From assembly GCA_018970215.1 (NCBI GenBank), contig JAGWWX010000006.1, positions 1 to 42,863 of the forward strand: a stretch of 42,863 bases of DNA, written 5' to 3'. The first letter of the stretch is position 1; each line of letters begins with the position of its first letter. The position numbers were made by a program, and so were the translations under genes. The stretch comes from Acidobacteriota bacterium. Its GTDB lineage: Bacteria > Actinomycetota > Acidimicrobiia > Acidimicrobiales > RAAP-2. Of this stretch, positions 1-42,863 are shown piece by piece. Under the pieces are notes generated by a model. That model worked only from the letters and a program-made list of their open reading frames with translations, was not told where the DNA came from and made no database searches.

Positions 1-211
1 CCCACAGAACCCATACCACCAAGGTAAGAGAAAATCCCGTGAACACCATCAGCATGGTGTTCACCACCCACTTCTTTTGAATCAGTCCGCCGTAGAGGAC
101 CGCGAGGGCGGGTATTGACATGAGCCCCACCAACGTGGCCGCGACTAGCTGCCAGGCGTTATCGCCGGCGTTCAGCCACGACGGATAAGGGATATTGGCC
201 GCAAATAGCAC
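1..211 (-). CDS. amt: Ammonium transporter (Amt family), 5' part only
   Basis: Membrane channel for ammonium/ammonia uptake. The first 70 codons are in the window; the gene runs off the left edge. Translating the minus strand from the GTG at 211 gives MLFAANIPYPSWLNAGDNAW, then residues typical of the first two Amt membrane helices: AWQLVAATLVGLM, the PALAVLYGGLIQKK segment (compare PGLAFFYGGLV of the family) and NTMLMVF. The start is chosen because two purine-rich Shine-Dalgarno stretches (AAGGAGAG and GGAGGA) lie just upstream, inside a hairpin described separately. Identity rests on the YGGL/K(K/N)xxNT pattern, known for the family. Upstream on the same strand is the Fe-S protein gene transcribed in the same direction, 120 nt away. 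Confidence 0.85.
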   Translation of the reverse strand, partial: MLFAANIPYPSWLNAGDNAWQLVAATLVGLMSIPALAVLYGGLIQKKWVVNTMLMVFTGFSLTLVVWVLW

Positions 212-214
212 AGC

Positions 215-239
215 CTCTCCTTTCCTCCGTTAAGGAGAG
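215..239 (-). promoter_or_regulatory. Hairpin enclosing the amt ribosome binding site
   Basis: A perfect 8-bp inverted repeat (CTCTCCTT at 215-222, AAGGAGAG at 232-239) with a 9-nt loop. In the minus-strand mRNA the proximal Shine-Dalgarno AAGGAGAG forms the 3' arm, and a second one, GGAGGA, is in the loop. The hairpin ends 3 nt before the GTG start. It could limit translation by hiding the proximal site; this is inference. Confidence 0.45.
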
Positions 240-331
240 ACGGCGCTGTCTCCCGAGTTGACCCCACCAGTCTGAGGGGGCGAAGTTTCGAATCAGTTAG
301 CGGAGTGTTACGTCGATGTAAATTCGCGGAT

Positions 332-2374
332 TTAGCCGAGAGACTTTTCGACGACTTGGCTGATGTCCATGACAGCCACTTCGTCGCCCTTACCGTTCGC
401 CTTCACGGCATCATCCAGCATGATCATGCAGAATGGGCACGCCGTCGACACGATGTCAGCGCCCGTACCAAGAGCTTCTTCGGTTCGCTCCATGTTGACG
501 CGCTTGCCAATGTTCTCTTCGAGCCACATCCGAGCGCCACCGGCGCCACAGCAGAATCCCTTTTCGCGGCACCGGCCCATTTCTACTTGGGTCACGCCGG
601 GAATGGCAGCTAAGACAGTCCGGGGCTCGAGAATGATCCGGTTGTGACGTCCCAGATAACAGGGGTCGTGATAGGTCACGGTTCCCTTGTAGTTAAAGCC
701 TGGGCGCAGACGACCGTTCTTCACGAGATGGGTCAACAGCTCAGCGTGGTGAATGACTTCGTAGTCTCCACCGAGCGCAGGGTACTCATTTTTGATGGTG
801 TTAAAGCAGTGCGGACACGAGGCGACAATCTTTTTCGTACCCACTGCGTTGAGTGTTTCAATATTGGCTTTCGCCATCTCTTGGAAGAGATACTCATTCC
901 CAAATCGACGAGCGGGGTCGCCCGAACACGATTCGCGAGGACCCAAAATCCCGAAGGTCACGCCGGCTCGGTGCAGCATGCGCGCCGTTGAGACCACCTG
1001 CTGGCGACCACGCTCGTCGAGAGAACCGGCACAACCTACCCAGTAGAGGTACTCAACGTCATCGGGGATGGTGTCTTCGATAATCGGCACATCGAAGTCC
1101 AGGGCACCGAGCCACTCCGTCCGCTTCGAACCACCGAGTCCCCACGGGTCGCCTTGATTCTCCATGTTGCGCAAAAGAAGACCTGCCTCTGAGGGGAACC
1201 GGCTCTCCATTAGCACTTCGTAGCGGCGCATATCAATGATGGCGTCAACGTGTTCGATGTCAACGGGACACTGCTCGGTACATGCACCACAGGTCGTGCA
1301 ACTCCATAAGACGTCCGGATCAATAATCGACGGCACCAGTGTGTCGACGGCACCGTCGGAAGAGCCTGACAGGAGCCGATCGGCAGAAGCAAACATATTG
1401 TCGCGGAGACCCATAATCAGTAGCTTGGGACTCAAGGGCTTCCCGGTATTCCACGCGGGACACACTGACTGACAACGTCCACATTCCGTGCACGTGGCGA
1501 AGTCGAGCATCTGCTTCCACGTGAAGTCATCAATCTTTCCGACTCCGAAAACGGTGTCTTCAGTCACGTTGTCCATGTCCATGTCGGGGGTCTTGTCGAG
1601 ACCACCCAGGGCACGCGGGCGACGCGAGAATGCGACGTTCAACGGTGCGAGGAAAATGTGGAGATGCTTCGAATACGACACGATTACCAGGAAACCCGCA
1701 ATAACGCCGATGTTCGCAATAATCCCCCAGTACTCGACAGCATTGTTGACGCTCGGCGAGCTCGGCAGCGCGTGGGCCACGAACTGTGAGGCGAACGCCC
1801 ACGGTGATGCCACGCCATCTGTCGTGAAGGGGAAATAGCCCGTGTTGATCTGAGCTCCGCGATACACCAAAAGCGTCACAATCACCATGGAAATCATGAA
1901 AAGGACAAGCCACGCCGGACCCAAGTGAGAACCGTAGAAACGACTTGCGCGATCCTTTCGGGCCGGTGCGTTCTTAATACGAATCGCGGTAAAGACCACC
2001 AGCGACACCAAGACTGCGGTAGCGAAGAAGTCTTCGACAAACGCCAGCCAGTTTGAGCGGCCAATAAAAGGGATGGCGAAGTCCCTAACAAATAGGGCTC
2101 CGTATGCCTCAAGAATGGTGGTGAGTAGAACGGTAAAGCCCCACATCGTAAAGAAGTGGGCAATCCCGGGGACTGTCCACTTCAACAACTTCCTTTGACC
2201 TGCAACTTCGACGATTTCCGCGGTAACGCCCTCTTTCGCGCGACGGAAGCCTTCCCAGGCTCGGCCCGCGGGTTTGCCCGATCGAATCAGCTTGCTCAAC
2301 CAAAAGAAACGGCGTCCCGCGACTGCGAAACACACCACACTGATGCCCAAACCAACAACGATGCGAGACAGCAC
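332..2374 (-). CDS. Membrane-anchored Fe-S oxidoreductase, heterodisulfide-reductase (HdrD/GlpC) type
   Basis: Probable electron-transfer protein between the quinone pool and an unknown partner. Residues 1-250 hold several hydrophobic helices resembling the nitrate-reductase gamma/HdrE cytochrome b domain (for example MLSRIVVGLGISVVCFAVAG). Next come two 4Fe-4S motifs: C295-x2-C298-x2-C301-x3-C305-P and C359-x2-C362-x2-C365-x3-C369-P. The C-terminal part has CCG-type cysteine-rich domains, with DPCYLGRHN and FCCGAGGARMW around C608-C609. At 680 aa it matches the actinobacterial group that includes mycobacterial Rv0338c. The GTG start at 2374 has a strong AGAGGAGG ribosome site. The substrate is unknown; partner flavoproteins such as electron-transferring flavoproteins are suggested for this family, but none is encoded nearby. 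Confidence 0.85.
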   Translation of the reverse strand: MLSRIVVGLGISVVCFAVAGRRFFWLSKLIRSGKPAGRAWEGFRRAKEGVTAEIVEVAGQRKLLKWTVPGIAHFFTMWGFTVLLTTILEAYGALFVRDFAIPFIGRSNWLAFVEDFFATAVLVSLVVFTAIRIKNAPARKDRASRFYGSHLGPAWLVLFMISMVIVTLLVYRGAQINTGYFPFTTDGVASPWAFASQFVAHALPSSPSVNNAVEYWGIIANIGVIAGFLVIVSYSKHLHIFLAPLNVAFSRRPRALGGLDKTPDMDMDNVTEDTVFGVGKIDDFTWKQMLDFATCTECGRCQSVCPAWNTGKPLSPKLLIMGLRDNMFASADRLLSGSSDGAVDTLVPSIIDPDVLWSCTTCGACTEQCPVDIEHVDAIIDMRRYEVLMESRFPSEAGLLLRNMENQGDPWGLGGSKRTEWLGALDFDVPIIEDTIPDDVEYLYWVGCAGSLDERGRQQVVSTARMLHRAGVTFGILGPRESCSGDPARRFGNEYLFQEMAKANIETLNAVGTKKIVASCPHCFNTIKNEYPALGGDYEVIHHAELLTHLVKNGRLRPGFNYKGTVTYHDPCYLGRHNRIILEPRTVLAAIPGVTQVEMGRCREKGFCCGAGGARMWLEENIGKRVNMERTEEALGTGADIVSTACPFCMIMLDDAVKANGKGDEVAVMDISQVVEKSLG

Positions 2375-2424
2375 GTGTCCTCCTCTAGAACCGACTACAG
2401 GCTACTCATCGGTAGCGGGGAAAA

Positions 2425-2988
2425 CTACTCAAAATTTCTGAAGTACTGCGACGGCGTCGGTCCGACTTGCCCTCGATACTTGCTACCTAGCGCCGAGGTG
2501 CCATAGGGATTGTCAGCGGGCGTCGTCATTTGAAAGAAACTGACTTGGCCGATTTTCATGCCGGTATAGAGGGTGATGGGCAATGTGGCCACGTTCGACA
2601 GTTCCAATGTGATGTGACCGTCCCACCCAGCATCAATAAACCCCGCTGTGGCATGAATCACGAGCCCTAGACGCCCCAGGGAGCTCTTGCCCTCAATTCT
2701 CGCCACTAGATCGTTCGGCACGGCAATTCGCTCCACGGTCGAACCCAAAACAAACTCACCGGGGTGCAAAATGAAAGGCTCCGTTGGCCCTACGTCAACG
2801 AGCTCGGTCAAACTCTCTTGGTTTTCTTTGACATCAATGACACGTTGGGTGTGATTTCGAAAAGTCCTATAGAGAGACGAGATCCTGACGTCAACTGAAC
2901 TTGGTTGAATAGCCCTGTCGCCCAATGGATCAATGATGATGGAGCCATCAGCGAGACGCTCTTTTATTGTGCGATCCGAAAGAATCAT
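2425..2988 (-). CDS. dcd: dCTP deaminase, probably bifunctional (dCTP to dUMP)
   Basis: Deaminates dCTP in pyrimidine deoxynucleotide synthesis. At 187 aa it has family length and aligns well with the M. tuberculosis enzyme, which also has dUTPase activity. Visible landmarks are IQPSSVDVR, HPGEFVLGST, EGKSSLGRLGLVIHATAGF, the catalytic-glutamate segment GHITLELSN and the C-terminal SKYRGQVGPTPSQ, which closes over the triphosphate. The bifunctional call is inference from similarity to the mycobacterial protein; no separate dut gene is in the window. The ATG start lies 7 nt downstream of a TATCTT hexamer, suggesting a leaderless transcript; an AAGGAG about 13 nt upstream is too far to be a good ribosome site. 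A 17-bp palindrome sits over the predicted -35 region. Confidence 0.93.
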   Translation of the reverse strand: MILSDRTIKERLADGSIIIDPLGDRAIQPSSVDVRISSLYRTFRNHTQRVIDVKENQESLTELVDVGPTEPFILHPGEFVLGSTVERIAVPNDLVARIEGKSSLGRLGLVIHATAGFIDAGWDGHITLELSNVATLPITLYTGMKIGQVSFFQMTTPADNPYGTSALGSKYRGQVGPTPSQYFRNFE

Positions 2989-2995
2989 TAGTAGA

Positions 2996-3001
2996 AAGAT
3001 A
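2996..3001 (-). promoter_or_regulatory. Predicted -10 element of dcd (leaderless)
   Basis: TATCTT on the minus strand, 7 nt before the dcd ATG. It fits the TANNNT-N6/7-start arrangement seen at several other genes in this window. Confidence 0.45.
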
Positions 3002-3008
3002 CTCCTTG

Positions 3009-3025
3009 GTCGAATGTCATTCGAC
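3009..3025. promoter_or_regulatory. Palindromic candidate operator upstream of dcd
   Basis: A perfect inverted repeat GTCGAAT-gtc-ATTCGAC, about 21 to 37 nt upstream of the dcd start and so over the expected -35 region. The half sites recall the actinobacterial SOS box (CGAAC-N4-GTTCG), but the spacer is 3 nt instead of 4 and the inner bases differ, so LexA binding is not claimed. Confidence 0.4.
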
Positions 3026-3049
3026 TATGCGGGCGCACACCAATCACCC

Positions 3050-4402
3050 TCACGGGGCAAATACTGAAAATCCCGGGGCGACGAGCGGCCAGGGCTGCAC
3101 CATCTCGAGGTGCCGTGCGAGTCCCAAGGCTAAATCATCGCGAAAGCGTGGGGCGATAATTTGCAAACCAGTGGGAACGCCGTGGGTGTCGAGCCCCATG
3201 GGAACTGAAGTTGCCGGATGTCCCGTAAAGCTTGCATCAGTGCAGTTATAGGCGACCGTGCGGTCCCGCACCACTGCACCCACATCGACAGGAAGAGGTC
3301 CTTCGGCCGGGAAGGAACGACAGTTCACGGTGGGCACGACAATCACACAGTCGTCGCCGAGGACATCATCGAATCGAGCCGAGAGTTCGTGACGCCGACG
3401 TGACGCGGTCAAATACGCATCAAGCGAGATGTTTAAACCATATTTCAAATTGAACTGGTTGTACTCGGTCAATTCATTGGCGCGGTCACTGATACTGCTC
3501 AAACTCTGGGCGAGTTCGGCTGACGAGATGGTGAACCAGTCAGTCACCGCAGCATTGTCGGTCGGAGAATCTGTGCGTTCGACAACAATCCCCGACGCTT
3601 CTAGCGCACTGAGCGTACGCTCAAAGTTCTCTTCGACATCACTATCCACATCAGATCGAAAGGTCCGAACTGCCAGAACTTTGCGTGGTAACGCGCCCTG
3701 GAGACGAATACTGCCGGGCGCCAACGAAAGGAAATCACCCCGACCGGGACCCGACATGACTTCCAGCTGGAGAACAACGTCATCGACTGTGCTCGCGGTG
3801 GCACCTTGAGTTGAAAACTCAATCCACCGAGGCAAGTAGTTACGGCCGATGGCACCGAATGTTGGTTTATGTCCGACGAGTCCACAGAAGGAAGCGGGTG
3901 CTCGAACTGAACCGCCTCCATCTGACGTTGTTGCTAACGGGGCGAGGCCCGCGGCGAGGGCGGCGGCGGAACCGCCCGAAGATCCACCCGGTGAATATGT
4001 GGCACCCCACGGATTGCGCGTCACTCCATATAGATCGTTAGCGGTATACCCCACCGAACCAAACTCAGGAGTATTAGTGCGGCCAATCACGATTGCGCCA
4101 GCAGCGCGAAGCCGCGCCAGTGCGATGTCGTCGTCGATGTCGTGAGGTGCATTGACAAACAAGCGACTTCCAAAAGTTGTCCGGTGGCCCTTCACGCGCA
4201 CCATGTCTTTGACCAAAATCGGTAGGCCTGCAAGCGGACCTTGTCGAGTGTGAAGCTTCGCTTCCGCCAGCGCTTCCTCTGCGAAGACCTCGGTCACAGC
4301 ATTCAACGAGCTCGACGCCGCGATCCGCTGGAGAGCCTCCTCCACGAGGTCGGTGGGCGTCACGTCGCCTTGATGAACTCGGTCTACTAACTGACGTAGC
4401 AC
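3050..4402 (-). CDS. Amidase signature family hydrolase
   Basis: Hydrolyses an amide bond; the substrate cannot be read from the sequence. The amidase-signature Ser-cisSer-Lys triad is recognisable: the lysine in LPILVKDMVRVKG near residue 66, and the serine-rich loop YSPGGSSGGSAAALAAG near residues 135-151. The later region is family-like (for example SVPMGLDTHGVPTGLQIIAP). The length of 450 aa is normal. No gatB or gatC homolog is next to it, so it is less likely to be the tRNA-dependent amidotransferase GatA. The GTG start at 4402 is supported by a TAAAGT hexamer exactly 6 nt upstream and by the lack of a Shine-Dalgarno site, suggesting a leaderless mRNA. Downstream lies dcd, 61 nt away with its own predicted promoter. 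Confidence 0.85.
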   Translation of the reverse strand: MLRQLVDRVHQGDVTPTDLVEEALQRIAASSSLNAVTEVFAEEALAEAKLHTRQGPLAGLPILVKDMVRVKGHRTTFGSRLFVNAPHDIDDDIALARLRAAGAIVIGRTNTPEFGSVGYTANDLYGVTRNPWGATYSPGGSSGGSAAALAAGLAPLATTSDGGGSVRAPASFCGLVGHKPTFGAIGRNYLPRWIEFSTQGATASTVDDVVLQLEVMSGPGRGDFLSLAPGSIRLQGALPRKVLAVRTFRSDVDSDVEENFERTLSALEASGIVVERTDSPTDNAAVTDWFTISSAELAQSLSSISDRANELTEYNQFNLKYGLNISLDAYLTASRRRHELSARFDDVLGDDCVIVVPTVNCRSFPAEGPLPVDVGAVVRDRTVAYNCTDASFTGHPATSVPMGLDTHGVPTGLQIIAPRFRDDLALGLARHLEMVQPWPLVAPGFSVFAP

Positions 4403-4408
4403 TCTGCG

Positions 4409-4414
4409 ACTTTA
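4409..4414 (-). promoter_or_regulatory. Predicted -10 element of the amidase gene (leaderless)
   Basis: TAAAGT on the minus strand followed by 6 nt and the GTG start at 4402. No ribosome site is visible. Confidence 0.45.
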
Positions 4415-4487
4415 CGGCAGATTTTGTGGTTCAAGCGGCCTGAGCCGTTTGATGGCACTTGCGCATTGCCGATAGATTAAGTCAGCC

Positions 4488-4561
4488 GCGGGTGTAGTTC
4501 AGCGGCAGAACATCAGCTTCCCAAGCTGAGAACGCGGGTTCGATTCCCGTCGCCCGCTCCA
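4488..4561 (+). tRNA. tRNA-Gly (anticodon CCC)
   Basis: A full cloverleaf can be drawn. The acceptor stem GCGGGTG pairs with CGCCCGC (one T-G wobble), the D arm is GTTC/GAAC, the anticodon stem is TCAGC/GCTGA with loop TTCCCAA giving anticodon CCC, and the T arm is GCGGG/CCCGT with loop TTCGATT. The discriminator base is T and the CCA end is encoded (4559-4561). It reads the glycine codon GGG. Confidence 0.96.
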
Positions 4562-4608
4562 ACGATTCATTGACTTGTGAATGTCGGTGTCCAACGTGAG
4601 AGGTTCAA

Positions 4609-4917
4609 ATGGATCTTGAAGATCAATTTGCGATTGCCTGCCAGGCCGCAATCGCCGAATGTGGGAAATTATCACCTCCGTACGTGCCGACCGCCTGGAT
4701 TGGAATGATAAACCGACTAGGGGCGGTCGAAGCGGCTCGACAACTTGTGATGAGTGCGGACATCCAACCTGGGTTTGTTCGGCTGGTGGCATCCAATCGT
4801 GCTGACTTAACAATTGAGTCGGCAATTCTCGACGATAAATGGGAAATTCTCTTTGATGAGGACATGAGGAGTGTTGCGCGGTGGCGATTGCAGCAAGCGG
4901 GAGTCCAACTGCCTTAG
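4609..4917 (+). CDS. Small conserved protein of unknown function
   Basis: A 102-aa soluble, acidic protein. Its pattern (PPYVPTAWIGMINRLGAVEAARQL, then GFVRLVASNRADLTIESAIL, then W-x2-LFDEDMRSVARWRLQ) resembles a small domain that I recall in many bacteria, alone or attached to larger proteins, with the general pattern P-x2-F-x2-M-x4-G-x2-AA-x2-LL, then LDLTxExxVL, then W-x2-LF-x6-A-x2-RL. No function is known to me. The ATG has a modest GAGAGG ribosome site about 6 nt upstream. It starts 47 nt after tRNA-Gly on the same strand and could share its transcript. It converges with the ion-channel gene. That it is a real gene is supported by its composition and recognisable pattern. Confidence 0.65.
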   Translation: MDLEDQFAIACQAAIAECGKLSPPYVPTAWIGMINRLGAVEAARQLVMSADIQPGFVRLVASNRADLTIESAILDDKWEILFDEDMRSVARWRLQQAGVQLP

Positions 4918-5015
4918 ACCGCAAAATAAATGCGACAACTCCACGTTCATAGCGATATCGCCAAGAGATCGACGGTATCGCCGTTATGTTGTTTAACCGA
5001 CGAACTCAGTTTCAC

Positions 5016-6872
5016 CTATTCACACACGACGATGAGGCCATCTCCCGGAACTGCAGTGTAGATAGCTGAACCTCGAGGGTTCATCTGAATGTGCCCGGTT
5101 GATTTACGGATTCCGACTAGCGACTCCCCCCGTTCGGCCGCCATCTCAATGAGCTCGAATATTGAGACAGAGTCGTTGTTCTCGAGGTACAGGTCAATGG
5201 GGTACACATTCAAGCTCACGCCCGTTGCGTCGAATAAGTCATTGAAAATTGATGCCAGTCGAGAGTCTTCCGTGAGCTGAGCCATCATTTGTGCAGCCAA
5301 GCGGTCGCTTACGACGAGATCGTCGGGCTCCGTTAACAGCGCTAAGTCGGCCCGACGCGAATCCAAGATTTCTGCAACTAGGCGGACGTTTGACCCCTTG
5401 AGGACGGTATTGATGAGCAAAAGAATCAGCATCGTCTTCGCGTCAGCACTGGCTGCATCGATGCCATGGCGGTAGGCCAGAACGAGGACTTGATCAAATT
5501 TGCGTTGAGCGAGAGCTGCCTCAAGTCCGTGAGTAGATCCCTTTGTATCGATAAATTCGACGGTCATCGATCCGTATGAGCCCGCTGGTCGCTGCTCAAC
5601 GTACGCCGCATCAGCGAGAACGGTCACTGTCGAGCCCACTCGGACAAATGGTGCGAGTTCGTTCAAGACAGCTTCGCCCATGGTTGACCAACCAATAACC
5701 AGGAGATTTTCTGGTGAATCGTTCCAGGGCGTTGAAATACGCGGTGCTTTCTTCGTCACAGCGCGAGCGTGATGAGGTGCTTCAGTAACCACATCATTGG
5801 CCACCACAATCAAAGCGTCACCTTCCACAATCTCCGTAGAGGGCAAAGGATTTAGTAAGGGCGAGTCGCCACGCTCTATTCCGATGACTCGCGCACTCTC
5901 AAATGCGGTGAGCGCATCTCGATAGGTTCGCCCCATGAGACTACGGGCGGGAGTGACGTGAATTTCATTCCCTTCGAAATCCAGAAAATCAGCGAGAGCC
6001 GTGGCGAGTCCGTGTTGACGGCACGCTTGGGCAGTCACGCGCGCAATGATCGTCCACGCGGTCACGGTCCGGACTTTCTCGCCCGTGGCGTGGCGGAGCG
6101 CTGTGGCGTGATGGGGATCTGACACTTCTACAACAACGGGGATCTTGAGCGATGGGTCAAGTGATTTGACGGCGAGAACAGTGGCGATGGATGCCGAATC
6201 TCCTTGATCAGGTTCAAGCACAATCACACTTGCGGCGCGGAGGATATTTGCTCGCGAGAGAGCAACGGGATTCGTCGGGTCGCCAGTGCGAGAGACGACT
6301 TTCAGCCGTCCAAGATCCGGGCAACGTGCCTCAATCTCGTTCAACATTCCCGACGCTGGTCTTTCTGCGACGATGACCACAAGACGTCGGCGGCTGCCAC
6401 TTGCGAGGGAAAGCTGCTGAAGAACAGGAAATATCCGATTAGACCAGCCGAGAATGAGAACATGCCCCGACTCAATAACAGGGCTTGTTCCATTTTTTAG
6501 GCTCTCCAACCGACGCGTCATTGTGGTTGTCACAAACGCAATAATCGTTGCTGAGATGGTGATGGTCGGTATCCATTGAAGTGCCCACACCGCCCGCACG
6601 GCCCAATTGCCGTCTGGTACGGCATTGTTAAAGAGAATCGCATCAAGTCGATCCCATAGCCCTGAAGTGAATACGCTCCCCGCCGAGCTTTCGCCGAATG
6701 CGCCGACCATCCACCCCAGCAACGTGATGACTAGGGCAGCCACAAATCCAAGAATCCCGAGAGTCGTAACAAATATGGCGGGGCCCTGCGCGACGCCGTT
6801 GTCAAAGTGATAGCGAATACGAGTAAACCAGGCGTGGGCACTATCAGTACAACGGGTGGCGAATTTTCGCAT
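5016..6872 (-). CDS. CASTOR/POLLUX-like ion channel protein with TrkA-type NAD-binding domains
   Basis: Predicted membrane cation-channel protein with large cytoplasmic regulatory domains. Numbered from the ATG at 6872 (618 aa), it has a hydrophobic helix (IFVTTLGILGFVAALVITLLG), a second helix near residues 95-120 (WIPTITISATIIAFVTTTM), then two Rossmann/RCK-like regions: one around GHVLILGWSNRIFPVLQQL and one around ENLLVIGWSTMGEAVLNEL. This matches the bacterial relatives of plant CASTOR/POLLUX channels. The reading frame is open 32 codons further, to a GTG at 6968. I prefer 6872 because a TACCGT hexamer lies exactly 6 nt upstream of it and the extra residues are Arg/Pro-rich and look untranslated. 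The ion conducted is unknown. There are no obvious cotranscribed partners. Confidence 0.75.
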   Translation of the reverse strand: MRKFATRCTDSAHAWFTRIRYHFDNGVAQGPAIFVTTLGILGFVAALVITLLGWMVGAFGESSAGSVFTSGLWDRLDAILFNNAVPDGNWAVRAVWALQWIPTITISATIIAFVTTTMTRRLESLKNGTSPVIESGHVLILGWSNRIFPVLQQLSLASGSRRRLVVIVAERPASGMLNEIEARCPDLGRLKVVSRTGDPTNPVALSRANILRAASVIVLEPDQGDSASIATVLAVKSLDPSLKIPVVVEVSDPHHATALRHATGEKVRTVTAWTIIARVTAQACRQHGLATALADFLDFEGNEIHVTPARSLMGRTYRDALTAFESARVIGIERGDSPLLNPLPSTEIVEGDALIVVANDVVTEAPHHARAVTKKAPRISTPWNDSPENLLVIGWSTMGEAVLNELAPFVRVGSTVTVLADAAYVEQRPAGSYGSMTVEFIDTKGSTHGLEAALAQRKFDQVLVLAYRHGIDAASADAKTMLILLLINTVLKGSNVRLVAEILDSRRADLALLTEPDDLVVSDRLAAQMMAQLTEDSRLASIFNDLFDATGVSLNVYPIDLYLENNDSVSIFELIEMAAERGESLVGIRKSTGHIQMNPRGSAIYTAVPGDGLIVVCE

Positions 6873-6878
6873 TAGGAC

Positions 6879-6884
6879 ACGGTA
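6879..6884 (-). promoter_or_regulatory. Predicted -10 element of the ion-channel gene (leaderless)
   Basis: TACCGT on the minus strand, 6 nt before the ATG at 6872. It decides the start codon in favour of 6872 over the GTG at 6968. Confidence 0.45.
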
Positions 6885-7015
6885 GCAATGAACGGCATTG
6901 AATGACTGCCTTGGCCTTGGCCTTCGTAAATTTTTTTCACCACCAGTGGGTAGAGCGCGTTCGCACACGTAGGAGTCTCAGCGAATTCGTTAGAGCGGAT
7001 TTTCCAATCAGCGAA

Positions 7016-8230
7016 TTAGGGAGACAATTCACGCTGGAATACACGCGGTGATGACACCAACATCGATAATGCGGATCCGCCACACCACCACAATGCAACC
7101 CCGACCAAGGATGAAGGACGAGTGAGAAGAACACCCAGCATCCAGACAGCCAACAAGGTGGCTGTGGTCACCATCGCCTGACCATGTTGTCCGCGGCGAC
7201 GAAATGCCAGCACCCGAAACTGAACGATGCCATACGGCAGAACTCCAAGCCCCACTAACGGTGCTGCGAAGAGCCCAAGGTGGCGGTACTCAGGGCCGTA
7301 GGCAATCACCGCCACAATTCCCGCTATGGCCGTTGTCGTCGCCACCACAATGACGACAAGTTTTTCCATTGCAGAGATAACGAAGTTCGATCCGCGCAAA
7401 TCAGAAGCATTTTCACGAAGTCCTAGTGACGTCCATGCGCCCACAACTGAATTCGCGAGGAGTGCGGTATTCCACAGAAGGTAGAAGACGGCGCCGTGGT
7501 CTAAATCCGTCGCCATCGTCACAATGAGCGGTGGCAACATACTTACCGCACTGAACACGAGGGACGTTGGCCACGCACGTAATGACTCCATTACAGCTCG
7601 GCGGGGCGATTCGTCGGTATGTCGCCGAAGATCGGCACGCAACCAGAGGATCGGGAGTGTGATCGCTGTGCTGAGAACTGTGGGCAGCCAAAACGCCGTC
7701 AAGACGGTGTTGCACGTCAGGTGATTGGTCGTCAGCACGGCTGCACCGCGAAGTAAGAGCACGGCGACATTCCGAATAACCGCCAATCGGGACATGCCGA
7801 AACCCGCGGCGACAGTGTCCGTAAGTACCGACAACGCGAGTCCGCCACTGAGACCGACAAGATGTACGAAGAGTGTGGATGTCGAGAGTTGCAGCACATC
7901 GAGAGAATCTCTAGGCCACACGACGATCGCCAAAGCACTCACGCCGACACTTCCAGCAGCGGAGAGTCCGTACGCCGTTCGTAGCGTTGAACGAGCCAAT
8001 CCACCATGAACCTTTTCGCGCAACACACCCGCTGTAAGGCCAAATGAGCTCACCGCGTTGATAACACTGCCTACTACGACCACTGTGGTGGCGCGACCGG
8101 CAAGGGAAAGAGAGGTGCGTCGTGCGACAAGTAACCAAAACAGAAAGGTCGCCACCGCGCCAATTAGTCCCGCACCCGTCAGAGACGCAACTTCTCCCGC
8201 AACGAGTTGGCGAAAACGGTGCGCCGTCAT
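7016..8230 (-). CDS. Wzx-like polysaccharide flippase (multi-pass membrane protein)
   Basis: A 404-aa protein made almost entirely of hydrophobic helices (roughly 10-12), for example LTGAGLIGAVATFLFWLLVARR at the N terminus, with short charged loops. The overall look, including the early GL(I/T)GAxxxFLFWLLVARR segment and the paired-helix layout, is that of lipid-linked oligosaccharide flippases of the MOP superfamily. Such proteins move undecaprenyl-linked sugar units across the membrane. It lies 7 nt downstream of the GT-C-like membrane protein gene, so the two are very likely cotranscribed and serve the polysaccharide locus. Flippases are poorly conserved, so the assignment rests on topology and context; another polytopic transporter is possible. 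Confidence 0.6.
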   Translation of the reverse strand: MTAHRFRQLVAGEVASLTGAGLIGAVATFLFWLLVARRTSLSLAGRATTVVVVGSVINAVSSFGLTAGVLREKVHGGLARSTLRTAYGLSAAGSVGVSALAIVVWPRDSLDVLQLSTSTLFVHLVGLSGGLALSVLTDTVAAGFGMSRLAVIRNVAVLLLRGAAVLTTNHLTCNTVLTAFWLPTVLSTAITLPILWLRADLRRHTDESPRRAVMESLRAWPTSLVFSAVSMLPPLIVTMATDLDHGAVFYLLWNTALLANSVVGAWTSLGLRENASDLRGSNFVISAMEKLVVIVVATTTAIAGIVAVIAYGPEYRHLGLFAAPLVGLGVLPYGIVQFRVLAFRRRGQHGQAMVTTATLLAVWMLGVLLTRPSSLVGVALWWCGGSALSMLVSSPRVFQRELSP

Positions 8231-8237
8231 TTCTGCC

Positions 8238-10097
8238 TTAGAAGGGTTGGAGGATTGGCGTCAATTCGTTAGGAATTGGCCACCGCACCGCATCATTGTG
8301 ATAAATGATGATGTGGTCATTACGCCACACTTCGCTTAATGCTGCAACGCCTGCGAACTTCGTCAGGCACTTGTGCGAGAGCGGTTTGGTATACGTACGT
8401 CCCTTTTCGTTGTCGAAGAGATATCCGTCGGCGGGGGCGTTACGACTCAATCTCATGTCAACAATGATGTAGTCATACATTCGCAAGTGTAAGAAGAAAC
8501 CATCGCGAGATTTCCAGCGAAAGTCATGAAACATGTCTTTGCAGGCATATGTCCACGGAATGATGGTGGCAACGTTGGTAGCGGACGACGTCGCACCTAC
8601 GATGCGCGAAGTTAGGCGGTCGGTGCAGTAAATGTCATTTTGATCGGTGTTGTTTGCCATCCACTGCGCGGCCTCCACTGTGTAGGAGTCCAGTTGATTA
8701 GGAGATCCAACGAGATAACCAGCGGGATAACGGGAGTAATACGGAGATCCCGAGATGAAGCCCGAGAAGCAAAAGATCGTTCCTAGGGTGGCCATCAAGA
8801 TTCGACCCTTAGTACCCCAGAGTCGCGGGCGCGGTGCATACTCCCCGATTAAGAGAGCCATCCACAAAATAACGAAGCCGCCGCCTCGATTACTTGCTTC
8901 CTGTACGCCGGGGACCACTCGACCAACAACGGTCATCGGATAGATCAGTCCCGCGACCAAGACCCAGGTCATTGGCTCTTTCGCCTTGAAGCGCTTATAC
9001 GCCTCCCACAAGCTAAGAAGGGTTAAACCAGCCAGAAGGAGCTGTCCACCGAGCGAGATAACAACTTCAAACAGCGGGGTTTGCAGGGCCGCTGACTGGA
9101 AAGGCAATCGTAGTTCGCTCTTATTTCCATTGAGAAAGTCAAGAAACGGTGCCACACTTTGATTGGCGATGTACTTGATTGCTCCGCGAGCTACCAAATA
9201 GGTGTAAGTCGACACCATCGATAAAGCAATAAGAAATGTTAGGAGCAGTCGTTTCCACGGTTCGTCGTTTTGAAACGCCTCCCATAACAAGGTCATCATG
9301 ATGGACAAGAGCATGAAGAATGACGACAAATGGTGGGTGCCCGTGGCCAGAGCACACATAAAGATAAAGGCTGCCAACCACCAGCGCCGAGCGAGAACTG
9401 AGTGCCCACGGAAGTACATCAAGGCCAAACTGTATGCCGTAACGGCCAGACTGATTCCCAAACTTTCGTAGGCGTACTGGCTATCAAAGAACACCATTGT
9501 GGGTGCCGCAAAGAACAGCATCGTAACAAGCGCCGACGTCAGGCGACTCTTGGAGAACTCACGGGCGACATAGAAAACAGAGATAATTGCCAGGACTTTC
9601 GCAACGCCGATGGTCACTATCGCAGCAGTTGTCGGCTCAAGTCCGGTCATTCTCACCACGCCAGTCACAACCCACGCCAGCGAGGGATAGTGCCCCACAA
9701 TTGGCAAAATCGAGTTGTACGAGAATGGATTGCCCGTTGCCAGAGTGACAATCAGTTGGCGATAGTGGGCCCACTCATCGTCCAGTCCAATGGAGTAGCT
9801 AAAGCGAATCGCCCGAATGAGGTAGACGGCAGTTATGCCGATGCCCAAAATCAATAGTGTTTCGCGATCGCGTTGCCATGGCCGTGTCAGAACGAAAAAG
9901 AATGGCAGCAGAATGGTTGCGAATCCGCTCCAAAACAACAACGCGACAAGACCACTTCGGCTGTGCAGACCGAAGGAGCAGTTAATGAGAAAGAGTCCAA
10001 GAGCGCAAGTGGATACAACAACCGCGGCGGATAACCAAATATTTCCAGGCGTCGTGTCCTGGAAAATGGTGTGTTCCTCAGCGGCGCTCAGCGTCAC
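8238..10097 (-). CDS. Polytopic membrane glycosyltransferase-like protein (GT-C fold)
   Basis: 619 aa with about a dozen hydrophobic helices, then a soluble C-terminal part (from about residue 455) that is probably extracytoplasmic. After the first helices comes FSYSIGLDDEWAHYRQL near residue 105, an acidic loop motif placed as in GT-C transferases such as the GT39/PMT-like and ArnT-like families, which use polyprenyl-phosphate sugars outside the membrane. A second typical feature is GTHHLSSFFML near residue 250. It could add sugars to lipid-linked precursors or to proteins, or be a Wzy-type polymerase; sequence alone does not decide. The GTG start at 10097 follows an AAGGGGG ribosome-site-like stretch. 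It is followed closely by the flippase-like gene and is separated by a strong hairpin from the fibronectin/pentapeptide gene upstream. Confidence 0.65.
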   Translation of the reverse strand: MTLSAAEEHTIFQDTTPGNIWLSAAVVVSTCALGLFLINCSFGLHSRSGLVALLFWSGFATILLPFFFVLTRPWQRDRETLLILGIGITAVYLIRAIRFSYSIGLDDEWAHYRQLIVTLATGNPFSYNSILPIVGHYPSLAWVVTGVVRMTGLEPTTAAIVTIGVAKVLAIISVFYVAREFSKSRLTSALVTMLFFAAPTMVFFDSQYAYESLGISLAVTAYSLALMYFRGHSVLARRWWLAAFIFMCALATGTHHLSSFFMLLSIMMTLLWEAFQNDEPWKRLLLTFLIALSMVSTYTYLVARGAIKYIANQSVAPFLDFLNGNKSELRLPFQSAALQTPLFEVVISLGGQLLLAGLTLLSLWEAYKRFKAKEPMTWVLVAGLIYPMTVVGRVVPGVQEASNRGGGFVILWMALLIGEYAPRPRLWGTKGRILMATLGTIFCFSGFISGSPYYSRYPAGYLVGSPNQLDSYTVEAAQWMANNTDQNDIYCTDRLTSRIVGATSSATNVATIIPWTYACKDMFHDFRWKSRDGFFLHLRMYDYIIVDMRLSRNAPADGYLFDNEKGRTYTKPLSHKCLTKFAGVAALSEVWRNDHIIIYHNDAVRWPIPNELTPILQPF

Positions 10098-10164
10098 TAG
10101 GAACCCCCTTGATCTTTAGACGACAGTCCAATATTCCCATATCGAAAAGGGAATGTGGCGCTCT

Positions 10165-10206
10165 CATGATGAAGCCCCGAGTTGCATCACTCGAGGCTTC
10201 ATCATG
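10165..10206 (-). terminator. Long hairpin just after the 528-aa secreted-protein gene
   Basis: Arms of 18 nt (10165-10182 and 10189-10206) with a 6-nt loop, beginning 4 nt after the stop codon at 10211. The single mismatch on the plus strand (C10177/A10194) becomes a G-U pair in the minus-strand RNA, so the transcript of this gene pairs along all 18 positions. No U-run follows. It probably acts as a U-less terminator or as a 3'-end stabiliser. Confidence 0.65.
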
Positions 10207-10210
10207 CTAT

Positions 10211-11797
10211 TTACGGCTTTGGTCCGATAGCGCCTGAGGCAACTTGATATCCCCACGGCATCGCGGACGGAGTTCCTGTTACCGAACCAGAAGCACCCGA
10301 CAAATTCGCACTCGAGAGGTTTGCGCCATCAAGGTTGACGTTCGTAAATGTAACGTTCTTGAAACTTGCTCCCGTCAGGTTCGACCCTGAGAAGTTCACA
10401 TTCGAGATGGCATTCGTGTGCAGCTGAATTCCACTGAGGTCGCGGTTTGAAAGGTCAAGGTTTGAAATTCCCTCTCGATTAGCCAAATAAGCGCCCGGCC
10501 CGACCAAGAATCCACCAGTAACCGTCCATTTGTCCGGCAAAGTAGCAGGCGTTCCAATAACGCCAGCCGAACTCACTGCCGTACGGAGCGAGTTATCAAC
10601 AAAGGTTGTGCCTGTAAACGTCGCATTGGTCACATTGGAGTTCAGGAAGAATGCAACTGCCTTCGAACCATTGAGGTTCGCTCCGATCAAGTTGGTCCAG
10701 GTGAAAGCGATGCTGCTGAGATCCAAGTTTGATAGGTCGGCACCCGACATGTCAGCTCCACCCAGATACGCCTTTGGTACAACAATGTGGCCTTTCACAA
10801 CTCGACCGGGAAGCGAGGCGGGCGTACCCGTAACTTGCAGCGAGCTGACGTTGTTCCAGATGTTGTTCGAAAATGCCGCACCGTCGACTGTGCTGTTGTA
10901 CCAGTAGGTAGCACCGAATCGAGTATTCGTCGCGGTGGCATTGTCAAAGTCCACGTTCCAAATTGTCGTTCCCGAGAAGCTCGAGTTGCTGACGTTGACA
11001 CCCGTCATATTCACATTCTTGAGATAGGAAGAGTACAGATTCATGCTCGTCAGATTGGTTCCGGCAACAGATCCGTTCTTGATCATCAGATAGTTACCGA
11101 CCACACCAATGTCACATCCCGTCGTACAACCTGTCTTGTAGAGATACTGCCAGCCGGTGAAGGAGGGTCCTGATACACCTTCGATTGATTGGTAGATCGT
11201 TAGTGTTTCGGCAAAGTTGGCGCCACTCATGTCGCGAACATTGTGGAGAGTAACTCCCGTCTGCTGACACGAGTAGGTAGTCGTGGTGCACAGGACTGTC
11301 GAACCATTCGCGACCACGGTATAGATAGCTCCTGGGTACGGAGTGCGTGAATAGAAGCGAATAGTGAGAGTCTCTGTTGCCTCGTCGTAGTATCCATACT
11401 TAATTGCCGGTTGAGCCGGCGCGCCATAGGGCATCGCTGAGCCCGTCGGTGAGTTCACTGAAGTTCCGACGGCATTCGTTGCTTTGACCGTGAGGTAGTA
11501 GCGACGAAAGTCCACAAGACCACTACTAAATGTGCACGTAAACGTCGAGGCACTCACCGGGCACTGCTGCTGGTTGTTATAAATGTCCGTTATTTTCGCT
11601 GTGTAGCCCGTAATGGGTGAGCCACCAGTTGACGAAGGTGCAGACCACGTCACAGTTACGGAGTGGAGACCACCTGTCGCACGAATGTTGCGAGGTGCCG
11701 TAGGAGCCGTCACCGCAGCTTCTACCGGGATGGCGACGGCAAGAGTTGCGACGGCGATGGCTGCTGTGCCTGCAAATTTGAACAGACGAGACTTCAT
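10211..11797 (-). CDS. Secreted protein with fibronectin type III domain and pentapeptide repeats
   Basis: 528 aa. Signal peptide of about 28 residues (MKSRLFKFAGTAAIAVATLAV... ending at PVEA-A). Residues 33-122 form one fibronectin III domain (APTAPRNIRATGGLHSVTVTW, SPITGYTAKI, YYLTVKATNAVG). A cysteine-containing linker follows, then pentapeptide repeats from about residue 235 (GTNLTSMNLYSSYLKNVNMTGVNV; later LGGADMSGADLSNLDLS and NFSGSNLTGASFKNV), which fold into a right-handed beta-helix. Three copies of a spacer of the form GTPAxLP-xxxVxxGxxVxP separate the repeat blocks. It is probably a surface-associated structural or adhesive protein; no catalytic domain is seen. GGAG lies about 13 nt before the ATG and a TATGAT -10 box about 33 nt upstream. 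It is a paralog of the 1253-aa protein at 21245-25006. Confidence 0.85.
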   Translation of the reverse strand: MKSRLFKFAGTAAIAVATLAVAIPVEAAVTAPTAPRNIRATGGLHSVTVTWSAPSSTGGSPITGYTAKITDIYNNQQQCPVSASTFTCTFSSGLVDFRRYYLTVKATNAVGTSVNSPTGSAMPYGAPAQPAIKYGYYDEATETLTIRFYSRTPYPGAIYTVVANGSTVLCTTTTYSCQQTGVTLHNVRDMSGANFAETLTIYQSIEGVSGPSFTGWQYLYKTGCTTGCDIGVVGNYLMIKNGSVAGTNLTSMNLYSSYLKNVNMTGVNVSNSSFSGTTIWNVDFDNATATNTRFGATYWYNSTVDGAAFSNNIWNNVSSLQVTGTPASLPGRVVKGHIVVPKAYLGGADMSGADLSNLDLSSIAFTWTNLIGANLNGSKAVAFFLNSNVTNATFTGTTFVDNSLRTAVSSAGVIGTPATLPDKWTVTGGFLVGPGAYLANREGISNLDLSNRDLSGIQLHTNAISNVNFSGSNLTGASFKNVTFTNVNLDGANLSSANLSGASGSVTGTPSAMPWGYQVASGAIGPKP

Positions 11798-11829
11798 AAA
11801 CTTTTTCTCCAGAAAATTGCGTAACTAAA

Positions 11830-11835
11830 ATCATA
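11830..11835 (-). promoter_or_regulatory. Predicted -10 element of the 528-aa secreted-protein gene
   Basis: TATGAT on the minus strand in an AT-rich stretch, giving a predicted start near 11823 and a leader of about 26 nt that contains the ribosome site. No good -35 box is visible. Confidence 0.4.
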
Positions 11836-11858
11836 GTCTAAAAAGGCGCTTTTGAGAG

Positions 11859-13025
11859 TCAGGGCACCGGTTTTCGCCCATTTTTCCTGTAGAAGTCTGC
11901 CAAGTCACTTGACACCTTCTCGATGTCGAAAAAGTGCTCAACGCGTTTCCGCAGTTCATGAATCCATCCGTCCGGATAGCCGCCGCTCGCTATGGCACGC
12001 AGACATTCAGCTAAGCCAGATACATTGTCTCTGTTAAAAAACAGCGCCCGATGGTCAGAAACCTCGTGAAATACAGGGATATCAGTCAATACCAGGGGGG
12101 CCTCAAGTGCCATCGCTTCGATCACTGCACCGGCCAATCCTTCGAACCGCGAGGGCATGATAAATGCATCGGAAGCGACGAGGAGTTCCGGTACATCTTT
12201 ACGTTCACCGAGCATAACTATCCGGCCGCGATAGGGAGAACGCTCAATTTCAGAGTGTACGAGAGCCGAATTTCCACCCTCACGTCCCGCCAGCCACAGA
12301 ACAGCCTGAGGAAGTTCGCCGGCAATCTCGTTAAACGCCCGTACTGCGATCTCATGAGCCTTTTGATAGTCCTGTCGACCAACACAGAGAAAGACAAATT
12401 CGGATGTGAGATTGAATCTTTCACGGGCAGAAATCCGTCGCTCTGGCGTCCGGCGACCAAGTTCAGAGATGTCGCGACCGCGATAGATCACGGTAATCCG
12501 AGATTTTCTGATGCCAAGTCGACGAGCCATAATGTGGCCACTCCGGGTTGAGATGGCATGAAAACCTGCCGTGAGTTTGGCCGTCAGCGCATCAGCAATT
12601 TGGGCAATGATGACGCCGAAGGATCCGTGGTGAGAGTGTTGACGATGTTCCTTCCCGTAGTACTCATTGGTAAACGACGACACCACTGGAATCCCGCAAA
12701 GGCGCGCGAGGGGACGGACAACGACATCGGGCCAGAACAACATGGTATGGACGAGCTCAAATCGACCACTCCGAAGAAACCTGACGACGAAGCGTGCCCG
12801 GGAGAACCAATTCCCCGTGGGAACAAACGTCACTTTGATATTCGCCTCCGCGAACTCCGCCGCCAATGTGCGATCTGAACCAAGACACAGAACCGAGGCG
12901 TCTATCCCGTAGTTCGGCAGGCGTCGGTACTCCGCCAGTAGCGACGTTTCGGCCCCGCCCACTCTGAGGTCATAGATGCAGCCCAGCACCCTCAGCGGTG
13001 TGTTCTCGCGTGGTGAGTCACTCAA
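11859..13025 (-). CDS. Glycosyltransferase family 4 (GT-B fold)
   Basis: 388 aa. The N-terminal acceptor domain begins with LGCIYDLRVGGAETSLLAEYRRL, where the GGAE motif is typical of GT4 enzymes. The C-terminal nucleotide-sugar domain has FVFLCVGRQDYQKAHEIAVRAF, LWLAGREGGN, and the SRFEGLAGAVIEAMALEAPLVLTD segment carrying the E-x7-E-like donor site. It transfers a sugar from a nucleotide donor to a lipid-linked or oligosaccharide acceptor at the inner face of the membrane. It is the last gene of the ugd-uxs-epimerase operon, 6 nt after the epimerase stop. The start is a TTG at 13025 with no clear ribosome site; a GTG at 12989 (Val13) is possible. Donor and acceptor are unknown, though the neighbours suggest a UDP-pentose or UDP-glucuronate. 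Confidence 0.85.
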   Translation of the reverse strand: MSDSPRENTPLRVLGCIYDLRVGGAETSLLAEYRRLPNYGIDASVLCLGSDRTLAAEFAEANIKVTFVPTGNWFSRARFVVRFLRSGRFELVHTMLFWPDVVVRPLARLCGIPVVSSFTNEYYGKEHRQHSHHGSFGVIIAQIADALTAKLTAGFHAISTRSGHIMARRLGIRKSRITVIYRGRDISELGRRTPERRISARERFNLTSEFVFLCVGRQDYQKAHEIAVRAFNEIAGELPQAVLWLAGREGGNSALVHSEIERSPYRGRIVMLGERKDVPELLVASDAFIMPSRFEGLAGAVIEAMALEAPLVLTDIPVFHEVSDHRALFFNRDNVSGLAECLRAIASGGYPDGWIHELRKRVEHFFDIEKVSSDLADFYRKNGRKPVP

Positions 13026-13031
13026 CGAGTT

Positions 13032-13985
13032 TTAACCATTCACCTGTTGAAACCACTGCCACGTTCTGATGAGGCCTTCCTCAATTCCCACCCGGGGAGA
13101 CCAGTGAAGTTGGTGGGATGCTGCAGTTATATCCAGGACCGATCGATCAAGTTCACCGGCGCGCGCGGGGGCACGGACTGGTTCGACTTCGCTTCGGGTG
13201 ATGCGGTTCATATAGTTCACGAGATCTCGGACGGACGTTTCAATTCCAGTACCGATATTAAAAAGCGCTCCCGTGCCCGTGCGCTCACTGGCGGCAAGAA
13301 AAGCGGACACGACATCCTCAACATATATGAAGTCTCGCGTTTGATCCCCAGTGCCAAAAACAGTCGGTGTGGTGGCGGCTTGATAGTGCTGGAAGAAAAT
13401 TGCGATAACACCCGCTTCGCCGTGCGGGTCCTGTCGCGGACCAAAAACATTGCCCAAGGCCAAACTCGTCGTTTCGATGCCATAAATTGCCTGCGCGGAC
13501 CGCAGGTAATCGATCATGACTTTTTTCGAGATTCCATACGGTGCAAGGGGCTGCCACGGCATCGATTCACTAATCGGCAGATCGCTTGGGTCGACTTCTC
13601 CATATAACGTTCCGCCACTCGCGGCCGCCACAATGCGCTGCGCACCACCCTTTACCGCTGCTTCAATAACCCGAAGCGAACCGATGATGTTGACCGTTGC
13701 ATCAAAGACCGGATTAGCCACGGAAACCCTAACGTCGGCTTGCGCAGCAAGGTGGAAGACCACGTCAGGGCGGAACTGCTCCACCGCGTCAACTGACTCC
13801 GTCGATGTGATGTCGGCGTGGAGGAATGTGAATTGTGGGTGACGAGATGCTGATTCGAGATTCGAGAGGCGCCCAGTTGAGAGATTGTCAACCACAAGTA
13901 CTTCATGGCCTTCGGCGAGCAGTCTATCGACGACGTGAGATCCGATAAATCCCGCACCACCTGTGACGAGAGCGCGACGGTTCAC
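13032..13985 (-). CDS. NAD-dependent UDP-sugar 4-epimerase (short actinobacterial GalE type)
   Basis: 317-aa extended short-chain dehydrogenase/reductase. It has the NAD-binding GGAGFIG near residues 9-15, catalytic Ser123 in AASGGTLYG and Tyr150-x3-Lys154 (PYGISKK), then NVFGPRQDPHGEAGVIAIF, close to mycobacterial GalE (Rv3634c). It inverts C4 of a UDP-sugar through a 4-keto intermediate. The gene overlaps the stop of the UDP-xylose synthase gene by 4 nt (GTGA), so the two are translationally coupled. The order ugd, uxs, epimerase suggests that UDP-xylose (to UDP-arabinose) or UDP-glucuronate is a substrate in addition to, or instead of, UDP-glucose. The substrate is inference; galactose epimerisation is the default reading. 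GTG start. Confidence 0.85.
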   Translation of the reverse strand: MNRRALVTGGAGFIGSHVVDRLLAEGHEVLVVDNLSTGRLSNLESASRHPQFTFLHADITSTESVDAVEQFRPDVVFHLAAQADVRVSVANPVFDATVNIIGSLRVIEAAVKGGAQRIVAAASGGTLYGEVDPSDLPISESMPWQPLAPYGISKKVMIDYLRSAQAIYGIETTSLALGNVFGPRQDPHGEAGVIAIFFQHYQAATTPTVFGTGDQTRDFIYVEDVVSAFLAASERTGTGALFNIGTGIETSVRDLVNYMNRITRSEVEPVRAPARAGELDRSVLDITAASHQLHWSPRVGIEEGLIRTWQWFQQVNG

Positions 13986-14926
13986 TCCGCCACCTTCGTT
14001 ATATGACGTGCGAGATAGTCGTCTCGGAGAGCACTCAGACCAACCTCCAACGGTGTCGTGGGCTCCCAGTGGAGAATCTCTCGGGCCAGCGTGATGTCGG
14101 GGCGACGGCGAGATGGATCGTCGGTCGGTAGGGGTTTGAACACTACGCGGGACGAGGAATTTGTTACACGCACAATGGTCTCCGCAATTTCGAGAACCGT
14201 CTGCTCAATCTGGCCACCAAGATTAACTGGACCTGGGTAGTCCGAGTCAAAAAGTTTGAGAAGTCCCCGCACCTCATCGGCCACATATATCAGTGAGCGA
14301 GTCTGCATACCATCTCCATAAATCGTCAGGTCTGCACCTGTCAGAGCTTGGTACATAAAATTTGACACCACTCGACCGTCACCTGGATCGAGCCGAGGAC
14401 CGTACGTGTTGAAGATGCGAGCAATCGTCGTATTTGTTCTCTTGCTCGTACGGTATGCGGTAACCAAAGTTTCACCGAAACGCTTCGCTTCGTCGTACAC
14501 GCTACGAGGACCTACCGGATTGACATTGCCCCAATACGATTCGGGCTGAGGGTGAACGAGGGGATCTCCGTACACTTCTGATGTTGATGCTTGCAGAAAT
14601 CGTGCACTATTTGCGTGAGCGACCTCCAACAGACGGCGCGTACCTTCACTTCCCACGGCGAGTGTCTCCAATGGATGCCGCAGATAGTGGGGAGGCGATG
14701 CGGGCGAGGCCAAATTAAATACGCCGCCTATGGCACCGCTCACCGGAACCTCACGTGAAACGTCACACTCAATAAAAGTGTGCCCCGCGTCGATGAGATG
14801 TTGGATGTTGTTTTGCGACCCAGAGGAAAGGTTGTCAAGGATCACGACCTCGTCACCTCGGATGGCGAGAGCGTCGCATAAATGCGAGCCAAGAAATCCC
14901 GCACCACCCGCCACAATGACTCTCAC
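13982..14926 (-). CDS. uxs: UDP-glucuronate decarboxylase (UDP-xylose synthase)
   Basis: 314 aa. It converts UDP-glucuronate to UDP-xylose with loss of CO2 through a bound NAD. Visible features are NAD-binding GGAGFLG at residues 7-13, LASPASPPHYLRHPLETL, then the enzyme-specific block STSEVYGDPLVHPQPESYWG followed by NVNPVGPRSVYDEAKR, with Glu117, Tyr144 and Lys148 in place, and FNTYGPR. This pattern separates it from dTDP-glucose dehydratases and GalE. The GTG start overlaps the ugd stop by 4 nt (GTGA) and its own stop overlaps the epimerase start in the same way, so the three enzymes are made together. It has no N-terminal membrane anchor, so it should be cytosolic. Confidence 0.9.
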   Translation of the reverse strand: MRVIVAGGAGFLGSHLCDALAIRGDEVVILDNLSSGSQNNIQHLIDAGHTFIECDVSREVPVSGAIGGVFNLASPASPPHYLRHPLETLAVGSEGTRRLLEVAHANSARFLQASTSEVYGDPLVHPQPESYWGNVNPVGPRSVYDEAKRFGETLVTAYRTSKRTNTTIARIFNTYGPRLDPGDGRVVSNFMYQALTGADLTIYGDGMQTRSLIYVADEVRGLLKLFDSDYPGPVNLGGQIEQTVLEIAETIVRVTNSSSRVVFKPLPTDDPSRRRPDITLAREILHWEPTTPLEVGLSALRDDYLARHITKVAE

Positions 14927-16233
14927 AGCGAACCAATTCCCTCGTAGTGCAAACGATACGAGCGGACGTCAGCCGGTTCAAATAAGTTTCGACAGTCCAC
15001 CAATGTGCCTGTCCCCAATTCCGCCGCAACTCTTCGCAGGTCCGCCAACCGAAACTCCGACCACTCCGTCAATACGGCCAGCGCGTCGGCACCAGTGACG
15101 GCGCTATACATATCCCTCACGATTTCTACGCCTGTCAAATCGCTCCCTGCTTCGTGAACCATCGGGTCGTAGGCACGAACCGTGGCACCGGCCGCAATCA
15201 ACCTTTGCACGATGTCAACGGCCGGAGAACACCTGCGATCATCCGTGTCGGCCTTAAAGGTGAGGCCCCACACTCCAATTGTCTTGCCATGCAGACCCCC
15301 TGCTCCCCGGGAAATCTTTTCGACCATACGTTCTAATTGACTTTCGTTCGTATTGATTGCGCCACGCAATAGTTCAAAGTCAAAGCCGTTGGTTTCGCTC
15401 ATGTGCAAAAGTGCGGCCGTATCTTTCGGCAGACACGAGCCTCCCCATCCAGGTCCAACGTTCAAGTAGTGACTACCAATTCGGGGATCAAACCCCAAAC
15501 CCACGACGAGATCACGAACGTCAGCACCGACGGATTCACAAAATCCCGCCATGGCGTTGATGAAACTGAGCTTCACCGCGAGAAAGGCGTTGGACGCGTA
15601 TTTAATGGTTTCGGCCGTTGCCGTTGTCGTCAAGACGACTGCCGCTCCGGTCGACGCGAAGAGATCGGAGACCTCTCGACCTTTTGCGACGTCGTGCGAA
15701 CCGACCACTACGCGGTCGGGGTGGAACGAATCCGCAACCGCTGTGCCCTCGCGCAGAAACTCGGGATTCGACACCACTGCAATGTCGCTACGTCCAATGG
15801 TTCGTTCAACTACTTGCGCGGTACCAACGGGAACTGTTGATTTATTAACGACAATCGAACCAGGTTCTAGTGTGTCGGCAATCTCACTCGCAGTCGAAAT
15901 GACGTACGAAAGGTCCGCAGAGCCATCATCGTCTTGAGGAGTGGGAACACACAAAAAAGTCACATGGGCACCACGAACGGCGACTGTCGCGTTGTCGACG
16001 CATGTCAACGAACCATCACGCAAACACTCTTGGAGTAACGGCTCTAGACCCGGCTCATGTATAGGAGAACGACCACTCTTCAACATTTCAAGGCGAGATA
16101 GATCGCGCTCGGCCAAAGCGACGCGATGACCAATCACGGCAAGAGTGACTGCTGTAGGAATGCCCACGTAACCGGCACCGATGACAGCAACGTTTTTGGG
16201 ATTGGATGTTTTGGGGGGGCGGGTGTTCATCAC
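14923..16233 (-). CDS. ugd: UDP-glucose 6-dehydrogenase
   Basis: 436 aa. It oxidises UDP-glucose twice to UDP-glucuronate, using two NAD+. The N-terminal NAD domain has VAVIGAGYVGIPTA. Next are FLCVPTPQDDDG, NKSTVPVGTA, SNPEFLREGTA, K211 in ETIKYASNAFLA, and the catalytic Cys267 in GPGWGGSCLPKD. The C-terminal domain has GLTFKADTDDRRCSPAVDIV. All key residues are present. The start is the GTG at 16233 or the ATG directly after it (16230); neither has a strong ribosome site. It begins 13 nt after the acyltransferase-like gene, so it probably shares that transcript. A run of seven C lies five codons after the start, a possible slippage site. Confidence 0.95.
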   Translation of the reverse strand: MMNTRPPKTSNPKNVAVIGAGYVGIPTAVTLAVIGHRVALAERDLSRLEMLKSGRSPIHEPGLEPLLQECLRDGSLTCVDNATVAVRGAHVTFLCVPTPQDDDGSADLSYVISTASEIADTLEPGSIVVNKSTVPVGTAQVVERTIGRSDIAVVSNPEFLREGTAVADSFHPDRVVVGSHDVAKGREVSDLFASTGAAVVLTTTATAETIKYASNAFLAVKLSFINAMAGFCESVGADVRDLVVGLGFDPRIGSHYLNVGPGWGGSCLPKDTAALLHMSETNGFDFELLRGAINTNESQLERMVEKISRGAGGLHGKTIGVWGLTFKADTDDRRCSPAVDIVQRLIAAGATVRAYDPMVHEAGSDLTGVEIVRDMYSAVTGADALAVLTEWSEFRLADLRRVAAELGTGTLVDCRNLFEPADVRSYRLHYEGIGSL

Positions 16234-16246
16234 TGCACTTTCTCAT

Positions 16247-18343
16247 CTATTTCGGTGGAGATTCATTGACAGCCCTGCGATGAGACCTCGCCAGACTCGT
16301 GATTTTTTCTAACTCTGGACCAACAGCACGAGTGATAAATCTCATGTAGGACTGTGACGGTGCTCCGCGGTTGGCCATTGTGGCGACACCGCCAACAATT
16401 GCGGGGCAGATCTTATTGATACAGAAATATTTCGTCATGCTGATATACCGAAAACCATTCGCCTTGACAATGTCTCGCCGTAGCTCCTGCCGTTGCACGT
16501 TGACTGCGACAGACAGTGGAGTACTACATCGATTCAAACGAACATTCTCTTTGAGGCACTCAATGGGAGAAACTTTCCGAGATGGCCACCCGCCGACGTC
16601 GACCACAGGAACATCGCCCGCTCGCTTCGAAAGTTCCCGCACAAACGTGCGCAATCCACCAACCCACTGACGGTCGGTGGCTACTCCACTTCGAGGATTT
16701 CTCTCGACAAAACTCAAAACGATGACATCTGGCTGGACTTCCGAGATGACTGAAAGTGCGTTAGCACGCCACTCGCGACAAGCATCGGCCCTTGCATTTC
16801 CCGTATTGTCATATGCCGCATTATTGCGACATCCGTGACGGGCTGTGACATACATTTGAGCATGCTCCTGTGCCGCAAGGGGTTGCAGACTCGCCGCAAG
16901 CGCAACGGCGCGACCATCTCCTATCAACAAAATCCGGGCTCGGCCAAGCTCATCACCAACACGACACACTCGTGCCGTCGTATCGTTGCCGCGAGCAGTG
17001 CAATCCCAAAATGCCTTGGAGTCGGCATCTTTCACGAGATTCGAAGCTCCTGGTAGGTAACTCGAAACCTTCACCTTTGAAGCATTTGCTGTCACCTTCG
17101 AGAGAAGATCGCGCAGTTCCCGATTGTCGGGGTAGAACTCAGGGTCTAGATGAGTCGGGAACGCCAGCTGCAACGCCGTTGGCGGAGGAGCGCGAAATGC
17201 CGTGATCGGCTTGTAGTGAGACATATTGGCAAACCCGAAAGAAAATAGAACCGTGACGGTGATGAGGATGGCTGTACCTCGATACGTAATCTTGAAGTCC
17301 AGTTCGTCACGTACGCGGTCATCTTCTGGGTCGAGCCATTTCAACACTGGAACTTCAATGAAGTGGTGGCTTAGAACAGCGAGCACCATCGCTCCCAAAA
17401 GTACGAGAAGTCGCCATGACATCGAAAGAGACTCACTCCGAGCGTTCGCGAGCAAAACAAGACCCGGAACAAACCAGAGATAAAACGCAAACGTGTAGCG
17501 CCCTAGTGATGACAAGGGACGAAACTCAAAAATACGCTCAAGTCGACCCGCACCGTCTGGAGCCCACGCTGCAATGATCGCTACGGTGGAAAGCGCAATG
17601 GCGACACCGATAAAGCCGTTGTACTCCCGGCCCAAATGCAGCTTGACCGACGCGACCAGTATGACGATGAGTCCGAGCGATGCAAGCACATCGTGGACGA
17701 AAGTCACTTGGACGTCGCTACGATCGTGATACCACGAATACATGGCCCCCACAGAGAATGCCATCACACTCGACACAACGGAGTAGTAGTGGACCTCACC
17801 TGCGGCGAGTAGCGCAAGCGCCATAGCAATCCAGAAAATTGTTCGCGTCGCTTTTTCTGAAGCACGTTGCCGTATGTAGTAATACGCTGCCGCCCAGACA
17901 ACAATGCTCTGTTGGAGCAGACTGATAGTCCAAAACTGCGAGAATGGACTCGACGTAAGTGACGCCGACACCGGATGTCCATTGGAGGTGTCGAGTTGAA
18001 AATCGGTATAAAAGAGAATGACGGAGCGCGCCGTGGACATAAATGAGTCCAGGTGGCTATATCCGTAGACGACGATAATGAAAGCACCTGTCAGGATTGA
18101 CACCACTGCCGTCAGGGGCACAACCCGTCGGAGGCGATATGCGATGACGTCGGTAAAGAAAGCACGGAGTGGGAGATCGGATCGTTCCGAAATGTGTCGC
18201 GAAGCAAAAAATCCGGCGATGACAAAGCCGATATCGAGTCCGACAAACCCACCGGTGAACGGACCCACTCCACTCAGCCAGGACGCTACCAAAATCATTG
18301 CAACAACACGAAGTCCTTCGATTCCCTGAATTCGCTCGCGCAC
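16247..18343 (-). CDS. OafA-like acyltransferase-3/SGNH protein with degenerate active sites
   Basis: 698 aa. Residues 1-350 form about ten helices of the acyltransferase-3 fold (EGLRVVAMILVASW, GGFVGLDIGFVIAGFFASRHI, AYRLRRVVPL), and residues 440-690 an extracytoplasmic SGNH-like domain. Working members add acetyl groups to surface glycans. Here the family residues are changed: the conserved His of the first helix is Leu23, the FWSLxVEEQ motif reads FWTISLLQQ (137-145), the GDS nucleophile motif reads IGDG (Gly477) and the C-terminal DxxH pair is not found. It may therefore be a non-catalytic binding or scaffolding protein; this is inference. The GTG start has a TAGGAT hexamer 6 nt upstream. 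It is the first gene of the ugd operon, divergent from a GT2 gene. Confidence 0.8.
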   Translation of the reverse strand: MRERIQGIEGLRVVAMILVASWLSGVGPFTGGFVGLDIGFVIAGFFASRHISERSDLPLRAFFTDVIAYRLRRVVPLTAVVSILTGAFIIVVYGYSHLDSFMSTARSVILFYTDFQLDTSNGHPVSASLTSSPFSQFWTISLLQQSIVVWAAAYYYIRQRASEKATRTIFWIAMALALLAAGEVHYYSVVSSVMAFSVGAMYSWYHDRSDVQVTFVHDVLASLGLIVILVASVKLHLGREYNGFIGVAIALSTVAIIAAWAPDGAGRLERIFEFRPLSSLGRYTFAFYLWFVPGLVLLANARSESLSMSWRLLVLLGAMVLAVLSHHFIEVPVLKWLDPEDDRVRDELDFKITYRGTAILITVTVLFSFGFANMSHYKPITAFRAPPPTALQLAFPTHLDPEFYPDNRELRDLLSKVTANASKVKVSSYLPGASNLVKDADSKAFWDCTARGNDTTARVCRVGDELGRARILLIGDGRAVALAASLQPLAAQEHAQMYVTARHGCRNNAAYDNTGNARADACREWRANALSVISEVQPDVIVLSFVERNPRSGVATDRQWVGGLRTFVRELSKRAGDVPVVDVGGWPSRKVSPIECLKENVRLNRCSTPLSVAVNVQRQELRRDIVKANGFRYISMTKYFCINKICPAIVGGVATMANRGAPSQSYMRFITRAVGPELEKITSLARSHRRAVNESPPK

Positions 18344-18349
18344 GATAAA

Positions 18350-18355
18350 ATCCTA
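18350..18355 (-). promoter_or_regulatory. Predicted -10 element of the acyltransferase-ugd-uxs-epimerase-GT4 operon
   Basis: TAGGAT on the minus strand, then 6 nt and the GTG start at 18343. This would drive the five-gene operon down to 11859. Confidence 0.45.
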
Positions 18356-18427
18356 GTGGGGAAAAGTAAATTCTTTAAGTTCCTCGCAGTAGCACAACGA
18401 CTCGTCGCAGCACCAGTTAGGACCTAA

Positions 18428-19351
18428 ATGTCACTGTCGAATCCGGTGAGCGTATCGGTGATTATTTGCGCTTACACCGCGGAGCGATGGGATTCGTTGG
18501 TGCGAGCCCTCGAGGGCGTCAGCCAGCAAACACTGCAACCGAGCGATCTAATTCTTGCCGTGGATCACAACCCCGACCTAGCGATGCGAATTATCCAAGA
18601 ACTGAAGCCTCGGTTTCCAGCTCTCACTGTGGCGCAGGTCAATACGGGACCCTCGGGAATTGGAAGCGCGCGAAATATTGGAATCTCACACTCGCACGGC
18701 GACCTCGTGGTTTTTCTTGATGATGACGCCGCCCCCCGCAATACGTGGCTGGAAGAAATTGTCACGCCTTTTACTGATAGCACCGTCGGTGTCGTCGCAG
18801 GGCACGTAACCCCAAAGTGGATGGGCAGTACAAAAGCACCTCGATGGTTCCCCCCGGAATATTTCTGGGTCGTAGGCGCCACCTGGCGCGGCTTTGGTAC
18901 ATCCGAGGCGGATATCCGGAACCCTATCGGCGCATCGATGGCGATCCGGCGAGAGCTGCTCGAATCTGTTGGAGGTTTCGACGTGAACATCGTCTATGGC
19001 AATGACGAGACCGATCTCTGTTTTCGCATTCGTGACGAGTCCCCCGGAATTCGCACCGTCTACGCACCTCGCTCTGAAGTATTTCATGAAGTTTCCGCTA
19101 CCCGTCAAACGGTTCGCTACTTTTTTCGGCGATGTTGGGTGGAAGGTGTCGCCAAGGGTTCGACCAGTGAGCGACATGGACGAGGAACACTTCGACGTGA
19201 ACTTGACTACTGCGTTCGCTACCTTACGACGGGTGTCATTGGCTCTTTAGTAACACTCCGGCTCGGTCGCATTGTTTGTCTCGTCGGTGGATTCACCACA
19301 ACATTGGCTGGCTGGATAGTTTCTCGACTCAAAAAACAGTTGTCGAAATAA
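18428..19351 (+). CDS. Glycosyltransferase family 2 (GT-A fold)
   Basis: 307 aa. It has the classic GT2 N terminus VSVSVIICAYTAERWDSLVRAL, then SGIGSARNIGISHSHGDLVVFLDDDAAP with the metal-binding acidic triplet DDD near residue 100, GASMAIRRELLESVGGFDV and the GNDETDLCFR motif that holds the ED catalytic base. A short hydrophobic stretch at the C terminus (LVTLRLGRIVCLVGGFTTTLAGWI) may anchor it to the membrane. It probably adds a sugar to the surface polysaccharide repeat unit. It is the only plus-strand gene in the polysaccharide locus, divergent from the acyltransferase gene and directly abutting the convergent GT2 gene (stops adjacent, 19351/19352). ATG start; no clear ribosome site. Confidence 0.87.
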   Translation: MSLSNPVSVSVIICAYTAERWDSLVRALEGVSQQTLQPSDLILAVDHNPDLAMRIIQELKPRFPALTVAQVNTGPSGIGSARNIGISHSHGDLVVFLDDDAAPRNTWLEEIVTPFTDSTVGVVAGHVTPKWMGSTKAPRWFPPEYFWVVGATWRGFGTSEADIRNPIGASMAIRRELLESVGGFDVNIVYGNDETDLCFRIRDESPGIRTVYAPRSEVFHEVSATRQTVRYFFRRCWVEGVAKGSTSERHGRGTLRRELDYCVRYLTTGVIGSLVTLRLGRIVCLVGGFTTTLAGWIVSRLKKQLSK

Positions 19352-20077
19352 CTACGACCGCTGTCGTTCGTGCCAGAGAACCCGCAAGATGCGTAGGCCA
19401 TCGCGCACAGAATTCAACTTCGATTCGCCGCCCACGCGCGGTGATTCCCACGAAGTGAATTCACCAATTTTGAAGGGCGAGCGGGATAGGCGTGCGGCGA
19501 GTTGAATCTCAAACTCGAATCCATCGCCTAATCCTTCCGTTACAGGCAACACTCTTCGGTGATACGCGTTAAATCCATAGGTGATGTCGGTCCACGACAT
19601 GTCGGCGATTTGATTAGCGCACCACGTCAGTAAGCGGTTTCCAAACGCTCGCCATTTCGTAAAGTCAGAAGAGCCGCCGCCTGGTTTGCAGCGACTGCCT
19701 TTGACGAAATCAAATTCTTCTCCCAGCAACATGTTGAGTGCGTCAAGAATGTCGAGAGGATCCATTGAGCCGTCACCATCACAGGTAATGAGTATGTGCC
19801 CTCGGGCTAGCTCGAGGCCCTGTTTGATTGCAGATCCTTTTCCGCGGCCTTTTTGTTCAACCAATACCGCGTCGGGACGAATATACGAAACTACATCCTT
19901 CGTGTCGTCGGTACTCGCCCAGTCGACGACGATAATCTCGTCAACCACGGAGGGAATCGCCGGCAATAGACGTCGTAAACCACGCGCTTCATTGTGAGTA
20001 GGGACAACGAGAGACACTGCGATTTCGTCCGCAGCAAGACCGAGCGCGGTACGGACATCAATATTGAGGTGCTTCAC
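19352..20077 (-). CDS. Glycosyltransferase family 2, dolichol-phosphate-mannose-synthase-like
   Basis: 241 aa. GT2 domain from residue 20: VSLVVPTHNEARGLRRLLPAI, DEIIVVDWASTDDT, GRGKGSAIKQGLELARGHILITCDGDGSMDP with the DGD metal site near residue 100, and KGSRCKPGG. This block layout is that of DPM1-like enzymes, which charge polyprenyl phosphate with a sugar from GDP- or UDP-sugar. It has no C-terminal membrane domain. Such a product would supply the GT-C-like membrane protein at 8238-10097 (inference). The GTG start overlaps the stop of the GT4 gene by 4 nt (GTGA), so the two are coupled. Confidence 0.87.
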   Translation of the reverse strand: MKHLNIDVRTALGLAADEIAVSLVVPTHNEARGLRRLLPAIPSVVDEIIVVDWASTDDTKDVVSYIRPDAVLVEQKGRGKGSAIKQGLELARGHILITCDGDGSMDPLDILDALNMLLGEEFDFVKGSRCKPGGGSSDFTKWRAFGNRLLTWCANQIADMSWTDITYGFNAYHRRVLPVTEGLGDGFEFEIQLAARLSRSPFKIGEFTSWESPRVGGESKLNSVRDGLRILRVLWHERQRS

Positions 20078-21165
20078 CGGCGCTCCCGCTCGCTCGCAAT
20101 TTCTTCGATAAGCCTACGGAATTGATCAGCGCATTCATCCCACGTCGAAAGTTCTTCGCGGTTCGTCTGGAAGTCTCGTAGTAACGCCTCACGAAGACCA
20201 TGAGCGATGTCACTGCCCGTCTCGGATGCAATGGCCTCAACAACTCCCCGCTCCGCAAGACTAACGACGCCAGAATTTCCTTCACGAGGGACGACGACAC
20301 GACAGCCCAGCAATGCCGCTTCGACGACGGCCATCGGATGAGTCTCGAAAGTGCTCGGAGCAATGACAATTCGAGCCGAAAGCAACTCCGAGCTCATCCC
20401 GTCTCGCTCTGCGCCTTCGAATGCTGCTACGGTCACCGCTTCCGCCACCCCGAGATCTCGTGCCTGAGTGAGAAGATTTTCGCGTTCACTGCCAACTCCA
20501 AGAATGGTCAAGCTCCACGGATTTCCGTCACGACGCAGCTCCGCCAAAGCTTCCACGACAAGATGGTGTCGCTTTTGGCGCTCAAGGCGGCCGATTGACA
20601 CAATCTTGAAGGGTTGTTTCTGCGGTGGATTCTGAACCGGGGGTAGGTCGGCGCCGTTGGGAATGTACTTCAGTGTCTTTAACTTCAACTGTCTCTGATA
20701 AAGATCAATCTCATGAGGTGCCGTTGCAACGGTGTACCTTGCACGGCGAAACCATCGACCAAGAACCCGGCGTTGAAGTGGGTACAAGGCGTGGCGAAGG
20801 GGGTTTGGGTTTGCACCTTCATGAAATACAACAATCGAAGGAATCTTGTGCCGGGCGGCAAATCGCAGGGCGTGCGCCGAAATCGCGGACTGATATCCGT
20901 CAATCAATAAAACATCGGGTGCCAATTTACGACACACCCTTGACCACCCCCAAGGAATAAAGGGATCGCCACCGGAAGGCCACGTCAAAACGCGATGCAC
21001 TTGCACCCCGTCAAGAATTTCATTGGTCGGAAGAAAATTGCCGGGGTTCGAAGTAACAACCGCGACGTCAAATTGGCGAGAAAGACGCATTGCGACCTCG
21101 CGGGCGTGAGTCTCAACTCCCCCGAGGGAAGGTCGATACCGGGCCGAGGCAATAACGACCTTCAT
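20074..21165 (-). CDS. Glycosyltransferase family 4 (GT-B fold)
   Basis: 363 aa. The N terminus MKVVIASARYRPSLGGVETHAREVAMRL has the GGVE motif of GT4 enzymes. The donor domain has KIVSIGRLERQKRHHLVVEAL, LTILGVGSERENL and the SARIVIAPSTFETHPMAVVEAAL segment with the E-x7-E motif. It probably builds the polysaccharide repeat unit at the cytoplasmic membrane face. It is first in a two-gene operon with the DPM1-like GT2. The ATG start has a TAGGGT hexamer 7 nt upstream. Confidence 0.87.
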   Translation of the reverse strand: MKVVIASARYRPSLGGVETHAREVAMRLSRQFDVAVVTSNPGNFLPTNEILDGVQVHRVLTWPSGGDPFIPWGWSRVCRKLAPDVLLIDGYQSAISAHALRFAARHKIPSIVVFHEGANPNPLRHALYPLQRRVLGRWFRRARYTVATAPHEIDLYQRQLKLKTLKYIPNGADLPPVQNPPQKQPFKIVSIGRLERQKRHHLVVEALAELRRDGNPWSLTILGVGSERENLLTQARDLGVAEAVTVAAFEGAERDGMSSELLSARIVIAPSTFETHPMAVVEAALLGCRVVVPREGNSGVVSLAERGVVEAIASETGSDIAHGLREALLRDFQTNREELSTWDECADQFRRLIEEIASERERR

Positions 21166-21172
21166 CTACCTA

Positions 21173-21178
21173 ACCCTA
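21173..21178 (-). promoter_or_regulatory. Predicted -10 element of the GT4-GT2 operon (leaderless)
   Basis: TAGGGT on the minus strand, 7 nt before the ATG at 21165. No ribosome site is visible. Confidence 0.4.
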
Positions 21179-21197
21179 ACTACCAGGGAGTGCTGGG

Positions 21198-21240
21198 GCG
21201 ACGGTTACCGCGGAAATAATCCATCCGCGGCAACCGTCGC
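21198..21240 (-). terminator. Long hairpin just after the 1253-aa secreted-protein gene
   Basis: Arms of 17 nt (21198-21214 and 21224-21240) with a 9-nt loop, beginning 4 nt after the stop codon at 21245. The one plus-strand mismatch (A21207/C21231) becomes a U-G pair in the minus-strand RNA. No U-run follows. Position and design match the hairpin after the paralogous gene at 10211. Confidence 0.65.
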
Positions 21241-21244
21241 TGAG

Positions 21245-24200
21245 TTATTGCAGCACAAGGCGCTTATTCACGGCATCAAAGATGACGCGGCGGGGCAACG
21301 AGGCGGGCGATGAACCAGTAACAGAGATGTAGTACGTCGTACCCGAGTAGGTCGCGGAATCGCTGATACCCCACATATTGGTCATCGTGGCACCCGTGAA
21401 GTTTGCTCCTGTCAAAAGCCCAGGGTTGAAGCTCAGTTGCCCCCCGATCGCAATCTGCTGAATGTTCACATTGGTGAGATTTGAGTTAGTGAAGTTCACA
21501 TTGGTGAGGTTGCTATTGATGAGCACCGCTCCCGTGAGGTTCAAGTTAGAGAGGTCAAGACCGCTCAAATTCTTCCTCACAAGAACAACACCAGGTCCAA
21601 AAATCATGCCGGAGACTTGCCGATAGCCCGTTGAAAGACTTGACATTGTCCCCGAGTTACTTACCGAACTAACACCATTCAGCGTCGTGTTAGCAAAATT
21701 GGCACCAGTGAGGTTGCATTGACCGAAGTAACTGTTGTTCAATGAGTCGTTACTGAAATTGACATTCGTCAAGTTAGCTCCGACAAACGTCATGTTGCTC
21801 AGGTCGCCCATGTTTGAAAGATCAGCGCCAGTCAAATTCTTGTTGAAGACCGCCATTCCCTTCGCCACCCAAACGCCGTTATAGATCACGCCACCGTACG
21901 AATACACGTTGGTGGTCGTGAAATTCGCGGTCATTTGCGAAGCGGCGGCACCGGTCATATTGGCATTCAACCGAGCGTTCACAAACGAAGTGCTGATCAG
22001 TGTTGCGTTGGAGAAATTGACTCCGCTGCCATTGTCTTTCGAGCCGCTGAAGTCAGTGTTTTGAATTGTTGCGTTCGAGAAGTCCACGTTGGCCAACGTG
22101 GCGCCACCGAAGTACGAATTGACGACGAATGAGTTTGAAAAGTCCAGACCGGACAAATTGAGCCCTACGAGATTGACACGATTCATCTTGTAGTAGTTGC
22201 CCACAATGGTCGAACACGTGGGATTGCTGGGCGTGCAGGCCAAGCGCACAATTTTGACAGGGTAGTCAAATACTTGTGTGGTATAGCCCGATCCCGATGT
22301 CACGGTAAGGCGCAAGTTCGCATTCAAGATGACACCGGTACCCGACGACGCAGCGACGGTCTCTTGGCATACAAATGAACCGGAGCGACCTGAGCACAGC
22401 GTGTTTCCCGAAGTACGGTCAGCCAGGCTGAAGGTGAAGTTATTGCCATCGGTCTGAGAAGTTGCGCTCACGAGCAGCGTCTGAGTACTTGGCGTGTACG
22501 TGACGAGAATCTTCGGCTGCGGGAGTGGCCCATCGGCACCCATCCGAAGTGTGCCACCAGGACCGGTGGCATCAGCGTTGGAGGCCGTCGCTGTGACGGT
22601 GTATGAGCCGTACGCCGGAATGTTCGCAAAAACAACATTGCGACCACAAGCGGTCTGCGTGGTGTCCACTGTTGATGAGGTTGGGTAACTCACAGTTCCC
22701 GTGAGGCGAACCGATACCGTACCTACTGATGATCCCCAGTACGTCGGGCAAGCGACGTAAACCGTCAGCGTTGCTTCCTGCACTCCGTAGTAGTTCGGCG
22801 CATACGTGAAGCTCGCCGGTCCAACAACAGGCGCGTTGGGGGTTACTGACAACGTGCCTTGGGCAGTTCCAGCGGCTCCGGTAGTGAGACCGTTGTCCGC
22901 AGTCACGCTCACGGTGTATTGCGTCGCGTAGGCCAGACCATTTGTGCCATCGCCATTAATTACACACGTCGTTGACGGAGCGGTCGAGGTACAGGTGTAC
23001 CCACCGGGCGTGATCGAGGCTGTGTACGAAACAATTGCTGCTCCGCCGTCCGAGGTTGGCGGATTCCAGTTAACGGTGAACTGACCTTTTGCTGACCCGA
23101 ACTGCCCCGCTGTCAAGGTCACGTTACGTGGCGCACCAGGAGCATCGCCCGTCGTGACGGTCGAACTAGCCACTGAGGTCGGTGATACACCGGCGACATT
23201 TGTCGCCGTCACCGTAAATGTGTAATCCGTATTAGCAGAGAGACCGTTGACGCGGCACGAGACATCAGGTGCAGTTGCGGTGCAAGTCTTATTGCCGGGC
23301 GAAGACTTCACCGTGTACGAAGTGACTGCGGATCCACCATCAGATTCTGGTGCCGTCCACGAGACAATAGCGCTACGAGCACCACGAGTTGCCTGAGGGT
23401 TTCGAGGGGCTGTCGGGACATTGGCCGTCGACACCGAACCCGACGGTGAACTAAAGCTGCCTGAGCCGACCGAATTCACTGCCTTCACGGTGAACGTGTA
23501 CGAAGTCTTGGTCGCAAGTCCCGTGACCGTGCAGGTGCGAGCCGGTGCAGTGATAGTGCAGGTCTTATTTCCGGGTGAGGACTTCACTTGGTACGACGTG
23601 ATGCCGATACCACCATCATCATCTGGTGCGTCCCACGACACGTCAATTTGCGTATCCCCCGAAGGAGTCCCCGTCACTGACTTCGGTGCACCGGGAAGCG
23701 TTGGAGTGCGCGAGGAGCTTGACGGAGAAGATGCCGCACTGGTGCCGATCGCGTTCGTCGCCTTAACGGTGAAGGTGTAATTGGCGTTGAGCGACAGTCC
23801 GGAAATGACACATGTTGTCGTTGGCGCCGACACTGAACATGACTTGTTTCCAGGAGAAGAGTACGCCGTGTACGAGGTCACTGGCGAACCCCCGTCTTTC
23901 GAAGGTGCTGACCAACTGATGGTCATCGAGGTGGAGGAGGCAACGGTGGCGGAAGGGGCACCGGGAGCTGACGGAGCGGTCGGGGCGTAATCCCAGAGCC
24001 AACGCTTCGTTCCCGAGAACTGGTAAACGTTTCCCGAGCCAGGGATGAGCAGCATGGTCGCCATCCAGTCCTGCGGGCCGTTGTTGTCCTCTTTGCCAAC
24101 TTTGGTCCACTTCAGAGTGCTGGCCGTTGTACCCGAAAGTTGGTAGGTCTTACCAATACCAGCCTCGCCGGTGAGGAGAAGACCGTTACCGGCACCGGCC

Positions 24201-25006
24201 GGCCCCATGGCGTGAGTACCAATCGCTTCGGGGCGAGAAGAAATCGAAGCCTTAGTGAAGTTGGCACCGTTTTGCACCCACGTGTACGTGGACTTTGCGT
24301 TGCAGCCACTGTCTGTGCAGCCGCCATGGATAACGTTGGCCTGCAGATCCGGGTCGTACGCCATCGCAAAGTGGTGGAGAAGCGGAGGTGTCGTGCCTGT
24401 CGTTGTTACTTGGGTCCAGTCCGAACCGTCAAACGACCAAAGATCACGCAGTGTGGTCGTTGTGTTGCGACCTCCAAATACATACACGAGCGAACGATTT
24501 GCGTCATAGGCAATACCGTGATCGAATCGTGCGCCGGGGGCGCGGGATGTTGATACTTGTGTCCAGTTAGTTCCACTCCAAGTCCATGTGTCGTTATAGC
24601 CCGTCGTGGTACCCCCACTCACTGAGTAGCCACCAAAAATTACAATGCGACCGATGGCGGCATCCCAAACCGCCCAGGCACCAGCGCGAGCTGATGGGGA
24701 GTTAGCGGTCGTGAGCTTGGTCCAGGTAGCACCTTCGTCTGTGGACTTCCACGTTTCGTTCTTATACACGCCACCGCTCGTCACGCCACCAAACAAAATG
24801 ATCGCGCTGTTCGCTTCGTCGTAGGCAATCGATGGGGCGATGAGGTTAGGAAGTGTTGCGGGAGTGGTGTTGCTCCATTGGCGGGCTGCGGTTTCACCGT
24901 GGCCTTCGCCTTCACCGCCATCATCGGCAAACGCCACAGATGATGTAGCCATTGACAGAACAGCGAGCAGCACCACCACAAGACGTTGAGTTCGACGCAT
25001 GAACAT
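21245..25006 (-). CDS. Large secreted protein: kelch-like propeller, fibronectin III repeats, pentapeptide repeats
   Basis: 1253 aa. Signal peptide of about 27 residues (VVVLLAVLSMATSSVAFA). Residues 40-345 hold kelch-type repeats (AYDEANSAIILFGG, WDAAIGRIVIFGGY, AYDANRSLVYVFGGRN), a beta-propeller like that of galactose oxidase. Four fibronectin III domains follow at about 346-435, 436-530, 531-622 and 623-718, each with a conserved short Cys pair (SSPGNKSCSVSAPTTTCVI). A beta-rich region (720-930) comes next, then pentapeptide repeats to about residue 1230 (GLNLSGLDFSNSF, ANVDFSNATIQNTDFSG, NLTNVNFTNSNLTNVNI). No sortase signal or membrane anchor is seen. It is probably a surface or extracellular adhesin or matrix protein, perhaps binding the polysaccharide made next door (inference). 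The ATG at 25006 follows AAGGAA; the ATG at 25000 is an alternative. Confidence 0.85.
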   Translation of the reverse strand: MFMRRTQRLVVVLLAVLSMATSSVAFADDGGEGEGHGETAARQWSNTTPATLPNLIAPSIAYDEANSAIILFGGVTSGGVYKNETWKSTDEGATWTKLTTANSPSARAGAWAVWDAAIGRIVIFGGYSVSGGTTTGYNDTWTWSGTNWTQVSTSRAPGARFDHGIAYDANRSLVYVFGGRNTTTTLRDLWSFDGSDWTQVTTTGTTPPLLHHFAMAYDPDLQANVIHGGCTDSGCNAKSTYTWVQNGANFTKASISSRPEAIGTHAMGPAGAGNGLLLTGEAGIGKTYQLSGTTASTLKWTKVGKEDNNGPQDWMATMLLIPGSGNVYQFSGTKRWLWDYAPTAPSAPGAPSATVASSTSMTISWSAPSKDGGSPVTSYTAYSSPGNKSCSVSAPTTTCVISGLSLNANYTFTVKATNAIGTSAASSPSSSSRTPTLPGAPKSVTGTPSGDTQIDVSWDAPDDDGGIGITSYQVKSSPGNKTCTITAPARTCTVTGLATKTSYTFTVKAVNSVGSGSFSSPSGSVSTANVPTAPRNPQATRGARSAIVSWTAPESDGGSAVTSYTVKSSPGNKTCTATAPDVSCRVNGLSANTDYTFTVTATNVAGVSPTSVASSTVTTGDAPGAPRNVTLTAGQFGSAKGQFTVNWNPPTSDGGAAIVSYTASITPGGYTCTSTAPSTTCVINGDGTNGLAYATQYTVSVTADNGLTTGAAGTAQGTLSVTPNAPVVGPASFTYAPNYYGVQEATLTVYVACPTYWGSSVGTVSVRLTGTVSYPTSSTVDTTQTACGRNVVFANIPAYGSYTVTATASNADATGPGGTLRMGADGPLPQPKILVTYTPSTQTLLVSATSQTDGNNFTFSLADRTSGNTLCSGRSGSFVCQETVAASSGTGVILNANLRLTVTSGSGYTTQVFDYPVKIVRLACTPSNPTCSTIVGNYYKMNRVNLVGLNLSGLDFSNSFVVNSYFGGATLANVDFSNATIQNTDFSGSKDNGSGVNFSNATLISTSFVNARLNANMTGAAASQMTANFTTTNVYSYGGVIYNGVWVAKGMAVFNKNLTGADLSNMGDLSNMTFVGANLTNVNFSNDSLNNSYFGQCNLTGANFANTTLNGVSSVSNSGTMSSLSTGYRQVSGMIFGPGVVLVRKNLSGLDLSNLNLTGAVLINSNLTNVNFTNSNLTNVNIQQIAIGGQLSFNPGLLTGANFTGATMTNMWGISDSATYSGTTYYISVTGSSPASLPRRVIFDAVNKRLVLQ

Positions 25007-25117
25007 TTTTTATTCCTTAATTTGGACGTACGCGGTACAAAAGCCGCTCTCGAACACTAGGCGGTCGGTCTAGGGCAATACAAGCCGGATTTCTGGGGTA
25101 CGTAGGGTCGAAAGTCC

Positions 25118-25543
25118 CTAGTTCAACGTGGCGGTCAGAACCATTGGTACCGCACTTAAGGCTTTGGAAATAGGGCAGTTCTCCTTAGCACCGGTCGCGA
25201 ATGCTTCAAAGGCCGCCTGGTCCACGTCCGGTACATCTCCCCGAACCGAAATCCGGATTTCGGTGACGCCTTGACCGGGTTGAAAATCAACCTCTACCTG
25301 AGTCTGTAGTGAAGTCGCTGGAGTACCCGCCTTAGCCAAGGCGGAAGAAAGTGCCATAGAAAAACAGGAGGCGTGCGCAGCGGCGAGGAACTCTTCCGGA
25401 CTGGTCTTCCCATTCGCATCTTCCGATCGTGATGGCCACGAAACGGGGAAAGTTCCTATGCCACTCGAAACAAATGTTGTTTCGCCCGAACCCTCAAGGA
25501 GGGTGCCGGTCCATATCGTTTCAGCTCGTCGCGTTGTTGCCAC
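25118..25543 (-). CDS. OsmC/Ohr family hydroperoxide reductase
   Basis: 141 aa. Thiol peroxidase that reduces organic hydroperoxides in the cytosol. The two redox cysteines are present: Cys60 in AAHASCFSMALS and Cys123 in KENCPISKAL, the pattern of the OsmC branch. Family features also include KTSPEEFLAAAHA. The length is usual. The GTG start at 25543 has a clear AAGGAG ribosome site 7 nt upstream. It is a single gene, divergent from RNase D (117 nt between starts). Confidence 0.9.
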   Translation of the reverse strand: MATTRRAETIWTGTLLEGSGETTFVSSGIGTFPVSWPSRSEDANGKTSPEEFLAAAHASCFSMALSSALAKAGTPATSLQTQVEVDFQPGQGVTEIRISVRGDVPDVDQAAFEAFATGAKENCPISKALSAVPMVLTATLN

Positions 25544-25660
25544 TTTTGTCTCCTTAACTTCGTGACGTCAGAGTACCGTCGAAAATTCATAACGGCTCCA
25601 GACGCCGACAAGCGAGGCGATAACGTCACGGAGTGATTCATCTCAGAAATCCGCGGTGCC

Positions 25661-26821
25661 ATGTCACCCCGTGAGCCGATTACCATTCGCGACATTGTTG
25701 TCGAATGGATCGACAGCGATGATCAGTTAGAGGAACTTCTTGCCTCACGTGATGTTTCAGTTGACTATGCCCTCGACACCGAATTCATCGCGGGGCAGGC
25801 CTACTTCACCGAGTTGTCACTCGTGCAGATTGCCTGGCCTGACCGGATTGCCCTCATTGATCCGTATCTCGTGTCGCTGAAGCCCCTTCGCCCTCTCTTT
25901 GAGGGACCAGCATTCGCAATTCTTCACGCTGCTCAAGGGGATTTGGAACTCCTCGAACTTGCGGTGGGAGTCCGACCCCACCACCTCTTTGATACACAGG
26001 TCGCCGGACAGTTTCTCGGCTTGTCAACGCCATCACTGGCACACCTTGTACAAAAACTTTGCGGAGTGGCACTCGATAAATCTCACCAACGAACGGATTG
26101 GACAGTTCGCCCGTTATCTGATGATGTCCGACACTACGCAGCGTCAGATGTGGCATACCTCCACGCCATGAAGGAATCATTGCTGCGCGACCTCGACAGC
26201 CGCGGGCGAGTTGACTGGGTATTCGCCGAATGTGAAGTGGTGCGTACCACACCGGCCCCCGCAACCGATCCTCAAGAGATGTGGTGGCGATTGACCAGAG
26301 CGACCGGCATACCGGCCGGCCGGCAGCTCGGAGCCCAGCGTTTAGCCGTTCTTCGTGACGCCCGAGCCCGCGCCCGTAATCGACCGGCATCACACATCCT
26401 CACCGATGAGGCTCTCGTTGCCCTGGCGTCAAAACCTCCTCGCGACGTGGGGGAGATTAAAAAAATCAAAGGCTGCCACGCCCTACCCGAACCTTTTGCC
26501 CGCGAAGTTATTCAACTTCTGAACGACGCGGCCCACGACAGCCCGGGAGAGCTCCGTCGCCTACCGAGCAGTGGCGTAGCCCCCGAGTTAGAACCAATAG
26601 TCAATATTTTGTTGGCGGTGGCAAATCAACGCGCCATTGACATAGAGATTGACGCCAAAGTTCTCGCGACGCGACGCGATATTTCCGATCTGGTGTCGCA
26701 ACAGCCCACCCGCCTTGATGCGGCGTGGCGAGCAGACATCCTCACGAACGACTTACGAAAGCTTTTGAGCGGTGAGGCGACTATTGCCGTCGACGCCACT
26801 CGGATTGTCATTCGCTCCTAG
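25661..26821 (+). CDS. rnd: Ribonuclease D (DEDDy 3'-5' exonuclease with HRDC domain)
   Basis: 386 aa. It trims the 3' ends of tRNA precursors and other stable RNAs. The exonuclease domain has all catalytic positions: Asp39 and Glu41 (YALDTEF), Asp94 (HAAQGDLELL), then DTQVAG, and Tyr159-x3-Asp163 (HYAASDVAYLHAM). An HRDC domain follows at about residues 210-290 (LAVLRDARARARNRPASHILTDEALVALA), which helps bind RNA. The ATG start has no strong ribosome site and no TANNNT hexamer at the usual distance, so the start is less certain. Single gene. Confidence 0.92.
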   Translation: MSPREPITIRDIVVEWIDSDDQLEELLASRDVSVDYALDTEFIAGQAYFTELSLVQIAWPDRIALIDPYLVSLKPLRPLFEGPAFAILHAAQGDLELLELAVGVRPHHLFDTQVAGQFLGLSTPSLAHLVQKLCGVALDKSHQRTDWTVRPLSDDVRHYAASDVAYLHAMKESLLRDLDSRGRVDWVFAECEVVRTTPAPATDPQEMWWRLTRATGIPAGRQLGAQRLAVLRDARARARNRPASHILTDEALVALASKPPRDVGEIKKIKGCHALPEPFAREVIQLLNDAAHDSPGELRRLPSSGVAPELEPIVNILLAVANQRAIDIEIDAKVLATRRDISDLVSQQPTRLDAAWRADILTNDLRKLLSGEATIAVDATRIVIRS

Positions 26822-26899
26822 AAGTTTCATCTCGGGACTACCTGGGTGTCGATAAGACGTCACCATCCGATAACCCCCACTCTTTACGTTGCTATGTGT

Positions 26900-26945
26900 G
26901 GCACGGTCCGTGGGTACTCCCTCCCCATCACTCCGCGACCGTGCC
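26900..26945. promoter_or_regulatory. Inverted repeat upstream of the response-regulator gene
   Basis: Perfect 9-bp arms GGCACGGTC (26900-26908) and GACCGTGCC (26937-26945), 28 nt apart, 29 nt upstream of the ATG at 26974. It could be two half sites of an operator or a leader stem-loop. Function not known. Confidence 0.35.
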
Positions 26946-26973
26946 CGTTTCAGTTCGGCGGGAGTCGGTCGAC

Positions 26974-27666
26974 ATGGTTGATCCCGATGGCCGCATTGTG
27001 GTTCTCGTAGTCGAGGATGAAGCGAGTTACGTTGACGCCCTCTCAATTGGGCTCAGCGCAGATGGTTTCGTTGTTGAAGCCGCTACCACCCTCGCCGAGG
27101 CTCGACGACTCTTCGTCGCGCGGAAGCCCGACGTTGTTCTGCTTGACGTCATGCTGCCCGACGGTAACGGTACGGAGTTCTGTCGAGAGGTCACTGCCAC
27201 GTCGTCAATTCCCGTCATGATGGTGACAGCGCGGAGCGAAGAGGTCGACGTCGTCCTCGGACTTGAACTTGGTGCAGCCGACTACATCACCAAGCCGTAT
27301 CGACTTCGTGAACTGGGTGCGCGCATTCGAGCCGTGCTTCGGCGGTCAGCCGCCCCGCCGGTCGATGTCCATATCACCGTGGGCGCAATCCGCATCGACA
27401 GCACTCGACGGTCCGTCACTCGCGGAGGAGAGGAGCTCGAGATGAGTCGAAAAGAGTTCGATCTCCTCGTGATGTTGGCGTCTCGGCTCGGCCAGGTTGT
27501 TACACGCGATGAGTGTCTTGACGAACTCTGGTGGGGCAGCGATCTCACCGATTCACGAACACTCGACACACACATCAAGCGACTGCGACAGAAGATTGAA
27601 GTTGATCCGGGACAACCCGCTCACTTGATTACCATCCGGGGCGTGGGGTTCCGCCTCGACCCGTAG
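26974..27666 (+). CDS. OmpR-family response regulator (RegX3/PhoP-like), orphan
   Basis: 230 aa from the ATG at 26974. The receiver domain has the acidic pocket Glu14-Asp15 (VVEDE), phosphoacceptor Asp58 (VVLLDVMLP), Thr85 (MMVTARSEE) and Lys107 (ITKPYRLRE). The GADDY motif of most relatives reads GAADY here. The C-terminal winged helix has EMSRKEFDLLVMLA, DECLDELWWG and SRTLDTHIKRLRQKI, close to mycobacterial RegX3. The frame is open 26 codons further upstream, but those residues look untranslated and CGGGAG lies about 9 nt before the chosen ATG. No histidine kinase gene is adjacent; a peroxiredoxin gene follows after 9 nt in the same direction, so the two may be cotranscribed. The stimulus is unknown. 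Confidence 0.88.
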   Translation: MVDPDGRIVVLVVEDEASYVDALSIGLSADGFVVEAATTLAEARRLFVARKPDVVLLDVMLPDGNGTEFCREVTATSSIPVMMVTARSEEVDVVLGLELGAADYITKPYRLRELGARIRAVLRRSAAPPVDVHITVGAIRIDSTRRSVTRGGEELEMSRKEFDLLVMLASRLGQVVTRDECLDELWWGSDLTDSRTLDTHIKRLRQKIEVDPGQPAHLITIRGVGFRLDP

Positions 27667-27675
27667 TGTCACGTC

Positions 27676-28122
27676 ATGCGAATTGGTGACGTTGCTCCAG
27701 ACTTTTCACTCGCCGATCAATACGGCACAGTGCTCACTCTCAGCGAGTTATGTCAGTCCGGACCCGTCGTCTTGTTCTTCTATCCAGCGGCCATGACGTC
27801 GGGGTGTACGAAGGAGGCCTGTTCGTTTCGGGATAACGCACACGCCTTTCAACAGCTCGGTGCACAACGAGTCGGGATCTCTATGGATGACGTGGCGCGA
27901 CAGTCGGAGTTCTCGACACAACATGGATTCGACTACCCGCTCCTCAGCGACAGCAATGGCGCGGTGGCCGCGGCGTACGGCGTGAAACGAGCGATTGGTT
28001 TCCTCAAAGTAAAGCGGACCACGTTTGTGATTAATCGTGACCGCACAGTTCGCGCAATCATCAGTTCTGAGATCAACATGAACGCCCACGTCGAGCGAGC
28101 ACTCGAGGCACTCACGACCTAG
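27676..28122 (+). CDS. bcp: Peroxiredoxin, PrxQ/Bcp type
   Basis: 148 aa. It reduces peroxides using thioredoxin-type donors. The peroxidatic Cys44 sits in YPAAMTSGCTKEAC and a second cysteine, Cys49, is five residues later, the atypical 2-Cys layout of PrxQ/Bcp. The N terminus GDVAPDFSLADQYG is typical. The ATG is 9 nt after the response-regulator stop, so it is probably cotranscribed. Together with the OsmC-like protein 2 kb away it gives a small peroxide-defence group. It converges with the Fae-like gene, 3 nt between ends. Confidence 0.93.
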   Translation: MRIGDVAPDFSLADQYGTVLTLSELCQSGPVVLFFYPAAMTSGCTKEACSFRDNAHAFQQLGAQRVGISMDDVARQSEFSTQHGFDYPLLSDSNGAVAAAYGVKRAIGFLKVKRTTFVINRDRTVRAIISSEINMNAHVERALEALTT

Positions 28123-28125
28123 GTG

Positions 28126-28635
28126 TTACGCCTGCGGACGGAAGTATCCGTTAAACGGTGCTCGGCCGCGCTCAAGCAGCTCGTCGGTCACTTCTAAGTG
28201 CACACCACGCCGCAAGCTATCGAGAGTGGCCTGGCGATTGTTGCGATACACCTCGTCGTCATCGTCCGCCATCGGATCAATCCATACGGCGGTAATCAGT
28301 AACAACGACGACGCGAGTTGTCGGTCGATGACTCCTTCGTGGAGGGCGTCCGTGACGCCACTGGCAACACCGAGTTGACCCGCCCCCCAGGTCGTGGCCG
28401 CGTGGCGGTCTGAGGTCACTGTTGCCTTATTAACAAACAGCGTCATGGGAACGAGTGGGACGTTAGGGGCCGCGACCACGACGAAACCTACGTGGCCTTC
28501 GCGCGGGGTTGCGAGCGCCGTGACCCAGGCCGATTCGACGGGGCCTCCCTTGAGACCCAACACGGTATTGAGGTGTGCCGCATTGACGCCGGTTCCGGCG
28601 TACGCCTCGCCGAACTGAGTTACGAACTCGGCCAT
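28126..28635 (-). CDS. Formaldehyde-activating enzyme (Fae) homolog
   Basis: 169 aa. True Fae catalyses condensation of formaldehyde with tetrahydromethanopterin. The Fae pattern is clear: GEAYAGTGVNAAHLNTVLG with the catalytic-type His21, KGGPVESAWVTALATPREGH, VVAAPNVPLVPMTLFVNKATV, GAGQLGVASGVTDALHEGVI and a C-terminal RAPFNGYF resembling the HPF end of the Methylorubrum enzyme. No other tetrahydromethanopterin-pathway gene is in the window, so the acceptor may differ or be absent. The ATG lies inside the 3' end of the 2-oxoglutarate oxygenase gene (16-nt overlap), so the two are coupled. A role in trapping formaldehyde made by that oxygenase is inference. Confidence 0.82.
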   Translation of the reverse strand: MAEFVTQFGEAYAGTGVNAAHLNTVLGLKGGPVESAWVTALATPREGHVGFVVVAAPNVPLVPMTLFVNKATVTSDRHAATTWGAGQLGVASGVTDALHEGVIDRQLASSLLLITAVWIDPMADDDDEVYRNNRQATLDSLRRGVHLEVTDELLERGRAPFNGYFRPQA

Positions 28636-29450
28636 ATCACGGGTGGTTCAGCGAAAGCAGTGCGGCGGCCGTAGCGGTCAAAACGTAGGTGTTCGTTAGA
28701 GACGGTGTCGGGCTTGGTGTCGTAGGCGAAGAGACCCACATGGCGAAGGGTCGAACCCGCAATCGGGCTCACGCGGTGCAACGTGTAGCGACCTTCGAAA
28801 ATCAACAGCGTGCCCGGCGTCATTGCGAGGGTAACAACGCGCTCGTGCCGACCATCAAATATCGCTTGAACGTCGTCGTAGTGCTCATCGTGCGGCTCCC
28901 GCAGTTTCGGTACCATCTCGAAGTCACCGCCCGCATCGGCATCCTGGATAGCGAGCGAGACGACAAAGTCGGTTTGGTCGTAGTGCCACTGCAGTTGGTC
29001 GCCTTCCCCCATCACCGCGAGATTGAGTGCGCCACAGGGATCGGCGTAGTGAAATAGTGGTCCACGTTGCAGGACCTGCTCCACAAACGCCGTGAGTTCC
29101 GGCAGCTCGTAAATCTGACGAAGTGGTGACGTATAGGGAATGACGTCATATCCCACCGCACGAACCCCGTAGGGCATGCGATGAGCGCGGGGGTGTCCGC
29201 TAGGCCACTCCGACGACGGCTGTTCCAGCCATGCCGTTCCGACACCACCGGAGGGATGCGCTCGTTCGACAAGTGACTCGGCGTCTCGGACGAGTGCGAC
29301 CATTCCGTCGGGGAGGATGAAGTTCGGAAGTTCAGCAGCACCCACCTCGGCGACTTGTTCTCGCGCCCGGGCAATGACTGACGTAGCCGTCGGGCCAGTG
29401 AGATCGTGTATCGGGTAACGATCCAAGTCGATGTAGTCGAGTGCGCTCAC
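28620..29450 (-). CDS. 2-oxoglutarate/Fe(II)-dependent oxygenase (ArpA/HalD-like)
   Basis: 276 aa from the GTG at 29450. The Fe(II) facial triad is visible as His156-x-Asp158 (LQWHYDQTDFVVSLAIQDA) and His225 (TLHRVSP), with Arg236 (LRHVGLFAYDT) placed to bind 2-oxoglutarate. The surrounding sequence (GGDFEMVP, TPGTLLIFEGRYTLHRV) matches the family containing ArpA and the BesD/HalD halogenases. Because Asp158 is retained where halogenases carry Gly, hydroxylation or oxidative demethylation is predicted, not halogenation. The substrate is unknown. The frame is open 12 codons more, to a GTG at 29486; 29450 is preferred because TACCCT lies 7 nt upstream. It overlaps the Fae homolog and diverges from an MFS gene. 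Confidence 0.82.
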   Translation of the reverse strand: MSALDYIDLDRYPIHDLTGPTATSVIARAREQVAEVGAAELPNFILPDGMVALVRDAESLVERAHPSGGVGTAWLEQPSSEWPSGHPRAHRMPYGVRAVGYDVIPYTSPLRQIYELPELTAFVEQVLQRGPLFHYADPCGALNLAVMGEGDQLQWHYDQTDFVVSLAIQDADAGGDFEMVPKLREPHDEHYDDVQAIFDGRHERVVTLAMTPGTLLIFEGRYTLHRVSPIAGSTLRHVGLFAYDTKPDTVSNEHLRFDRYGRRTAFAEPPVIWPSS

Positions 29451-29457
29451 CTTGCTA

Positions 29458-29463
29458 AGGGTA
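29458..29463 (-). promoter_or_regulatory. Predicted -10 element of the oxygenase-Fae operon (leaderless)
   Basis: TACCCT on the minus strand, 7 nt before the GTG at 29450. It faces away from the MFS promoter 25 nt off. Confidence 0.4.
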
Positions 29464-29488
29464 GTTCTCTCGAAAACGGTTGCCACAA

Positions 29489-29494
29489 TAGGGT
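29489..29494 (+). promoter_or_regulatory. Predicted -10 element of the MFS gene (leaderless)
   Basis: TAGGGT, then 6 nt (GTTGAG) and the ATG at 29501. Its -35 region overlaps the divergent oxygenase promoter. Confidence 0.45.
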
Positions 29495-29500
29495 GTTGAG

Positions 29501-30751
29501 ATGGCCCGGCTTCTTGTCGATATCACCCCCTTGCGGGCCAGCCGGAGTTTTCGACTCCTCTTCATTGGGCACTTGGCGTCGATGCTCGGGAACCAACTCA
29601 CTGTGGTGGCGATCGCCTACCAGGTGTACGACATCACGTCCTCGAGCCTGTGGGTGGGTGTGGTGTCGTTGTGCCAACTCCCCTTTCTCGTGTGGGGTTC
29701 GTTATGGGGTGGGGCAGTCGGTGACAGGGCCGACAAACGCCGGATTCTCTCCCTCGGCGGAATTGGTCTGGCATTCATTAGTAGTGGGCTCGCGTGGAAT
29801 GCATCCCGTGGTCACCCATCACTATGGGTGGTCATCGTCCTTTCTGCAATCGCCGCATTCGGCGGAGGATTTGTCAATCCCGCACGCAATGCATCCATTC
29901 CACGCCTCGTGGAGCCGCATCAACTCGTTGCGGCATATTCCCTGAACCAAGTCGTGATCCAAACTGCGACAGTCGTCGGGCCAGCCCTTTCCGGCGTTCT
30001 ACTCGCGACTCGCGGTGTTGCTGCTTGTTACTGGCTCGACGTCATCTCCTTTGTGATCTTTGTGGTGGCAACTCGTGCCATGGATCCGCTGCCTCCATCT
30101 GGTGCAAGCCCCATGTCAAGTTGGCGGTCCACAGCGGAGGGTCTGAGGTATCTCCGCAGCCACCGTGTTGCCCAGGCGGTGTATTTCGCCGACTTGAACG
30201 CGATGATCTTCGGCATGCCCCGCGCGCTCTTTCCCGCCGTCGGACTCAGTGTCTTTCACGGTGGCCCACAGCTCGTCGGCCTCTTATTCGCCGCTCCGGG
30301 TGTCGGGGCACTGCTGGGCGCGCTCACGACCGGGTGGGTTGAGCACATCGATCGCCGAGGTCGAGCTGTCATCTACGCCGTGGCGGTGTGGGGCGGCTCC
30401 ATTGCCGTCTTTGGGTTCGCGCCGTGGCAAGAACTAGCACTTCTCGCACTGGCATGTGCCGGCTACGCCGATGTGATCTCCGCAGTTCTTCGCAATGCAA
30501 TTCTTCAAAGTCGAATCGACGACTCCTATCGTGGTCGCCTGTCGGCGATTCAAATTGCTGTTGTCACGGGCGGTCCACGATTAGGCGACCTGGAGTCAGG
30601 GGTTGTTGCTCGAGGCGTTGGAACCCAAACATCGATTGTGAGTGGTGGGCTCGCGTGCGTGGTGGGCTCATTTGTCCTGGCCCACCTCTACCGAGAGTTT
30701 TGGGAAGAGCGCGCTAGCGACGCGGAATCGTCCGACGCTTCCCGTTCGTGA
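29501..30751 (+). CDS. MFS transporter, EntS-like
   Basis: 416 aa with about 12 hydrophobic helices. The start RSFRLLFIGHLASMLGNQLTVVAIAYQVYDIT and the loop WGGAVGDRADKRRIL (motif A between helices 2 and 3) are typical of the MFS_3 group that includes the enterobactin exporter EntS. The substrate is unknown. The ATG has a TAGGGT hexamer 6 nt upstream. It is divergent from the oxygenase-Fae pair, so it may be regulated with it or move a related compound (inference). Its 3' end overlaps the 3' end of rlmN on the other strand by 38 nt. Confidence 0.83.
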   Translation: MARLLVDITPLRASRSFRLLFIGHLASMLGNQLTVVAIAYQVYDITSSSLWVGVVSLCQLPFLVWGSLWGGAVGDRADKRRILSLGGIGLAFISSGLAWNASRGHPSLWVVIVLSAIAAFGGGFVNPARNASIPRLVEPHQLVAAYSLNQVVIQTATVVGPALSGVLLATRGVAACYWLDVISFVIFVVATRAMDPLPPSGASPMSSWRSTAEGLRYLRSHRVAQAVYFADLNAMIFGMPRALFPAVGLSVFHGGPQLVGLLFAAPGVGALLGALTTGWVEHIDRRGRAVIYAVAVWGGSIAVFGFAPWQELALLALACAGYADVISAVLRNAILQSRIDDSYRGRLSAIQIAVVTGGPRLGDLESGVVARGVGTQTSIVSGGLACVVGSFVLAHLYREFWEERASDAESSDASRS

Positions 30752-31748
30752 CGTGCGCTAGTTGACCGCACGCCGCGTCGATTGACCGACCACGAGTTCT
30801 GCGAACGGTGACGTTGATACCTCGATCATCCAGCGCACTACGAAACTGTTCGATGCGCTCACGCGGCGAACCCACCACGAGGTAACCGGGTGTGGGGTTG
30901 AGGGGAATCAAGTTCACGTGAGCCCGCAAAGGTCCGGCGTACTCCGCAAGCTCGGTGGCATGACGTTCCGTATCGTTGACTCCCGAAATCAAAGACCACT
31001 CAAACGACAGGCGGCGCTTTGTTTTCTCATTCCACACCTCACACGCGGCAGCGAGGCGTTCAAGGTTGTATCGCCGGTTAATCGGGACAAGCTCGTCGCG
31101 CTCGTGATCGTTGGCGAGGTGCAATGAAACAGCAAGGGTAACGGGAAGACCCTCGTGGGCAAGGCGTTCGATGGCCGGAGCGACGCCTACCGTTGACACC
31201 GTGATGTTGCGGGCCGACATTCCTCGCTCCGTGTGGAGACGACGAATGACCTCAACCGTTACGTCATAGTTCGCGAGTGGTTCGCCCATACCCATAAAGA
31301 CCACGTTGGACAGTCGCCGGGGCGCGGCGGCCCGCGCAGCCCGCACCACCTGTTCCAGTACTTCGCCGACAGTGAGGTGTCGTGTGAATCCTGCTTGGCC
31401 GGTCGCGCAAAATGAACACGCCATCGCGCACCCGGCCTGAGTGGAAATACAGACAGTCACCCGATCGCGATAGCGCATGAGGACCGTCTCAATGGTGGCA
31501 CCGTCGGGTAAGCGAAAAGCCCACTTCAACGTCTCCCCGTCATCCGTCTTGACTTCGTTAGCAATAGTCAAGGACAGGGGAAAATCGTTGGCTAAGCGGG
31601 TCCGAAGTGGAGCAGGGAGTGTGGAAATCTCCTCGGGGAAGAGATCGTGTTCGTAGAGTCCCGTCATTAGCTGGCGAACCCGGAACGCCGGTTGATCCGC
31701 CAGCGCCTCCGAAAACTGCTCGCGTGAGAATTCGTAGGGATTCGGCAC
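30714..31748 (-). CDS. rlmN: Dual-specificity RNA methyltransferase RlmN (radical SAM)
   Basis: 344 aa from the GTG at 31748. It methylates C2 of adenine 2503 of 23S rRNA and A37 of some tRNAs. The radical SAM cysteines C107-x3-C111-x2-C114 (QAGCAMACSFCATGQ) are present, with FMGMGEPLANYD and, near the C terminus, the methyl-carrying cysteine region SIDAACGQLA. The frame also opens with TTG at 31757; GTG at 31748 is preferred because TAGGTT lies 7 nt upstream and no ribosome site serves the TTG. A 7-bp inverted repeat (31760-31766 with 31781-31787) lies in the divergent region shared with the short-chain dehydrogenase gene. Confidence 0.93.
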   Translation of the reverse strand: MPNPYEFSREQFSEALADQPAFRVRQLMTGLYEHDLFPEEISTLPAPLRTRLANDFPLSLTIANEVKTDDGETLKWAFRLPDGATIETVLMRYRDRVTVCISTQAGCAMACSFCATGQAGFTRHLTVGEVLEQVVRAARAAAPRRLSNVVFMGMGEPLANYDVTVEVIRRLHTERGMSARNITVSTVGVAPAIERLAHEGLPVTLAVSLHLANDHERDELVPINRRYNLERLAAACEVWNEKTKRRLSFEWSLISGVNDTERHATELAEYAGPLRAHVNLIPLNPTPGYLVVGSPRERIEQFRSALDDRGINVTVRRTRGRSIDAACGQLAHVTNGKRRTIPRR

Positions 31749-31755
31749 GAAATCC

Positions 31756-31761
31756 AACCTA
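31756..31761 (-). promoter_or_regulatory. Predicted -10 element of rlmN (leaderless)
   Basis: TAGGTT on the minus strand, 7 nt before the GTG at 31748. Confidence 0.35.
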
Positions 31762-31844
31762 GGCGAGCGGAGGTCGACTTTCGCCTAAGTTACTTCCGAC
31801 AAACGGGTCACGAGACCCGACACCACACAAAGGAATATCCCATC

Positions 31845-32621
31845 ATGGAACTGAAGAACACTTCGGCTCTCGTGACCGGCGGTGCGTCGGGCCTCGGTGA
31901 GGCCACCGCTCGTCGTCTCGCAGAGCGCGGTGCCAAGGTCGTTGTTATGGACCTCAACGGCGAAAAGGGCGAGGCTCTCGCCAAGGAAATCGGCGGTACG
32001 TTCGTTCACTGTGACGTCACCAACACCGATCAAGTGGTGGCGTCGATTGATGCCGCGACGGCGATGGCTCCACTCTGGAGCGTCGTGAACTGCGCCGGAA
32101 TTGGGTGGGCCACTCGTACCATCGGTAAAGACGGTGAGTACTCGTCGGCCCACGACCTCGACCTCTACCGCAAGGTCATTGAGATCAACCTCGTGGGAAC
32201 ATTCAATGTCTGCCGACTCGCCGCTACAGCAATGAGCCACAACACGCCCGACGCCGACGGCGCACGCGGTGCGATGGTGAACACTGCCTCCGTCGCGGCC
32301 GAAGACGGCCAGATTGGTCAGGTCGCCTACTCGTCATCTAAGGGTGGCGTGGTCGGTCTCACCCTTCCTCTGGCGCGCGATCTTTCGGTTGTCGGCATTC
32401 GTGTCAATACGATTCTCCCCGGTCTCATCGACACTCCCATTTATGGGACAGGTCCGGCGTCTGACGAGTTCAAGGCTCGCCTCGGTCAGGGCGTGTTGTT
32501 CCCCAAGCGACTGGGCTTTCAGGATGAGTTCGCCACCTTGGCCGTTGAGCTGTTAGCCAACAGCTACATGAACGCTGAGTCGATTCGCCTCGACGCCGGT
32601 ATTCGAATGCAGCCGAAGTGA
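31845..32621 (+). CDS. Short-chain dehydrogenase/reductase (HSD17B10-like, 3-hydroxyacyl-CoA type)
   Basis: 258 aa. NAD-binding TGGASGLGEA near residue 11, NCAG near residue 83, and the active-site Ser and Tyr-x3-Lys in NTASVAAEDGQIGQVAYSSSKGG. The start MELKNTSALVTGGASGLG and the ILPGLIDTPIYG region resemble type II 3-hydroxyacyl-CoA dehydrogenases (HSD17B10), so a role in fatty-acid or branched-chain amino-acid breakdown is likely but not proven. The ATG has an AAAGGAA ribosome site. A small hairpin (CGGGTC/GACCCG, 31804-31819) lies in the leader. The gene ends at a strong terminator shared with dnaB. Confidence 0.87.
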   Translation: MELKNTSALVTGGASGLGEATARRLAERGAKVVVMDLNGEKGEALAKEIGGTFVHCDVTNTDQVVASIDAATAMAPLWSVVNCAGIGWATRTIGKDGEYSSAHDLDLYRKVIEINLVGTFNVCRLAATAMSHNTPDADGARGAMVNTASVAAEDGQIGQVAYSSSKGGVVGLTLPLARDLSVVGIRVNTILPGLIDTPIYGTGPASDEFKARLGQGVLFPKRLGFQDEFATLAVELLANSYMNAESIRLDAGIRMQPK

Positions 32622-32637
32622 TCTAGGCACTACGCCG

Positions 32638-32675
32638 ACAATCCCCCGGGCCCAAGCCCGGGGGATTGTTTTATT
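32638..32675 (+). terminator. Intrinsic terminator between the SDR gene and dnaB
   Basis: A 14-bp GC-rich stem (ACAATCCCCCGGGC at 32638-32651, loop CCAA, GCCCGGGGGATTGT at 32656-32669) followed by TTTATT on the plus strand. Outer arms CTACGCCG/CGGCGTAG (32630-32637 and 32676-32683) extend the pairing, and one of them lies in the last codons of dnaB. It is a good plus-strand terminator; the stem directly follows the dnaB stop, so it may also end that transcript. Confidence 0.85.
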
Positions 32676-34047
32676 CGGCGTAGGAACTATTGAATTCGGC
32701 GATGTTGTCGAACTTGGCGAAGTTCTTAACCCACGCCAAAAAGACTTCGCCCGTGGGACCGTTGCGGTGCTTCGCGATAGAGACCTCAATCTTGCCCCGG
32801 TCGGCGTACGACTCCTCTTCACCGCTATCGCTAGGGCGGTGTAAAAACATCACGATGTCGGCGTCTTGTTCAATAGCGCCCGACTCACGAAGGTCCGACA
32901 TCATCGGACGGCGGCCCGTCCTCTGCTCAATCGAACGTGACAGCTGCGACAGCGCAATCACTGGTGTCTCGAGTTCGCGAGCGAGAAGCTTCAATCCGCG
33001 ACTCATCTCAGAAACCTCAACTTGGCGATTCTCCGAGCGCGAGCGCGAGCTCATAAGTTGCAAGTAGTCAACAACAACGACTCCGAGATCACCTTCTCGT
33101 TGCTTAATACGACGCGCACGGGCTCGGACATCCATAACGGTGAGGAGTGGATTGTCATCGACATACACCTTGGAGTCATTCATCGACGCCAGCGCCTTCG
33201 TCACATTCTCCCAGTCGACGTTGCTCAACTGGCCCGTTTTGAGCTTTTCTCCGTCCACGCGGGCTTGCGCCGCCAGAATTCTCTCGGCAACTTCGAGGCG
33301 GCTCATTTCGAGTGAGAAAAACAACGCCGGGCGCTGCAGCACCGTCCCCACGTACGTCACAATGCCAAGCGCAAACGCCGTCTTTCCCACGGACGGGCGA
33401 GCACCAACGATTGCCAACGCCGTAGGTGAGATGCCTCGCAACTTCTCGTCGAGGGCGGTGTACCCCGTGGCGAGGCCGTTGATCCCTGACGTGCCATCAC
33501 GTTCTTCAAGTCGATCGAGCTCCAGCTGCAGTAGCTCTGTCAAAGGAGCAACCGAATCATCGGTGCCGCGATCTTTAATGTTCATGATCGACTGTTCGGC
33601 TCGGTCAAACAGCCCATCTACATCGTCCGTAGTCGCATAAGCCTCGTCAACAATCGTTGACGCCGTTTGAATCAGGGCTCGTTGCTTCGCCTTCTCACGA
33701 ACGAGCTCGGCATAGAACTCGGCGTTGCCAATGTTCACCGCGTTGGCTGTAAGGTCGCCAATCAACGTGGGCTCAATGTCGACCCCACGCGCACGCATCT
33801 GTTCCAAAAGGGTGACGGGGTCAACGGGCTCACCGCGTTGATCGAGATCCACCATCGCCGCGAAAATCTGTCCGAACAGCGGTCGATAGAAGTCGGATGC
33901 GCTGACCTTCGTCTGTGCGTTCACGATTGCCTCGTGACTTAACAGCATGGCCCCCAGCACGGCTTCTTCGGCTTCGGGTGAGTGAGGGGGAACTCGCGAA
34001 CTAGTTCCAGGTCGGCTTCCCGTTGGTTCGTTTGGAATCTGCGTCAT
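32671..34047 (-). CDS. dnaB: Replicative DNA helicase DnaB
   Basis: 458 aa. Hexameric 5'-3' helicase that unwinds DNA at the replication fork. The N-terminal domain begins PPHSPEAEEAVLGAMLLSHEAI. The RecA-like domain has Walker A GARPSVGKTAFALG, Walker B LGVVVVDYLQLM, and GLKLLARELETPVIALSQLSR followed by the arginine-finger segment. No intein is present, unlike some mycobacterial DnaB genes. The start at 34047 is chosen over an upstream ATG at 34086 because GAGGTGG lies 5 nt before it and the protein then begins MTQIPNEPTG. A perfect DnaA box lies about 60 nt upstream. It follows rplI, as in many actinobacteria, but a terminator separates them. Confidence 0.96.
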   Translation of the reverse strand: MTQIPNEPTGSRPGTSSRVPPHSPEAEEAVLGAMLLSHEAIVNAQTKVSASDFYRPLFGQIFAAMVDLDQRGEPVDPVTLLEQMRARGVDIEPTLIGDLTANAVNIGNAEFYAELVREKAKQRALIQTASTIVDEAYATTDDVDGLFDRAEQSIMNIKDRGTDDSVAPLTELLQLELDRLEERDGTSGINGLATGYTALDEKLRGISPTALAIVGARPSVGKTAFALGIVTYVGTVLQRPALFFSLEMSRLEVAERILAAQARVDGEKLKTGQLSNVDWENVTKALASMNDSKVYVDDNPLLTVMDVRARARRIKQREGDLGVVVVDYLQLMSSRSRSENRQVEVSEMSRGLKLLARELETPVIALSQLSRSIEQRTGRRPMMSDLRESGAIEQDADIVMFLHRPSDSGEEESYADRGKIEVSIAKHRNGPTGEVFLAWVKNFAKFDNIAEFNSSYAE

Positions 34048-34107
34048 AGCCACCTCAGAGTGCCACGGCCAGCGTGTGGAGTGCAATGTGTTTTTTCGAG
34101 CAATGTC

Positions 34108-34116
34108 TGTGGATAA
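34108..34116 (-). promoter_or_regulatory. DnaA box upstream of dnaB
   Basis: TTATCCACA on the minus strand, a perfect match to the DnaA box consensus TTATNCACA, 61-69 nt before the dnaB start and in its probable promoter region. Only one copy was seen, so it is not an origin by itself. Confidence 0.5.
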
Positions 34117-34148
34117 TCACATTTGTAGAAGGAACCTGTGACACGAAA

Positions 34149-34172
34149 GCGCCGGGGCTTCGGCCCCGGCGC
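34149..34172 (-). terminator. Terminator after rplI (end of the rpsF operon)
   Basis: Perfect 10-bp stem GCGCCGGGGC/GCCCCGGCGC with a 4-nt loop, 17 nt after the rplI stop, followed on the minus strand by TTTCGTG. The U-run is short. Confidence 0.75.
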
Positions 34173-34189
34173 ATCCGCGGAACGTTTCT

Positions 34190-34636
34190 CTACTTAGCAA
34201 CAACGTTGAAGCTGATCTGCGCGTCCACGCCATCAAAGAGGCGCACCGTTGCAGTGGCAGATCCCACTTCCTTAACGTGTTCGCCCATTGCAATCTGCGA
34301 ACGGTCAAGAGAGATGTTGGTCGCCGTGCGAATCGCATTGACAACGTCTGACTCAGTAACTGAACCAAAAAGCCGACCGTTTTGACCCGCGCGAGCAGCA
34401 ATCGTCAGCGACGCCGACTCAATGACCGTCTTCTGGGTTTCGGCTGCCGCGCGGCTCGCGGCGTCTTGCAGGTCTCGGCTACGGCGCATGGCGGCCGCTT
34501 GCGACTCCATCTCTGCCGTCGCTGCGAGGCCGGACCCTGAGGGAATGAGGTAGTTGCGAGCAAAGCCGCTCTTTACTTCCACCACATCACCACGGCGTCC
34601 CACGCCGCGGACATCCTTACGTAGGAGAACCTTCAT
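34190..34636 (-). CDS. rplI: 50S ribosomal protein bL9
   Basis: 148 aa, the usual length. The N-terminal rRNA-binding domain is [34 protein letters not shown], the family signature. A long helix (residues 40-75) and the C-terminal domain (NGRLFGSVTESDVVNAI) follow. Last gene of the rpsF-ssb-rpsR-rplI operon. Its ATG shares one base with the rpsR stop (TAATG), so it is coupled. Confidence 0.97.
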   Translation of the reverse strand: MKVLLRKDVRGVGRRGDVVEVKSGFARNYLIPSGSGLAATAEMESQAAAMRRSRDLQDAASRAAAETQKTVIESASLTIAARAGQNGRLFGSVTESDVVNAIRTATNISLDRSQIAMGEHVKEVGSATATVRLFDGVDAQISFNVVAK

Positions 34637-35055
34637 TATTCTTCGCCTCCCTCAGCAACAGCCTCCACCGCTTCGTCATCTACCACTGATTCGTCGTTGC
34701 TGTCGTTGAAATCACGATCGTTTGAACGAGGGCCCCGTGCATCACGGTCGCCTCGACCTCCACGACCTCGCTTTTCTGTCACCGTACGTTGGGTGTACGG
34801 CAGCAGAGCGAGCTCGCGAGCCGTTTTAATTGCGTCGGCAATGTCACGCTGGTGCTGTTGGCAGTTGCCCGACACGCGCCGGCCACGGATCTTTCCACGG
34901 TCCGACAGGTACTTCCCAAGGGTCTTCAGGTCCTTGTAGTCCACGTAGTGCACGTGGTGAGCGCACAGAGCACAGGGCTTCTTCTTTTGTCCACGACGCG
35001 GATCGATCTTCGGCGCGCGTGACTTTGGTGGTTTGGGGTTATTAATACGGGGCAT
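34636..35055 (-). CDS. rpsR: 30S ribosomal protein bS18, zinc type, with long C-terminal extension
   Basis: 139 aa, against about 75-90 aa for most bS18. The core (residues 25-92) is intact: [58 protein letters not shown]. The CxxC plus CxxH set marks the zinc-binding form. Residues 93-139 form an added tail that is first Arg/Gly/Asp-rich ([18 protein letters not shown]) and then acidic ([14 protein letters not shown]), predicted to be disordered. The tail is in frame and its stop overlaps the rplI start, so it is not an assembly artefact. Its role is unknown. Start TAATG-coupled to ssb. Confidence 0.95.
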
Positions 35056-35516
35056 TAGAAGGGCTCCTCATCAAAGCCGTAGTTGGGGTTACTGGTGGTT
35101 GGGGCGGGACGACTGGTTCCCGCGTTTGGTGCACCTGAGCGACCGTTGCCGGCCCCTTCAGGACGAGGATTCTTGGTGACGGCCGCGCTGGCGTACCGAA
35201 GAGACGGGGCAATGTCGTCGGCGTTCACCTCGACAACGGATCGCTTATCACCGTCCGGGGTCTCCCACGAACGTTGCTCAAGTCGTCCGGTAACCAAAAC
35301 GCGCGTTCCGCGGGTCAACGAATTGGCCACGTTCTCGGCGAGCGACTGATACGCCACCACGTCGAAGAACGACACTTGTTCAACCCACTCCCCGTTCTTT
35401 TGATAGCGACGGTTGACCGCCAACCCAAATCGAACACTGGCCTGGCCACTATTCAAGAACTTGAGTTCAGGGTCACGAGTGATGTTGCCAACGAGAGTGA
35501 TGCTGTTATCGGGCAT
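35055..35516 (-). CDS. ssb: Single-stranded DNA-binding protein
   Basis: 153 aa. OB-fold from residue 1 to about 110 ([70 protein letters not shown]). A Gly/Pro/Asn-rich linker follows, and the acidic protein-binding tip is GFDEEPF. It protects single-stranded DNA in replication and repair. The ATG overlaps nothing upstream; 31 nt separate it from rpsF, and AAGGAACAG lies before the start. Same operon as rpsF, rpsR and rplI. Confidence 0.96.
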
Positions 35517-35547
35517 GTCTGTTCCTTACCTTGTTGTGAACGACAAC

Positions 35548-35868
35548 TTACGAGCGGGCCGTAACAGCACTTGCCGCACGGCGCTCTGGCAGACGAACAA
35601 TCTTGTGACGGAGTACTTCGTCAGCCAGACCGAGAATTCGATCCAGCTCCGCAACGGTCGCGGGAGTTCCCGCGAACTCCGCCACGACGTAGTACCCCTC
35701 CTTGCGCTTGTTGATTTCGTACGCCAGGGTGCGCTTTCCCCAACGGTCAATTGCGCCGGGGTTGCCACCGTGGTTTCGAATGACATCAAGCGCTCGATCA
35801 AGCGCCACTTGGATATTTTGTGCGTCGACGGCAGTGTCGAACACAATCATGGTTTCATATGGCCGCAT
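35548..35868 (-). CDS. rpsF: 30S ribosomal protein bS6
   Basis: 106 aa from the ATG at 35868. Family start MRPYETMIVFDTAVDAQNIQVAL, then GNPGAIDRWGKRTLAYEINKRKEGYYVVAEFAG and ILGLADEVLRHKIVRLPE. It binds bS18 in the small subunit. The frame is open 10 codons more, to 35898, but AAGGAAC lies before the chosen ATG and the extra residues do not belong to the family. First gene of the operon; promoter and structured leader are listed separately. Confidence 0.96.
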   Translation of the reverse strand: MRPYETMIVFDTAVDAQNIQVALDRALDVIRNHGGNPGAIDRWGKRTLAYEINKRKEGYYVVAEFAGTPATVAELDRILGLADEVLRHKIVRLPERRAASAVTARS

Positions 35869-35903
35869 GGCCTTGTTCCTTTCCCTCTGGTCCGGCACGC
35901 CGG

Positions 35904-35921
35904 GCTCCGCGGATACGGAGC
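35904..35921 (-). promoter_or_regulatory. Candidate S6:S18 autoregulatory hairpin in the rpsF leader
   Basis: In the minus-strand RNA a 6-bp stem GCUCCG/CGGAGC encloses the loop UAUCCG, which holds a CCG triplet. The S6:S18 complex is known to repress rpsF operons by binding a leader hairpin with a CCG in its apical loop. It lies 36-53 nt before the rpsF start, flanked by a weak CCGG/CCGG stem (35892-35903) and by a CCCGC/GCGGG stem (35936-35949) near the predicted transcription start. Confidence 0.5.
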
Positions 35922-35955
35922 AGGGTTTGCTTCTCCCCGCATTTGCGGGACTCTT

Positions 35956-35985
35956 AGATTAGTGCAGCCTCGCGATGAGTGCCAA
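35956..35985 (-). promoter_or_regulatory. Predicted promoter of the rpsF-ssb-rpsR-rplI operon
   Basis: On the minus strand, -35 TTGGCA (35980-35985) and -10 TAATCT (35956-35961) with an 18-nt spacer, the best sigma-70-type match in the window. The predicted start is near 35949, giving a leader of about 80 nt. Confidence 0.65.
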
Positions 35986-35995
35986 GCCGGAAATT

Positions 35996-36811
35996 TCAGG
36001 CAAGTTCTGTGGGCGTGGAGTACGTTTCACCGTCTGACGGGAATGAGCGGCTCCGGACGTCACTCGCGAAGCGGGTGAGGGCATCACTAATCACGTTGTT
36101 CAAGTCGACATACTGTCGGACGAACTTGGGCGGCGTTCGACTACCGAGTCCCAGAAGGTCGTGCCAGACGAGAACCTGTCCGTCTGTGGCCGCCCCGGCG
36201 CCAATACCAATAACTGGCACCCCCACTGACTCCGTGACCAGACGCCCCACCTCCGCAGGAACGCCTTCGAGAACGAGGGCGTACACGCCCGCGGCTTCGA
36301 TTGCCGCGGCGTCGGCTAACAACACGTCAACGGCCGACTTCGTCTTTCCCTGAACCTTGAAACCTCCGAAAGCCAAGACCGACTGTGGCGTCAAACCCAA
36401 GTGACCCATCACAGGAATCTCGGCCGCAATGAGGGCTTCAATGTGAGGCACTCTTACTGATCCACCTTCCAGCTTCACGCTGTGTGCGCCGGCGCGGATG
36501 AGCTGGGCTGCGTTTCGCACCGTCTCCTCCCGAGAGACGTGATAGCTCATCCACGGCATATCGCCGACAACGTGCGCGGTGGGTTGTGCGGAGCAGACTG
36601 CTGCCGTGTGATGTGCAATGTCATCCACCGTGACGCGGAGCGTGTTGTCGTGGCCCATTACAACGTTGCCTACGGAGTCCCCGACCAGGATGATGTCAAC
36701 ACCCGCTGCGGATGCAAGACGGCCACCCGGTTCGTCATACGCGGTCACCATCACCAGTGGTGTTGAACCTTTTCGCGCGCGAATCTGAGGGGGCGTTAAC
36801 GGCGAGGTCAC
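35996..36811 (-). CDS. panB: 3-methyl-2-oxobutanoate hydroxymethyltransferase
   Basis: 271 aa. It makes ketopantoate from 2-oxoisovalerate and methylene-tetrahydrofolate, the first step of pantothenate and CoA synthesis. Seen: LVMVTAYDEPGGRLASAAGVDIILVGDSVGNVVMGH with metal and substrate ligands (Asp-Ser), HVVGDMPWMSYH, KLEGG, MGHLGLTPQSV, and ALVLEGVPAEVG with the catalytic Glu followed by IGIGAGAATDGQVLVWHDLLG. No panC or panD is in the window. The GTG start overlaps the stop of the DUF5318 gene by 4 nt (GTGA), so it is coupled to it. It lies between DUF5318 and rpsF, where mycobacteria carry ponA1 and other genes. Confidence 0.95.
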   Translation of the reverse strand: MTSPLTPPQIRARKGSTPLVMVTAYDEPGGRLASAAGVDIILVGDSVGNVVMGHDNTLRVTVDDIAHHTAAVCSAQPTAHVVGDMPWMSYHVSREETVRNAAQLIRAGAHSVKLEGGSVRVPHIEALIAAEIPVMGHLGLTPQSVLAFGGFKVQGKTKSAVDVLLADAAAIEAAGVYALVLEGVPAEVGRLVTESVGVPVIGIGAGAATDGQVLVWHDLLGLGSRTPPKFVRQYVDLNNVISDALTRFASDVRSRSFPSDGETYSTPTELA

Positions 36812-37218
36812 TTGGCAACCTTAGAACGGGCCGTTGAAGTTCCGCCAGCCTCCCACTTACGCAGCAAGTGATTGAATCGGCACCGAACGCAGACCTCGAC
36901 TGCGTAACAGGTCACGGGAAGTTCGCGCATCTCAAATGATCGAAGATCCGCCTTTGAAACGGGACAGACACCGCTCGCGGGCAGTTTGTCGCCAAAAACG
37001 TAGACGACCTGTCGGAGTACACCCTCGTGACACACGGGGCAGGTCTCTCCGAGCGACCTGCCCACACCTTTCGCGGCTCGGATCAATCCCGGATGAGCAT
37101 CGCAGATGTCCTCCACCATTCGTTCGCCGGTCTGCAGCTGCTGGATAAGCGCGGCACGCTGTAGTCGATACTCAACAACGGCGCCCTTCGCCAGGCTGAC
37201 GAGCGGTGGACGTGGCAT
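36808..37218 (-). CDS. DUF5318 family protein (zinc-finger-like)
   Basis: 136 aa. Actinobacterial protein of unknown function (family of M. tuberculosis Rv0049). It has PVVEYRLQRAALIQQL-like helical start (residues 13-30), DICDAHPGLIRAAKGVG, then cysteine pairs CPVC near residue 60 and CVRC near residue 110, a likely zinc ribbon. The genomic place, next to the divergent PadR-ino1 pair and near rpsF, is the same as in mycobacteria. The ATG has TAATCT 6 nt upstream, so a leaderless transcript is likely. It is coupled to panB. It shares the intergenic region and possibly the operator of the PadR gene. Confidence 0.85.
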   Translation of the reverse strand: MPRPPLVSLAKGAVVEYRLQRAALIQQLQTGERMVEDICDAHPGLIRAAKGVGRSLGETCPVCHEGVLRQVVYVFGDKLPASGVCPVSKADLRSFEMRELPVTCYAVEVCVRCRFNHLLRKWEAGGTSTARSKVAK

Positions 37219-37224
37219 GGCAGG

Positions 37225-37230
37225 AGATTA
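37225..37230 (-). promoter_or_regulatory. Predicted -10 element of the DUF5318-panB operon (leaderless)
   Basis: TAATCT on the minus strand followed by 6 nt and the ATG at 37218. Confidence 0.5.
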
Positions 37231-37268
37231 GCCCGAGGCCGTAAAAATAGGGAAATCTTCCTATCGCA

Positions 37269-37288
37269 CGGTTCGATATATCGAACCG
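37269..37288. promoter_or_regulatory. Palindromic operator of the padR-ino1 operon
   Basis: CGGTTCGATATATCGAACCG, a perfect 20-bp palindrome. It lies directly 5' of the PadR -10 box, so it fills the spacer between -35 and -10. PadR regulators usually bind such palindromes in their own promoters, so autoregulation is likely; DUF5318, transcribed the other way, may also respond. Confidence 0.75.
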
Positions 37289-37289
37289 A

Positions 37290-37295
37290 TATGAT
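37290..37295 (+). promoter_or_regulatory. Predicted -10 element of the padR-ino1 operon (leaderless)
   Basis: TATGAT followed by 6 nt and the GTG start at 37302. No ribosome site is present. Confidence 0.6.
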
Positions 37296-37301
37296 GAGTT
37301 T

Positions 37302-37922
37302 GTGCTTGAGCTCGCCATTCTCGGACTCCTCATGGACCGCGACCACCACGGGTACGAAATTCGCACCCACCTTCGTGATCGTCTCGGACTCACTGGTTCC
37401 ACATCATTTGGTTCGATTTACCCCGCCATTTCCCGACTCGAACGAGAAGGCCTCATTGAAGCCGTGGCGGGCGAGAGCCGCTTGGGCGCATTTTCCACTG
37501 GGTCTCTCTCAGGAGAAAGAGCCAGCATGCGGTCGGCGCGCAGCTCGGGCGGAATCGGTCGACGGGGACGAAAGTCGTATCGCATCACCGAAACGGGTCG
37601 ACAGGATTTTGCCGAGCGCCTCGCCGATCCCGCCACGATTGAAGATTCGCGCTCATTCTCTCTTCGGCTCGCTCTGTTTAAATTCTGCACCCCCAGTGTT
37701 CGAGTCCTCCTCCTCGAGAGTCGGCGAGCGAACCTGCAGACACGACTTCGGGAAATTCGGAGTAACGCCGCCAACACCGAACTTGATACCTACGCCCGTT
37801 CCGTTATGGAGCACGCCGCGAAGGCCGTCGAACTAGATCTCGCCTGGATTGAAGAAATTCTGGCGCAAGAAAAAAACGTGGGGAACTCCTCCGCGCACAA
37901 CATCGCTACAGAAGCGAAGTAG
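37302..37922 (+). CDS. PadR-family transcriptional regulator
   Basis: 206 aa. Winged-helix domain at the N terminus: LELAILGLLMDRDHHGYEIRTHLRDRL, FGSIYPAISRLEREGLIEAV, and the wing RRGRKSYRITETGRQDF. Between the recognition helix and the wing lies an added stretch of about 30 residues rich in Ser, Gly and Arg (about 58-90), longer than in most PadR proteins. The C-terminal half is helical and charged, as needed for dimer formation. GTG start with a -10 box 6 nt upstream and a 20-bp palindrome next to it. ino1 follows after 12 nt, so the regulator probably controls inositol-phosphate synthesis, as suggested for the same arrangement in mycobacteria. The effector is unknown. Confidence 0.88.
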   Translation: MLELAILGLLMDRDHHGYEIRTHLRDRLGLTGSTSFGSIYPAISRLEREGLIEAVAGESRLGAFSTGSLSGERASMRSARSSGGIGRRGRKSYRITETGRQDFAERLADPATIEDSRSFSLRLALFKFCTPSVRVLLLESRRANLQTRLREIRSNAANTELDTYARSVMEHAAKAVELDLAWIEEILAQEKNVGNSSAHNIATEAK

Positions 37923-37934
37923 GAAAGGAAAGCC

Positions 37935-39029
37935 ATGGGAACTGTTCGTGTGGCCATTGCTGGTGTAGGAAACTGTGCCAGTTCGCTAATTCAGGGCATC
38001 TACTACTACAAGGACGCCCAGCCGGGTGATCACGTACCCGGCCTCATGCACGTCGAGCTCGGTGGATACCACGTCCGTGACGTCGAGTTCGTTGCGGCCT
38101 TTGACGTCGACGCCAGCAAGGTCGGAAACGACCTCGGCAAGGCCATCGATGGCGGTCAAAACAACACCATCAAGTTTGCCGACGTGCCGAGCCTCGGGGT
38201 TATGGTTCACCGTGGACCGACTCTCGATGGTCTGAACAAGTACTACCGCGCTTCCATTGAAGAGTCGCCCGCCGAGGCGGTCGATGTCGCACAGGTGTTA
38301 CGCGATTCAAAGGCCGATGTCTTGGTGTCCTACTTGCCCGTGGGTTCCGAGGAGGCGCAGCGCTTCTACGCGCAGGCCGCTCTCGACGCTGGCGTGGCCT
38401 TCGTGAACGCCATCCCCGTCTTCATCGCATCCGATCCCGTTTGGGCGGAGAAGTTCCGTACAGCTGGTGTGCCCATTATTGGCGACGACATCAAGAGCCA
38501 GGTCGGTGCCACCATTGTGCACCGCGTTCTCAGCCGACTCTTCGAGGATCGTGGACTCGCAATCGATCACACCTACCAGCTCAACGTCGGCGGCAATATG
38601 GACTTTAAGAACATGTTGGATCGAGACCGTCTCGAGAGCAAGAAAATCTCTAAGACGCAAGCCGTCACCAGCCAGCTCGAAATAAGTCACATGAGCGCTG
38701 ACGATGTACACATCGGACCGAGCGACCACGTGCCGTGGCTCAAGGACCGTAAGTGGTGCTACATCCGCATGGAGGGACGCAACTTCGGAGACGTTCCGCT
38801 CAACCTCGAGCTCAAGTTGGAAGTATGGGACTCACCTAACTCCGCTGGCGTCATCATCGATGCGGTGCGCTGCGCGAAGGTCGCCCTTGATCGTGGAATC
38901 GGTGGACCCATCCTCGGACCATCGGCATACTTCATGAAGAGCCCGCCTGTGCAGTATCACGACGATGTTGCGCACAACATGGTGGAAGCCTTCGCCAACG
39001 ACGGTGCCGATAACCCGATCTGGCCGTAG
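37935..39029 (+). CDS. ino1: Inositol-3-phosphate synthase
   Basis: 364 aa, the actinobacterial length. It turns glucose-6-phosphate into myo-inositol-1-phosphate with bound NAD, for phosphatidylinositol and, in actinobacteria that make it, mycothiol. NAD-binding [18 protein letters not shown]; then [50 protein letters not shown] and a late [19 protein letters not shown]. All recognisable family blocks are present. The ATG has a strong AGGAAAGGAAAG ribosome site. Cotranscribed with the PadR gene. It converges with the CCA-adding-enzyme gene, 79 nt between ends. Confidence 0.96.
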
Positions 39030-39108
39030 ACGACACATTTAACGTATCGACTCGTCGCGGGCGTGGTTCTGACGTTCAGTCAGACGTACACGAAAGTATG
39101 CGGGTGAA

Positions 39109-40539
39109 CTAACTCCCGGCGTTACGTTCGTTCCACCACGTCAGCAGACGTGATGTTGCGTCCTCTTCTGAGATCTCACCCTCTTCGTGGCGAATATCTA
39201 GAAGAAAGCCGAGGGCTTCGCCCACGGCACGTGACGGTGGGATATTGAGAATCGACATCACTTGATCACCGCTCAAAGCCGGTCGTTGCGAGTCGAGGTC
39301 TTCTTGTTGGCGGAGTTCAGTGATGCGAGCTTCTAGTTCATTCATGCGGCGGTCGAGTTCTTGAGCCTTGCGGCGGTTTCTCGTCGTACAGTCACATCGA
39401 GTGAGTTCGTTCAGTTCATCGAGCAGGTGGCCCGCATCACGAACGTAGCGCCGGACGGCGGCGTCACTCCACCCCATTGCGTACGTGTGGAATCGAAGGT
39501 GTAGCTCAACGAGTCGAGTGACATCATCAATCATCTGTTGGCTGTATTTCAACGCCGTCATACGCTTTTTGGTCATGCGAGCACCCACATGATCGTGACC
39601 GTGGAAAGTCACTCCTTTATCGGTGAAGGCTCGAGTTTTTGGTTTACCGACGTCGTGAAACAGAGCCGCCAGCCGGACAACCAAGTTTGAACGTCCCTCG
39701 GGGAACGACTCCGTGGGCTCAACGACTCGCCGCACTTTTTCGATAACGGCGTACGTGTGCGTCAAAACATCTTTGTGATGATGAATGGGGTCTTGTTCCA
39801 ACGCCAACCCCGGAAGTTCCGGCAAAAAGTGCTCCGCAAGACCGGTACGCACAATGAAGTCCAGACCGAGTGACGGTCGCTGCGTCATCATGAGCAAATC
39901 CAACTCCACGCGGATTCGTTCTGGAGAGACGATGCGGAGACGTTCCGCGAGCTCTCGAGCGGACGCCTCCACATCGGGGTCAACATCAAATTCGAAACGA
40001 GACATAAACCGCGCTGCCCGCAGCATTCGCAATGGGTCATCGGTGAATAACACCCGAGGATCGGTCGGTGTCCGGAGAACTCGAGCGTTGAGATCGCTCA
40101 GCGCACCATCCGGCGCAATCAGTTCCGGTTCAATGACATCGAACGCCATGGCGTTGATCGTGAAGTCTCGCCGAAGGAGATCCACCATGAGATCATCTCC
40201 GAAAATAACCTCGGGCTTTCGGGACTCGTCGGTGTACGACTCCGAACGAAACGTGGTGATTTCCACCTTGCGATTCGTGGATGCCAACTGCCCCCCGATG
40301 GTCCCAAAGGCACGGCCCATGTCCCACGTCGCGGTACAGAGCGGACGGATGAGGCGCATGATGTCGTCCGGACGTGCGTTCGTGGTGTAGTCAATGTCGT
40401 CAAGCGCTCGGGCGTCCGACATAAAGGCGTCGCGCACACAACCACCTACGGCATAGAGCGAGAAGCCCGCTCCACGAAATGCTGCCGCCAAGTCCTGCGA
40501 GTCGTCGCGAATTCGCTCTAAGCCCGGCAGTTGAATCAC
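39109..40539 (-). CDS. pcnA: CCA tRNA nucleotidyltransferase
   Basis: 476 aa from the GTG at 40539. It adds or repairs the 3' CCA of tRNAs. The nucleotidyltransferase head has YAVGGCVRDAFM and the metal-binding DDIDYTT (Asp48, Asp50). Next are RRDFTINAMAFDV and the neck and body DDPLRMLRAARFMSRFEFDVD, then an HD domain with LAALFHDVGKPKTR and HDHVGARM. The length matches the actinobacterial form (Rv3907c). The frame is open 27 codons more to 40620, but TACCCT lies exactly 6 nt before 40539 and the extra region would overlap the divergent gene. Note that tRNA-Gly here encodes its own CCA, so this enzyme may be for repair and for other tRNAs. Confidence 0.93.
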   Translation of the reverse strand: MIQLPGLERIRDDSQDLAAAFRGAGFSLYAVGGCVRDAFMSDARALDDIDYTTNARPDDIMRLIRPLCTATWDMGRAFGTIGGQLASTNRKVEITTFRSESYTDESRKPEVIFGDDLMVDLLRRDFTINAMAFDVIEPELIAPDGALSDLNARVLRTPTDPRVLFTDDPLRMLRAARFMSRFEFDVDPDVEASARELAERLRIVSPERIRVELDLLMMTQRPSLGLDFIVRTGLAEHFLPELPGLALEQDPIHHHKDVLTHTYAVIEKVRRVVEPTESFPEGRSNLVVRLAALFHDVGKPKTRAFTDKGVTFHGHDHVGARMTKKRMTALKYSQQMIDDVTRLVELHLRFHTYAMGWSDAAVRRYVRDAGHLLDELNELTRCDCTTRNRRKAQELDRRMNELEARITELRQQEDLDSQRPALSGDQVMSILNIPPSRAVGEALGFLLDIRHEEGEISEEDATSRLLTWWNERNAGS

Positions 40540-40545
40540 GTAGTG

Positions 40546-40551
40546 AGGGTA
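40546..40551 (-). promoter_or_regulatory. Predicted -10 element of pcnA (leaderless)
   Basis: TACCCT on the minus strand, then 6 nt and the GTG at 40539. It falls within an 8-bp inverted repeat pair (GTAGTAGG 40549-40556, CCTACTAC 40577-40584) in the divergent region. Confidence 0.45.
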
Positions 40552-40596
40552 GTAGGACCGAGAAAATAGGTGGTGCCCTACTACGCTTTTGGGGAC

Positions 40597-42537
40597 ATGA
40601 TGACCTTTGTGCGTCGCCACGGGCGATCACTTGGCGTTGCGCTCATCGTTGCTCAGTCGGTGGCGTGGGGTGCTGCACCCGCCCATGCGGCGGTAGCCCG
40701 ACCGCGTATCGTGCAGCAAGACGCTTCGGTCCAACTCACGCGCTCAGGATCCGGCGTCCTCGCAATCGCCACCCGTACGCCGCAAGGGCGTTCATCCTCG
40801 GTCAGCGTCACTATTTTCCGAGCGGTGCAGAGTCGGAGTGCGGTGGCCTCCGTCATCAATGGTGCCAACCCCGGGCTTCAAGAGATAGACAGCACGGGCA
40901 ACATTGAGCTGACGTGTCGAAAAGCTGACATTGCGCGCTTTGATGTCGGGATTGGGACGTGGCCCCGAGGAGGAGCGGCGTGCGGAAGTGCCAAGCCAGT
41001 GTTGCGCGTGGGGTGTGGGACGAGTTGTAGCGGTGTCTTCCCTTTGCGCTACTCCTTTCAAGTCGATAACACTCGCCGAGATCTGTGGTCATTAGTGACT
41101 TTGATATCGGGGCCACCGCAGGAAACAACTCCAGTGGCCCTGTTGGCGAAAAGCGCACCACTCACTCCCGTCCATCGATTTCGCGAAGTGGCAAGTTTGA
41201 ACGCTCTCTCACAACACCACATTGAGTCTTCGGTAACGCTGTCGTATGGCGACGCCGTCAATGCCACCTTCGCACCCGGCGGAGTGGCGGCCGAGTGGCG
41301 CCGTGCCCTGGCCTCGTACCTCGGCGATTCTCGACATCATCTCGTGCCCCTCGGGCCAACCGGTGCCGACTACGGCGCCCTGAGAGCGGTGGGATTAGGA
41401 ACTGAAATCCCCCTCCATTTCTCCACCACCGATCAGTTGGTAGGGAGCGGAACTGGGCGTACACCGAACAGCAACCCCATCATGGTGAGCGGCCCACTCA
41501 CGCCTCGTTCGCTCGACGCCCTCGCGCTTCACGGACGGCGAAGGGTCATTGTTACGGAATCATCGTTACGAACGAAGCCCAGCTCTCTCAGCCACTGGGG
41601 GGTGCCATTCTCCGTGGCCCGGACCACTCGTGGATCGTTGGTGATTGCGACGGATTCGTCTCTTTCGGAGCGAAGCCAAGATCAAACTCTTGAGCCCGCG
41701 CGACGCATTGCTATCACCGTTGGAGAGATGATGCTCTTACGAGCCCAGCATCCCGAAAAGGCGTCGAGCCAATCGATTGTGATCTCTACGAGTCTTCGAC
41801 TGGCGGGGCCACTCTTTCTCTCCGGCTTTAGTGACGCGGTGCGTATGACGGGGCTCTTTCGGTTTGTTGGCCCTGATGACCTTTTCACCGTGACGCCGGG
41901 AACAAACGGTGCACCACTCGCTCGCCGGCTCAACGCCTACCCGGGGGCACAGTGGCAACCCGACGATATTCGTCGCGTGGCGCAGCTCGCCTCGTCGACT
42001 GCGTCACTACGGAGTGCATTCACATCGCCGCAGCCACTGCTTCGAGCCGAGGCCGCTCGTCTACTCGCCGAGGTTCCGACCAGCGAACGTGAGGAACTTA
42101 TTGGTGTGGCGCAACGGCAATTCGCTAGCGAACTCGGACAGTTTCGCATTGACCAAAGCACCATCACGCTGACCGGTGGTGGCTCCGACGTTCCGATCAC
42201 CGTGACGAGTGGTGCCAACTATGCCTTCACCGGGCTTATCCGAGTGGCGAGCGATCGAGTCACCTTTACGAGTGGACATCAGTTCCCCGTCACGCTCGGA
42301 ACCCCTATTAACACGATTCGCGTTCCTATCAATATCGGTAGCGGAACGTCAGCCTTCATTCGAGTCTCGCTACTAACGGCCGATGGTCGAGTGACCTTGA
42401 CGTCGGGAACGGTTCAGATCCGCTACACCAGTACGTCAATCGTCGGCTACCTACTCTCTGCAGGTTCGCTCTTGATTATTGGTTGGTGGTGGTGGCGAAC
42501 ATCGCGACGAACGAAACTTCGAGTGGTGCGACCATGA
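40597..42537 (+). CDS. DUF6049 family secreted/membrane-anchored protein
   Basis: 646 aa from the ATG at 40597. Signal peptide (residues 1-32: RRHGRSLGVALIVAQSVAWGAAPAHA-A), a long extracytoplasmic part, and one C-terminal helix (SIVGYLLSAGSLLIIGWWWW) with a positive cytoplasmic tail RTSRRTKLRVVRP. Length, topology and position between pcnA and murJ match the actinobacterial DUF6049 family (Rv3909 type), a cell-envelope protein of unknown function. The last 120 residues look beta-rich and Thr/Ser-rich (SDVPITVTSGANYAFTG). Start choice is uncertain: ATG 40597, ATG 40600 and GTG 40570 are all possible; GGGGAC precedes 40597. The stop overlaps the murJ start by 4 nt (ATGA). Confidence 0.8.
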   Translation: MMTFVRRHGRSLGVALIVAQSVAWGAAPAHAAVARPRIVQQDASVQLTRSGSGVLAIATRTPQGRSSSVSVTIFRAVQSRSAVASVINGANPGLQEIDSTGNIELTCRKADIARFDVGIGTWPRGGAACGSAKPVLRVGCGTSCSGVFPLRYSFQVDNTRRDLWSLVTLISGPPQETTPVALLAKSAPLTPVHRFREVASLNALSQHHIESSVTLSYGDAVNATFAPGGVAAEWRRALASYLGDSRHHLVPLGPTGADYGALRAVGLGTEIPLHFSTTDQLVGSGTGRTPNSNPIMVSGPLTPRSLDALALHGRRRVIVTESSLRTKPSSLSHWGVPFSVARTTRGSLVIATDSSLSERSQDQTLEPARRIAITVGEMMLLRAQHPEKASSQSIVISTSLRLAGPLFLSGFSDAVRMTGLFRFVGPDDLFTVTPGTNGAPLARRLNAYPGAQWQPDDIRRVAQLASSTASLRSAFTSPQPLLRAEAARLLAEVPTSEREELIGVAQRQFASELGQFRIDQSTITLTGGGSDVPITVTSGANYAFTGLIRVASDRVTFTSGHQFPVTLGTPINTIRVPINIGSGTSAFIRVSLLTADGRVTLTSGTVQIRYTSTSIVGYLLSAGSLLIIGWWWWRTSRRTKLRVVRP

Positions 42538-42863
42538 GTTCCACGAGAAAAGGTCGCGTCATCGCGCTCGCGTCGGGAACGATGGCGTCACGAGTTACGG
42601 GATTCCTTCGCACCTTGGTTGCGGCCTATGTGTTGGGGTTTACCCCTTTTGCCGACGCTTTCAACTTGGCCAACACCTTGCCAAATTCCTTGTACGACCT
42701 GATTATTGGGGGCGTCGTGAGTGCGACGTTCGTGACGGTATTTACCCATCGCTTAACGGTCGACGGTGATCGTAAGGCGTGGCGATCAATTTCCACGGTG
42801 ACGTCGTTCACGCTTCTCCTGCTCGTTGTCACTTCCCTACTGGTGTGGGTGTGTGCGCCCTAC
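42534..42863 (+). CDS. murJ: Lipid II flippase MurJ, 5' part only
   Basis: The first 110 codons run to the right edge of the window. The translation begins MSSTRKGRVIALASGTMASR, then VTGFLRTLVAAYVLGFTPFADAF, NLANTLPNSLYDLIIGGVVSATFVTVF. The ASGTMxSRxTGFLRT and FNLANTLPN(S)LYDLxxGG blocks are the signature start of MurJ/MviN, which moves lipid II across the membrane for peptidoglycan synthesis. The ATG overlaps the stop of the DUF6049 gene (ATGA), so the two are coupled, as in other actinobacteria. Confidence 0.93.
   Translation, partial: MSSTRKGRVIALASGTMASRVTGFLRTLVAAYVLGFTPFADAFNLANTLPNSLYDLIIGGVVSATFVTVFTHRLTVDGDRKAWRSISTVTSFTLLLLVVTSLLVWVCAPY

Follow-up and report, generated by a model that had tools for sequence, protein, structure and literature searches.

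Why is an Fe(II)/2-oxoglutarate oxygenase encoded in overlap with a homolog of the formaldehyde-activating enzyme (Fae), and what could the two proteins do together? The question is raised by a locus of assembly GCA_018970215.1 (contig JAGWWX010000006.1, positions 1-42,863 of the forward strand; we refer to this whole stretch of 42,863 nt as the window). An earlier note on this DNA had proposed a demethylation unit, in which the oxygenase liberates formaldehyde and the Fae homolog captures it. The two minus-strand frames and the 16-nt overlap that it described were confirmed. The oxygenase, of the BesD/HalD type, occupies positions 28620..29450 (minus strand, 276 aa, GTG start); its mechanical ORF opens at a GTG at 29486, and the GTG at 29450 was favoured by conservation. 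The Fae (PF08714) homolog follows at 28126..28635 on the same strand (169 aa, ATG start). The oxygenase stop, at 28620, is located inside the Fae homolog frame, and the sequence common to the oxygenase 3′ end and the Fae 5′ end (28620..28635, minus strand) is ATGGCCGAGTTCGTAA (16 nt). Translation of the two genes is likely coupled via this overlap.

The pair stands alone in the window, with a peroxiredoxin-like gene convergent downstream and a divergent MFS exporter gene upstream (EntS-like, MFS_3; 29501..30751, plus strand). Conservation of the exporter gene next to the pair is limited to f1-type loci, and to most of these; it was rejected as a core part of the system on this ground, and an accessory role is possible.

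To what extent is the pairing conserved? A search of species genomes with the oxygenase returned 8 loci, with Fae adjacent in 7 of them, all actinobacterial, and absent at the eighth, in a Nevskiaceae. When 298 Acidimicrobiales genomes were scanned, a Fae-homolog match was found in 23 and an oxygenase relative in 79. An adjacency limited to this one genome, which the earlier note had held would speak against a functional unit, is not what was observed: 17/22 full Fae homologs (one partial match, in G081, is left out of this count) lie directly downstream of a same-strand oxygenase. The 17 genomes carrying the pair (G000, G329, G061, G058, G039, G146, G147, G230, G110, G127, G182, G160, G108, G251, G203, G306 and G287) span seven families (f1, f4, f7, f20, f23, f29 and f47). 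Gene calls outside the window were made with a simple home-made composition scorer, and several of these counts rest on draft genomes, in which contig ends hide neighbours. The gaps between the two genes are mostly -16, -14, -4 or -1 nt, the -16 gap recurring in L011, L012, L017 and L091. The surroundings of the pair vary between families and are largely common within f1, and the f1 genomes are not independent given these common surroundings. A shared neighbourhood alone was rejected as the explanation of the pairing, since the flanks differ between families. Thus, the oxygenase and Fae genes form a two-gene module conserved in Acidimicrobiales, and their adjacency is not due to chance. A literature search, partial in its coverage, returned no report of such a pairing.

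Two further sets of neighbours were noted at individual loci. Genes for 2-oxoacid dehydrogenase E1-alpha, E1-beta and E2 lie directly upstream of the pair at L017:6545-9998 and L091:3622-7048; such upstream genes (G006/G146) were rejected as part of the system, being lineage-specific. The same applies to an alkyl-sulfatase-like gene of the metallo-beta-lactamase fold located downstream, which overlaps the Fae 3′ end in L009-L013 and L087.

The oxygenase belongs to the Pfam family PF23169 (HalD; E=4e-13, 49.6 bits for a gathering cut-off of 26). Its predicted structure is of good quality (pLDDT 90), and the solved structures that this model resembles most are HalB, BesD, HalA, HalD and a BesD-like lysine hydroxylase (PDB 6nie, 7u6i/j/h, 7jsd and 9oet among the BesD/HalB/HalD group and this hydroxylase); the alignment profile retrieves much the same set. 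The model shares the Fe/2OG scaffold of this group, at an identity of only ~15%. The HxD motif (WHYD), the distal His and the 2OG-binding Arg are invariant in 39/39 related oxygenases, so that the full HxD...H plus Arg set of Fe(II)/2OG hydroxylases is present on a predicted Fe/2OG fold. The Asp of the HxD aligns with a Gly in HalB and BesD, whereas it is kept, as in the window oxygenase, by the hydroxylase members of the group. In the evolution of halogenation, the protein-carboxylate iron ligand was lost (PMC10187165). Conservation of the Asp in 39/39 sequences, as opposed to Gly in HalB and BesD, makes this a hydroxylase-type iron site. As judged from sequence, the enzyme is of the hydroxylase type and not a halogenase, as the earlier note had deduced from the same residues in predicting hydroxylation or demethylation; a radical halogenase of the BesD/HalD type was ruled out by the presence of Asp, rather than Gly or Ala, in 39/39.

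The second sphere of the iron site distinguishes the Fae-linked oxygenases, which carry DxL[QG]WH[FY]DQTDFVVS, from their sisters, typically HxFPWHFDGNEFTVS. The Fae label clusters strongly in the oxygenase tree, with 3 changes against a shuffled mean of 12.6. In BesD, the residues three before and three after the first Fe-His are a His and an Asp, which we take to bind lysine; in the window oxygenase they are replaced by Leu and Gln. A lysine-type substrate as in BesD is thus not supported.

The sister HalD-like oxygenases share family and order with the window enzyme and are located in catabolic-looking operons, but differ in this motif and in their downstream genes. In Acidimicrobiales, genes for a 3-hydroxyisobutyrate-type (HIBADH-type) dehydrogenase and for a class II aldolase come after many of them, with an enolase-superfamily (MR_MLE) gene next in the three cases read further (L127:7111-10789, L128:6468-10168 and L129:4958-8340). 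This four-gene operon has the look of an oxidative catabolic pathway not yet described. Fae is missing next to two oxygenases of the Fae-linked type, in G301 and G286. In G301, the next gene after the Fae-clade oxygenase encodes a lyase of the aspartase/fumarase superfamily and overlaps it by 4 nt. In G286, a 67-residue frame at the contig edge, also with a 4-nt overlap, gave no Pfam match and resembles the lyase N-terminus by eye. Fae is replaced by a lyase-type gene in G301 and probably in G286.

The Fae homolog is a member of PF08714 (E=7e-42, 143.5 bits, gathering cut-off 27), and scores 115.9 bits, just under the cut-off of 118.05, against NCBIfam TIGR03126, the equivalog for the tetrahydromethanopterin (H4MPT)-dependent Fae. 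The closest fold match of its AlphaFold model (monomer, moderate quality, pLDDT 76) is the Methylobacterium Fae 1y5y/1y60. The active-site His pointed out in the earlier note (GVNAAHLN) is His21 of the AAHLN motif, invariant in 11 aligned pair members. With the H4MPT-dependent enzyme (EC 4.2.1.147), to which it is ~35% identical, the homolog shares its predicted fold and 19 positions, including His21, Lys70 and Gln87. In contrast, at 14 positions where H4MPT Fae is fixed the window type has a different residue, mostly also a fixed one (for example D23N, Q78H, F83W, F118W and W121P).

In a tree, seven H4MPT-type Fae formed one clade (support 100/99), apart from the window type. Several of these references came from loci adjoining genes for mch or methylene-H4MPT dehydrogenase, and the window homolog did not group with the Fae of such clusters. 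Instead, it grouped with Fae of Burkholderiales, Ensifer and Streptomyces, those of Burkholderiales and Streptomyces being catabolic-operon Fae; the tree has some long branches, and its resolution within the window type is poor. By these comparisons, the homolog and H4MPT Fae belong to separate subfamilies. The same genus also has a second, distant Fae type (L018, L019; 27-29% identity), its long branches falling near, and outside, the H4MPT clade.

Could the cell supply tetrahydromethanopterin at all? MCH (PF02289) and beta-RFAP synthase (TIGR00144) were found in none of 25 Fae-bearing Acidimicrobiales genomes, and the archaeal controls were detected. The set includes the window genome, which is 98% complete, and consists of 18 genomes with the pair, 4 with Fae and no oxygenase, two with the distant Fae type (G021, G034) and one, G082, with Fae near a contig end. 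Given these absences, the homolog is very probably unable to work with tetrahydromethanopterin. That the window holds no other gene for this cofactor had been seen before; the same now holds for the whole genome and for every Fae-bearing relative that was screened. The accompanying suggestion of another acceptor gains from this result, since any acceptor must differ from H4MPT. Bona fide mycothiol formaldehyde dehydrogenase was over its cut-off in 4/25 genomes only (in this set G301 and G286 replace G021 and G034), and was absent from the window genome.

Outside the pair, the Fae subfamily keeps a different company, with partners unrelated to C1-pterin metabolism. In G277 and G128, where the oxygenase is missing, a Zn-alcohol dehydrogenase (Zn-ADH) gene is the immediate neighbour of Fae. 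In G111, Fae is preceded by a betaine/proline/choline-type ABC ATPase and followed by MR_MLE, aldehyde dehydrogenase (ALDH) and HIBADH-type genes. The order Fae then MR_MLE recurs among other Actinomycetota (f78, f80, f85, f104 and f115); in most of these families it comes with at least one gene of the Zn-ADH, ALDH, HIBADH-type, Fe-ADH or succinate-semialdehyde dehydrogenase (SSADH) kind, with an IclR regulator or with transporters. In f78, this cluster lies after genes for an amino-acid permease and an arginase-family protein and before one for a class III aminotransferase. The order in S. clavuligerus is glycine-betaine ABC, Fae, oxidoreductase, SSADH, and in Caballeronia, Burkholderia and Ensifer Fae is found with AKR and SSADH. 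Elsewhere, then, the subfamily sits in catabolic operons handling alcohols, semialdehydes and hydroxyacids. Since HIBADH-type and MR_MLE genes lie beside both, the oxygenase and Fae families meet the same kinds of partners independently.

The reading we favour, to which we give slightly less than an even chance, is that of a catabolic hydroxylase and an H4MPT-independent Fae homolog that cleaves, rearranges or captures what the hydroxylase produces. The oxygenase would hydroxylate a small substrate of the amine, amino-acid or hydroxyacid type, and the product would be an aldehyde, a hemiaminal or a beta-hydroxy compound. On this product the Fae homolog, via its conserved His, may perform an addition/elimination (hydro-lyase or lyase-like) or an aldehyde-handling step without tetrahydromethanopterin. 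The same position in related operons is held by an aspartase-type lyase, or by a HIBADH-type dehydrogenase together with a class II aldolase. Against this reading stand the variable operon partners and the fact that the Acidimicrobiales pair is mostly without the HIBADH and MR_MLE genes of other clusters; no PF14833 match was found in the window genome. With partners that vary, the Fae homolog could deal with aldehydes in general instead of being an enzyme for one product. More specifically, and with roughly one chance in three, the Fae fold may have been recruited as an H4MPT-independent lyase or aldehyde processor of the oxygenase product, evolutionarily interchangeable with an aspartase-type lyase. 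If this is true, the Fae family gains a new enzyme activity and the pair represents a new two-step oxidative cleavage pathway.

The demethylation unit, amended such that N- or O-demethylation is followed by condensation of formaldehyde with tetrahydrofolate, a thiol or an amine rather than with H4MPT, is rather unlikely. The His, Lys and Gln positions of Fae are kept, a class III-like Zn-ADH adjoins other members of the subfamily, and some members are near glycine-betaine-type ABC transporters; moreover, with mycothiol formaldehyde dehydrogenase so scarce and missing from the window genome, another formaldehyde route would be useful. However, the positions fixed in H4MPT Fae are changed here, the Zn-ADHs score far under formaldehyde-dehydrogenase cut-offs, the enolase-superfamily, SSADH, HIBADH and aldolase partners suggest larger substrates, and near the pair no gene for a methylated substrate was found. 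The neighbour contexts thus suggest general catabolism more than a dedicated demethylation unit, and formaldehyde as the oxygenase product is possible but not specifically indicated. Of the original proposal, the conserved module and the hydroxylase type stand, as does the idea that any acceptor is not H4MPT. No finding indicates a methylated substrate, nor formaldehyde in particular; the Fae homolog is of the distinct subfamily, whose other partners act on alcohols, semialdehydes and hydroxyacids.

It is improbable that the Fae homolog acts as a sensor or shield co-expressed with the oxygenase, binding aldehyde in a non-catalytic or regulatory way. Such sensing or regulatory roles have been proposed for Fae homologs, and growth on C1 compounds showed no phenotype after single deletion of Fae2 or Fae3 (PMC3728764, PMC5023235), which also counts in favour of this possibility. 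Like the window homolog, the methylotroph Fae2, Fae3 and other Fae homologs are Fae-family proteins without a proven Fae role (PMC5023235, PMC3728764), but their cells have the H4MPT pathway, in contrast to the window-type genomes. The retention of the catalytic His and neighbouring residues over a large divergence, and the placing of the gene in metabolic operons, argue against a mere binder.

We consider equally improbable a lactonase-, mutarotase- or isomerase-like Fae homolog, whose step would lie between those of an oxidising enzyme and an acid dehydratase. In oxidative sugar pathways this slot is filled by a lactonase, and the order ADH-Fae-MR_MLE-ADH/ALDH in several Actinomycetota matches it. 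Nevertheless, an MR_MLE gene is absent beside the Acidimicrobiales pair, and the AKR, Fae and SSADH clusters show no obvious lactone step. Finally, a canonical, H4MPT-dependent Fae whose neighbouring oxygenase is unrelated to it, for which the PF08714 fold, the best structural match to 1y5y/1y60 and the near-miss with TIGR03126 would speak, was rejected as hardly tenable because the marker genes are missing in 25/25 genomes with positive archaeal controls and the window type lies outside the H4MPT clade.

The annotation ‘formaldehyde-activating enzyme’ is commonly taken as a sign of C1/H4MPT metabolism. For this subfamily, found in catabolic operons and in genomes without H4MPT markers, such a reading is unsafe. 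The coupled oxygenase provides a defined partner, hence a direct assay for the role of a Fae-fold protein without tetrahydromethanopterin, a role apart from H4MPT being also a question for methylotroph Fae2 and Fae3.

Some other genes of the window deserve mention. A 619-aa protein (8238-10097, minus strand) gave no Pfam match at E 0.001, and the protein encoded at 5016-6968 (minus strand) combines a Castor/Pollux-type ion-channel domain with TrkA domains. Two proteins with fibronectin III and pentapeptide repeats (10211-11797 and 21245-25006, minus strand), the larger also with Kelch repeats, are probably cell-surface proteins; between their genes lies a series of genes of the glycosyltransferase and sugar-nucleotide types.
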